Positions 1-39,347 of a DNA stretch of 39,347 nucleotides are shown piece after piece. This DNA comes from Gemmatimonadota bacterium (lineage in GTDB: Bacteria > Gemmatimonadota > Gemmatimonadetes > Gemmatimonadales > GWC2-71-9): positions 1 through 39,347 of the forward strand of contig QHUU01000102.1 of the NCBI GenBank assembly GCA_003222155.1, in the 5' to 3' direction. The notes below the pieces were generated by a model. It worked only from the letters and a program-made list of their open reading frames with translations, was not told where the DNA came from and searched no databases. Within the stretch, counting starts at the first letter, position 1; every line of letters starts with the position of its first letter. Made by a program: the position numbers and the translations under genes.

Positions 1-1713
1 GAGGACGTAGTCCACGCTCGACTGGAAACCGCGCGTCGGCTCCTCCTCCTGGAAGAGCTGCTGCGCCCCGCTCCACAGCGTGACCTTCGCGCCGATGGCG
101 AACCGATTGGCGCCCGCTCCCTCGAGCCGCACCTGCAGGAAGCGGTTCTGCCCGAGCGTCCTGGCGTTGTTGCGATAGACGAACGCCTCCTGGTTGACGT
201 TGTTCACGACCAGGTCGAGCGCGCCGTCGCCGTCCAGGTCGCCGTAGGCCGCGCCGCTCGAGAAGCTCGGCGAATCCAGGCCCCAGGCCGCACTCTCGTT
301 CGCGAAGGTCAGGTCCCCCCGGTTCCGAAACGCGTAGTTCGGCAGTTTGGTCGAGCTCATCGCGTCCACCAGGCGCCGAAAGTCGACCCGGCGGCCGCTC
401 GCGGCCTGGATCATGGTCTCCCGGCTCGCGAGAAACGCGATGTAGTCCTGGGAGGTGACGTCCTTGGCGAGACCGTTTGTGACGTAGATGTCCTTGTAAC
501 CGTCGAGATCCAGGTCGGCGATGAGAGGGCTCCAGCTCCAGTCGGTCCGCGCCACGCCCGCCATCTGGCCGACGTCGGAGAACGTGCCGTTGCCATTGTT
601 GAGGTGGAGCATGTTGCGGGTGAACTGGTAATGAAAGCCGTTGCGCACCTCGGTCTGGAGCCGGTTCCAGCTCTCGAACGAGGTGGTGGTCTTGAGGCGA
701 CGCTCGTCGTCCGGCAGCATGTCCGCGACGTAGATGTCCGGCCAGCCGTCGTTGTTCACGTCCGCGATGTCGAGCCCCATCGACGACAAGCTGATGTAGG
801 ACAGCTCCTGCTCGAGCCGCTCGGCGAACGTGCCGTCGCCCCGGTTCATGTAGAGATAGTCGCGCTCGAAGAAGTCGTTCGCCACGTAGATGTCCGGCCA
901 CCCGTCGCCGTTCACGTCGCTCACGCCCACGCCCAGGCCCAGCCCGATCTCGCTCCCGTAGATGCCGGCCCGCTCGCTCACGTCTGTGAAGTGCCCGCCG
1001 TCGTTGCGGTACAGCCGGGCGCCGCCGAACGGGTCTCGGACGTTGCGGGTGTTTTTCAGCTCGAAGCTCGCCACCGGCCGCGGCGAGTTGTTGATCACGA
1101 ACAGATCGAGGTCGCCGTCGCGGTCGTAGTCGAAGAACACCGCCTGGGTCGAATAGCCCGTGTCGGCCACGCCGTAGGCAGCCGCCTGCTCGACGAAGGT
1201 GGGGACGCCGTGGGCGTTCAACCCCTGGTTGATGTAGAGCTCGTTCGCCCGCAGCTTGCCGTCGCCGTTGCCCGCGTGGCAGACGTAGATGTCGAGCCGC
1301 CCGTCGCCGTTCACGTCGGCGAGCGTGACGCCGGTGGTCCATCCCCGGCTGTGCAGGCCGGCCTCCGCGGTGACGTCGCGAAACCGGAACTTTCCTTCGT
1401 TCAAGTACAGCCGGGCGCCGCCCAGATTCGACGTGAGGACGATCTCCGGGAGGCCGTCGCCGGTGAGATCGCCGAGGGCGACTCCGCCGCCGTTGTAGTA
1501 GTTGCGATAAGTGAAGACGTTCAGCTCGCGGGTGTCGGTGAGGCGATTCTCGAAGCGGACGCCGGTGTAGCTCGAGGGTAGCAGGGTGAACAGATGGCCG
1601 TCGGCGGGTGGCGGGGCCGGGGCGGACGCGGCCGAGCAACCGGCTAGCAGGCAGAGCGCGGGTAGAAAAACGCGTAGGGGCGCAACATGCTGCGCCCCTA
1701 CTAGATCGCTCAC
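1..1713 (-). CDS. FG-GAP/VCBS repeat, ASPIC/UnbV-type lipoprotein (3' end outside window)
   Basis: Reading from a GTG at 1713 to the left edge gives 571 open codons with no stop. An N-terminal hydrophobic stretch ends in the lipobox Leu-Ala-Gly-Cys, so this is probably an outer-membrane or periplasmic lipoprotein. It then holds repeated calcium-blade motifs of the type D-x-N-G-D-G-x-x-D-I-Y-V (for example DVNGDGRLDIYV and DVNGDGWPDIYV), the mark of an FG-GAP/VCBS beta-propeller. The last visible part (IGAKVTLWSG) matches the start of an ASPIC/UnbV domain. Such proteins are often beside SusC/SusD pairs, as here: SusD ends 29 bases upstream. The GTG start is chosen because GGAG precedes it and the signal peptide follows. 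The ribosome-binding region is itself a duplicated 9-mer (1717-1734). Codons near the N-terminus are supplied by a perfect palindrome (1674-1701). Exact function unknown; family assignment firm. Confidence 0.85.
   Translation of the reverse strand, partial: MSDLVGAQHVAPLRVFLPALCLLAGCSAASAPAPPPADGHLFTLLPSSYTGVRFENRLTDTRELNVFTYRNYYNGGGVALGDLTGDGLPEIVLTSNLGGARLYLNEGKFRFRDVTAEAGLHSRGWTTGVTLADVNGDGRLDIYVCHAGNGDGKLRANELYINQGLNAHGVPTFVEQAAAYGVADTGYSTQAVFFDYDRDGDLDLFVINNSPRPVASFELKNTRNVRDPFGGARLYRNDGGHFTDVSERAGIYGSEIGLGLGVGVSDVNGDGWPDIYVANDFFERDYLYMNRGDGTFAERLEQELSYISLSSMGLDIADVNNDGWPDIYVADMLPDDERRLKTTTSFESWNRLQTEVRNGFHYQFTRNMLHLNNGNGTFSDVGQMAGVARTDWSWSPLIADLDLDGYKDIYVTNGLAKDVTSQDYIAFLASRETMIQAASGRRVDFRRLVDAMSSTKLPNYAFRNRGDLTFANESAAWGLDSPSFSSGAAYGDLDGDGALDLVVNNVNQEAFVYRNNARTLGQNRFLQVRLEGAGANRFAIGAKVTLWSGAQQLFQEEEPTRGFQSSVDYVL
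1674..1701. repeat. Perfect 11-bp palindrome inside the signal-peptide coding region
   Basis: GTAGGGGCGCA (1674-1684) and its exact complement TGCGCCCCTAC (1691-1701) flank a 6-base spacer. It lies between the GTG start and the lipobox of the ASPIC/UnbV gene and is translated as part of the N-region. It resembles short REP-like palindromes that recur in genomes of this type, but only one copy is seen in this window. Confidence 0.75.
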
Positions 1714-1742
1714 AAGCTCCAGAACCTCCAGAACCTTCCCGC

Positions 1743-3350
1743 TCAGTACCCGGGGTTCTGCGAGATGAGCGGATTCGCATCCCGCTGCGTCTGCGGAATC
1801 GGCATCAAGACGAGCGACGTGGGCCTCGGACAAGACCCCGACGACGCGTCCTTGAACTCCCAGCAGGCGGTGTACTTGCCGTGCCGGATCAGATCCTGAC
1901 GCCGCTTGCCTTCACTGTTGAGCTCGAACAGGCGCTCGCGTAGGATGACGTCGGTCGTGACGGCGCTGAGCGTGTCCGCTGTCGCGAACGCGCGAGCGCG
2001 CACGGTCCGCAACAGGGCTAGCGGGGTCGACGAGCCCGTCGCCCCGGCGAGCTCCGCTTCGGCCTTGATCAGATACATCTCGGCTAAACGGAACCAGGCG
2101 AAGTCGTTGCCGTTGTTCTGCTGCACGTGCTTCGGGTCGGCGGGCCACTTGTAGATGCGCCCGCCTTCGCCCTCGGTCGCCGACGTCACGTTAGCGATGG
2201 TCGTCGTGAACACCAAGGGGTTGCCCTTCCGGTCGGTCGTGGGCTTGCCGTTTTCGACGTTCACTTGCGGCCCCACGAGGAACATCTTGCGGCGCCGGTC
2301 GAGTGAATCGAACGCGTTGTACGTCTGCGCCAGGGTGGCAAAGCCGTTCCACGGCGACGGGCTGAACTGATTGTAGTGCAGTGTCCGCATCACCATGTTG
2401 AAGCCCAGGCCGTCCGCGTCGGCGAACTTGATCACGAAAATGTTCTCGGGCGAGGTGGCGTTGTCAGGGCTGAAATTGTCCGTGAACGCTGGGGCCAGCT
2501 GGTACACCCCCGAGTTGATGATGCTGTCGACGACGTTGATCGCCGCCTGACAGGCATCCAGGCCGCCGCTCACCAACATACCGCGGCACGTGTTGTAGCT
2601 CGTGGCACTGATGCCCGCTGCGGCAGACTCGTTCTTGAACACCCGGGCGTTGATGTACATGTTGGCCAGGAGCGCGTTGACCGCGCCCTTCGTGACGCGG
2701 CCGACCTTCGTCCCCAGCAAGGTGGTGTCCCCCCACTGCTTCGGGAGGTTCGGGCGGATCGCCAAGAGCTCGGACTCGATGAACCGGAACGTCGAGTCGC
2801 GGCTCGCGCGCGCCCGCGCCTTGAGCTCCGTGGTCGTGGCGATGGGCACGCCGCCGAACGTGTCCATCAGCAGATAGTAGTAGAAGGCGCGGAGGAACCT
2901 CGCCTCGCCCTCGATCGCGGCTTGATTCGGCACGGTCGTCTTCTGAAGCGCCTCGAGCAGCACGTTGGCCCGCGCAATGCCGGCGTAGGCCGTGTTCCAG
3001 ACGTTGTTCACGAAGCTGAGCGTGGCGGGGCTATTCGCCGACCAGGTCTGGCGATGGGTCTCGAGCCACGTCCCGTTGTCGTACCAGTCCGAGCCGCGGG
3101 TGGGCACGACCATCTCGTCGGTGCTGACCTCGGAAACGCCCCAATACTCGCCCTCGCTGGCGGTGTTCCGCAACCCGGCGTACACGCCGGCGAGCGCGGC
3201 GAGCACTTCCCCCTCGGTGTGGAAGAAGTTGCTCGGGGTGATGGAACTGATGGGCGTCTCGCTCAGGTCTGTGCATCCCTGCAGGGGCACGAGCAGGAGC
3301 GTGAAGAGCCCCAGGGCGCCGATCGACGTCGTCACGAAGAGTCGCTTCAT
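1743..3350 (-). CDS. SusD/RagB family nutrient-binding outer-membrane lipoprotein
   Basis: 535 residues. It begins with a lipoprotein signal peptide; the lipobox ends Leu-Gln-Gly-Cys with Cys26, followed by the usual SusD opening (DLSETPISSITPSNFF). SusD proteins sit on the cell surface as a lid over a SusC TonB-dependent channel and bind glycan or peptide ligands through TPR-like helices. The C-terminal part shows the family pattern: FAWFRLAEMYLIKAEAE near residue 420, then LLRTVRARA, ILRERLFELNSEGKRRQDLIRHG and a C-terminal segment MPIPQTQRDANPLISQNPGY. The start follows AAGGAG and lies 13 bases after the SusC stop, so the two are co-transcribed. The transported substrate cannot be read from the sequence. 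Confidence 0.95.
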   Translation of the reverse strand: MKRLFVTTSIGALGLFTLLLVPLQGCTDLSETPISSITPSNFFHTEGEVLAALAGVYAGLRNTASEGEYWGVSEVSTDEMVVPTRGSDWYDNGTWLETHRQTWSANSPATLSFVNNVWNTAYAGIARANVLLEALQKTTVPNQAAIEGEARFLRAFYYYLLMDTFGGVPIATTTELKARARASRDSTFRFIESELLAIRPNLPKQWGDTTLLGTKVGRVTKGAVNALLANMYINARVFKNESAAAGISATSYNTCRGMLVSGGLDACQAAINVVDSIINSGVYQLAPAFTDNFSPDNATSPENIFVIKFADADGLGFNMVMRTLHYNQFSPSPWNGFATLAQTYNAFDSLDRRRKMFLVGPQVNVENGKPTTDRKGNPLVFTTTIANVTSATEGEGGRIYKWPADPKHVQQNNGNDFAWFRLAEMYLIKAEAELAGATGSSTPLALLRTVRARAFATADTLSAVTTDVILRERLFELNSEGKRRQDLIRHGKYTACWEFKDASSGSCPRPTSLVLMPIPQTQRDANPLISQNPGY

Positions 3351-3363
3351 GGATCAGAGCTCC

Positions 3364-6300
3364 TTAGAACGCGACACGGAGGCCCCCCGTGATGGTGCGG
3401 GGCCGGGGATAGGAGAGATAATCGATGCCGCGCGCCACCAGCCCCACGTCTTTCGGGTCGGACTCGTTCAAGCTCGACACCTCGGGGTCTAGCCCCGAAT
3501 AGCCGGTGATCACGAACAGGTTGTCGGCCGACACGTACAGGCGCGCGCTCCGGGCCGAGCGGGTCAGCACCGGCAGGTCGAGGGCGTACTCCACGGTGAG
3601 ATTCTGAAGGCGCAGGAACGACGCGCGCTCCACCCAGCGGGACGAGAAGATGGCCGGCTCGTGAAGGTCGGTGCCGTCGGTCAGGGCGGGCGCCAGGAAG
3701 TTCTTGACCTGCAGCGCGTTGCTCTTGGTGGACCAAACGAGCGCGGTGTTGTTGAACACGTCCTGACCCACCGACGCCCGCAGCAGGAAGCTGATGTCGA
3801 ACTTGTGCCAGTTCAGCTGGCTGTGCAGCCCGACGGTGAAGTCCGGGTTGGCGTTGCCGATCACCCGGTAATCGGCGGAGGCCGGCCCTCCCCTGGCCGT
3901 CGTCCGCCCGTTCACGCAGCTCGCCCCCGTGTTGGCGGGTGTGCACGCGAACACCTGGTACCCGGTCGTCGGATCGACGCCGACGAAGACCGGCCCGTAG
4001 AACGTGCCGAGCGGATAGGTCTGCCCCGTGGCCGAGTCGGGCGCCAGGATGCGCTGGGCCCACTGGTCGGACTGCCCCTGACCGCTGACGATCCCCGACC
4101 GCAGGAACTTGTGGGGACCGAGATCGAGCACCGCGCTCCGCTCGAGCGCGAACACGAGTCCGGACCGCCACGTCAGACCCGGCCGCGAAGCGAGCAGCAT
4201 GTCGAGCGTGACCTCCAGGCCGCGGTTGCGCAGCTTCCCGACGTTCTCGATCCGCGTGGCCGAGGCCGCCGGCTGCGGGACTGGCACCTCGAGCAGCAGA
4301 TCGGAAGTGTTCTTGACGTAGTATTCGACGCTCCCCGCGAGCTTGTTCTCGAACAACCCGAAGTCGACGGCGCCGTTGTACTGCGTCGTCTGCTCCCATT
4401 TCAAGTCCGGGTTGCCGACGTTTTGCGGAATGACACCCGCCTGTGGCACGTCGCTCCACGGATACGCCGCGCCGGTGCCACCCACCAGCGTGGCTAACGA
4501 GTTATAGGGCTTGATGCCCGGATTGCCTTGCCGCCCCCAGCCGACGCGCACGCGCAGGTCCGAGAACGGCCCGCCGCGCAGGAACTCCTCCTGGGTCAGG
4601 TGCCACGACGCCGACAGCCCCGGGAACAAGGCCCATTGGTGCCCCGCAGCGAACTTGGACGAGCCGTCGTAGCGCAGCACCCCGGTGACGAAGAACCGGT
4701 CCTTGTAGCCGTAATTGGCTCGCGAGAGGAAGGACACGAGCCGACTCTCGCTCGCGTCCGAGGAATCGCGCAAGGTTCCGGCGGCGTCCAGCGCGTTGTA
4801 CTTGAGCGCGTCGGTCACGAACCCGATCCCTTGGCCCATGGCCACGGTCTTCGTGAACTTGCTGTACTCGTATCCGCCCACCACATCGAGGCTGTGGGCC
4901 TCGCCCAACTGGCGCCGGTACGTCAGCAGGGTCTGGAGGGTCTTCGTCGCATTGTCCTGACTGTACACGCGCGCGAGCCCGTTCCCCAACGTCCTGCCGA
5001 GCGGACTCGCGATGGGGAAGTAGATGTCACGCCCACCGGCGGAGTAGTCCAACCCGACGGTCACCTGACCCGTCAAACCCGGCACGAAGTCGATTTCGGC
5101 CGTCCCGTTGGCCAGGGTGCGGGTGGTCCTGCCCAGGTCGGTGATCTGTTTCGCCAGCGCCACCGGGTTGCGCAACGAGTTGCCCCCCGGCTCGTAATAG
5201 GTCGTATCGTTCGCCATCACCGGGTGCGTCGGATCGAGGTTGGCGGCGTTCTGGAACACGCCGCCCTCGAAGCCGGCCCGGTTCTCGAACAGGATATACT
5301 GGTTGTTCACGCGCGACGTCGTCACGTTCACGCCGAGGCGCATCCGGTTGTCGAGCGCCTTGTGCGTGGCGGTCAGGCGTCCCTGAATCCGCTCGAGGCC
5401 GTTCGCAAGCGACACGCCGTCCTGTTTCATGTAATTGAGGGAAGCGCGATAGCGCGTGTCTTCACTGCCACCGGAGAACGACAGGTCGTGATTGTGCGTG
5501 ACGGCGGTGCGCGTCACGGCACGGTACCAGTCCGTATTCGCGGATCCCAGCTGAGCTTGAATTTTCGGATCGAGCCCCCGGGCCGAATTGAAGCAGTTGG
5601 GGTCTATCACGCCGCCCGGATGCGCGCAGGCGACGGTATCCGCGATGAAAATCGGCACCTGCTGCGCTACGAACTGCCGGTAATCACCCGCGGTCACCAA
5701 ATTCAGGTACTTGGCCGGAGACGCCGCCGCCACGTAGCTGTCGTACTCGATGCTCGGCCCGCCGGCCGCCGCGCCCTTCTTCGTCTCCACCAGGATCACC
5801 CCGTTCGCGGCGCGGCTGCCGTAGATCGCGGTCGCGGAAGCGTCCTTTAGGATCGTGATGGACGCGATGTCCGAGGGGTTGAGCAGATTCAGCGGGTTGC
5901 GCGGCAACGGGGGCGTGCCGGCGGCCGCGTAGCCCGGCGGTTCGGTGGGCTCGTTATAGAGCGGCACGCCATCGACCACGTACAGGGGCTCATTGCTGTT
6001 GCTGATGGAGCTGCCACCGCGAATCAGGATCTGCGTGCCGGCACCCGGCTCGCCATTGTTGCGTGTGACCTCGACACCCGCCGCCCGGGCCTGGACCATC
6101 TGGTCGACGTTGGTGATCACCCCGACGTTCGCCGCCGCGGCGCTGACCGTCGAGACCGAGCCGGTGATCGCCTCCCGCCGCTGCGTCCCATAGCCGGTCA
6201 CCACCACCGGCTCGAGGATCGCCGCTGCCGGCGCGAGTGAGAACTGCGCTGTCGTGGTTCCCCTGACGGTGACGCGGATTTCCTGGATCTGCGATCCGAA

Positions 6301-6549
6301 CCCGATTCGGGTCGCGCGCAGGCGCTGCGCCCCCGCGGGAACACCGTTCAGCGTAAAGCTCCCGTCTGCGCGGGTGAGCTCGCGGTGCGGAGTCCCGACC
6401 ACCGCAACTTCGACGTTGCCGAGTGGCTGTTGAGTCGCGGCGTCGATGACCTTCCCGGCGATGCTGCCCGTGGAATCCTGGGCGCTGAGCGGAACCGCCA
6501 GGAACAGACCGGCGACCAGCGCGGAAGCGAGGTGACGGACAAGTGTCAT
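3364..6549 (-). CDS. SusC/RagA family TonB-linked outer-membrane transporter
   Basis: 1061 residues, normal for SusC. It has a Sec signal peptide ending at Ala-Gln near residue 24, then a carboxypeptidase-regulatory-like beta-sandwich (about 28-110: GSIAGKVIDAATQQPLGNVEV), then the plug domain starting with VVVTGYGTQRREAITGSVS. The SusC signatures ILIRGGSSI, EPLYVVDGVPL and ITILKDASATAIYGSRAANG are all present, followed by a long beta-barrel that ends in an aromatic residue (GLRVAF). It takes up a bulky nutrient across the outer membrane using TonB energy, with the SusD partner encoded next. No anti-sigma/FecR gene is adjacent, so regulation is not evident. The ATG start is preceded by an AGAGGG element about 10 bases upstream. 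Confidence 0.95.
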   Translation of the reverse strand: MTLVRHLASALVAGLFLAVPLSAQDSTGSIAGKVIDAATQQPLGNVEVAVVGTPHRELTRADGSFTLNGVPAGAQRLRATRIGFGSQIQEIRVTVRGTTTAQFSLAPAAAILEPVVVTGYGTQRREAITGSVSTVSAAAANVGVITNVDQMVQARAAGVEVTRNNGEPGAGTQILIRGGSSISNSNEPLYVVDGVPLYNEPTEPPGYAAAGTPPLPRNPLNLLNPSDIASITILKDASATAIYGSRAANGVILVETKKGAAAGGPSIEYDSYVAAASPAKYLNLVTAGDYRQFVAQQVPIFIADTVACAHPGGVIDPNCFNSARGLDPKIQAQLGSANTDWYRAVTRTAVTHNHDLSFSGGSEDTRYRASLNYMKQDGVSLANGLERIQGRLTATHKALDNRMRLGVNVTTSRVNNQYILFENRAGFEGGVFQNAANLDPTHPVMANDTTYYEPGGNSLRNPVALAKQITDLGRTTRTLANGTAEIDFVPGLTGQVTVGLDYSAGGRDIYFPIASPLGRTLGNGLARVYSQDNATKTLQTLLTYRRQLGEAHSLDVVGGYEYSKFTKTVAMGQGIGFVTDALKYNALDAAGTLRDSSDASESRLVSFLSRANYGYKDRFFVTGVLRYDGSSKFAAGHQWALFPGLSASWHLTQEEFLRGGPFSDLRVRVGWGRQGNPGIKPYNSLATLVGGTGAAYPWSDVPQAGVIPQNVGNPDLKWEQTTQYNGAVDFGLFENKLAGSVEYYVKNTSDLLLEVPVPQPAASATRIENVGKLRNRGLEVTLDMLLASRPGLTWRSGLVFALERSAVLDLGPHKFLRSGIVSGQGQSDQWAQRILAPDSATGQTYPLGTFYGPVFVGVDPTTGYQVFACTPANTGASCVNGRTTARGGPASADYRVIGNANPDFTVGLHSQLNWHKFDISFLLRASVGQDVFNNTALVWSTKSNALQVKNFLAPALTDGTDLHEPAIFSSRWVERASFLRLQNLTVEYALDLPVLTRSARSARLYVSADNLFVITGYSGLDPEVSSLNESDPKDVGLVARGIDYLSYPRPRTITGGLRVAF

Positions 6550-6642
6550 ACGTCTGTGCCCTCTACCGGTGGGAGTGGAAGTGCCGCCGTCGCTTGATTT
6601 CTCCCCCTATCCTTCCCCTGAACGGGGCGTTGTCAAGGACCC

Positions 6643-7179
6643 TCATTTCGCGTCGTACCCCGCGTATTCGCCTCGCTGGTACACGTTCCCCTTGTACTGC
6701 TGGTCGGCGTGGATGCCGACCTTGGACGTGTAATAGCTCCGCGCCGTCCAGTGCTTGAGCTCCGGGAAAAAGTGCTCGGCGGGAGTCTTGGGTTCGTGCT
6801 CTGCCGCCGCGATCCGCGTGAGCACGGCGACGCGCTGGTCCGGCGTCGCATCGAGGAACGACCGCCCGTGGAGCTCGCGCGACAGCGCGTCCACCGCCTG
6901 CAGGCCGGAGCGCCACGACGCCTGCCGCTCGGGCTCGAGCGATTCGGAGAGACGAAAATCGATGTAGCTCGCCACCCCGGCGGCGCGCGCGCCGGGAGAA
7001 TGGGCGTCCGCCGGAATGATCAGCTCCGCCAGCTCGTCCAGCAGCGCAAACTCCGGCGGCGTGAAGAACTTCGGCGCGAGCCCTGCCGCCCGTGCCGCCT
7101 CTGCCGCCCCTGGGGGCACGAGGGGAGCCGCCAGGGCCGCCGCCGTGACCGCGAGCATTTCGCGACGCGTGACTGTCAT
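6643..7179 (-). CDS. Gluconate 2-dehydrogenase subunit 3-like protein, Tat-exported
   Basis: 178 residues from the ATG at 7179. The N-terminus TRREMLAVTAAALAAP is a twin-arginine signal. The body matches the small subunit 3 family (FTPPEFALLDELAELIIPADAHSPGARAAGVASYID in pieces), which accompanies membrane-bound GMC-type dehydrogenases and is thought to help export of the folded flavoprotein, which lacks its own signal. Its ATG overlaps the stop of the GMC gene (ATGA), showing translational coupling. An in-frame upstream extension to 7485 runs antisense to no known motif and is inside the GMC gene, so it was rejected. The C-terminal part (YYTSKVGIHADQQYKGNVYQ) is typical of the family. Confidence 0.88.
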   Translation of the reverse strand: MTVTRREMLAVTAAALAAPLVPPGAAEAARAAGLAPKFFTPPEFALLDELAELIIPADAHSPGARAAGVASYIDFRLSESLEPERQASWRSGLQAVDALSRELHGRSFLDATPDQRVAVLTRIAAAEHEPKTPAEHFFPELKHWTARSYYTSKVGIHADQQYKGNVYQRGEYAGYDAK

Positions 7180-8969
7180 ACGTTCCCTTTCTTGAATTCG
7201 CCCGCCAGATACTCGCAGGAGCGCCACGCCAGCGCCATGATGGTCCACGTCGGGTTCTGACACGATGCGCTCACATGACTGGACCCGTCGACGACGAACA
7301 AATTCTTCACGTCGTGCGACTGCTGGAACTGGTTCAGCACCGACGTCTTGGGGTCGCTCCCCATGCGCGCCGTGCCCAGCTCGTGAATCGACCACCCCTC
7401 GGTGAGCATCTTGTCGTCCGTGCCCACGACCTCGATCCCCGCCTGCTCGAACATCTCGCGGCCGGCGGCGACCATGTCCTCGCACATCTTGCGCTCGTTG
7501 TCGCCGAACTGATAATGGAAGCGCAGCGTGGGGATCCCCCAGGCGTCTTTGGCGTCGGGATCCAGGTCGACGTAATTCTCGTAGCGCGCCAGCACCTCAC
7601 CGAAGCCCCCCATCCCAATGAACGCCCCGGCGTGGTCACGCACTTCTTTCTTGAACTGCGCGCCGAATCCGGGGGTCCCGAAGGCATTCCCCGGGAAGAT
7701 CGAGAAGCCTCCGCTCCCCTCGAAGCCGTAGCCGCGTACGAATCCCGGCTGACGATCCTTCAAGTTGCGGAACCGCGGAATGTAAAACCCGCCGGGCCGA
7801 CCGTCGTCGAGCGTGGGCGGCTTGCCGACGAGGTCCTTCACGAGCCCGGTGACTCCGGGGCCCATCACGTGCTCGCAGAAGTTGTGACCCACGTGCCCGC
7901 TCGAGTTGCCGATGCCATTGGGATGCTGCGGCGAGCGTGACAGCAGCAACAGGCGCGCCGATTCGAGCGTGGACGCGGCCACGATCACGACCTTGGCCTT
8001 GGCTTCGTACGACTTCCTCGTAACGCTGTCGACAAACGCGACTCCGCGCGCCTTCCCGGTGTTCGAGTCGACGAGCACCTCGTGCGCGATCGAGTTGGTG
8101 CGGATCTTCAGATGCCCGGTGTCCACGGCCGGGTAGATCAAACCCGTCGGCGAGTCGAACGCGGCGTGAATGTCGCACCCGCCCGGTCGCCGGTCGCACG
8201 CCCCGCGGCCGTAGCACTTGCTGCGGTAGCGGTTGTGCTTCAAGCCGTCCGTGGTGACGCCGGCGCGGTACGGCGTCAGGACGCGCCCCATCTTCTTCAG
8301 GCCCTCCCGCAGCTTCACCTCGCCGAACGTGAGCTTGTTGGGACGCTGAAACAGGCTGTCCGGGAGGTGCGGCAGGTTTTCCTTCACGCCGGAGATGCCG
8401 AGGTAGCGGTCGACCCTGTCGTAGTACGGCTCGATGTCGGCGTACGCGATCGGCCAGTCGTCGCCGTACCCGTCGTGCGTTTTCGCCTTGAAATCGTAAT
8501 CGGACAGGCGCAGTGCGAGGCGGCCCCAGATGTTGGTCTTGCCCCCGAGCGCGCGGGCACGCACCCACGCGTACTTCGTGCCGGTGTAGGGATGATCCTT
8601 CTCGTCGACGAGAATGTTCTTGACGTAATCCGACCCGCCCCACCCGCCGACGTAGGACGTGACGTGCTTGAACGTGCTCCCTTTCGCGTAGGGAGGCGTC
8701 CGGATGTTGTACTCGTTGAACGACAGGGAATGGTATCCGGGCGGCGCGTCGCCTCGGCGCGGATGATCGTAGGGCCACTGCATCGAGCGCAGCTCCTGCT
8801 CGATCGGCAGCTTCTTGCCGGCCTCGAGCATGAGCACGTCCATGCCTTGCGAGGTGAGGACATGGGCGGCCATCCCGCCCGCCGCGCCCGAGCCCACGAC
8901 CACGGCGTCGTAGGTCTTGGACAGGTCGACGTCCTGAGACATCGGGGGCGCTGATTTCACCAGAGTCAT
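7176..8969 (-). CDS. GMC family oxidoreductase (gluconate 2-dehydrogenase large-subunit type)
   Basis: 597 residues. FAD-binding Rossmann motif GSGAAGG at residues 26-32, preceded by YDAVVV and followed by MLEAGKK. Near the C-terminus are HELGTARMG and the closing FAD motif NLFVVDGSSHVSASCQNPTWTIMALA (in pieces), which carry the GMC active-site His and Asn. These enzymes oxidise sugar alcohols, sugar acids or aldoses in the periplasm and pass electrons to a cytochrome. No cytochrome gene is adjacent. The start ATG at 8969 was chosen over the longer frame to 9029 because AGGAAGG lies about 6 bases upstream and the extra residues look unrelated. First gene of the leftward cluster; likely hitches export with the Tat-bearing subunit 3 that follows. 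Confidence 0.92.
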   Translation of the reverse strand: MTLVKSAPPMSQDVDLSKTYDAVVVGSGAAGGMAAHVLTSQGMDVLMLEAGKKLPIEQELRSMQWPYDHPRRGDAPPGYHSLSFNEYNIRTPPYAKGSTFKHVTSYVGGWGGSDYVKNILVDEKDHPYTGTKYAWVRARALGGKTNIWGRLALRLSDYDFKAKTHDGYGDDWPIAYADIEPYYDRVDRYLGISGVKENLPHLPDSLFQRPNKLTFGEVKLREGLKKMGRVLTPYRAGVTTDGLKHNRYRSKCYGRGACDRRPGGCDIHAAFDSPTGLIYPAVDTGHLKIRTNSIAHEVLVDSNTGKARGVAFVDSVTRKSYEAKAKVVIVAASTLESARLLLLSRSPQHPNGIGNSSGHVGHNFCEHVMGPGVTGLVKDLVGKPPTLDDGRPGGFYIPRFRNLKDRQPGFVRGYGFEGSGGFSIFPGNAFGTPGFGAQFKKEVRDHAGAFIGMGGFGEVLARYENYVDLDPDAKDAWGIPTLRFHYQFGDNERKMCEDMVAAGREMFEQAGIEVVGTDDKMLTEGWSIHELGTARMGSDPKTSVLNQFQQSHDVKNLFVVDGSSHVSASCQNPTWTIMALAWRSCEYLAGEFKKGNV

Positions 8970-9067
8970 CAGGACCTTCCTTCGTAGAGGCGTGAGGGAA
9001 CGTGCCCAAACTGCGGGCGACCGGCGCACCCGCGCAAGGCCACCAGCAGGGGTAGCTTTCGAGCGAT

Positions 9068-10750
9068 ATGAAACGCCTGAGAGTCGGGGCTCTCGTCCTG
9101 CTCGCCGCCCCCATCCCGCTCGCCGCGCAAAGCCAAACCTTCACGCACGCCGATACGTTGCGCGGCTCCTACTCGACTCCAGGGCGGGCGTGGTGGGACG
9201 TGACCTTCTACGATCTTCACGTGGCCATTAGCCCGATCGACTCGAGCATCCGGGGGTCCAACGGCATCTCCTATCGTGTGCTCGAGCCCTCCCCTTCCCA
9301 AGAGCTGCAAATCGACCTCATGGTCCCGCTGGAGGTCGACAGCATGGTCCAGGACGGCCGCACCGTCTCGTTCCGCCGGGACGGCGACGCGTTCTTCGCG
9401 CAGCTCGACGCCCCGCAGCCAAAGGGCGCGACGAAGACGATCACGGTCTACTACCACGGCCAGCCGCGACCCGCCAAGCGACCGCCGTGGGATGGCGGCT
9501 TCACCTGGACCAACGATAGCCTGGGCCGCACGTGGGTCGTGACCACCGACCAGGGGCTCGGCGCGAGCGTGTGGTGGCCCAACAAGGACACGCAGGCGGA
9601 CGAGCCCGACAGCCAGCGGATCGCGCTTACGGTACCGGACGCGCTGCTAGACGTGTCGAACGGACGTCTGCGCGAGACGACCCATAACGCCGACGGCACC
9701 ACGACGTACGAGTGGTTCGTGGTGAATCCCATCAACAACTACGCGATTGCCGTCGCCGCCGGGAGCTACGCGCACTACAGTGACACGCTGCAGGGCGAGC
9801 GCGGCACCCTCACGCTCGACTTCTGGCCGCTCGATTATCACGTGGAAGCGGCGCGGCGACAGTTCGTGCAGGCCAGGTCTATGCTGCACTGCTTCGAGCA
9901 CTGGTTCGGGCCGTATCCCTGGTACGAGGATGGGTACAAGCTCATCGAGGTCCCACACAGCGGGATGGAGCACCAGAGCGCGGTGGCGTACGGCAACTGG
10001 TACGCCAACGGGTATCGCGGGCGAGACTTGTCGGGGACGGGGCTCGGGCTCAAGTGGGATTTCATCATCGTGCACGAGAGCGCCCACGAATGGTTCGGGA
10101 ACAGCATCACGGCGAGAGACGAAGCCGACATCTGGGTGCACGAGGGGTTCGCCAACTACGCCGAGAATCTCTACACCGAGTGCCTGTTCGGCCGCGACTC
10201 GGGAGCGGCGTACGTCATCGGCACCCGGCGCGGGATCAAGAACGACATGCCGATCATCGGCCCCTACGGTGTCAACGCCGACGGCTCGGGCGACCGCTAC
10301 CCGAAGGGCGGTAATCTGCTGCACACCATCCGCCAGATCGTGGGCGACGACGAGAAATGGCGCGGCATCCTGCGCGGGCTGAATCGCACGTTCTGGCATC
10401 AGACCGTGACGACCGCGCAGATCGAGATGTACATCGGACGGCACGCCGGCAGGGACCTGACGAAGGTGTTCGACCAGTATCTGCGCACCACGCTGGTGCC
10501 CGTGCTCGAGTACTGGATCGCCGGGAACACGCTCCACTATCGCTGGAGCAATGTCGTGCCCGGATTCGACATGCCCGTCCGCGTCACCCTCTCCGGATCG
10601 GGCTTCAGCGTGATTCGCCCGACGGAGGCGTGGAAAACGGCGCGGCTGCGGCTCGCCGACGCCGCGGCGTTCCGGGTGGACTCGAATTACTACGTGAGCG
10701 CGCGCGACGTCGGGCCGCCGCCCGCTGCGACCGGCACGGCGCGGCCTTAG
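9068..10750 (+). CDS. Secreted M1-family metallopeptidase (aminopeptidase)
   Basis: 560 residues with a Sec signal peptide (cleavage near Ala-Ala-Gln). The zinc site is complete: His336-Glu337-Ser-Ala-His340, with the third ligand Glu359 exactly 18 residues on (HEGFANYAE). The usual GxMEN exopeptidase motif is altered to SGMEHQS, so the terminal Asn is missing; this variant occurs in secreted M1-like peptidases. N-terminal beta domain includes YRVLEPSPSQELQIDL and the middle contains VNPINNYAIAVAAG. It probably trims peptides in the periplasm. It is divergent from the GMC gene, with a 98-base shared upstream region, and convergent with the amino-acid permease whose stop is 12 bases away, which would fit peptide and amino-acid use. 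Confidence 0.92.
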   Translation: MKRLRVGALVLLAAPIPLAAQSQTFTHADTLRGSYSTPGRAWWDVTFYDLHVAISPIDSSIRGSNGISYRVLEPSPSQELQIDLMVPLEVDSMVQDGRTVSFRRDGDAFFAQLDAPQPKGATKTITVYYHGQPRPAKRPPWDGGFTWTNDSLGRTWVVTTDQGLGASVWWPNKDTQADEPDSQRIALTVPDALLDVSNGRLRETTHNADGTTTYEWFVVNPINNYAIAVAAGSYAHYSDTLQGERGTLTLDFWPLDYHVEAARRQFVQARSMLHCFEHWFGPYPWYEDGYKLIEVPHSGMEHQSAVAYGNWYANGYRGRDLSGTGLGLKWDFIIVHESAHEWFGNSITARDEADIWVHEGFANYAENLYTECLFGRDSGAAYVIGTRRGIKNDMPIIGPYGVNADGSGDRYPKGGNLLHTIRQIVGDDEKWRGILRGLNRTFWHQTVTTAQIEMYIGRHAGRDLTKVFDQYLRTTLVPVLEYWIAGNTLHYRWSNVVPGFDMPVRVTLSGSGFSVIRPTEAWKTARLRLADAAAFRVDSNYYVSARDVGPPPAATGTARP

Positions 10751-10762
10751 GCCGCTCACGCG

Positions 10763-12097
10763 TCAAACGGTGCGCCGGGCCCACCGGTACACCGGCACCC
10801 CGAGCGCCAACAACCCCGTCCCGATCAGCGCGTTCTGCGGATTCGCCACGATCGAACTCACCACGACGTACACCGCCGCGAGCACGAACAGCGCCGGCGT
10901 CCACGGATAAAAGGGGACCCGGAAACCTCCTTCGCTTCCCCTCTCCGCATCGCGGAGAGGGGGATGGGGGGTGAGGTTATAGATGAAGAGGCTCGCCACC
11001 GTCAGCCCGAAGAAAATCCAGTCTCCGAACACCACGTAGTCGAGCAGCTGGGCGTATGTCCCGGACACCGCCAGCAGGATGGACCAGCCACCCATGAACG
11101 CGATCGCACCTGCCGGCGTGCGATACCGCGGATGGAGCCGGGCGAGCGGCTCGAAGAACACGCCGTCCGCCGCCATCGCCTGGAATACGCGCGGCGTCAC
11201 CAGAATCACCAGATTCAGGAACCCGAAGGTCGAAACCGCGATGCCGGCGCTGATCAGGCGGCGCCCCGCGAGGCCGAGCACACGCCCCATCAGGTCGGCC
11301 GCGGGCGCCGTGCTCGCCGCCAACCCGGACGCGCCGAGCACGCGCAGATAGGCGAGGTTGGCGAGTAAATAGACGGTCACGACGCCCGCCACACCCAGCA
11401 CCAGGGCGCGCGGCAGGTTCCGCTCCGGCTCGATGATCTCCTCGGCGATGAAGTTGGTCTGCTGCCACCCCCCATATGCGAACAGCACGGGCACAAGCGC
11501 TGCACCGAGGGCCACGACGACATCTCCTCCGCCACCCAGGACGGTGGAGGACGGTGGAGGTTGGGGGAGGTTGGGACGGGACGCGAACAGGCCGGCGGCC
11601 ACCAGGGCAGCCAGCGCGGCGAGCTTGAGAACGGTGAAGACGTTCTGGGTCACTGCCGCCGGCTTGACGCCCACGTAGTTGACGGCGGAGAGGAGCGCGA
11701 TCGCGGCCGTGGCGAGCGGCAGGGTGGCTCGCGGTGAGAAGCCCAGCAGCGCCACGGCGTAGCTCGCGAACGTGACGGCGACGGCCGCCGTGGCGCCGGT
11801 GGCGATCACGAGCAGCAGCGCCCATCCATAGAGAAACGCCGGAAGCGGGCCGAACGCCTCGCGCAGATAAACGTACCCGCCGCCCGCCCGAGGCCGGCGC
11901 GCGCCCAGCTCGCCGAAGCAGAACGCTCCCGCCAGCGCGATGAGCCCGCCCAGCACCCATGCCGTGAGGGTGAGGCCGGCGCTCCCGACCCGGGCGGCAA
12001 CGACCTCGGGCCCGAGAAACACGCCCGACCCGATGATGCCGCCGATCACGGCCATGGTGGCCGAAAAAATGCCGAGGCGGCGAGCGTAGGTGGTCAC
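10763..12097 (-). CDS. APC superfamily amino-acid permease
   Basis: 444 residues from GTG 12097. The first transmembrane helix holds the APC signature MAVIGGIIGSGVF, and further hydrophobic segments follow, about 12 in total, e.g. LTLTAWVLGGLIALAGAFCFGEL in pieces. Imports or exchanges amino acids across the inner membrane; substrate unclear. An in-frame ATG at 12181 would add 28 residues of low-complexity sequence and is less likely. No clear ribosome-binding site precedes the GTG: the upstream DNA is a C-rich run. Two repeat-like insertions interrupt the coding region: a 13-bp-stem palindrome at 10936-10964, translated as a hydrophilic loop (TPHPPLRDAERGSEGG), and a decamer duplication at 11541-11560 translated as a Pro/Ser-rich loop. 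Confidence 0.9.
   Translation of the reverse strand: MTTYARRLGIFSATMAVIGGIIGSGVFLGPEVVAARVGSAGLTLTAWVLGGLIALAGAFCFGELGARRPRAGGGYVYLREAFGPLPAFLYGWALLLVIATGATAAVAVTFASYAVALLGFSPRATLPLATAAIALLSAVNYVGVKPAAVTQNVFTVLKLAALAALVAAGLFASRPNLPQPPPSSTVLGGGGDVVVALGAALVPVLFAYGGWQQTNFIAEEIIEPERNLPRALVLGVAGVVTVYLLANLAYLRVLGASGLAASTAPAADLMGRVLGLAGRRLISAGIAVSTFGFLNLVILVTPRVFQAMAADGVFFEPLARLHPRYRTPAGAIAFMGGWSILLAVSGTYAQLLDYVVFGDWIFFGLTVASLFIYNLTPHPPLRDAERGSEGGFRVPFYPWTPALFVLAAVYVVVSSIVANPQNALIGTGLLALGVPVYRWARRTV
10936..10964. repeat. Palindromic element inserted in frame in the permease gene
   Basis: TTCCCCTCTCCGC (10936-10948) pairs with GCGGAGAGGGGGA (10952-10964): 13 pairs with one G-T, loop of 3. It is translated as the loop between two late transmembrane helices of the APC permease and is absent from the consensus of the family as I know it. 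Short palindromes of this type are widespread in such genomes, usually between genes. Confidence 0.7.
11541..11560. repeat. Tandem decamer (2 copies) inside the permease gene
   Basis: Two exact copies of ACGGTGGAGG, followed by a related decamer TTGGGGGAGG (11561-11570). On the minus strand it encodes a Pro- and Ser-rich loop. Matches the style of the other micro-duplications in this window. Confidence 0.6.
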
Positions 12098-12279
12098 GGC
12101 CGGGAAACGGGAAAGGGGAATGGGGAAAGGTGCGGCACAGCGCGAGAAAATGATGCGGACCGCACAGTTCCGATAGCGCACGGTCCCAGACGACGGTTAC
12201 TGTCGAGTCGCGGCGCGGTAGCGCGCGTCAGATCTCGCGTCCCGGCCTTGTGCTTGCCTCGGTTCGCAACCGGTGTGGT
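12098..12279. other. Intergenic region upstream of the permease and the class II tRNA
   Basis: The part next to the permease (12101-12130) is a purine-rich low-complexity run made of GGGAAA/GGGGAA units. A small hairpin CGGTT-CGC-AACCG lies at about 12260-12272, just before the tRNA. A TTGTGC element at about 12249 could be a -35 box for the tRNA but no good -10 follows. No gene is supported here; the open frame on the minus strand across 12094-12396 runs straight through the tRNA. Confidence 0.5.
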
Positions 12280-12363
12280 GCTGGTGTGGCGAAATTGGCA
12301 AACGCGGTGACCTGTCACGTCACTGGGCGAAAGCCCGTGTGGGTTCGAGTCCCACCACCAGCA
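12280..12363 (+). tRNA. Class II (Leu-like) tRNA with Asp anticodon GUC
   Basis: Every stem pairs perfectly. Acceptor GCTGGTG/CACCAGC (12280-12286/12356-12362), discriminator A at 12363. D-stem GCG/CGC with A14, G18, G19 and A21. Anticodon stem GTGAC/GTCAC (12307-12311/12319-12323). Seven-base loop CTGTCAC (12312-12318) with U33 and anticodon GUC. Long variable arm T-GGGC-GAAA-GCCC-GT. T-arm GTGGG-TTCGAGT-CCCAC. The D-arm (GGCGAAATTGGCAAACGC) and A73 are those of bacterial tRNA-Leu. The loop CTGTCAC is the canonical loop of tRNA-Asp, including C38. Normal tRNA-Asp is class I with G73. CCA is not encoded, as for the tRNA-Thr here. Bacterial LeuRS ignores the anticodon, so charging with Leu and reading of GAC/GAU is the simple prediction. 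Identity in the cell is not known. Confidence 0.85.
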
Positions 12364-12390
12364 CCCGTCGCGTTCCTCTACGCTTGCATC

Positions 12391-12451
12391 GGCCAAGCGC
12401 TTTGGCTATCATGACTCACACGTGACAGGTCCCCGCAGCCAGTTTCGCTGC
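12391..12451 (+). ncRNA. Structured 3' trailer of the tRNA with anti-anticodon segment
   Basis: Downstream of the tRNA are two hairpins: GCCAA-GCGCT-TTGGC (12392-12406) and GCAGC-7 bases-GCTGC (12435-12451). Between them ACGTGACAGGTC (12420-12431) is the exact reverse complement of 12309-12320, which covers the anticodon arm of the tRNA (GACCTGTCACGT). A terminator follows at 12459. No ORF is supported here. It may be a processed trailer that can pair with the anticodon arm in the precursor; this is inference. Confidence 0.4.
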
Positions 12452-12458
12452 GCCGAAG

Positions 12459-12488
12459 GAGCCGGGGGATAAACCCTCCGGCTCTTTC
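12459..12488 (+). terminator. Intrinsic-type terminator after the tRNA
   Basis: GAGCCGGGGG (12459-12468) pairs with CCCTCCGGCTC (12474-12484) around the loop ATAAA, with one bulged T, followed by TTTC. The T-tract is short, so efficiency is uncertain. It would end the tRNA transcript before the molybdoenzyme operon. Confidence 0.6.
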
Positions 12489-12639
12489 ATGTCCGGTCCA
12501 TTGGCCGAGGCGTCCCTGCAACAGGAACTCGGGAATCCACCCGACGGTTTGCGCGCAGGAGGACGCCGGCGCCCCCCTTCCGTCTAGCGGGACGTCTGTG
12601 CACGTTGTTCACCATTCCCCTTGTTGAGGAAAATTCGTC

Positions 12640-13095
12640 ATGCCCCCGATTTCCTTCACCGTCAACGGCAAGCGCGAAACCGTCGACGTCGCACCCGATA
12701 CGCCGCTCCTCTGGGTGCTGCGCGACACACTCGGACTCACCGGCACGAAGTTCGGCTGCGGCATCGCACAGTGCGGCGCGTGCACCGTGCATCTGGAGGG
12801 CACCGCGACCCGCACGTGCGTGCTGCCCGTTTCGGCCGTCGCCGGCAAGCGCGTCACCACGATCGAGGGCCTGTCCAAGAACCGCGCGCACGCGGTGCAG
12901 CGGGCGTGGATCGCGGAAGACGTGCCGCAGTGCGGCTACTGCCAGTCGGGTCAGATCATGGCCGCGGCGGCGCTGCTCGCCAAGAAGCCGCACCCCACGG
13001 ACGCCGACATCGACGCCGCGATGACCAACATTTGCCGCTGTGGCACCTATCAGCGCATCCGGGCGGCCATCCACCGGGCTGCGCAGGGAGCGTGA
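12640..13095 (+). CDS. [2Fe-2S] small subunit of an Ior-type molybdenum hydroxylase
   Basis: 151 residues, the usual length for the iron-sulfur subunit of isoquinoline 1-oxidoreductase/aldehyde-oxidase-like enzymes. N-terminal plant-ferredoxin cluster: [15 protein letters not shown] with a fourth Cys in RTC. C-terminal four-helix [2Fe-2S] domain: [10 protein letters not shown] and CRCGTY. It carries electrons from the molybdenum centre to an acceptor such as a cytochrome; no FAD subunit is encoded nearby, as is normal for the two-subunit Ior type. The ATG follows GAGGAAA at 7 bases. One base separates its stop from the next start. It has no signal peptide, so it should be exported already bound to a Tat-bearing large subunit. 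Confidence 0.93.
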
Positions 13096-13096
13096 C

Positions 13097-15235
13097 ATGA
13101 GCGCGCCCTCCCAAGTCTCGCGACGCGAGTTTCTCGAGACGACCGCGGCGGCCGGCGCCGGACTCGTCATCGGGTTCCATCTGCCGGCCGGCGGGCGCTT
13201 CGCCGCGGCCCCGGCGGCTCCCTTCGCCCCCAACGCGTGGCTGCGGATCAGTCCGGACAACAGCGTGCTCATCGTGGTCGACCGCTCCGAGATGGGCCAG
13301 GGCGTCACCACCGCCCTGCCGATGCTGGTCGCGGAAGAGCTCGACGCCGACTGGACCACGGTCAAGATCGAGTCCGCGCCGGCGGACAAGGCGTACATCA
13401 ACCCGATGTTCGGCATGCAGGGCACCGGCGGCAGCACCAGTGTGCGCGCGGCGTACACGCCGCTGCGCAAGGCGGGCGCCGCCGCGCGCGAGATGCTCGT
13501 AGCGGCCGCCGCCCAGACCTGGGGCGTCGACAAGGTGGAATGTCACGCCGAGCGGGGCGCGGTGGTCCACGAGCGCAGCAAGCGGCGCGCCACCTACGGC
13601 CAGCTCGCCGCCAAGGCCGCCTCCCTGCCGGTCCCCGAGAATCCCACGCTCAAGGAGCCCAAGGCCTGGAAGATCCTCGGGCACCGCGTGAAACGCCTCG
13701 ACACCCCCGCCAAGGTCGACGGCTCGGCGGAGTTCGGAATCGACGTCAAGGCCCCCGGCATGCTCGTCGCCGTCGTGGCGCGCTCCCCCGCCATCGGCGG
13801 CAAGGTCGCGAGCTTCGATGCCACGAAAGCGAAAGCCGTCCCGGGCGTGAAGGACGCAGTGCAGATCTCTTCCGGGGTGGCCGTGATCGCCGACGGCTAC
13901 TGGAACGCCAAGAAAGGACGCGACGCACTCGACGTGAAGTGGGACGACGGGCCCAACGCGCAGTTGTCGAGCGCGAGCATCTCCCAGCTGCTTCGCGATC
14001 AGGCAGCCAAGCCCGGCGCGCAGGCGCGCCACGACGGCGATCCCGACGGCGCACTCGCCGGAGCGGCCAGCAAGGTCGAGGCCGCGTACGAGCTGCCACT
14101 GCTCGCCCACGCGACCATGGAGCCGATGAACTGCACGGCGCACGTGCGCGCCGACGGCGTCGACGTCTGGGCTCCCACCCAGTTCCAGACCGGCGTGCAG
14201 GGGCTCGCCGCCAAGATCGGCGGCGTCCCTCCGGAGAAGGTCCAGGTGCACACCACGTATCTGGGAGGCGGCTTCGGCCGCCGGTTCGAGCTCGACTTCA
14301 TTCAGGAGGCGCTCGAGACGTCCAAGGCGGCGGGCGCGCCGGTGAAGGTCGTGTGGTCCCGCGAGGACGACATGCAGCACGATCAGTACCGCCCGGCGAG
14401 CGTGCATCAGATGCGCGCGGGACTCGATGCGGCGGGCAAGCCCGTGGCGTGGACCCACGCGTTCGCGGCACCCTCGATCATGGCGCGCGTGTTCGGGCCC
14501 GGAGTCATCAAGAACGGCATCGACGAAGAAACGGTGGAAGGCGCCGTCGGAATGCCGTACACCGTCCCGAACGTGCACGTGCAGTACGCCCTCACGGATC
14601 TGGGAATCCCGGTAGGGTTCTGGCGCTCGGTGAACAACACCTTCAACGCTTTCGTGGTCGAGAGCTTCATCGACGAGCTGGCGCACGCCGCCAAGAAGGA
14701 CCCCTACGAATACCGGCGCGACCTGCTCGGCAAGGCGCCGCGCCACCTCGGCGTCTTGAACCTCGCCGCGAGCAAGGCCGGTTGGAGCACGCCGCTCGCC
14801 GCGGGACGCTGGCGTGGCATCGCCGTGTGGAAATCGTTCGACAGCTACGTGGCGGAGGTCGCGGAGATCTCGATGAACGCCGACGGCACACCGCGCGTGC
14901 ACCGCGTGGTATGCGCGGTGGACTGCGGCCCGGTGGTGAACCCCAGCATCGTCGAGGCCCAGATGGAAAGCGCCATCGTGTACGGACTGACGGCGGCGCT
15001 GTGGGGCGAAATCACCATCGACAAGGGCCGCGCCCAGCAGAGCAACTTCAACAACTATCTGATGCTCCGCATGGGCGACATGCCCCGCGTGGAGGTGCAC
15101 ATCGTGCCGTCCACCGACGCGCAAGGCGGCGTGGGCGAGCCCGGCACGCCCCCGATCGGCCCGGCCGTGTGCAACGCGATCTTCGCGGCAACAGGAAAAA
15201 GAGTGAGAAAGCTGCCGATAGGGAAACTGACATAA
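13097..15235 (+). CDS. Molybdopterin-binding subunit, xanthine dehydrogenase family (IorB-type), Tat-exported
   Basis: 712 residues. Twin-arginine signal SRREFLETTAAAGAGLVIGF at the N-terminus. Family motifs: EMGQGVTTALPMLVAEELDADW, GGGFGRRFELDF, a DPYEYRRDLL segment, a VDCGPVVNP segment, and the C-terminal GEPGTPPIGPAVCNAIF, which holds the putative catalytic Glu. The molybdenum-cytosine-dinucleotide enzyme hydroxylates N-heterocycles or oxidises aldehydes in the periplasm; the substrate is unknown. The start at 13097 lies 1 base after the small-subunit stop; a longer frame from 13040 lies inside the upstream gene and was rejected. A paralogue follows at 15337, and the two share most motifs along the full length. 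Confidence 0.93.
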   Translation: MSAPSQVSRREFLETTAAAGAGLVIGFHLPAGGRFAAAPAAPFAPNAWLRISPDNSVLIVVDRSEMGQGVTTALPMLVAEELDADWTTVKIESAPADKAYINPMFGMQGTGGSTSVRAAYTPLRKAGAAAREMLVAAAAQTWGVDKVECHAERGAVVHERSKRRATYGQLAAKAASLPVPENPTLKEPKAWKILGHRVKRLDTPAKVDGSAEFGIDVKAPGMLVAVVARSPAIGGKVASFDATKAKAVPGVKDAVQISSGVAVIADGYWNAKKGRDALDVKWDDGPNAQLSSASISQLLRDQAAKPGAQARHDGDPDGALAGAASKVEAAYELPLLAHATMEPMNCTAHVRADGVDVWAPTQFQTGVQGLAAKIGGVPPEKVQVHTTYLGGGFGRRFELDFIQEALETSKAAGAPVKVVWSREDDMQHDQYRPASVHQMRAGLDAAGKPVAWTHAFAAPSIMARVFGPGVIKNGIDEETVEGAVGMPYTVPNVHVQYALTDLGIPVGFWRSVNNTFNAFVVESFIDELAHAAKKDPYEYRRDLLGKAPRHLGVLNLAASKAGWSTPLAAGRWRGIAVWKSFDSYVAEVAEISMNADGTPRVHRVVCAVDCGPVVNPSIVEAQMESAIVYGLTAALWGEITIDKGRAQQSNFNNYLMLRMGDMPRVEVHIVPSTDAQGGVGEPGTPPIGPAVCNAIFAATGKRVRKLPIGKLT

Positions 15236-15297
15236 GAATCGGGTGCGCGGTACGCGGTGGCCGCCGATGCATCAGAAGCCTTCGGTCTCCGGAAGCA

Positions 15298-15318
15298 ACC
15301 GCGCACCGCGCACCGCGC
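15298..15318. repeat. Tandem heptamer ACCGCGC, 3 copies, between the two large subunits
   Basis: Three exact ACCGCGC units in a 101-base gap. The complementary run GTGCGCGGTACGCGGT lies just after the previous stop (15244-15259), so the gap could form a long imperfect hairpin. A strong ribosome-binding site (AGGAGG) for the next gene follows. Confidence 0.6.
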
Positions 15319-15336
15319 ACGTATTCAGGAGGCCCC

Positions 15337-17502
15337 ATGAGCTCCACCCTCTCCCGCCGCGACTTCGTCGCGACCAGCGCGGGACTCGTCATCGCGTTCC
15401 GTCTCCCATCCCGGTCGCTCCCGGCCGAGCTCGACGACGCGACGTTCTCCCCCAACGCCTGGATCCGAATCGCGAGCGACGGCTCCGTCACCCTTACCGT
15501 CGACAAATCCGAAATGGGGCAGGGCTCGCAGACCGGCCTCGCGATGATCCTCGCCGAAGAGCTGGAAGCCGACTGGTCCAGGGTGCGCCTCGGGCCCGTG
15601 CCCGAGAACGCGGCCGGGTGGTCGCGCCGCATGTCGACCGGCGGAAGCACCGCGATTCGCACCTCGTGGGAGCCGCTGCGCAAGGCGGGCGCCGCGGCGC
15701 GCGAGATGCTGCTCGACGCGGCGGCGTCCACCTGGGACGTGGATCGCGCGTCGTGCCGCGCCGAGCGCGGCGTCGTGGTGCACAGCGCGAGCAAGCGACG
15801 CCTCACGTACGGCAAGCTCGTCGCGAAGGCCGCCCAGCTTCCCATCCCAAAAGACGCGCCCCTCAAGGACCCGAAGGATTTCCGGCTGCTCGGCACGCGT
15901 GTGCCGCGGCTCGACACGCCCGCCAAGGTCGACGGCAGCGCCGTGTTCGGCATCGACGTGAAAGTGCCGGGCATGCTCATCGCCTCGATCGAGCGCTGCC
16001 CGGTGTTCGGGGGGAAGCTCAAGTCCTACGACGCCACCAAGGCAAAGGCAGTGCCGGGGGTGCGCGCCGTGGTAGCCCTGGAACCGAGTCCCTGGACCGG
16101 GACCGGTGCGAGCGCGCCGTGGGCGGCGGGCTGCGCCGCCGGTGTGGCGGTCGTCGCCGATACCTACTGGCAGGCCGTGACGGGGCGACGTGCGCTCGAG
16201 ATCCAATGGGACGAGGGCGAAGCCGCCTCGCTCGACTCGGACGGCATCCGGGCCCAGTTCGTCAAGCTGGCCGATCAGCCCGGCGTCGAAGCCCGCAAGG
16301 ACGGCGACGCGGCGACGACGCTCGCCGGTGCGGCGAAGCGCGTCGAGGCCGTGTACGAAGTCCCGTTCCTGCACCATGCCACCATGGAGCCGATGACGTG
16401 CACGGCGAGCGTGTCCGCTGACGGCTGCGACATCTGGGTGCCGACCCAGAACCAGACGCGCGCCCAGGAAGTGGCAGCGGAGCTCACGGGGCTGCCGAAG
16501 GAGCAGGTCCGGATCCACACCACGTTCCTGGGCGGGGGATTCGGGCGGCGGCTCGAGCCCGACTTCGTCTCCGAAGCCGTGCGCGTGGCCAAGGCCGCGG
16601 GCGCGCCCGTGAAGGTGATCTGGTCGCGCGAAGACGACGTGCAGCACGGCTTCTATCGGCCCGCGACTTACAACCGGTTCGCCGCGGCGCTCGACGCCGG
16701 CGGCAGCCCGGTCGCCTGGACGCACCGGATCGTGGCCCCGCCCATCCTCCTCAAGTTCGGGCCGCTCGACAAGGGCATCGACCGCACCCTCATCGACGGG
16801 GCGTCGAACCTGCCGTACGCCATCCCCAACGTGCTGGTCGACCAGGTCGCGGTCGACCTGCTCCCCGTGCCGCGCGGTTTCTGGCGCTCGGTCGGGATCT
16901 CCCAGAACGCATTCGTCACGGAATGCTTCTTCGACGAGGTGGCGGTGGCGGCCGGGAAGGATCCGTACGAGCTGCGCCGTCAGCTGCTGCGCGACAAGCC
17001 GCGCCACCTGCGCACGCTCGAGCTCGCGGCCCAGAAGGCAGGTTGGGGGACGCCGCTACCGGCCGGTCACGGGCGCGGCATCGCCCTCGCCGAGTGGGCG
17101 CCGACCACGTGCGCGCAGGTGGCCGAAGTGTCGGTCACGCCCGACGGAGGGGTGCGCGTGCATCGCGTCGTGTGCGCCGTCGACTGCGGGCCCACGGTGA
17201 ACGTCGGCCAGATCGAGGCCCAGCTGCAAGGCGGCATCGTGTTCGGGCTGACGGCGGCGTTATACGGCGAGATCACCATCGACCGGGGACGAGTGAAGCA
17301 GAGCAACTTCACGGATTACCCGATGCTGCATATCGAGGAGATGCCCGTGGTGGAAGTTCACGTCGTGCCAAGCGACGACAAGCAGGGCGGGATCGGCGAG
17401 CCCTCGGTCGGGCCGGTGGCGCCCGCGGTATGCAACGCGATTTTCGCGGCCACGGGGAAGCGGATTAGGAGGCTGCCGGTCGGGAAGATCGCCGCGACCT
17501 AG
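15337..17502 (+). CDS. Second IorB-type molybdopterin subunit, Tat-exported paralogue
   Basis: 721 residues, start ATG preceded by AGGAGG. Twin-arginine signal LSRRDFVATSAGLVIAF. It follows the first copy motif by motif: EMGQGSQTGLAMILAEELEADW, TTFLGGGFGRRLEPDF, DPYELRRQLLRDKPRHL, VDCGPTVNVG and GEPSVGPVAPAVCNAIFAATG. The catalytic-Glu segment differs (GEPSVGPVAP against GEPGTPPIGP), and a Gly/Ala-rich insertion near residue 255 (TGTGASAPWAAGCAAG) is unique to this copy, so its substrate probably differs. There is no second iron-sulfur subunit, so both large subunits may share the one at 12640. Its stop overlaps the stop of the convergent cupredoxin gene by three bases. Confidence 0.92.
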   Translation: MSSTLSRRDFVATSAGLVIAFRLPSRSLPAELDDATFSPNAWIRIASDGSVTLTVDKSEMGQGSQTGLAMILAEELEADWSRVRLGPVPENAAGWSRRMSTGGSTAIRTSWEPLRKAGAAAREMLLDAAASTWDVDRASCRAERGVVVHSASKRRLTYGKLVAKAAQLPIPKDAPLKDPKDFRLLGTRVPRLDTPAKVDGSAVFGIDVKVPGMLIASIERCPVFGGKLKSYDATKAKAVPGVRAVVALEPSPWTGTGASAPWAAGCAAGVAVVADTYWQAVTGRRALEIQWDEGEAASLDSDGIRAQFVKLADQPGVEARKDGDAATTLAGAAKRVEAVYEVPFLHHATMEPMTCTASVSADGCDIWVPTQNQTRAQEVAAELTGLPKEQVRIHTTFLGGGFGRRLEPDFVSEAVRVAKAAGAPVKVIWSREDDVQHGFYRPATYNRFAAALDAGGSPVAWTHRIVAPPILLKFGPLDKGIDRTLIDGASNLPYAIPNVLVDQVAVDLLPVPRGFWRSVGISQNAFVTECFFDEVAVAAGKDPYELRRQLLRDKPRHLRTLELAAQKAGWGTPLPAGHGRGIALAEWAPTTCAQVAEVSVTPDGGVRVHRVVCAVDCGPTVNVGQIEAQLQGGIVFGLTAALYGEITIDRGRVKQSNFTDYPMLHIEEMPVVEVHVVPSDDKQGGIGEPSVGPVAPAVCNAIFAATGKRIRRLPVGKIAAT

Positions 17503-18164
17503 TGCAACACCCGCACCGAGCCCGTCATCTGTGGGTGTAAGGTGCAGTGGTAAGTGTATGTCCCGACGGCCGCGAACGTGCTGCTGAAGGTGGTCGTTCC
17601 CGCCTGATCGGGAGAATTGGCGGGCAAGGGGGCCGGGCCGCTTGTAAAGGTGACGTTGTGCGGGGTGGTTCCCGAATTCCACGTCCACGTCACCATCCCG
17701 CCCGACTGCACGATCGTGTCTCGAGGGCTGAACACAAAGCTGGTCACGCTGACACCCACGCTCGTCGGCGGCGACGTGGCGAACTCGGAGAAGGTGGCCG
17801 GGCCCGGCAGCCCGCCGACCGTCGCGCTGACCTGCTGGACGGTGGAGGAGCCCACCGAATCGTTCGTGCTCGCGATCCCATACGCGTCGGTGATGCTCTG
17901 CGCCGGATTCACCGCGCCCGAGGCGGCGTCGGACGTCACGGTCCACATCACGACGACGCCCGATACCGGGAGACCGCCCGCATCCAGCACCGCTACACTC
18001 ACAGGCGTAGGCAGCGGATTGTTGAAGTACCAGCTCTGTCTGTCTCCCCCGCTCGGCACCACGTCGGTCGGCGGTCGGGCGGGCTGGGTTCCATTATTGT
18101 TGCAGGCGGAAGCGCACAGCGCTCCCACCAGTACGCGCCACCGCGCGAACCGCCGGCGTGTCAT
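17499..18164 (-). CDS. Lipoprotein with Ig-like and cupredoxin (plastocyanin-like) domains, copy 1
   Basis: 221 residues. A basic N-terminus (TRRRFARW) leads to a lipobox ending Ala-Ser-Ala-Cys, so it is a lipoprotein. Residues 30-125 resemble a bacterial Ig-like domain 1 (PLPTPVSVAVLDAGGLPVSG, then GIASTNDSVGSS). The C-terminal 90 residues are a cupredoxin: a first His in TPHNVTF and the Cys-His-Met loop YHCTLHPQMTG, giving a full type 1 copper set. It may carry electrons outside the cell or store copper. The ATG at 18164 is preceded by GGAGGA at about 9 bases; an ATG 8 codons upstream overlaps that site and was rejected. Paralogue of the gene at 18298. Confidence 0.88.
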   Translation of the reverse strand: MTRRRFARWRVLVGALCASACNNNGTQPARPPTDVVPSGGDRQSWYFNNPLPTPVSVAVLDAGGLPVSGVVVMWTVTSDAASGAVNPAQSITDAYGIASTNDSVGSSTVQQVSATVGGLPGPATFSEFATSPPTSVGVSVTSFVFSPRDTIVQSGGMVTWTWNSGTTPHNVTFTSGPAPLPANSPDQAGTTTFSSTFAAVGTYTYHCTLHPQMTGSVRVLH

Positions 18165-18297
18165 CCGAACATCTCCTCCCCAATTCAAGTGAATCCACCA
18201 GGCGAGTCCGCAGAGCGCGCAAGGAGCACGAAGCAGAAAGCGGTACCCGCCTCCTGCATTGGAGAGGACCGCTCCCTGCTCCTAGTTCCGCTTTGCG

Positions 18298-18975
18298 TCA
18301 GTGCACGACTGTGACCGTTCCGCTCATCCCCGGATGGTTGGTGCACGCATAGCCGTACGTGCCCACGGCCGAGATCGTGCTGCTGAAGGTTGCCGGGGCG
18401 TTCACGGAAGTAGTTGTTGTGTTCGCCGGCCGGGGCGTCGGACCGCTCGTGTACGTGACATTGTGGTTGACCGCTCCCGCACTCCACGTCCACGTAACCG
18501 TGCCGCCGCTTTGCATTACCACGGCATTGGGACTGAAGAAGTTGTTGTTCACCGTGACCGCGGCGGACGTCGGCGGTGCGGTGGCAGTGACCGTGAACGT
18601 CACAGGGGTCGCTAGACCTGCGAACGTGGCTGTGACCATTTGCGGGCTGCTCGATCCGATGCTGTCCGTCGCGGTGGCTACACCCGACGCGTTGGTGGTA
18701 CTCGGGGAAGTCACCCCACCGCCCCCCGACCCGGGCGCCCACGTGACGGCGACCCCGGGGACCGGACAGTTGTTCGCGTCTCTCGCAGTGACGCTCAACG
18801 CAGCGGGCAGGGGGTTGTTGAAGTACCAGGGCGCGGGATCGCCGCTGGTCTTGACAAGCTGCGTTGCGGCGCCCGGCGTGCACGGCCCCGTGCCGCCCCC
18901 GCCACCTCCCCCACATGCGAAACCAACCAGTGCAGTGCCGAGCGCCAGCCAGCGCCCCCGACGGTCTACGTTCAT
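18298..18975 (-). CDS. Lipoprotein with Ig-like and cupredoxin domains, copy 2
   Basis: 225 residues with the same design as the downstream gene. Lipobox ends Gly-Phe-Ala-Cys, then a poly-Gly run, an Ig-like domain (WYFNNPLPAALSVTARDANN; GVATATDSIGSSS), and a C-terminal cupredoxin with NHNVTY and YACTNHPGMSG as the copper ligands His, Cys, His and Met. The signature YFNNPLP is shared with copy 1, so the pair arose by tandem duplication. A start at 18975 follows AAAGGGAG at about 9 bases. The 133-base gap to copy 1 holds no other gene. Copper binding is established for the motif; the partner is unknown. Confidence 0.88.
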   Translation of the reverse strand: MNVDRRGRWLALGTALVGFACGGGGGGGTGPCTPGAATQLVKTSGDPAPWYFNNPLPAALSVTARDANNCPVPGVAVTWAPGSGGGGVTSPSTTNASGVATATDSIGSSSPQMVTATFAGLATPVTFTVTATAPPTSAAVTVNNNFFSPNAVVMQSGGTVTWTWSAGAVNHNVTYTSGPTPRPANTTTTSVNAPATFSSTISAVGTYGYACTNHPGMSGTVTVVH

Positions 18976-19077
18976 CGATCATGCTCCCTTTCTTGAAAGG
19001 CCCCAAAAACAGATGGAGTGGGTCCCCGCGATGCGACGGCGCACGCCGGGACACCACTCCACTACCCCGTCGCTTGG

Positions 19078-19593
19078 TTACTGCTTCACCACCTGCCCGC
19101 GGATCTCGCCGCCCCCGTGGCCGCCGCTGTGTGTAGTCGCGTTGACCGGTCCGCGGGTGTGCACGTTCACGTACGCGTGCCCGTTGCGCAGCAGCACGAG
19201 TAGCGAATCCATGCTCATCCCCGAGGGCGCGCCCAGCTCGCCCAGCACACCCTGTGCCAGCGTCCCAGTGAACCCGATCTTGGTAGTGGGATTGGTGAAC
19301 AGGTTGATGACGACGCCGGCGTTGCTGTCGGCGGGGGCGGGTCCGTGAATGTGCGCGGCGAAGGCGCTGTCGATGCCCACCACGTCGAGCCGGTAAAAGA
19401 TACTGCCAATGTCCGAGAGGTACGTGAACGTCGCCTTGCCGGTGGCGGTGGAGCTGTCCGGCGTCGGCACCTCATTGGCGGCGGAGAGGGTTGCCGTGAA
19501 CCGCTCGCTCACCGTGATCCCTACATTGTCCGTGCAACTGCCGAGCGCCACCAGGGCGGCTCCGGTCAGTCCTCCCAACAGTTGTGCTCGCAT
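19078..19593 (-). CDS. CHRD-domain lipoprotein
   Basis: 171 residues. Signal peptide with lipobox Leu-Gly-Ser-Cys. The rest is one CHRD domain: FTATLSAANEVPTPDSSATG-like opening, the conserved AHIHGPAPADSNAG, then VLLRNGHAYVNVHT and a His/Gly-rich C-terminal segment GGEIRGQVV. CHRD domains were named from chordin; in bacteria their role is unknown, though they are frequent in secreted proteins of soil bacteria. The start ATG is preceded by AGGAGG at 5 bases; the longer frame to 19854 has no such support. Confidence 0.9.
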   Translation of the reverse strand: MRAQLLGGLTGAALVALGSCTDNVGITVSERFTATLSAANEVPTPDSSTATGKATFTYLSDIGSIFYRLDVVGIDSAFAAHIHGPAPADSNAGVVINLFTNPTTKIGFTGTLAQGVLGELGAPSGMSMDSLLVLLRNGHAYVNVHTRGPVNATTHSGGHGGGEIRGQVVKQ

Positions 19594-19769
19594 GACGGCC
19601 TCCTGTTGATTGGTATACGACGGGAATGCGCACGGCGGATCATGAAGCCACGTCAGCCGGGGCAGGAGAGTCAACGGAGCGATATGTCGGGGATGTGTTA
19701 GAGACAGGTTAGCGACCCGTGAGGGCGAAGGCCCCGGCCGGCGAGCCGGTCGGGGCTTCCCCGCCGAGT
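19594..19769. other. Intergenic gap with a strong hairpin
   Basis: No gene seen. A 13-14 bp imperfect hairpin lies at 19728-19758 (AAGGCCCCGGCCGG against CCGGTCGGGGCTT, loop CGAG). It sits 12 bases past the stop of the minus-strand gene at 19770 and is probably its transcription end, although no T-run follows on that strand. Confidence 0.5.
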
Positions 19770-20276
19770 TTACGACTGTCGCGCCAGCGCTCCAGCGCGG
19801 GCCCGCAACGCCGCATCGACATCGCCCAGCGACACCGGCGCCGGCACGGTCCATTGCCCGCGTTGCATCGTAGGCACCCGCACCGCCGCAACCGCGCCGT
19901 CCGGCCCGAGATCGACTACGGCGGTGGCCGCGTCATCGGGGCCCTGGTTCGCCTTGATCACGAGCGTCCACGTGCCCTCCGTCGGCCAGGTCTGGCGCAG
20001 CGAGTAGACCCCTTCCCGCCCGGTGGACGCGAACTCGAGCTTCACCGTGCGGCGCTCCCCGTTCACGATCCCCTCCGCCGTGCCGGTGACGATGTAGCCC
20101 ATGGCCGTCCCGTGGTGGAACGAATGCACCAGCAAGAAGGCTCCGCGTTGCGTTTGGTCGTACGGGTTGACCGGCAGCTCGATCGAGATCCAGGGCGGCC
20201 CTTTGGCGAGGGCCGGCACTACCACGAGGACGCTCACGAGCGCCGCGAGGGCGAGACTGCGAATCCGGTTCCGCAT
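19770..20276 (-). CDS. Secreted protein of unknown function
   Basis: 168 residues with a clear Sec signal peptide (MRNRIRSLALAALVSVLVVV, cleavage after Ala-Leu-Ala). The mature part is predicted mostly beta: ISIELPVNPYDQTQRGAFLL, TGTAEGIVNGERRTVKL, GVYSLRQTWPTEGTWTLVIK. The pattern of a short beta-sandwich with a final 'pressure to give W-T-L-V' strand resembles YtkA/CopC-like periplasmic proteins, but I do not recognise the family firmly. It lies 52 bases downstream of the shortened PQQ dehydrogenase and may be the last gene of the sigma-factor operon. Confidence 0.7.
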   Translation of the reverse strand: MRNRIRSLALAALVSVLVVVPALAKGPPWISIELPVNPYDQTQRGAFLLVHSFHHGTAMGYIVTGTAEGIVNGERRTVKLEFASTGREGVYSLRQTWPTEGTWTLVIKANQGPDDAATAVVDLGPDGAVAAVRVPTMQRGQWTVPAPVSLGDVDAALRARAGALARQS

Positions 20277-20328
20277 GGCAACCTCTCGGTACGGGTTGCC
20301 TCTGGGATGCCGCCCACGCGTGGAAGGT

Positions 20329-20844
20329 TTAGGACGCCGACAGCCGGTACACGCCGCTTACCGACAGCACGTACAGCTCGCCCGCGGCGTCCTGCCCAAA
20401 CGAGAGCACGTTACCGAGGTTGACGTTCAGGGACCTGTTTGTCCGGCTCGTCAGGGTGCCGCCCTCGACGCGCGTGTCGCCGGCTAGGTCGGTGTAGTCG
20501 ACGTAGAGAAAGCCGCTGCTCGCATAGTTCGGGTGGAACGCCACGCTGAAGAGCCCGCGTTCGCCCCCGGAGCTGACTTTGCTCACGATGTCCAGGAACG
20601 GCGTCGCCAACGGCTGGCCGTTTTGAATCACGCGGATCCGTCCGGCCTGCTCCACCACGAACAGGCGATTGACATCGCCGGGCGGCGCCGTGAGATAATC
20701 GGGGTTCGACAGGGTGGTCGCGATGGGAATGAGCTGCAGCGTGTCCTTGCTCGGCGGCGGTCCGCCGTCGGTCGGCGACTGCGCGACGCAGGCGACGAGC
20801 GCCACAGTCCAGACGTGCGCGGCGAGCATGCGAGCGACGGTCAC
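20329..20844 (-). pseudogene. Collapsed PQQ-dependent sugar dehydrogenase (internal deletion)
   Basis: 171 residues instead of roughly 350-400. The N-terminal half matches the glucose/sorbosone dehydrogenase family: GDVNRLFVVEQAGRIRVIQNG, then GGERGLFSVAFHPNY and GFLYVDYTDLAGDTRV. It then jumps directly to the family's C-terminal sequence SFGQDAAGELYVLSVSGVYRL. The central propeller blades that hold PQQ, calcium and the catalytic His are missing, yet the frame stays open. It starts with GTG overlapping the stop of the DUF4097 gene (GTGA), so it is still translationally coupled. Either an in-frame deletion remnant or a shortened secreted protein with a new role. Lipobox-like VALVACVAQ at the N-terminus. 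Confidence 0.75.
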
Positions 20845-21707
20845 TTGGCCTCAAGCGAGATATTACCCTTGAAGCTGCGGGCCGTCACCTGCGCCCCGCC
20901 CGCGCCGGTCGAGAAGCGCAGCACGCCCCGCTGCCCGACGTCTGGCGTCAGGCGGTTGGTGACGGAGCCGCCGATGGTGAGCAGGTCGAAGTCGGCCACC
21001 GTCGTCCGGGGCAGCCGCAGCGCGATCGCGCCGCTCTGGCTTTCGAGCTCGACGATGCCGCCGCGCCCCAGCTCGCCGTCGAACCGCACGTCGCCCGTCA
21101 CCGACTCGAAACGCCCGCGCTGCACGCCGGTGCCGCCGCGCTGCCATCCGGCTGCCCGCACCACGATCGTGCCGCTCAGCGTGGACGCACCCAGGTCCAC
21201 GCTCGCCCCCCGCAACAGAATCGGGCCGCTCACCGTCTTCACGCGGGTCCGTCCGGTGCCGCCGGCGACCTCGACCGGCCCGTCCATCGTTTCCGCCGTC
21301 ACGTCGGCCGGCGTCCCCACCACGTGAATCGCGCCCGCCACGCTGTTCAAATCGAGCGTCCCTTCGACTCCTACCACGTCGATGTCCGCGGAGGTGGACT
21401 TCGCCCACACGCGCGCGCCACGCGGCACGTGCACCTCGAGCTCGGCCCGACCGGTGACGACGAGCTTGCGCACGCCGGCATTTCCGTCCGCGGCGAAGTG
21501 GCCCGGCCCTCGCGCCCACGCGGCCAGGCTGTCCGAGTCCCAGCCGATCACGCGGATACGCCCGGAGGGATTGACGATGCGCACCGACCCATCGGCGGCG
21601 AAAGCCCAGCGCTGCTCGAACCGGTTGCGCCCGACCGACGCCTGGCCGGGGGCGTCGCGAGCCGCGAGCGCCAGCACGAGCCCCAGCCAGGCGATGGGTC
21701 GCGTCAT
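20841..21707 (-). CDS. DUF4097-type secreted beta-helix protein
   Basis: 288 residues. Signal peptide, then repeated short strands of the type GxIxVxGxxxDVTAxTxDGPVxV, the pattern of DUF4097/adhesin-like right-handed beta solenoids. Examples: SVRIVNPSGRIRVIGWDSDS, STSADIDVVGVEGTLDLNS, VKTVSGPILLRGAS, RSFKGNISLEAK. These genes very often follow an ECF sigma factor and anti-sigma factor, as here; their role is unknown. ATG 21707 overlaps the anti-sigma stop (ATGA). The next gene begins inside its stop codon. Seven extra in-frame upstream codons are part of the anti-sigma gene and were rejected. Confidence 0.88.
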   Translation of the reverse strand: MTRPIAWLGLVLALAARDAPGQASVGRNRFEQRWAFAADGSVRIVNPSGRIRVIGWDSDSLAAWARGPGHFAADGNAGVRKLVVTGRAELEVHVPRGARVWAKSTSADIDVVGVEGTLDLNSVAGAIHVVGTPADVTAETMDGPVEVAGGTGRTRVKTVSGPILLRGASVDLGASTLSGTIVVRAAGWQRGGTGVQRGRFESVTGDVRFDGELGRGGIVELESQSGAIALRLPRTTVADFDLLTIGGSVTNRLTPDVGQRGVLRFSTGAGGAQVTARSFKGNISLEAK

Positions 21708-22309
21708 GTCGCCGCCCGCGTCGCCCAACGGAGCAGCTCGACCTTCTGTCGTGCGGCCGCGGCAAACAGGCCACGCAGCTCGATGTTTCCAGGATCACGG
21801 GCCAGCGCGTCGCGCGACTCGCGGATCGCCGCGTCGATGACGCCGAGATTGCGCTCGAGCAGGGCGAGGGTGGCGGGCTCGAGCCGGTCACGCTCGGTAG
21901 CGAAGGCCGCGGCGAGATCGTCCGTCGCCCGCGCGTAGTCGGCTTGCACTGCCACCCAACCCCTCTCCTCCCGGCGGTCATGGGCGGGAGAAGACGGTAG
22001 AAGACGGTAGAGGGCGAAACCGATGACCAGCGTGGCCGCGGCGGCAAGTGCTCCGCGCCAGAAGGCGCGTCGCACGTTCCACGTTGCACGTTGCACGATC
22101 CGTGCTGTGATCGGCGCCCACAAATCCCGACCGGGCTCGATGCTCTTGGGTAGAGCCGCCGCGCCGGCAAGGAGCGCCCGCAGCTCCGCCACGGCCTCAC
22201 GGCAGCCGGCGCACTGCGCCAGGTGCGTCTCGACGAGCGCCCGCGCACCGGCCGCGAGCGTGCCGTCCACGTACTCGTTCAGCTGCACTTCCCTGTCGCC
22301 GCACATCAT
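21704..22309 (-). CDS. Anti-sigma factor with putative zinc finger (zf-HC2)
   Basis: 201 residues. The N-terminal zinc-binding anti-sigma motif is His-x3-Cys-x2-Cys in HLAQCAGC. A single transmembrane helix follows near residues 85-105 (RGALAAAATLVIGFALYRLL). The periplasmic part is helical and charged (residues 115-195). It should hold the adjacent ECF sigma factor at the membrane until a signal arrives. Its ATG overlaps the sigma stop (ATGA). Two micro-repeats fall in the gene: four CACGTTG-like heptamers at 22073-22100 encoding part of the linker before the helix, and two exact decamers at 21991-22010 encoding residues just after it. Very long open frames through this gene on the same strand are shadows. 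Confidence 0.9.
   Translation of the reverse strand: MMCGDREVQLNEYVDGTLAAGARALVETHLAQCAGCREAVAELRALLAGAAALPKSIEPGRDLWAPITARIVQRATWNVRRAFWRGALAAAATLVIGFALYRLLPSSPAHDRREERGWVAVQADYARATDDLAAAFATERDRLEPATLALLERNLGVIDAAIRESRDALARDPGNIELRGLFAAAARQKVELLRWATRAAT
21991..22010. repeat. Tandem decamer AAGACGGTAG, 2 copies, in the anti-sigma gene
   Basis: Two exact copies, translated immediately after the membrane helix. A related GGAGAAGACGG context precedes them. Similar to the other micro-duplications in the window. Confidence 0.6.
22073..22100. repeat. Tandem heptamer CACGTTG, 4 units, in the anti-sigma gene
   Basis: Units CACGTTC, CACGTTG, CACGTTG, CACGATC. The run is in frame and encodes part of the cytoplasmic linker (RIVQRATWNVRRAF). 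Because seven is not a multiple of three, a change in copy number would shift the frame. Confidence 0.7.
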
Positions 22310-22836
22310 CTGCTCAACGCCTCCCGCAACAGCCGGCGCGCCCGGAACAGCTGTGCCTTCGAAGTTCCCACCGCGATCCCCGTGAGCTCCGCGATCTCGT
22401 GGTGGCGGTAGCCTTGCACGTCGTGCAGCACGAACACTTGCCGCGCGCCCGGCGGGAGCGCCGCCATGGCACGCTCCAGGTCCAGTTGCTCGGCCGCAGT
22501 GCCGGACCCGTCGCTCGGTCGCTCCAGCGCCGCCGGGTCGTGGGTGGTGAACACCCGCAGCGCGCGCCGCCGACTCGCCCGCTGGGCGAGGAACACCACG
22601 TTCACCGTGAGCCGATACAGCCAGGACGAAAACGCGCTTTCGCCCCTGAAGCTCGCGAGCCGCTCCCATGCCCGCACGAACGCGTCTTGTGTGAGCTCTT
22701 CGGCGCGCACGGGATCGGCCGTGAGGCGCAGGCACAGCGCGTACACCCGACCCACGTGCGCGCGGTACAGCGCCTCGAACGCGGCCTGGTCGCCCTGTTG
22801 CGCACGCTGGACGAGATCGCTCGGGTCCGCTTGCAT
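22306..22836 (-). CDS. ECF-family RNA polymerase sigma factor
   Basis: 176 residues, normal for an ECF sigma. Region 2: AFEALYRAHVGRVYALCLRL, EELTQDAFVRAWERLASF, SWLYRLTVNVV. Region 4: MAALPPGARQVFVLHDVQGYRHHEIAELTG and GTSKAQLFRARRLLREAL, a helix-turn-helix for the -35 element. It directs transcription of its own target set, probably including this operon (sigma, anti-sigma, DUF4097, shortened PQQ protein). No clear autoregulated promoter could be read in the 78 bases upstream. Confidence 0.95.
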   Translation of the reverse strand: MQADPSDLVQRAQQGDQAAFEALYRAHVGRVYALCLRLTADPVRAEELTQDAFVRAWERLASFRGESAFSSWLYRLTVNVVFLAQRASRRRALRVFTTHDPAALERPSDGSGTAAEQLDLERAMAALPPGARQVFVLHDVQGYRHHEIAELTGIAVGTSKAQLFRARRLLREALSR

Positions 22837-22914
22837 CGGGCCGTCTAGGGCCAGGGGGCCGGCACGCTGCTAAGATGCCGCCGGGCCGTGGGTGGTTGGG
22901 AGCCCCCGGGGCCC

Positions 22915-23553
22915 CTAGTTTGCAGGCGACGGATGCAGCACGGGCCGCATCAGCAATCCCGTCGTCGAGACCCGGACTTCGTATCGCGCGGGTCTCGCGC
23001 CCGTGACGAAGGCGGCGGACCCGTACTCGGCGTCCACCAGGGGTCCGAGCAGGCGGCGCCGTGCGATCGAGAAGAGATCGATGGGCGCCGGCCGCGCCAA
23101 CGCATACGCCGTATGCGCCTTGACGCGCTCGTCGGTCACGTCGTTGTAGCGACCGGCCACCCGGTCCAGCTCGTAGGAGGTGTGGAGCCCCAGCAGGTTC
23201 ACCCAGGGGTGCCACTTGAGAATGTGCGCGTCCATGTAGACGGCATCTCCCGCCAGGTCGTACATGGCCAGGCGCTTGTCGGGGAGGACGATCGTCGCCC
23301 GGAAGCGCTGTGGCCCCACCGGCTCGGTCGTGACCGTCGCCGCCAGAACCTCGAGCGTCAGGGCCCGGTACGCGCGCAGGCCCACGGTGATCGCGGCCGC
23401 CAGGCCCGCCAGGGCCAGAAACAGGAGACCCGCGAGCCCGCGCAACGCGCCGCCGGCCCAGCGTCTGGTGCGCAACGCCGCGACTCCCGCGCGACACAAC
23501 GCCACCCCCAAGACCAGCAGGCAGACACCGGCGATGATCAGACGGGTAGGCAT
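22915..23553 (-). CDS. Membrane protein of unknown function
   Basis: 212 residues. Two N-terminal transmembrane helices (about 5-25: IIAGVCLLVLGVALC, and 38-60: LAGLLFLALAGLAAAITVGL) are joined by a basic loop. The rest, about 150 residues, is a soluble domain: FRATIVLPDKRLAMYDLAGD, DAHILKWHPWVNLLGLHTSYELDRVAGRY, VRVSTTGLLMRPVLHPS. I do not recognise a catalytic motif. Conserved-looking aromatics and charged residues suggest a folded domain outside the inner membrane. It lies between the sigma operon and the divergent malate synthase gene. Annotate as conserved hypothetical. Confidence 0.75.
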   Translation of the reverse strand: MPTRLIIAGVCLLVLGVALCRAGVAALRTRRWAGGALRGLAGLLFLALAGLAAAITVGLRAYRALTLEVLAATVTTEPVGPQRFRATIVLPDKRLAMYDLAGDAVYMDAHILKWHPWVNLLGLHTSYELDRVAGRYNDVTDERVKAHTAYALARPAPIDLFSIARRRLLGPLVDAEYGSAAFVTGARPARYEVRVSTTGLLMRPVLHPSPAN

Positions 23554-23611
23554 ATCGGTCGTCTAAACTACGCCGCACCGTTAGTCTTAGGTATGCCCGC
23601 AGGGGTTTGAC

Positions 23612-25201
<1,590 letters not shown>

Positions 25202-25220
25202 CTCTCCGGACGGGACGGCT

Positions 25221-26531
25221 ATGGACAAGCAGGCAGTGACCTCGGCACTCGAGCGGGCGTGGGCAACGGACGCCCGTTGGGACGGCATCAAGCGACCGTA
25301 CGGAGCCGGCGACGTCTACCGGCTGCGCGGCTCGATCGACATCGAATATTCGCTCGCGCGCTACGGCGCGGCGCGGCTGTGGGAGCTCTTGCGGGACGAC
25401 GATTACGTCGCCGTGCTCTCGGCCATCACCGGGAACCAGGCGATCCAGCAGGTCCAGGCCGGGCTGAAGGCGATCTACGTGAGCGGCTGGCAGGTGGCCG
25501 CGGACGCCAATCACGCGCTCGAGATGTACCCCGACCAGAGCCTCTACCCCTCCGATTCCGTTCCCGCACTGCTCCGGCGCATCAACAACGCTCTCAAGCG
25601 AGCCGACCAGATCGCCCACCTGAAGGGCGATCACTCGACCTACTGGTTCGCCCCCCTGGTAGCCGACGCGGAAGCGGGGTTCGGCGGGCCGCTGCACGCC
25701 TTCGAGATCATGAAAAACATGATCGACGCGGGCGCGGCGGGGGTCCACTTCGAAGATCAGCTCGCGTCCGTGAAGAAGTGCGGTCATCTCGGCGGCAAGG
25801 TGCTGGTGCCCACGAGCGAATTCATCACCAAGCTGGTCGCGGCCCGGCTCGCGTCGGACGTGTGCGGCGTGGACACGATTCTGATCGCCCGCACCGACGC
25901 GAACAGCGCCACCCTGCTCACGAGCGACTCCGACGAGTACGATCGGCGCTTCGTGACCGGGGAGCGGACCGCCGAAGGGTTCTTCCGGGTACGCGACGGC
26001 GTGGACGCGGCCATCGCCCGCGCCCTCGCCTACGCGCCCTATGCCGATTTGCTCTGGTTCGAGACGTCGAAGCCGGATCTCGCGGAGGCGACGAAGTTCG
26101 CCCAGGCGATCCACGCGAAGTACCCGCGCAAGCTGCTGGCGTACAACTGCTCGCCCTCGTTCAACTGGCGCAAGCACCTGAGCGACGCGCAAATCGTCGC
26201 GTTCCAGCGGGAGCTCGGCGCCCTGCACTACAGGTTCCAGTTCGTGACCCTGTCCGCGTTCCACGCCCTGAACCACAGCATGTTCACGCTGGCGCAGGAT
26301 TACAAAGCACGGGGGATGGCGGCGTACGCCGACCTCCAGGATCGCGAGTTCGCCTCCGAGAAGGACGGCTACGCGGCGGTGCGCCACCAGGAGTTCGTGG
26401 GCGTGGGGTACTTCGACGAGATCACCCAGATCGCGACCGGCGGCACGTCGTCGGTGACGGCGATGGAGGGCTCCACGGAGCAGCAGCAGTTCCACGAGCC
26501 CGAGCGCAAGAAGGCGAGCGCGGGTCGCTAA
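25221..26531 (+). CDS. aceA: Isocitrate lyase
   Basis: 436 residues. It splits isocitrate to succinate and glyoxylate. The catalytic signature KKCGHLGGK is intact, with the Cys general acid. Also present: [23 protein letters not shown] in parts, [36 protein letters not shown] in parts, [39 protein letters not shown] and [14 protein letters not shown], all typical of the family. Second gene of the glyoxylate-shunt operon. No isocitrate dehydrogenase kinase gene is nearby. Confidence 0.97.
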
Positions 26532-26597
26532 GGGACGGCGCGAGCCGACCAGGGGGCCGGGTGGCGACACGCCGCCCGGCTCCCTACGTTGTGCGGC

Positions 26598-26861
26598 ATG
26601 AAGCGCTCGACGCTCTACGGCATCGCCGCGGTGCTCGCGGTGGCGGCGCTGTTCTTCGTGATGACCACGGCCCGCGCCAAGGTGCGCTGCCGCGTGTGCG
26701 TGGAGTTTCGCGGCCGGACCAACTGCGCGACGGCAGCCGGCTCGACCGAGCGGGCCGCACGCGAGGGAGCCCAGACCACCGCGTGCGGGCCCATCGCCAG
26801 CGGCATGGACGAGCAGATCGGCTGCGGGCGCACCACGCCGGCCTCCATCCAGTGTCAATGA
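26598..26861 (+). CDS. Small Cys-rich secreted or membrane-anchored protein, unknown
   Basis: 87 residues. One hydrophobic N-terminal helix (residues 7-27) ends in ARA and could be a signal peptide or an anchor. The remaining 60 residues have six Cys (CRVC, NC, AC, GC, QC spacing), suggesting disulfides or metal binding outside the cell. No family recognised. The ATG at 26598 lies 66 bases after isocitrate lyase. Its stop codon is the first base of a palindromic 13-bp repeat array. Confidence 0.55.
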   Translation: MKRSTLYGIAAVLAVAALFFVMTTARAKVRCRVCVEFRGRTNCATAAGSTERAAREGAQTTACGPIASGMDEQIGCGRTTPASIQCQ

Positions 26862-26959
26862 CGCGAGTCGCGTCAACGACGTCGCGCAGAGACGCACGCC
26901 TCCTTGTGACGTTCTTGCGCGACGCCTTCGCTAGACGTACTTGCGTGACGTCTTTAGCT
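26861..26959. repeat. Palindromic array of 13-bp units (array 1)
   Basis: Left half: units of the type ACGCAnAnACGTC read one way (26861-26896). Right half: inverted units starting GACGTNCTTGCGT at 26908, 26921, 26934 and 26947, each 13 bases apart. The two halves are imperfect reverse complements, so the array can form a long hairpin. The same family occurs at 30287-30427. It separates the small Cys-rich gene from the next gene and touches the stop codon of the former. Confidence 0.7.
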
Positions 26960-26966
26960 TTGGTTC

Positions 26967-27437
26967 GTGTCCGATCTGTCCCTGCCCCGGACCCCCGTCC
27001 CTGCCCGTCTGCTCCTCACGCAGGGCGTGTCGCGCCCGGGGCAGATCTACGTGATGGAGCGCGTGCCGCACCACGACGGGCCGGAAACCGTGCTCGAGCT
27101 GCTGAATCGGCCCGAGGGCTTTTTCGCCTTCCGACCCGCCGACAACAACGACATCCTGCTCGTGTCGAAGGTGCAGACCGTGTCGTTGTCGGTCGACCGT
27201 CAGGCCCCGATCGCCGACCCGGCACGTCTCTCGGCGGCGCGGATGCTGGGCCTGGAGGTGGTGCTGGCGGGCGGCGCCACGCTGGGCGGCTGGGCGAGCG
27301 TCGAGCTGCCCGAGCAGCACGCGCGCCTGCTCGATTACCTCAACGCGTCGGATGAGACCTTCTTCGCGGTGTGGAGCCACGCCTCCACGCACTACGTGAA
27401 CCGCGCGTACGTCTTGTTCGCGCGCCCCCTGAGCTGA
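26967..27437 (+). CDS. Conserved hypothetical protein upstream of the PilT-like ATPase
   Basis: 156 residues starting with GTG. No motif recognised. The sequence is compact and mixed alpha/beta: LLLTQGVSRPGQIYVMERV, ETVLELLNRPEGFFAFRPADNNDILLVSKVQTVSLSVD, VELPEQHARLLDYLNASDETFFAVW. It has no signal peptide or membrane helix, so it is cytoplasmic. It lies 12 bases before the PilT-like gene and is very probably co-transcribed, which suggests a part in pilus function or gliding. Confidence 0.7.
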   Translation: MSDLSLPRTPVPARLLLTQGVSRPGQIYVMERVPHHDGPETVLELLNRPEGFFAFRPADNNDILLVSKVQTVSLSVDRQAPIADPARLSAARMLGLEVVLAGGATLGGWASVELPEQHARLLDYLNASDETFFAVWSHASTHYVNRAYVLFARPLS

Positions 27438-27449
27438 GGTCGACCCCAG

Positions 27450-29057
27450 ATGCCCGCACGCATCGATCCATTCGTCGACGTCCTGCTCCGCGAGCACGGG
27501 GATCAGCTGTATCTGCTGCCGGACGAGCCCGTCACGATGGTCAAGGACGGCAAGGCGCGGAAAATGAGCCGGCAGCCGCTCACCGACCAGCACATTTACG
27601 CGCTTCTGGTCGAGGTGGCCCCCTCCGAGGCGGCGGACCACATCGACAAGATGGCGGAGACGGAGTTCGAGTACATCGCCGACCGCGGCATGGTGCGGGT
27701 GCGGATCGTGCCCGAATCGGGCCGACTGACGGCGGTCGTGGCACCGGTCGACAATTCCGGGGCCGGGTCGCCGGCCCCCGCTGCCGCAGCCGCGGCGGCG
27801 CGCGCTCCGGCAGCGGCAGCAGCAGGGGCGCCCGCGACGGCGGGTGCCCGCGGGGCTGCCGGAGCGGGCGCCCCTGCGGCTGCCGCGGGAGGCCCGGCGC
27901 CAACGCCGTCAGCCGCCACGGCACCGCCCGCCGGCGTCCCCATGGACTTCGCCCCCGCGCAGTACCAGGGAGCCGAGCGGGCGCTGGGCGAGCTGCTCAA
28001 GGCGCTGGTCCATTCCGCGTCGTCCGACCTGCACCTGCGCGTGGGAGAGCCGCCGGTGTTCCGCACGCACGGCGAGATGAAGCGCCAGGGCACGCCGGCG
28101 CTGTCTCCGGAGCAGCTCGAGCTCATGCTGCTGTCGGTCATGCCCGAACGCAACCGCGGTGAGTGGAAGGAAACCGGGGACTCGGATTTCGCCTACGAAA
28201 TCCGCGGCCTGGCGCGGTTCCGCGTGAACGCGGCCCGCGACCGCAAGGGCCCGATGGCGGTTTTCCGCGTGATTCCGGCCCAGGTCGTCACCGTCGAGCA
28301 GCTGAACATCACCAAGGAGGTGCAGCAGCTCTGCTATCTGACCAAGGGACTCGTCCTGGTCACGGGGCCGACTGGGTCGGGCAAGTCCACCACGCTGTGC
28401 TCGCTCGTCGACCTGGTCAACCGGACGCGCACCGACCACATCATCACGATCGAGGATCCCATCGAGTTCGTGCACGAGAACAAGAAATGCGTCATCACGC
28501 AGCGCCAGGTGGGGGTGCACACCGACAGCTTCCGGTCGGCGCTGCGCGCCGCGCTGCGCGAAGATCCGGATATCGTGCTGGTGGGCGAGATGCGCGACCT
28601 CGAGACGATCGCCATCGCCATCGAGACGGCCGAGACCGGGCACCTCGTGTTCGGCACGCTGCACACCACGACCGCCGCCTCCACCGTGGACCGGATGATC
28701 GACCAGTTCCCGGCGGACCGGCAGTCCCAGATCCGCGTGATGCTGTCCGAGTCGCTCAAGGGCGTGATCTCACAGACGCTCTGCAAGAAGCTGGGCGGTG
28801 GGCGCGTGGCCGCCCGGGAGATCCTGCTCACGACGCCGGCTATCTCGAATCTGATCCGCGAGGGCAAGACGTTCCAGATCCCCTCGATCATTCAGACGTC
28901 GAAGCAGCTCGGCATGCTCACGCTCAACGACGCGCTGCTCGACCTGGTCGAGAAGAAGGAGATCAGCCCCGACGAGGCCTACGTGAAGTCGGTCGAGAAA
29001 GCCGGCCTCGCGGCGTCGTTCAAGTCCAAGGGCCACAAATTGACGCTCACGGCGTAG
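27450..29057 (+). CDS. pilT: PilT-like type IV pilus retraction ATPase with duplicated N-terminal domain
   Basis: 535 residues, against about 345-370 for PilT. Residues 180-535 are a full PilT: PAS-like N-domain ([17 protein letters not shown], residue 193 on; [18 protein letters not shown]), Walker A GPTGSGKS at 306-313, Asp box [15 protein letters not shown], Walker B-type [11 protein letters not shown], His box [18 protein letters not shown]. Residues 15-105 look like a second, degenerate N-domain ([34 protein letters not shown]) and are joined to the rest by a 60-residue Ala/Pro/Gly linker. It powers pilus retraction by ATP hydrolysis in the cytoplasm. It overlaps the convergent DAHP synthase gene by 11 bases at the stop ends. 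Confidence 0.9.
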
Positions 29058-30078
29058 CCGTCTCCGCTACTCGTCTCCCCACGGCAGTTGCCACGTCCCG
29101 GACCCGGTCCATCAGCTCGGCGAAGGCGTCGAGCGTGAGCGACTGATCTCCGTCCGAGCGGGCGTGGTCGGGGTCGGGGTGGACCTCGATCAACAGCCCG
29201 TCGGCCCCCGCGGCCACGGCCGCGAGCGCGAGCGCCGGCACGAGATCGCGTCGCCCCGCGGCGTGGCTCGGATCCACCAGCACCGGGAGGTGCGTCTCGC
29301 GCTTCAGGTACGGGACCGCGCCGATGTCGAGCGTGTTGCGCATGGCTCGCTCGAAGGTGCGGATGCCGCGCTCGCACAGCATCACCTGGGTATTGCCGCG
29401 GGCCAGCACGTATTCGGCGGCGAGCAGCAGGTCCTCGAGCGTGGCCGACATGCCCCGCTTCAAGAGCACCGGCTTGCCGCTCTCGCCCACTTCCGTGAGC
29501 AGCGCGAAGTTCTGCATGTTGCGCGCGCCCACCTGCAGGCAGTCGGCCTTGTCCGCCACCAGGGCCACGTGGCGGGTGTCGAGCACCTCGGTCACGACGG
29601 GCAGGCCGGTCGTCTCCCGCACCGCCGCCAGCAGCTCGAGCGCCTCGGCCCCGAGGCCGCGAAACGCGTAGGGCGACGTGCGCGGCTTGAAGGCGCCGCC
29701 GCGCAACGCCACGGCGCCCGCCGCCTTCACCGCCTCCGCGGTCTCGAGCAGCATGTCCCGGCCCTCGACCGAGCAGGGGCCCGCGATGGCGTGCACCGCC
29801 CCGTCGCCCACCGCGGCGCCACCCAACGCTACCTCCGTGTCGCGCGCCACGAACTCGCGCGCCGCGAGCTTGTAGGGCTTCTCGACCGGGAGGATCGTCT
29901 CCACGGCGGGGAACGCCAGCACAGGCACTTCGCGTAACCGGTCTTCGTCACCGATACAGCCGATGATGGTGCGGCTGACGCCACGCGAGACGTGGGGTGT
30001 CAGGCCGAGCGCCGTCACCTGAGTCACGATCTGCTCCAGGTCGTGCTCGCTCGCATTGGGTCGCAGGACGATGATCAT
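29047..30078 (-). CDS. aroF: 3-deoxy-7-phosphoheptulonate (DAHP) synthase, type I beta
   Basis: 343 residues. Condenses phosphoenolpyruvate and erythrose 4-phosphate, the first step of the shikimate pathway to Phe, Tyr and Trp. An N-terminal ferredoxin-like regulatory domain (about 1-70: [26 protein letters not shown]) is followed by the catalytic barrel: [96 protein letters not shown]. This is the N-terminally extended AroG/AroF-beta type. It is preceded by a leader peptide and terminator (see entries at 30099 and 30153), which would attenuate transcription according to aromatic amino-acid supply. Confidence 0.96.
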
Positions 30079-30098
30079 ACAGTGCTCCGTTGCGCGGG

Positions 30099-30128
30099 AA
30101 AAAGAAACGGCCCCGGAACCCGGGGCCG
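30099..30128 (-). terminator. Attenuator terminator before DAHP synthase
   Basis: On the minus strand a perfect 9-bp all-GC stem CGGCCCCGG/CCGGGGCCG (30128-30120 and 30116-30108) with a 3-base loop is followed by TTTCTTTTT (30107-30099). It lies 20 bases before the DAHP synthase ATG and after the leader peptide, so it acts within the gene's own leader. A competing segment CGGGGCCG (30198-30191), inside the leader peptide gene, can pair with the first arm of this stem, giving an antiterminator. Confidence 0.88.
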
Positions 30129-30152
30129 CGTAAGCTCGTGTCGCTCTGCAGG

Positions 30153-30242
30153 CTACTGCGTCATCCCGTCACCTGCGCACACGCGCCCGCCGGCCCCGTC
30201 GGGACCAAACCAGAAAAATCGATAATAGGACGCGTGCGTCAT
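30153..30242 (-). CDS. Aromatic-rich leader peptide of DAHP synthase
   Basis: A 29-codon ORF, ATG at 30242 to TAG at 30153-30155. Residues 6-12 are Tyr-Tyr-Arg-Phe-Phe-Trp-Phe, i.e. six codons for the three aromatic end products in seven. Codons 13-18 form a small hairpin (GGTCCC with GGGGCC) whose second half is the antiterminator segment. Stalling on the aromatic codons should free that segment to block the terminator; unhindered translation runs over it to the stop and lets the terminator form. The peptide starts right where the upstream promoter should initiate, so it may be leaderless. Not a functional protein by itself. Confidence 0.88.
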
Positions 30243-30248
30243 GGGCTT

Positions 30249-30277
30249 AGGCTAGCCCCCCTCCGGCCGCGTGTCAA
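30249..30277 (-). promoter_or_regulatory. Promoter of the DAHP synthase leader
   Basis: On the minus strand TTGACA (30277-30272), 17-base spacer, TAGCCT (30254-30249). The -35 is a perfect consensus and the -10 keeps the T1, A2 and T6 positions. Initiation 7 bases downstream falls on the A of the leader ATG at 30242, which predicts a leaderless transcript. Confidence 0.6.
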
Positions 30278-30286
30278 TCCTAAGAA

Positions 30287-30427
30287 GGCGTCACGCAGAG
30301 GCGTCGAGCAACGGCGTCGCGCAAAGACGTCACGCGGAGACGCCTTTCCGAGACGTTCTTGCGTGACGTTCTTGCGTGACGTTTTTGCGTGACGTTCTTG
30401 CCCGACGCCTTTGCTTGACGTCTTTTT
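30287..30427. repeat. Palindromic array of 13-bp units (array 2)
   Basis: Left half has four 13-base units ending GTC (30293-30305, 30306-30318, 30319-30331, 30332-30344). A 7-base centre follows. The right half has units GACGTTCTTGCGT at 30352 and 30365 (identical), GACGTTTTTGCGT at 30378, GACGTTCTTGCCC at 30391, GACGCCTTTGCTT at 30404 and a partial unit at 30417. The halves are inverted copies, so the whole can fold as a long stem. Same family as 26861-26959; it lies between DAHP synthase and tRNA-Thr, with no spacers and no coding content. Confidence 0.85.
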
Positions 30428-30436
30428 GCAGTTGAG

Positions 30437-30508
30437 AGCCACCGGTCGGATTTGAACCGACGACCGCTCGATTACGAATCGAGAGCTCTACCACTGAGCT
30501 ACGGTGGC
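30437..30508 (-). tRNA. tRNA-Thr (anticodon CGU)
   Basis: Acceptor GCCACCG/CGGTGGC, D-arm AGCTCAGTGGTAGAGCT, anticodon arm CTCGA-TTCGTAA-TCGAG with CGT at positions 34-36, T-arm GTCGG-TTCAAAT-CCGAC. Discriminator T, no encoded CCA. Short class I variable loop. It reads ACG codons, a usual GC-rich set of Thr tRNA genes. Confidence 0.96.
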
Positions 30509-30572
30509 GCGGTCCGTAACTTAGCAATGTGCTGCTCGATACGGTACTCCACTCAGCCACCGTCGACACGGC

Positions 30573-31466
30573 CTAAGCGCGAGACTCGAGGAGCAAGTCC
30601 CGGAACGCTGCCGCTGCAGGCCCAAGCGGCGTCCCCGCGCGCCGCACAATCAGAAGATCGCGCGTCCAGCGCGGGCCGGCCAGCCGCGCGGCCACGATCC
30701 GTCGATCCCGTGCCAAGACCGCGTGATGCGACACCAGCGCCACCCCGAGTCCCGCGGCGACTGCCTCGCGAATCGCCTCGGTGCTCCCGAGCTCCATAGC
30801 CGGCGTGAGCGTCACCCCCAGCCGCGCGAGATAGCGTTCCGCCACGCCGCGGGTGCTCGAACCTTCCTCGCGAGCGATGTAGGACTCGCCCGCGATCGCG
30901 CGCGCGGTCACGGCCCGGCGTCGCGCGAACGCGTGGCCGCGCGGGACGATGAGCACCAGCTCGTCCTTCACCCAGGGTTCCGCAGCGAGCCCGGGCACGA
31001 GTGGTGCTTCGCCGATCACTCCCAGCTCCAGTTGACCCACCGTCACCGAGCGCTCGATCTCCCGGGTATCGCTGATCTCGAGTCTCAGGGTGATCCCGGG
31101 ATAGGCCGCATGGAACCGCCCGAGCGCGGCCGGCAGGAGGTAGGTGCCGGGAGTGGTGCTGGCGCCGATCGTGAGGGAGCCCGCTCGAAGCCCACGCACC
31201 TCGCCCGCCGCTTGCTCGGCGGTGCGCAGCAACGCGAGGGCCTGGCGCGCGTATGGCTCGACCACGCGCGCCGCCGCAGTCGGCCGTGCGCGCCGTCCGT
31301 GACGCTCGACGAGTCGGACGCCAAAGTGCGCTTCCAGTTCACGCAGATGCTCGGAGACGGCGGGCTGGCTGATGTGGCAGGCCTGGGCGGCGCGGCCCAC
31401 CCCGCCGTGGTCCAAGACGGCGAGGAACAGCTCGAGGCGGTGCACAGTGAGGCCGGGCTTGATCAT
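30573..31466 (-). CDS. LysR-family transcriptional regulator
   Basis: 297 residues from ATG 31466 (MIKPGLTVHRLELFLAVLD). N-terminal winged helix-turn-helix: GGVGRAAQACHISQPAVSEHLRELEAHFGVRLVER; C-terminal periplasmic-binding-like effector domain: GASTTPGTYLLPAALGRFHAAYPGI, LELGVIGEAPLVPGL, AGLGVALVSHHAVL. The CbbR/CysB/YeiE-like subgroup often controls sulfur or carbon genes. It is divergent from the cupin-methyltransferase-rhodanese operon and probably controls it. An ATAGG-6 bases-CCTAT dyad (31465-31480) overlaps its start, a good candidate autoregulatory operator. A longer frame to 31538 runs into this control region and was rejected. Confidence 0.92.
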   Translation of the reverse strand: MIKPGLTVHRLELFLAVLDHGGVGRAAQACHISQPAVSEHLRELEAHFGVRLVERHGRRARPTAAARVVEPYARQALALLRTAEQAAGEVRGLRAGSLTIGASTTPGTYLLPAALGRFHAAYPGITLRLEISDTREIERSVTVGQLELGVIGEAPLVPGLAAEPWVKDELVLIVPRGHAFARRRAVTARAIAGESYIAREEGSSTRGVAERYLARLGVTLTPAMELGSTEAIREAVAAGLGVALVSHHAVLARDRRIVAARLAGPRWTRDLLIVRRAGTPLGPAAAAFRDLLLESRA

Positions 31467-31480
31467 AGGATAAACCCTAT
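31465..31480. promoter_or_regulatory. Candidate LysR operator dyad
   Basis: ATAGGATAAACCCTAT, an inverted repeat ATAGG-N6-CCTAT covering the regulator start codon. A further half-site (CCTAT) lies at 31507-31511, next to a TTGACC that could be the -35 box of the rightward operon. LysR proteins typically bind such dyads in the divergent region; which one is used cannot be told. Confidence 0.45.
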
Positions 31481-31576
31481 CGCACAGATCAATAACTCGT
31501 ATTTGACCTATGGTGCAACCCGTGCCAGCTTGGGGCAACCCCTCGTGTCGGGCGCCCAGCGCCCAAGGAGTTCCTC

Positions 31577-32071
31577 ATGAGACACCACGTGATGCTCACC
31601 GTCGCGGTCGTATGCGCTGTCGCGTTCGCCTCGCGGGCAGGCGCGCAGGCGGCCGCGACTCCGGCGGCCGGTCCCATCGTCTTCCATGCGTCGGGCATCA
31701 GCTGGGCCGACGGCCCGCCATCCCTGCCCCGCGGAGCCCAGTTCGCGCTGCTCGAAGGCAACCCGGCCGAGGCCGTCCCGCTCACCTTGCGCCTCAAGTT
31801 ACCGCCAAACTACCGGATACCGCCGCACTGGCACGCCGTTCTCGAACACGTGACCGTGCTCTCCGGGACGCTGAACGTCGGCATGGGCGAGCAGCCCACG
31901 TATTCGGGCGGCACGGCGCTTTCCGCCGGCAGTTACGCCGTGATGCCGCAGAAGATGGTGCACTACGCCTGGACCGGAAGCGACGGCGTCGTCTTCCAGC
32001 TCCACAGCGTCGGGCCCTGGAGCATCACCTACGTGAATCCGAAGGACGACCCGCGCCAGGCGCGTCCATGA
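31577..32071 (+). CDS. Secreted cupin-domain protein
   Basis: 164 residues with a Sec signal peptide (cleaved near Ala-Gly-Ala-Gln). One cupin fold: LPPNYRIPPHWHAVLEHVTVLSGTLNVGMGE carries the metal-binding His-x-His and Glu/His pattern, and AGSYAVMPQKMVHYAWTGSDG the last His. Family members are small metal-dependent sensors or enzymes; function here unknown. The strong ribosome site AAGGAG precedes the ATG. It overlaps the methyltransferase start (ATGA). Confidence 0.88.
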   Translation: MRHHVMLTVAVVCAVAFASRAGAQAAATPAAGPIVFHASGISWADGPPSLPRGAQFALLEGNPAEAVPLTLRLKLPPNYRIPPHWHAVLEHVTVLSGTLNVGMGEQPTYSGGTALSAGSYAVMPQKMVHYAWTGSDGVVFQLHSVGPWSITYVNPKDDPRQARP

Positions 32072-32868
32072 CCGACGTCGCATTGCTTCACGCGGACGAG
32101 CAGGCCCCGCTCGAGGGAGTGATCAAGGGTGAGGTCCTGCGGATGTATCAGGAAGTGGCCGAGCACCCCGAAGGGGAGTTCCACTTCTACCACGGGCGTC
32201 AAGCAGCCGAGATGTTCGGCTATGAGCCCGAGTGGCTCGATCGCGCGCCGCCCGGCGCCGTGGCGTCGTTCGCAGGCGTAGGGAACCCACACCTGCGCAG
32301 CCGCCTCCAAGCCGGGGAGGTGGTGCTGGACCTGGGCAGCGGAGCCGGTCTCGACAGTATCATCGCCGGGTGGCAGGTGGGGTCGAAGGGCCGGGTGATC
32401 GGCGTCGATCTGAACCCGACGATGTGTCGCAAGGCGGAGGCGCATGCCGCCGCTTCCGGCGTGCGGATGGCGTGCCACGAGGGACGGATGGAGGACATTC
32501 CGCTGCCCAATGCGAGCGTGGACGTGGTGATCTCGAACGGCGTCATCAACCTCTCCTTTCGCAAGCGCACCGTGATCCGAGAGCTGTTCCGCGTCCTCAA
32601 GCCCGGAGGCCGGCTCTCGATCACCGACATCGTGAGTGCGAAGCAGCTGTCGCAATCCGTCGTCAACGATCCCAAGCTCTGGGCCAGCTGAATCGGCGGC
32701 GCTCTCCCGGAGGGAGAGGTGTTCACACTGCTCGAGGACGCGGGGTTCAAGCGCGTGCGCTCGGGCGTAGTCCCGGGCTTTGCATTCCGGAAGGAATCGA
32801 CCCGAGACGCCGCCGAGGCCTATGGCGTAAAGGCGGTGCTGTTCACGGCGCAGAAGCCCGCGACCTAG
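32068..32868 (+). CDS. ArsM-like SAM methyltransferase with in-frame UGA at a conserved Cys position (candidate selenoprotein)
   Basis: 266 residues if UGA (32689-32691) is read through, 207 if not. SAM-binding motif LDLGSGAGLDS at 87-97, then VIGVDLNPTMCRKAEAHA, ISNGVINLSFRKRTVIRELFRVLKPGGRLSITDIV. The family continues after this with LWxxC(L/I)GGAL, whose Cys binds trivalent arsenic in ArsM. Here the frame reads LWAS-stop-IGGALPEGEVFTLLEDAGF and continues openly for 58 more codons to TAG, with normal family C-terminal sequence. So only the Cys is replaced by UGA. A hairpin lies 17 bases after UGA (see SECIS entry). Alternatives: a nonsense mutation or sequencing error (TGC to TGA). The ATG overlaps the cupin stop. 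It probably methylates As, Se or a sulfur compound. Confidence 0.75.
32692..32718 (+). promoter_or_regulatory. SECIS-like hairpin after the UGA
   Basis: CTCTCCC (32702-32708), loop GGA (32709-32711), GGGAGAG (32712-32718): a perfect 7-bp stem. The loop begins 17 bases after the UGA and starts with two G, which agrees with the bacterial SECIS consensus as I recall it (loop about 16-37 bases away, a G among the first two loop positions). It is within coding sequence, as in bacteria. Confidence 0.55.
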
Positions 32869-32881
32869 GCATGCTTTCCCG

Positions 32882-33988
32882 ATGACTGCACCGACCATCT
32901 CCACCGAGCGCCTGCGGGAGCTGCTGGAGCGCGGGACGCCGGTCACGGTCCTCGATGTGCGCCCCGCCGTCGAGCGCGCGGAGTGGTCGATTCCCGGCAG
33001 CGTGCACGCCGATGCGTACGACGCGCTGCGGCGCGGCGACTCGACCGCCCTCGCGGACTTCCACCCCACGAATGGCGACCGCGTCGTGACGGTGTGCGCC
33101 GCGGGGAAGACAAGCAAGCTGGCTGCCGAGCGCTTGCGCGCGCGCGGCCTGGACGCCGTGTCGCTCGAGGGCGGGATGCGCGCCTGGAGCCTGGCCTGGA
33201 ACACCGCCGAGGTTCCGTGCCCCGGAAGCACCGCGCGGATCGTGCAGCTGCGCCGCACCGGGAAGGGCTGCCTCTCCTATCTCATCGGCTCAAACGGCGA
33301 CGCCGCCGTGGTCGATGCCTCGCTCGAGCCCCGGATCTACCATCGGGTGGCCGAGGAGCACGGCTGGCGTATCCGCACGGTCCTCGAAACGCACGTGCAC
33401 GCCGACCACTTGTCCCGCGCCCGGGCTCTGGCAGGCGACACCGGGGCGAGGCTCTGCCTTCCGACGACGGATCGTGTCTCCTTCGAGTACGCCCCGCTGA
33501 AGGACGGCGACATCGTGCGCGTGAGATCCGCTGGCCTGCGGGCGTTGCACACGCCTGGCCATACCCCGGAGAGTGTCTGCTATCTGTTGGACGAGCATGC
33601 CCTGTTCACTGGTGACACGCTGTTCCTGGCGGCCGTCGGCCGCCCGGACCTCGAGGCGTCAGCGGAGCAAGCGCGTCACCGGGCTCGCGCGCTCCATCGG
33701 TCTTTGCAGCGCCTGGTCGCATTGCCTCCTGACACGCTCGTCCTGCCGGCTCACACGAGCGAGCCCGTGGTATTCGACGGCCGCCCGATCAGCGCGACGC
33801 TCGGGGAAGTCCAGGAGCGGACGTCGCTGCTGCGCGAAACCGAGGAAGCGTTCGTGAGCCAGATCCTCACCCGGCTCCCGCCAACACCGCCGAACCATCA
33901 CCGCATCGTCGCCCTCAACGAAGCCGGCAGCTTGCCTGATGACCCCACGGAGCTCGAGGCAGGGGCCAATCGCTGCGCCGTCGCCTGA
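32882..33988 (+). CDS. Rhodanese - metallo-beta-lactamase fusion protein
   Basis: 368 residues. The N-terminal rhodanese domain (about 1-110) has TVLDVRPAVERAEWSIPGSVHA and the active Cys loop VCAAGKTSKLA. The C-terminal metallo-beta-lactamase domain has the zinc or iron motif ETHVHADHLS, then HTPGHTPES, FTGDTLF and PAHT, as in persulfide dioxygenases/glyoxalase II-like enzymes. A persulfide or thiosulfate metabolism role is likely, in the cytoplasm (no signal). It begins 13 bases after the methyltransferase, in the same operon, and its 3' end overlaps the MFS gene by about 50 bases. Confidence 0.9.
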   Translation: MTAPTISTERLRELLERGTPVTVLDVRPAVERAEWSIPGSVHADAYDALRRGDSTALADFHPTNGDRVVTVCAAGKTSKLAAERLRARGLDAVSLEGGMRAWSLAWNTAEVPCPGSTARIVQLRRTGKGCLSYLIGSNGDAAVVDASLEPRIYHRVAEEHGWRIRTVLETHVHADHLSRARALAGDTGARLCLPTTDRVSFEYAPLKDGDIVRVRSAGLRALHTPGHTPESVCYLLDEHALFTGDTLFLAAVGRPDLEASAEQARHRARALHRSLQRLVALPPDTLVLPAHTSEPVVFDGRPISATLGEVQERTSLLRETEEAFVSQILTRLPPTPPNHHRIVALNEAGSLPDDPTELEAGANRCAVA

Positions 33989-35252
33989 GGGGCCGTCTCC
34001 CATCCGACTCGGCTTCGGCGCCAACTGGCGTCAGTTCACGCTGCTCGTCGTCGTCAATGCCTTCGTCGGAGCGATGGTGGGGCTCGAGCGCACCGTCGTC
34101 CCGCTCATCGCCCAGGCGGACTTCGGGCTCGTCTCGAAGACCGTCGTCCTTTCCTTCCTTGTCAGCTTCGGCATCGTCAAAGCGCTCGCCAACCTGTTTG
34201 CCGGGCACCTCGCCGACCGGATCGGCCGCAAGCCGCTCCTCGTCGCAGGCTGGCTCGCGGGGCTCCCGGTGCCGCTGCTCATCATCTGGGCGCCGAGCTG
34301 GGGCTGGATCGTGTTCGCCAACGTCCTGCTCGGTGTCAACCAGGGCTTGTGCTGGTCCACGACCGTGATCATGAAGATCGATCTCGTGGGGCCGGCGCGG
34401 CGCGGCCTGGCGATGGGGCTCAACGAGTTCGCGGGCTACGTCGCCGTGTCGCTGTCGGCGCTGCTCACCGGCTACCTCGCCGCCGCACACGGCCTGCGGC
34501 CGGCGCCCTTCTATCCCGGCATCGCATTCGCCGTCCTGGGCCTTGCCGTTTCGGTCTTCGCCGTACGAGAGACCCGCGGCCACGCACGGGCTGAGTCACG
34601 TCAGCTCGGCGCCGATTTTTCCCGCCTCGGCTTCGGCGGCGTCTTCCTGCTCACGACCTGGCGGGACCGCGCGCTGTTCGCGGTGAGCCAGGCGGGCATG
34701 GTCAACAACCTGAACGACGGGATGGTGTGGGGACTCATCCCCGTGTTTCTCGCCGCGCGCGGTGTCACGCTTGACCGCATCGGCGTGGTGACCGCGACCT
34801 ACCCCCTGGTGTGGGGAATGGGCCAGCTCGCTACCGGAGCGCTGAGCGACCGCTGGGGACGGAAGTGGATGATCGCGAGTGGGATGTGGGTGCAGGCGGC
34901 GGGCATTGCGACCTTCGTCATCGGCCACTCCTTGAGGCCGTGGTTGGCCGGCGCCATACTCTTGGGGATCGGGACTGCGCTGGTCTACCCTACTCTGCTC
35001 GCCGCCGTGTCAGACGTCGCGCACCCCGACTGGCGGGCGAGCGCCGTGGGAGTGTACCGTCTCTGGCGCGACTCTGGCTACGCCATAGGCGCGATCGCCG
35101 CGGGACTCCTGGCGGACGCGTTCACCATGCCCTTCGCGATCGCCGCGATCGCCGCGCTCACCTTGGTCTCGGGAGTGGTCGTAGCCGGCGTCATGTACGA
35201 AACCTTGCCCGACGGATCCGCGCGTTGGCGTGTCGTCCCGACCGACACCTAG
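33939..35252 (+). CDS. MFS transporter
   Basis: 437 residues with about 12 transmembrane helices. The loop 2-3 signature GHLADRIGRKPLL and the mid-protein repeat ALSDRWGRKWM are typical for MFS. The substrate is not readable; cluster context suggests a product or substrate of the methyltransferase. The start ATG overlaps the rhodanese gene by 50 bases, giving a 25-residue tail before the first helix; no later good start exists before the first helix. Its stop overlaps that of the convergent lipoprotein by 3 bases. Confidence 0.88.
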   Translation: MTPRSSRQGPIAAPSPEGPSPIRLGFGANWRQFTLLVVVNAFVGAMVGLERTVVPLIAQADFGLVSKTVVLSFLVSFGIVKALANLFAGHLADRIGRKPLLVAGWLAGLPVPLLIIWAPSWGWIVFANVLLGVNQGLCWSTTVIMKIDLVGPARRGLAMGLNEFAGYVAVSLSALLTGYLAAAHGLRPAPFYPGIAFAVLGLAVSVFAVRETRGHARAESRQLGADFSRLGFGGVFLLTTWRDRALFAVSQAGMVNNLNDGMVWGLIPVFLAARGVTLDRIGVVTATYPLVWGMGQLATGALSDRWGRKWMIASGMWVQAAGIATFVIGHSLRPWLAGAILLGIGTALVYPTLLAAVSDVAHPDWRASAVGVYRLWRDSGYAIGAIAAGLLADAFTMPFAIAAIAALTLVSGVVVAGVMYETLPDGSARWRVVPTDT

Positions 35253-35878
35253 GGATCGCTTGGCCCTTCGCCCCCTCGGTGGAGAACGTGGAACAGATTA
35301 GGACCCGTCATGGGGCCGAAGAAGTCCACGAACCCCTTGGATGCCGTAACCCCTTCGAAGCGACCGGGCTGCGCAGCAGAGATCCGGCAACTGATGGTGA
35401 GGGTCCCGGCACTCCCGTCATCATACTCGACCCGCAGGATCGCGAGCCCCGCCGTGCTCCCGGGCATACTCGGAACAGATGCTGCTGCCCGCTCCCAGCT
35501 CACGAGTCCGGTGACGACGTACCTACCGCTCCCCGTCACCTCGCTCGCGTTCCGAGTCTCCCACGTGCCGCCTCCGGTCACAGCGTCGTGGCGGAAGTGA
35601 CGGCCTGCCTCGTCTGAGGTTCCACGGCCGTCCGCTGGAGCGATGAACGTCCCGCTTCCGGTGACAGTGATCTTCAACCCGTCGCGCGCCGTGTCCGACG
35701 CCGAACCGAAGATCTCCCATCCGATCCTCGCAGCGTGTGCCGATGCGACGACGCTGGCCGACAACTCGTCAGCCCGCGGCGTCGCCGGAGCCGCTGTCGG
35801 CGCCCCGCTCTCGCACGCCAGGGCGACGGCCATCGCGACAAGGCCCAAGAACCTTGCATCCCATCTCTTGGAATTCAT
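35249..35878 (-). CDS. Secreted lipoprotein of unknown function
   Basis: 209 residues. Lipobox-like VAMAVALACES with Cys22, so it is likely a lipoprotein, followed by an Ala/Pro-rich linker. The folded part is beta-rich: LKITVTGSGTFIAP, GGGTWETRNASEVTGSGRYVVTGLVSWERAA, AGLAILRVEYDDGSAGTLTISC. It resembles other short surface proteins with repeated Gly-Ser/Thr strands, but no named family was recognised. The ATG follows AGGAGG at 5 bases. It is convergent with the MFS gene. Confidence 0.75.
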   Translation of the reverse strand: MNSKRWDARFLGLVAMAVALACESGAPTAAPATPRADELSASVVASAHAARIGWEIFGSASDTARDGLKITVTGSGTFIAPADGRGTSDEAGRHFRHDAVTGGGTWETRNASEVTGSGRYVVTGLVSWERAAASVPSMPGSTAGLAILRVEYDDGSAGTLTISCRISAAQPGRFEGVTASKGFVDFFGPMTGPNLFHVLHRGGEGPSDP

Positions 35879-36101
35879 TGTTCCTCCTTGCAGGTGCCAA
35901 CACGAGCCGCACGATGCATCCGACCCCGGATCGCCGGCACGGCGGCGCACGAATGCGCCGGCCGGGCGCCCGGCTGTGGTTTCGAGGGATTGCTGAATCG
36001 GGGAGCAGAACGCGACGCGACGTCGCATGGTGCTAACCTACCCGCCACGGCCCGCGCGACAAGAGCGCAGGGCGCTTTGACGGGCCTAGCGGCCTGCCTC
36101 C
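35879..36101. other. Intergenic region between the lipoprotein and mer genes
   Basis: 223 bases upstream of both divergent genes. No gene is supported. It may mark the boundary of the mer segment. A GC-rich palindromic patch CCGGCCGGGCGCCCGG lies near 35960-35975. Confidence 0.4.
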
Positions 36102-36132
36102 TTGACCCTGTACCATAGTACAAGGTTTAGGT
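36102..36132 (+). promoter_or_regulatory. MerR-type promoter/operator of the mer operon
   Basis: TTGACC (36102-36107), then the 19-base CTGTACCATAGTACAAGGT, then TTAGGT (36127-36132). The 19-bp spacer with GTAC-4 bases-GTAC at its centre is the hallmark of MerR-regulated promoters, where the metal-bound regulator untwists DNA to align the two boxes. It lies upstream of merR in the same direction, so the operon self-regulates. Confidence 0.85.
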
Positions 36133-36158
36133 TGATGACCGATCCACGGGAGACTGTG

Positions 36159-36572
36159 ATGGCGCTGACCATCGGCCAGGTCGCGACCGCGGCCAACGTG
36201 AACATTCAGACCATCCGCTATTACGAACGCCGCGGCATCGTCGCCGCTCCGCGGCGCACCGCTTCGGGCTATCGCCAGTACGGCGACGACACAGTCAGCC
36301 GGCTCCGCTTCATCAAGCAAGCCCAGGAGCTCGGCTTCTCGCTCCAGGAGATCCAGGAGCTGCTCGCCTTGCGGGTCCGACACGGCGCTGCCTGCGATGT
36401 CGTCGAGCGGAAAACCAGACAGAAGATCGAAGTCGTCCAACAGAGGATCCGTGACCTCCAGCGCATGAGGCGCACACTGGCGCGGCTGGCGGCGGCCTGC
36501 GCGGCCCGACGGCCGACGGACGAGTGCCCGATCCTGGAGGTCTTGGAAGACCATGACAACATCGGTCACTAA
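36159..36572 (+). CDS. merR: Mercury-responsive MerR regulator
   Basis: 137 residues from ATG 36159, after GGGAG. HTH: LTIGQVATAANVNIQTIRYYERRGIVAAPRR, then the wing YRQYGDDTV, a dimerisation helix, and the three mercury ligands Cys79 (GAACDVV), Cys114 and Cys123 (ACAARRPTDEC, eight residues between). These fit the Cys82/117/126 pattern of Hg(II)-sensing MerR, not Cu or Zn sensors. It represses and activates the promoter at 36102. Start chosen over ATG 36135, which precedes the ribosome site. merT overlaps its 3' end by 20 bases. Confidence 0.93.
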   Translation: MALTIGQVATAANVNIQTIRYYERRGIVAAPRRTASGYRQYGDDTVSRLRFIKQAQELGFSLQEIQELLALRVRHGAACDVVERKTRQKIEVVQQRIRDLQRMRRTLARLAAACAARRPTDECPILEVLEDHDNIGH

Positions 36573-36907
36573 GACCGCACTCGCCGCCACGGGCGGTGTT
36601 GTCGCCGCCGCGGTTTCAACGCTCTGCTGCGCCGGGCCCCTGGTGGCCGTCGCGCTCGGCCTGAGCGGCGCCGGGGCTCGCCGCGACGTTCGAGCCGCTC
36701 CGGCCCTACTTCGTCGCGGGCACGGTGCTGGCGCTCGGCTTCGGCTTCGTCACGCTGCGGCGTGAGGAGAAACGGGCGTGCGAGGTCGGCACCCTGTGTG
36801 CCTCGCCGATCGCCCGCCGCCGGATGAAGTGGGCGCTGTGGATCGCGACGATGATCTCCATCCCGCTGCTCACATTCCCCTGGTGGTCGAAACTCGTGCT
36901 GGGTTAG
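36553..36907 (+). pseudogene. merT: merT, mercuric ion transporter, frameshifted by one G
   Basis: Frame 1 from ATG 36553 gives MerT's start: TM1 with STLCCAGPLVAVALGLSGAG, including the vicinal Cys pair. The frame then goes wrong at GGGG (36673-36676). Removing one G gives the continuing MerT sequence LAATFEPLRPYFVAGTVLALGFGF, then the cytoplasmic CEVGTLCA Cys pair and TM3 LWIATMISIPLLTFPWW to TAG at 36907, about 117 residues in all, the usual MerT length. Transports Hg(II) into the cell across the inner membrane. The break in a homopolymer may be real, programmed or a sequencing error; if real the transporter is dead. Confidence 0.85.
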
Positions 36908-36917
36908 GAGGTTTCCA

Positions 36918-37301
36918 ATGGTATCGTCCATGAAGCTCGCGTTGCTGTTCGCGGCCGGACTCGGCGGCGCCGCCGCCCTTTGCCCATTCTGCGGCGGCGG
37001 AATTCAGACCGCCGGCGCGCAGCCTGCGCCGGCCGCCGTGCAGGCTCCGGACACGGCGACGGTTCGGCTTCACATCTCCAAAATGACGTGCGGTAGTTGC
37101 CCCGCAACCGCACGGCTCGCCTTGAAGCGGCTTCCGGGCGTGTACAGTGCCGCTGTTAACGACAGCCTCGGCGTCGTCCGCTACGACCCGCGGCAGGTCA
37201 GCCCGGCGCAGATTGCCGCGCACCTCACTCGACTCACCGGGTTCGGGGCCACTGTCTTGCCGGACTCGAGCACAGCACCCGGGAGCCCCGGACCCGAATG
37301 A
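36918..37301 (+). CDS. merP: MerP-like periplasmic mercury-binding protein
   Basis: 127 residues, ATG after AGGAGG. A signal peptide or N-terminal anchor with an unusual CPFC motif (Cys22, Cys25), a 20-residue Ala/Pro linker, and a heavy-metal-associated domain with MTCGSC (Cys58, Cys61), the mercury-binding pair of MerP. Delivers Hg(II) to MerT. The signal region is longer than in classical MerP, and the extra Cys pair may add a second binding site. Its stop overlaps the next ATG (ATGA). Confidence 0.85.
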   Translation: MVSSMKLALLFAAGLGGAAALCPFCGGGIQTAGAQPAPAAVQAPDTATVRLHISKMTCGSCPATARLALKRLPGVYSAAVNDSLGVVRYDPRQVSPAQIAAHLTRLTGFGATVLPDSSTAPGSPGPE

Positions 37302-37483
37302 TGGTGCTCACCGCCACGATCACCTGCCCGCACTGCGGCTTCGCCAAGGTCGAGACGATGCCTACGACTGCCTGTGTGCACTTCTATGAGTGCACCGGCT
37401 GCGGTCACCTGCTACGCCCACACCCGGGTGACTGCTGTGTATTCTGCTCGTTCGGGTCCGAGAAGTGCCCACCGAAGCAGTAG
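37298..37483 (+). CDS. GDCCVxC-domain small protein (family with selenoprotein members)
   Basis: 61 residues with 9 Cys: CPHC (10,13), C26, CTGC (32,35), GDCCVFC (46,47,50) and C57. The [16 protein letters not shown] end defines the family that NCBI names GDCCVxC domain-containing (seleno)protein, usually encoded next to mer genes; some members have Sec in place of a Cys. All positions here are Cys. Metal binding is very likely. Last gene of the mer cluster; its last 72 bases overlap the convergent ATPase antisense. Confidence 0.9.
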
Positions 37484-39347
37484 CGCGTTCACCGTCACCG
37501 TCACCGTGCTCGCGCTCATCGCGAGCGCCGCCCACGCCGGCTTGAGCAGGATGCCCAGCGACGGATACAAGACGCCGGCAGCGAGCGGGATCGCGATCAG
37601 GTTGTAGATCGCGGCCCAGAAAAGATTCTGCTTGATCTTGCGGTGCACGCGGCGGGCAAGCACGAGCGCGGCGGGTACGTCGGCCGGGTCGTCCTTCATT
37701 AGAATGATTCCCGCCGTTTCGATCGCCACGTCGGTTCCCGCGCCGATGGCAATGCCGACCGTTGCCGCTGCCAGCGCCGGTGCGTCGTTTACCCCGTCCC
37801 CCACCATGGCGACGCGACGGCCTTGCTGCTCAAGTCGCTTGACCTCCACCGCCTTGTCGCCCGGGAGCACCTCTGCCCGGACATCGTCGATCCCGAGCGT
37901 GCGGGCCACTGCGGCGGCCGTGGCCCGGCTGTCCCCCGTAAGGAGCAGCACGTGGATGCCGAGGTCGTGCAGCGCCGAAACAGCTCTCTTCGCCGTGGGG
38001 CGAATTCGGTCGGCGACGGCGATCATGCCGAGTAGCCGTCCAGCCGCAGCCAGATACAGCGTCGTCTTCGCCTCCGCCCGAAGCCGTTCCGCGTCCGTGT
38101 CCATCGCGGCCGCGACGCCGTATCGCTCGAGTAGCTTGCGGTTCCCAAGGATGACCGTCTGACCGTCCACGGACGCCACGACACCGTGACCCGGGATCGC
38201 TTGGAAGTCGGAAGATGATTCGAGGGGCAGCGCGCGCTGCCGAGCCGCCTCGAGCATCGCCACCGCGAGCGGATGCTCGGAGTGCGCATCCGCCGCAGCG
38301 GCCAACCGCAGCACCTCGGCCTCAGTACCGCCCGGCGCCGGGATGACGTCGGTCACCGACGGTCGACCCTCCGTAAGAGTCCCCGTCTTGTCGAAGACGA
38401 CCGTGTCCACCCGGGCAGCCGCCTCGAGAACCCTGGCGTTTCTGAAGAGCACGCCGGCACGTGCTGCCCGCCCCACACCCACCGTGATCGCCGTCGGAGT
38501 CGCGAGCGCGAGCGCGTCCGGACAGGCGATCACGATCGCCGCCACCGCAGCCGACAGCGCGAACGCGACGCCTTGGTGTCCAAGCCCAAGCCAGGCCAAG
38601 AAGGTGAAGACCCCGGACGCGAGCGCCACGATGACCAGATACTTGCCGGCAAGGTCCGCCAGGCGCTGCGCCGGCGCCTTCGAGGACTGCGCCTCCCGGA
38701 CCATGGCGACGATGCGAGCCAGCGCCGTATCCGCGCCGACTTTGGTTGCGCGGAACCGGAACGCTCCCTGCTGATTGCGTGTCGCCCCCACGACCTCGTC
38801 GCCAGGCCCCTTCGCGACGGGCACCGGCTCTCCGGTGAGCATCGATTCATCGACGTAGCTCGAGCCCTCGATCACGACGCCGTCCACCGGGACGGTGTCG
38901 CCCGGCCGAATCGCAAGGATGTCACCCACCGCGACGGCTTCGAGTGGCACTTCCTCTTCTTGCCCATTCCGCACTCGCCGCGCGGTGGGGGGCGCGAGCT
39001 CGAGCAGCGCCTCGACCGCCCGACCGGTGGCGAAGCGGCTCCGCATCTCCAGCCAGTGGCCGAGCAGGCTGAAGGCGGTCAGCATCGCCGCGGCATCGTA
39101 GAACGGCTCGCCCGGCAAACCGAAGGTGACGGCGGCCGAGTACCCGTAGCTCACGAGGATACCGGTCGCGATCAGGGTCATCATGGTGAGCTCGCCCTGC
39201 CGCAGCGAGCGCGCCGCAGACGACACGAATGGCCACCCACCCCACCAGACGACGATCGACGTCAGGACGAAACTCAGGAGCCCGGGCGACAGCCCAAAGG
39301 GCGGCGCGAGCGCGCGGCCGAACAGCGAGGTGCCAAGCGGCGAATAG
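37412..39347 (-). CDS. P1B-type heavy-metal ATPase (5' end outside window)
   Basis: The frame is open from 37412 to the right edge, 645 codons visible, and the GTG at 39226 is internal to the frame, so the N-terminus is missing. Order seen: membrane segments, actuator LTGEPVPV (TGE), the ion motif [11 protein letters not shown] (Cys-Pro-Asp, unlike the usual CPC or CPH), phosphorylation [18 protein letters not shown] (HP), [10 protein letters not shown], and two final helices. It pumps a metal cation, probably Cu or Zn/Cd-like, out of the cytoplasm; the CPD variant leaves this open. Convergent with the mer cluster and overlapping the GDCCVxC gene by 72 bases. Confidence 0.93.

Follow-up and report, generated by a model that had tools for sequence, protein, structure and literature searches.

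A leucine-bodied tRNA with an aspartate anticodon and its adjacent antisense RNA gene: a candidate two-RNA module in Gemmatimonadota

What use could a bacterium have for a tRNA that joins the body of a leucine tRNA to the anticodon of an aspartate tRNA? The question is raised by a class II tRNA gene at positions 12280-12363 (forward strand) of the window, that is, the whole 39,347-nucleotide stretch of Gemmatimonadota DNA analysed here. ARAGORN calls tRNA-Asp(gtc) at 12279-12366, and positions 12280-12363 match RF00005 in Rfam, scoring 59.7 bits where the cut-off is 29. All stems are paired, with 7/7 pairs in the acceptor stem, 3/3 in the D-stem (GCG/CGC), 5/5 in the anticodon stem (GTGAC/GTCAC) and 5/5 in the T-stem, as is the variable arm (12324-12338; GGGC-GAAA-GCCC). 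The anticodon GTC (12314-12316) is positioned in the loop CTGTCAC (12312-12318), the T-loop spans 12344-12350 and A73 is at 12363; CCA is not encoded.

An earlier note on this DNA had described a leucine body with the anticodon loop of tRNA-Asp, and this is borne out. Compared with its anticodon arm masked out, the window tRNA comes closest to tRNA-Leu among normal tRNAs (score 44, 82% identity; Ser 28, Tyr 23.5). The body carries the leucine set A14, A15-U48, G18G19, A20a and A73 together with the class II variable arm, and has GTC where a leucine tRNA would have NAG or NAA. A tRNA-Asp would have a class I body and G73; here the body is class II with A73, and only the loop agrees, being identical to that of the tRNA-Asp of the same genome (L228). 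As the genome already has that ordinary tRNA-Asp(GTC), for which the note had proposed to look, and five normal tRNA-Leu isoacceptors, the window tRNA is an extra one; ordinary tRNA-Glu (CTC and TTC) is also present. The gene lies between an amino-acid permease gene on the minus strand and a 2Fe-2S/molybdopterin oxidoreductase, and a second copy with the anticodon CTC (Glu) is found in the same genome (contig C36:23205-23423).

Upstream of the tRNA is a putative leader (12198-12279, forward strand), outlined by motif counts over the upstream regions of 53 related tRNAs. It begins with a weak -10-like hexamer, TACTGT (12198-12203), and contains CGCGTC at 12236-12241. This motif occurs in 30/53 upstream regions against 4 expected, mostly around 40-46 nt ahead of the tRNA, and might be a promoter element or a processing signal; a -10-like TANNNT is found in 22/53. 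GGT at 12277-12279 is complementary to ACC at 12363-12365, such that the acceptor helix could be lengthened. RNAalifold found no conserved fold in the leader.

The window tRNA belongs to a family. A DNA search of 61 genomes, followed by pattern and model searches, yielded at least 53 distinct intact tRNAs in Gemmatimonadota with a leucine body and a non-leucine anticodon; these members are kin, and counts over the family are not independent. Such intact copies settle the doubt, raised earlier, that the tRNA might be absent or decayed in all relatives. tRNA-Leu is the nearest normal tRNA for 53/53 members. A73 and A20a are kept in 53/53, A14A15 in 52/53 and T48 in 50/53, and 249 of the 265 anticodon-stem positions are paired, with many compensating pair types. 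That 53 distinct relatives retain the identity bases and paired, compensated anticodon stems indicates that the window tRNA is not a product of chance or decay, in agreement with the view that its fully paired arms are those of no relic. The bases kept by the family are the leucine identity elements defined in Escherichia coli, a set that does not include the anticodon (PMC9976931). All of these elements are present in the window tRNA, so that the suggested charging with leucine, followed by mis-decoding, appears likely from the sequence.

It is the anticodon that varies freely between relatives. Twelve non-leucine anticodons are represented: CGC (20 members), CAC (10), GAC (6), GCG (5), GGC (3), GTC and CTC (2 each), and AGC, TTC, GGT, GCC and CGG (one each), with C36 in 46/53. 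The oddity is therefore not specific to aspartate, as it had first seemed. Charging by AspRS, which the earlier note had considered, cannot be the point when the anticodon is free to vary, and A73 in place of G73 in the window tRNA argues against it. With codon ranks computed from six window genes, the codons read by the 53 members have a mean rank of 11.6 of the 55 non-leucine codons against 28 expected (P = 5e-6), and for 51/53 tRNAs the codon falls among the 14 commonest. As the anticodons follow codon abundance, the decoy and non-ribosomal roles that had also been proposed become less likely. Only 1 of the 24 members with alanine anticodons (L004) has G3:U70, indicating that these are not disguised alanine tRNAs. 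C33 replaces U33 in 9/53 members, which should decode more weakly.

Alignment of the flanking sequences revealed, on the strand of the tRNA, a further gene that encodes a small RNA and starts around 40-60 nt after the tRNA (70 and 94 nt in two cases). Both this gene, which runs in the window from a promoter beginning at 12384 to a terminator ending at 12487, and the second copy on contig C36 had escaped the earlier note. A TTGACN-17-TANNNT promoter comes first, then an antisense of the anticodon arm and a hairpin, and a strong intrinsic terminator closes the gene. In the window the predicted promoter consists of TTGCAT (12384-12389) and TATCAT (12407-12412) separated by 17 nt, with a sigma-70-like score of 8. 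Scores of at least 8 were obtained for 33/53 linkers against 3.7% of shuffled linkers, and the predicted promoters end mostly 5-10 nt upstream of the antisense. The antisense segment at the 5' end of the small RNA (12420-12437, forward strand; -31.6 kcal/mol with the tRNA) includes a perfect 12-bp complement, 12420-12431, of the tRNA anticodon stem and loop (12309-12320), and beyond one mismatch four further pairs reach the junction of the D-stem and anticodon stem. It is followed by the hairpin CGCAGC-CAGTTTC-GCTGCG (12434-12452), in the family a hairpin of the type GCGTAGCC-GTTTC-GCTACGC, and by the predicted intrinsic terminator GAGCCGGGGG...CCCTCCGGCTC-TTT (12459-12487), of which a remnant survives in the sister genome G001. 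A terminator is found downstream in 44/53 members and in none within the linker. The loop side of the hairpin is complementary to the tRNA D-arm in the window and in some other members, as if the small RNA had arisen by inverted duplication of the 5' half of the tRNA. Folding predictions leave only about half of the antisense segment unpaired (0.47). The small RNA has no Rfam match apart from tRNA; a resemblance to the glycine riboswitch was unsupported on checking.

The complementarity between the two genes is specific to adjacent partners. When each anticodon arm was scored against the 330 nt downstream, the 53 members gave antisense scores of 12-22, compared with 11 or less for 72 ordinary tRNAs from the same loci, 25 of them tRNA-Leu; the upstream flanks of the members scored 11.3 or less, with one exception at 15.6. 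The sum over true partners was 853, whereas 100,000 shuffles of partners gave a mean of 342 (sd 17) and a maximum of 427, a degree of specificity that RNA-RNA toxin-antitoxin pairs require. For 47/53 tRNAs the small RNA next to it is the best partner. tRNA positions 34-38 are Watson-Crick paired with the adjacent antisense in 51-53 of 53 members, and the departures at positions 28-38, summed from the per-position table, comprise 23 G.U and 3 A.C, a bias that is the signature of RNA-RNA pairing and not of a DNA repeat. The small RNA of the C36 copy is predicted to pair about equally with its own tRNA (-22.5) and with the normal tRNA-Glu(CTC) (-22.0). In families f2 and f9 the layout recurs on different small-RNA scaffolds. 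That the locus comprises two genes, a tRNA and an antisense small RNA, we regard as practically beyond doubt.

Genome searches with a model of the small RNA (R1) gave matches in 35 of the 102 genomes of the window's family, with up to 8 per genome, and in two further families of the order; a tRNA pattern search added more f2 members and one f9 member of the same class. The pairs are patchily distributed, occur in several copies and lack synteny even among members of one genus. The sister genome G001 has neither tRNA nor antisense at the orthologous site, where the terminator remnant is left, the copy in G008, of the same genus, occupies a different site from that of the window, and in G005 the tRNA is truncated and the small RNA intact. 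By two different search methods, an intact tRNA is absent at 21/48 R1 matches of at least 36 bits (two of these at contig ends, and three with a T-loop insert or defect and a perfect target), while 3/31 tRNAs collected irrespective of the small RNA lack the antisense (L203, L243 and L254). Such an asymmetry would be expected of a toxin-antitoxin pair, as far as two unlike methods can be compared. Full matches to the tRNA pattern were found in no viral contig searched, and a plasmid or phage origin was rejected, with only partial matches over the tRNA part. The corrected pattern was found in 0/199 genomes of the phylum of an Acidobacteria MAG and in 1/299 of the phylum of a Gammaproteobacteria MAG, an artefact formed by a broken tRNA-Leu beside repeats. 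A wider contig scan recovered one true member, in a Gemmatimonadetes MAG (L149), with a pattern one N too long that makes the near-empty result little informative; many of its other matches resembled intron-split tRNA-Leu. Clustering of ORFs over 33 loci revealed no protein partner and no recurrent defence gene; Ser/Thr kinase paralogues alone recur, which we judge incidental.

Several variants were seen in the same searches. About a dozen of the 48 R1 matches (for example G035:C14:19713 and G063:C21:181) and L269 (G000:C93:4541-4612) are solitary, with no tRNA within 260 nt, and several of these copies have a promoter. Several odd tRNAs share an insertion point in the T-loop, occupied by inserts of 39-66 bp, and their small RNA is intact (L092; L099, 5399-5445; L123, 409-455; L120, 5208-5262; L125, 580-618; L080, 18894-18949; L210, 1559-1624; L136, 77-122). 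Two inserts within one genome are 89% identical, as are two from different genomes. L243 (1493-1580, G069) has a leucine body and the anticodon TGG (Pro), lacks an antisense downstream of it, and may be an odd tRNA of another kind; a leucine-like tRNA called Pro(tgg) by ARAGORN, again with no antisense, is present in a Chitinispirillaceae MAG (L146, 142-226). A tRNA-Ser(TGA) with an unusual D-arm (GGAGGGCTAGACCTAACTGG) was found at L043 (956-1040), L038 (957-1042) and L268.

We consider it fairly probable that the two genes form a toxin-antitoxin-like module made of RNA only. What the sequences themselves display, namely the two genes, their covarying complementarity, the leucine identity set, the preference for abundant codons and the survival of small RNAs beside broken tRNAs, leads us to infer that both RNAs are expressed and act as follows. 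The first, with full leucine identity and an anticodon for an abundant non-leucine codon (GUC in the window, for the Asp codon GAC), would be charged with leucine by LeuRS, which is blind to the anticodon. Once charged it would insert leucine at abundant Asp, Ala, Val, Glu or Arg codons across the proteome, with toxic effect. The second, a short RNA that ends at a terminator and has a separate promoter close behind the tRNA, would pair through its 5' end with the anticodon arm of its own tRNA, opening the stem, hiding the anticodon and silencing the tRNA. Loss of the presumably short-lived small RNA would then free the tRNA, and the module could serve for addiction or for release under stress or infection. 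Points that count against this reading are C33 in 9/53 members, the partly paired antisense segment of predicted folds and the near-equal pairing of the C36 small RNA with normal tRNA-Glu(CTC).

The same anatomy would suit a regulated form of adaptive mistranslation, possible though unlikely, in which the tRNA is released conditionally to diversify proteins and the antisense is a regulator rather than an antidote. The conserved leader with CGCGTC could be its regulated promoter, and tRNA-ProX shows that bacteria do retain miscoding tRNAs. However, the pairs are patchy and non-syntenic within a genus and lose the tRNA more often than the antisense (as judged by two search methods), a pattern more in keeping with addiction than with an adaptive trait. 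Another alternative makes the tRNA no more than a sponge or decoy target for the small RNA, which would be the effector in a module that regulates another RNA. This would account for the solitary small RNAs, but a sponge would need neither leucine identity elements nor anticodons for abundant codons, and since the antisense changes along with the tRNA copy by copy a fixed third target is unlikely; we find this reading improbable.

The anticodon bases are read by ValRS, AspRS, GluRS and ArgRS. This could allow the tRNAs to be additional isoacceptors, each given the right amino acid by the synthetase for its anticodon, with the antisense RNA tuning expression, and A73 suits Val and Arg as well. 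Members with Val or Arg anticodons might indeed be charged by ValRS or ArgRS, which would count against the toxin-antitoxin reading. For the family as a whole we hold correct charging to be very improbable: G3:U70 is missing from 23 of the Ala-anticodon members, which make up 24 of the 53, the body is leucine-like in 53/53, the window tRNA has A73 and not the G73 of tRNA-Asp, and normal tRNAs are already present. Nor do we expect that the pairs serve phage defence, by luring anticodon nucleases of phage or host or as an alarm freed when infection stops small-RNA synthesis, a reading to which we give little weight. Rapid anticodon change between close relatives resembles an arms race, and such a role would be compatible with toxin-antitoxin action, as its trigger, but no defence gene recurs beside the pairs. 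Absence of any function, with the locus a relic, recombination target or chance inverted repeat, might be suggested by the copies interrupted in the T-loop, a frequent insertion place of elements. It is largely refuted by the compensating changes in tRNA stems, the G.U-biased drift of the antisense, the promoter and terminator in register and the codon-rank bias, and we give it almost no credence.

If the toxin-antitoxin reading is right, bacteria hold loaded, code-corrupting tRNAs in check by matching antisense RNA, and the pairs offer a toxin made of tRNA together with a natural anticodon-specific silencer. The question why cells keep miscoding tRNAs then becomes directly testable. Even without toxicity, the 53 covarying tRNA/antisense pairs represent an RNA regulatory architecture, whose tRNAs annotation pipelines now label as ordinary Asp, Ala, Val, Glu or Arg tRNAs.

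A search of full-text literature, with preprints and most subscription journals outside its scope so that a prior description is possible, returned no miscoding tRNA joined to an antisense RNA. We see an even chance that the pairs represent an RNA-only toxin-antitoxin class not previously described, in which a charged tRNA rewrites an abundant codon to leucine, an antisense RNA masks its anticodon, and matching changes on both sides move the pair to new codons, giving a family that spans many of the abundant ones. In logic the nearest systems are RNA-RNA toxin-antitoxin pairs and CreTA. Antisense antitoxins are known from type I and RNA-RNA (type VIII) toxin-antitoxin systems, the toxins of type I being peptides. 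In the present pairs, too, a small antisense RNA has a promoter and terminator to itself and lies next to its RNA partner; to our knowledge no described member of either type has a tRNA as the toxin. In CreTA, CreT uses a mini-ORF to tie up rare tRNAs, and transcription is repressed by Cascade under the guidance of CreA (PMC8501985). Both systems combine an RNA toxin with an RNA antitoxin and act, here by proposal, on tRNA and decoding. In contrast to CreTA, the proposed toxin here is the tRNA itself and the antitoxin pairs with it. The CreTA antitoxin has flanking degenerate CRISPR repeats and is Cas-dependent. The small RNA here has one hairpin and a terminator. Closest in concept is the tRNA-ProX group of Streptomyces and Kitasatospora (tRNA-ProA, ProN and ProT), which has a proline body with A33 and A34 and a co-encoded ProRSx (PMC11415595, a review). 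Like the present family, it joins the body of one amino acid to the anticodon of another, with several anticodons per family and mistranslation expected. It differs in its proline body, its co-encoded synthetase and the lack of a described antisense RNA, where our family has a leucine body, 12 anticodons and an antisense RNA; no dedicated synthetase was found beside the pairs, either between the permease and oxidoreductase of the window or at other loci, where only the kinase paralogues recur. With ordinary bacterial tRNA-Leu the family shares the class II fold, A73, A15-U48, G18G19 and A20a, and it is set apart from it by the non-leucine anticodon, by C36 in 46/53 members and by the downstream antisense gene, which accompanies 0/25 of the tRNA-Leu tested.

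Follow-up and report, generated by a model that had tools for sequence, protein, structure and literature searches.

A gene on a Gemmatimonadota contig encodes an ArsM-like methyltransferase in which an in-frame UGA, codon 208, is almost certainly decoded as selenocysteine (Sec), judging from the gene, its orthologues and the genome that carries it. The window analysed here is the whole 39,347-nucleotide stretch of contig QHUU01000102.1. The explanation that we favour, and consider likely to hold as a whole, is that of a genuine selenoprotein belonging to a branch of the ArsM superfamily with valine and glycine at two of the three arsenite-ligand positions (the V/G branch), which would act on a soft substrate held by one ligand. 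Translation of the frame, from the ATG at 32068 to the TAG at 32866-32868, contained a sole in-frame stop, the TGA of codon 208, within NDPKLWAS-U-IGGALPEG. An earlier note, made from the DNA letters alone, had described a UGA with the frame intact on both sides and 58 codons on its 3' side; the translation bore this out, with 58 sense codons between the UGA and the TAG. Standard gene callers will cut the methyltransferase short at residue 207. Nothing resembling a promoter turned up near the gene, and the Rfam matches in the gene region were sub-threshold (RT-13, 25 bits; mir-143, 14 bits) and were taken for chance. A PADLOC match to mad2 was set aside, as it covers a methyltransferase domain only.

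Table 1. Features of the methyltransferase locus (positions in the window)
Feature	Position	Strand	Remarks
LysR-type regulator, divergent	30573..31538	-	recurs beside V/G-branch genes
Cupin-domain protein, directly upstream	31577..32071	+	ATGA overlap with methyltransferase start
ArsM-like methyltransferase CDS, predicted to contain Sec	32068..32868	+	266 residues, ATG to TAG, UGA read as Sec208
V71 codon (AGVGNP)	32278..32280	+	canonical ArsM Cys72, GCGNP
G158 codon (SNGV)	32539..32541	+	canonical ArsM Cys174, SNCV
UGA codon, predicted to be read as Sec208	32689..32691	+	aligned with CmArsM Cys224
Bacterial SECIS hairpin, within CDS	32702..32718	+	stem CUCUCCC/GGGAGAG (7 bp), loop GGA
Rhodanese + metallo-beta-lactamase-fold protein, directly downstream	32882..33988	+	recurs beside V/G-branch genes
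MFS transporter	33939..35252	+	recurs beside V/G-branch genes, 51-65% identity across phyla

The source genome (G000; 3.45 Mb, 95% complete) contains the complete Sec machinery. Profile searches detected selA at 554 bits, selB at 317 bits (351 bits with the rest of its frame) and selD at 396 bits; tRNA-Sec scored 80.9 bits, above the gathering score of 47, and ARAGORN reported a tRNA-SeC with the anticodon tca (UCA). All of selA, selB, selC and selD, which the earlier note had proposed to look for, are thus present. The selD gene itself (locus L149, G000:C93:86883-87815) has its own in-frame TGA, in HGAGUACKL, a known site of Sec in SelD proteins; because of this UGA, SelD looks like a second selenoprotein of the genome. 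Reassignment of UGA to another amino acid under an alternative code would equally put a UGA inside a conserved frame. This possibility is scarcely credible and is refuted by the use of TGA as an ordinary stop in genes of the window (cupin, rhodanese-metallo-beta-lactamase (MBL), SusD, aceB and aroG); moreover, the UCA-anticodon tRNA that was found is tRNA-Sec, and a conserved SECIS follows the codon.

The 7-bp stem with a GGA loop, placed by the earlier note at the right distance from the UGA, stood up to closer analysis. The UGA and the loop are 17 nt apart, and the hairpin lies within the limits published for the bSECIS model of an element 3' of the UGA (PMC13188914). In these GC-rich genes, 11.6% of arbitrary in-frame codons precede a hairpin that fits bSECIS, and because of this control rate we rejected hairpin stability alone as evidence; the 81-nt fold around the hairpin was no better than its shuffles (z 0.92). 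The element is more than a chance structure because it is conserved. In a set of 42 distinct sequences drawn from several phyla, 99.0% of the pairs were kept, compared with 89.9% in shuffles, and two-sided changes in the stem numbered 30 as against 8.8. The double changes are confined to two pairs of the stem. A C-G stem pair has become G-C in a mainly acidobacterial and proteobacterial group; the closing pair has changed from C-G to U-A (once A-U), with a Pro/Leu change (CCG/CUG) paired with a silent GAG/GAA change. The covariation count leaves out L089 and L119, which have the Sec codon and no hairpin at the usual place, and L107, which has a different hairpin. Weak stems occur in L025/L054 (-5.7 kcal/mol) and L035/L063 (-5.8 kcal/mol). 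Synonymous conservation in the gene peaks at codons 212-218, where the mean excess identity is 0.43, compared with a mean of 0.03 (sd 0.11) for single codons elsewhere. The hairpin was absent from all six Cys homologues examined. It does not differ in kind from known bSECIS elements, and in this gene it is nearly invariant across phyla.

About 40 close orthologues were found in 395 Gemmatimonadota genomes, nearly all with one in-frame TGA. Thirty of them, 70-100% identical, were extracted for comparison, and every one (30/30) has the UGA at the same codon. The ratio pN/pS was 0.28 after the UGA (0.29 past the hairpin) versus 0.24 before it, and the part 3' of the UGA therefore behaves as translated sequence under purifying selection. 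These data bear on the alternative in which translation really ends at the UGA, or the codon stems from a sequencing error or from a mutation in a pseudogene, leaving a 207-residue product or none. Translation table 11 does end the frame at this codon, and the surrounding 81-nt fold is not unusual for its composition; yet the same UGA occurs in 30 orthologues from separate genomes, purifying selection goes on past it, and a covarying SECIS is accompanied by the complete Sec machinery. We regard this alternative as very improbable, and its error and pseudogene forms as refuted by the conservation of the UGA and the frame. The machinery, the invariant UGA, the selection and the covarying hairpin together bear out the Sec assignment that the earlier note had made.

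The distribution of selA agrees with this assignment. It is present in 40 of the 41 Gemmatimonadota genomes with the UGA form, as against 282 of 395 overall (Fisher p 1.3e-5). A scan of GTDB genomes for relatives found Cys or Sec at position 208, as the earlier note had suggested checking, and the Cys homologues belong to genomes mostly without selA: selA was above the cut-off in 24/29 Sec-bearing and 1/10 Cys-bearing genomes (Fisher p 8e-5). Of the other Sec-bearing genomes, 3/29 have no real selA match (G417, G334 and G420) and 2/29 have fragments only; draft MAGs make up most of these genomes that lack a clear selA, and G420 (L053) is a chromosome-level MAG.

An AlphaFold2 model of the methyltransferase (pLDDT 88.6) gave ArsM and human AS3MT as its best PDB matches, and the sequence matches Pfam PF13847; the protein has the SAM-dependent Rossmann fold of the ArsM type. 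It shares this SAM-binding fold and the LWxx[C/U]IGGAL motif with ArsM/AS3MT (NF008823, PRK11873; 4fr0, 5evj, 6cx6, 8xt7). The chain here is shorter, however, and lacks the set of three As(III)-binding cysteines: in the alignment with PDB sequences, Cys72, Cys174 and Cys224 of CmArsM correspond to V71, G158 and U208. The earlier note had the UGA replacing the Cys of LWxxC(L/I)GGAL, and this holds, residue 208 being aligned with the As(III) ligand Cys224. Its further proposal, that Sec serves as the metalloid ligand of an ArsM, stood in part. Position 208 is that of an As(III) ligand; against the proposal, the other two ligand cysteines are lost, the score of 196.6 bits lies below the NF008823 cut-off of 263, and a canonical ArsM is encoded separately in the genome. 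Valine and glycine occupy the Cys72 and Cys174 positions throughout the close clade.

Biochemistry of CmArsM gives these substitutions weight. The C72A mutant lost activity on As(III) and kept it on MMA(III), C174A and C224A were inactive on iAs and MMA, and DMA(III) was bound by one cysteine in that work (PMC3877260). Because of these mutant data and the V, G and U found here, we do not expect the protein to methylate arsenite in the way that ArsM does, and with the other two As(III)-binding cysteines gone the enzyme probably does something else. Two further invariant cysteines of the close clade, C120 and C136, could make a different thiol site there; they are missing from most of the V/G branch, and for that reason we rejected them as general replacement ligands.

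That the enzyme is an ordinary arsenite methyltransferase, with Sec for one of three ligands and inorganic As(III) as its substrate, is nevertheless a reading with something to commend it. The fold is the same, the protein and the genome's canonical ArsM are ~43% identical over the shared core, a Sec-containing ArsM is listed as a known selenoprotein (PMC13188914), and Sec might hold arsenite tightly enough with glutathione or solvent as the other ligands. Set against this are the V and G fixed across the close clade, the inactivity of CmArsM C174A (PMC3877260), the sub-cut-off score, the canonical enzyme encoded elsewhere in the genome, and the neighbourhoods described below, among whose recurrent genes we found no ars genes. 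We judge this reading, and arsenite as the substrate, to be improbable.

The comparison of relatives divides the superfamily in two, C/C/C proteins and the V/G branch (71 being V, sometimes T or M), in which residue 208, Sec or Cys, is the only chalcogen of the three positions. The V/G branch spans many phyla. A tree parts C/C/C from V/G proteins at 99/94 and, inside the V/G branch, calls for several switches between Sec and Cys. In the source genome, the canonical ArsM (L154, G000:C93:28011-28790) has all three cysteines, in the motifs GCGNP, SNCV and GCIAGAL, and scored 343.1 bits on NF008823; C/C/C relatives with printed scores also passed that model, at 288-318 bits. No NCBIfam model claims the methyltransferase at its cut-off. 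On ArsM_AhpD_UU (NF041537), ArsM_DUF2284_UU (NF041536) and MTase_UXPK_star (NF047649) it reached 205, 185 and 180 bits against cut-offs of 510, 575 and 460, and it has neither an added domain nor a tail with another Sec, ending at a TAG after residue 266. A search of 58 genomes of another phylum for the fused NF041537 family yielded no true member, and the profiles were therefore probed by residue changes. Replacing V71 or G158 by Cys in silico gave 5-6.5 bits more on NF008823 and NF040538 and 2-3.4 bits less on NF041537, NF041536 and NF047649. The curated arsenite methyltransferase profiles thus prefer C71 and C158, and the profiles of the other three V71 and G158; judged indirectly in this way, the fused and double selenoproteins of these three families also appear to belong to the V/G branch.

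We consider it very likely that the branch with V71/G158 and Sec or Cys at 208 is distinct from arsenite methyltransferase, residue 208 being the sole chalcogen retained across it. A stronger form of this view is plausible and, on balance, favoured: the V/G branch would be a separate methyltransferase family that acts on neither arsenite nor methylarsenite, uses a single selenolate for binding or as a nucleophile, and works in a module with the LysR, rhodanese-MBL and MFS proteins. If true, a non-arsenite family would be more novel than a stand-alone Sec variant. ArsM surveys have admitted only proteins with three or more of four cysteines (PMC5552862), and under such a rule the V/G branch would have dropped out. 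Genes named 'arsenite methyltransferase' by similarity may, by the same token, not methylate arsenite. One V/G sub-branch in Gemmatimonadota (L132, L143, L144, L145 and L146) has Cys in the motif LWAECIVGA; selA is present in one of the four genomes tested, and Cys is kept there.

Neighbouring genes give some indication of function. Window-like MFS, LysR and rhodanese-MBL genes lie beside 10, 9 and 8 V/G loci, respectively, in several phyla, and beside 0/15 C/C/C loci. The LysR regulator of the window scored 211 bits on NF040786 (selenium-metabolism LysR), its best match, below the cut-off of 250; six LysR neighbours of other V/G genes gave 182-216 bits, again as the best match and below the cut-off, so that all LysR neighbours tested, from several phyla, match this model best. 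The MFS transporter reached no NCBIfam cut-off. This recurrent set suggests a possible role in chalcogen handling with export. About a quarter of the V/G loci have one of these neighbours, many loci being short, and clustering of the neighbourhoods revealed no strictly conserved operon. Some relatives have a regulator of the ArsR type nearby that weakly resembles BigR and TsoR. Two Cys members on haloarchaeal plasmids (L156 and L158) adjoin OsmC-family genes; a carboxymuconolactone decarboxylase (CMD) family gene is close to one of them, and DsbA/redoxin genes are close to the other. A canonical haloarchaeal arsM lies between arsR and arsB. The neighbourhoods, loose as they are, speak more for chemistry on thiols or chalcogens than for an ars operon.

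Such contexts are among the arguments for a different chemistry, in which the enzyme would methylate a thiol, selenide or sulfide by way of a selenenylsulfide or Se-methyl intermediate at Sec208. The rhodanese-MBL neighbours and the BigR- and TsoR-like regulators of some relatives would suit thiol/selenol or sulfane-sulfur substrates, as would the OsmC, CMD, DsbA and redoxin genes near the haloarchaeal Cys members, and AhpD or DUF2284 is the fusion partner in related double selenoproteins. The neighbourhoods are not strictly conserved, however, and no known family with such chemistry was matched; we regard this mechanism as somewhat unlikely. In the preferred explanation, with single-ligand binding, the hairpin directly behind the UGA would cause codon 208 to be read as selenocysteine, Sec208 would face the SAM methyl group as Cys224 does in ArsM, and it would bind the soft substrate by a single selenolate bond and position it to receive the methyl group. 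Our tentative candidate is a compound that has one exchangeable ligand, for example dimethylarsenite or some other organometalloid; a thiol/selenol-type acceptor seems rather doubtful. Either fits better than arsenite, and a substrate of some other kind is unlikely.

Selenocysteine in an ArsM-like protein is already known as a kind. arsM has been named as a selenoprotein (PMC2398784), and Table 1 of PMC13188914, on bacterial selenoproteins, contains an 'arsenite methyltransferase, UxxG', citing Fomenko 2007. As listed in that table, this protein (WP_011987699.1, Fomenko et al. 2007) has the same Sec UxxG and belongs to the ArsM superfamily, the comparison being one with the listing. The NF041537, NF041536 and NF047649 families likewise share the Sec UxxG and the V71/G158 preference, but they carry two or three Sec and are extended by another domain or a tail, whereas the protein described here has a single Sec in 266 residues. 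What is new is the stand-alone, single-Sec variant; our literature search found no paper on the stand-alone Gemmatimonadota Sec lineage. Bacterial selenoproteins whose function is known are mostly redox enzymes, and Sec in a methyltransferase active site is unusual. Because Sec is the sole chalcogen kept at a former three-Cys site and natural Cys versions exist, the family offers a clean test of Sec over Cys in substrate binding for methyl transfer.

Two minor observations remain. The GDCCVxC-family gene that the earlier note had seen in the window is present at 37301-37483, where it scores 84 bits on NF041374 (cut-off 40) and has only Cys; just upstream of it, at 36918-37301, is a MerP/UxxU-like metal-binding gene, also with Cys (CGSC). 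In another genome (G002), the UGA form of the methyltransferase occurs in two copies (C16:1174 and C83:25147).
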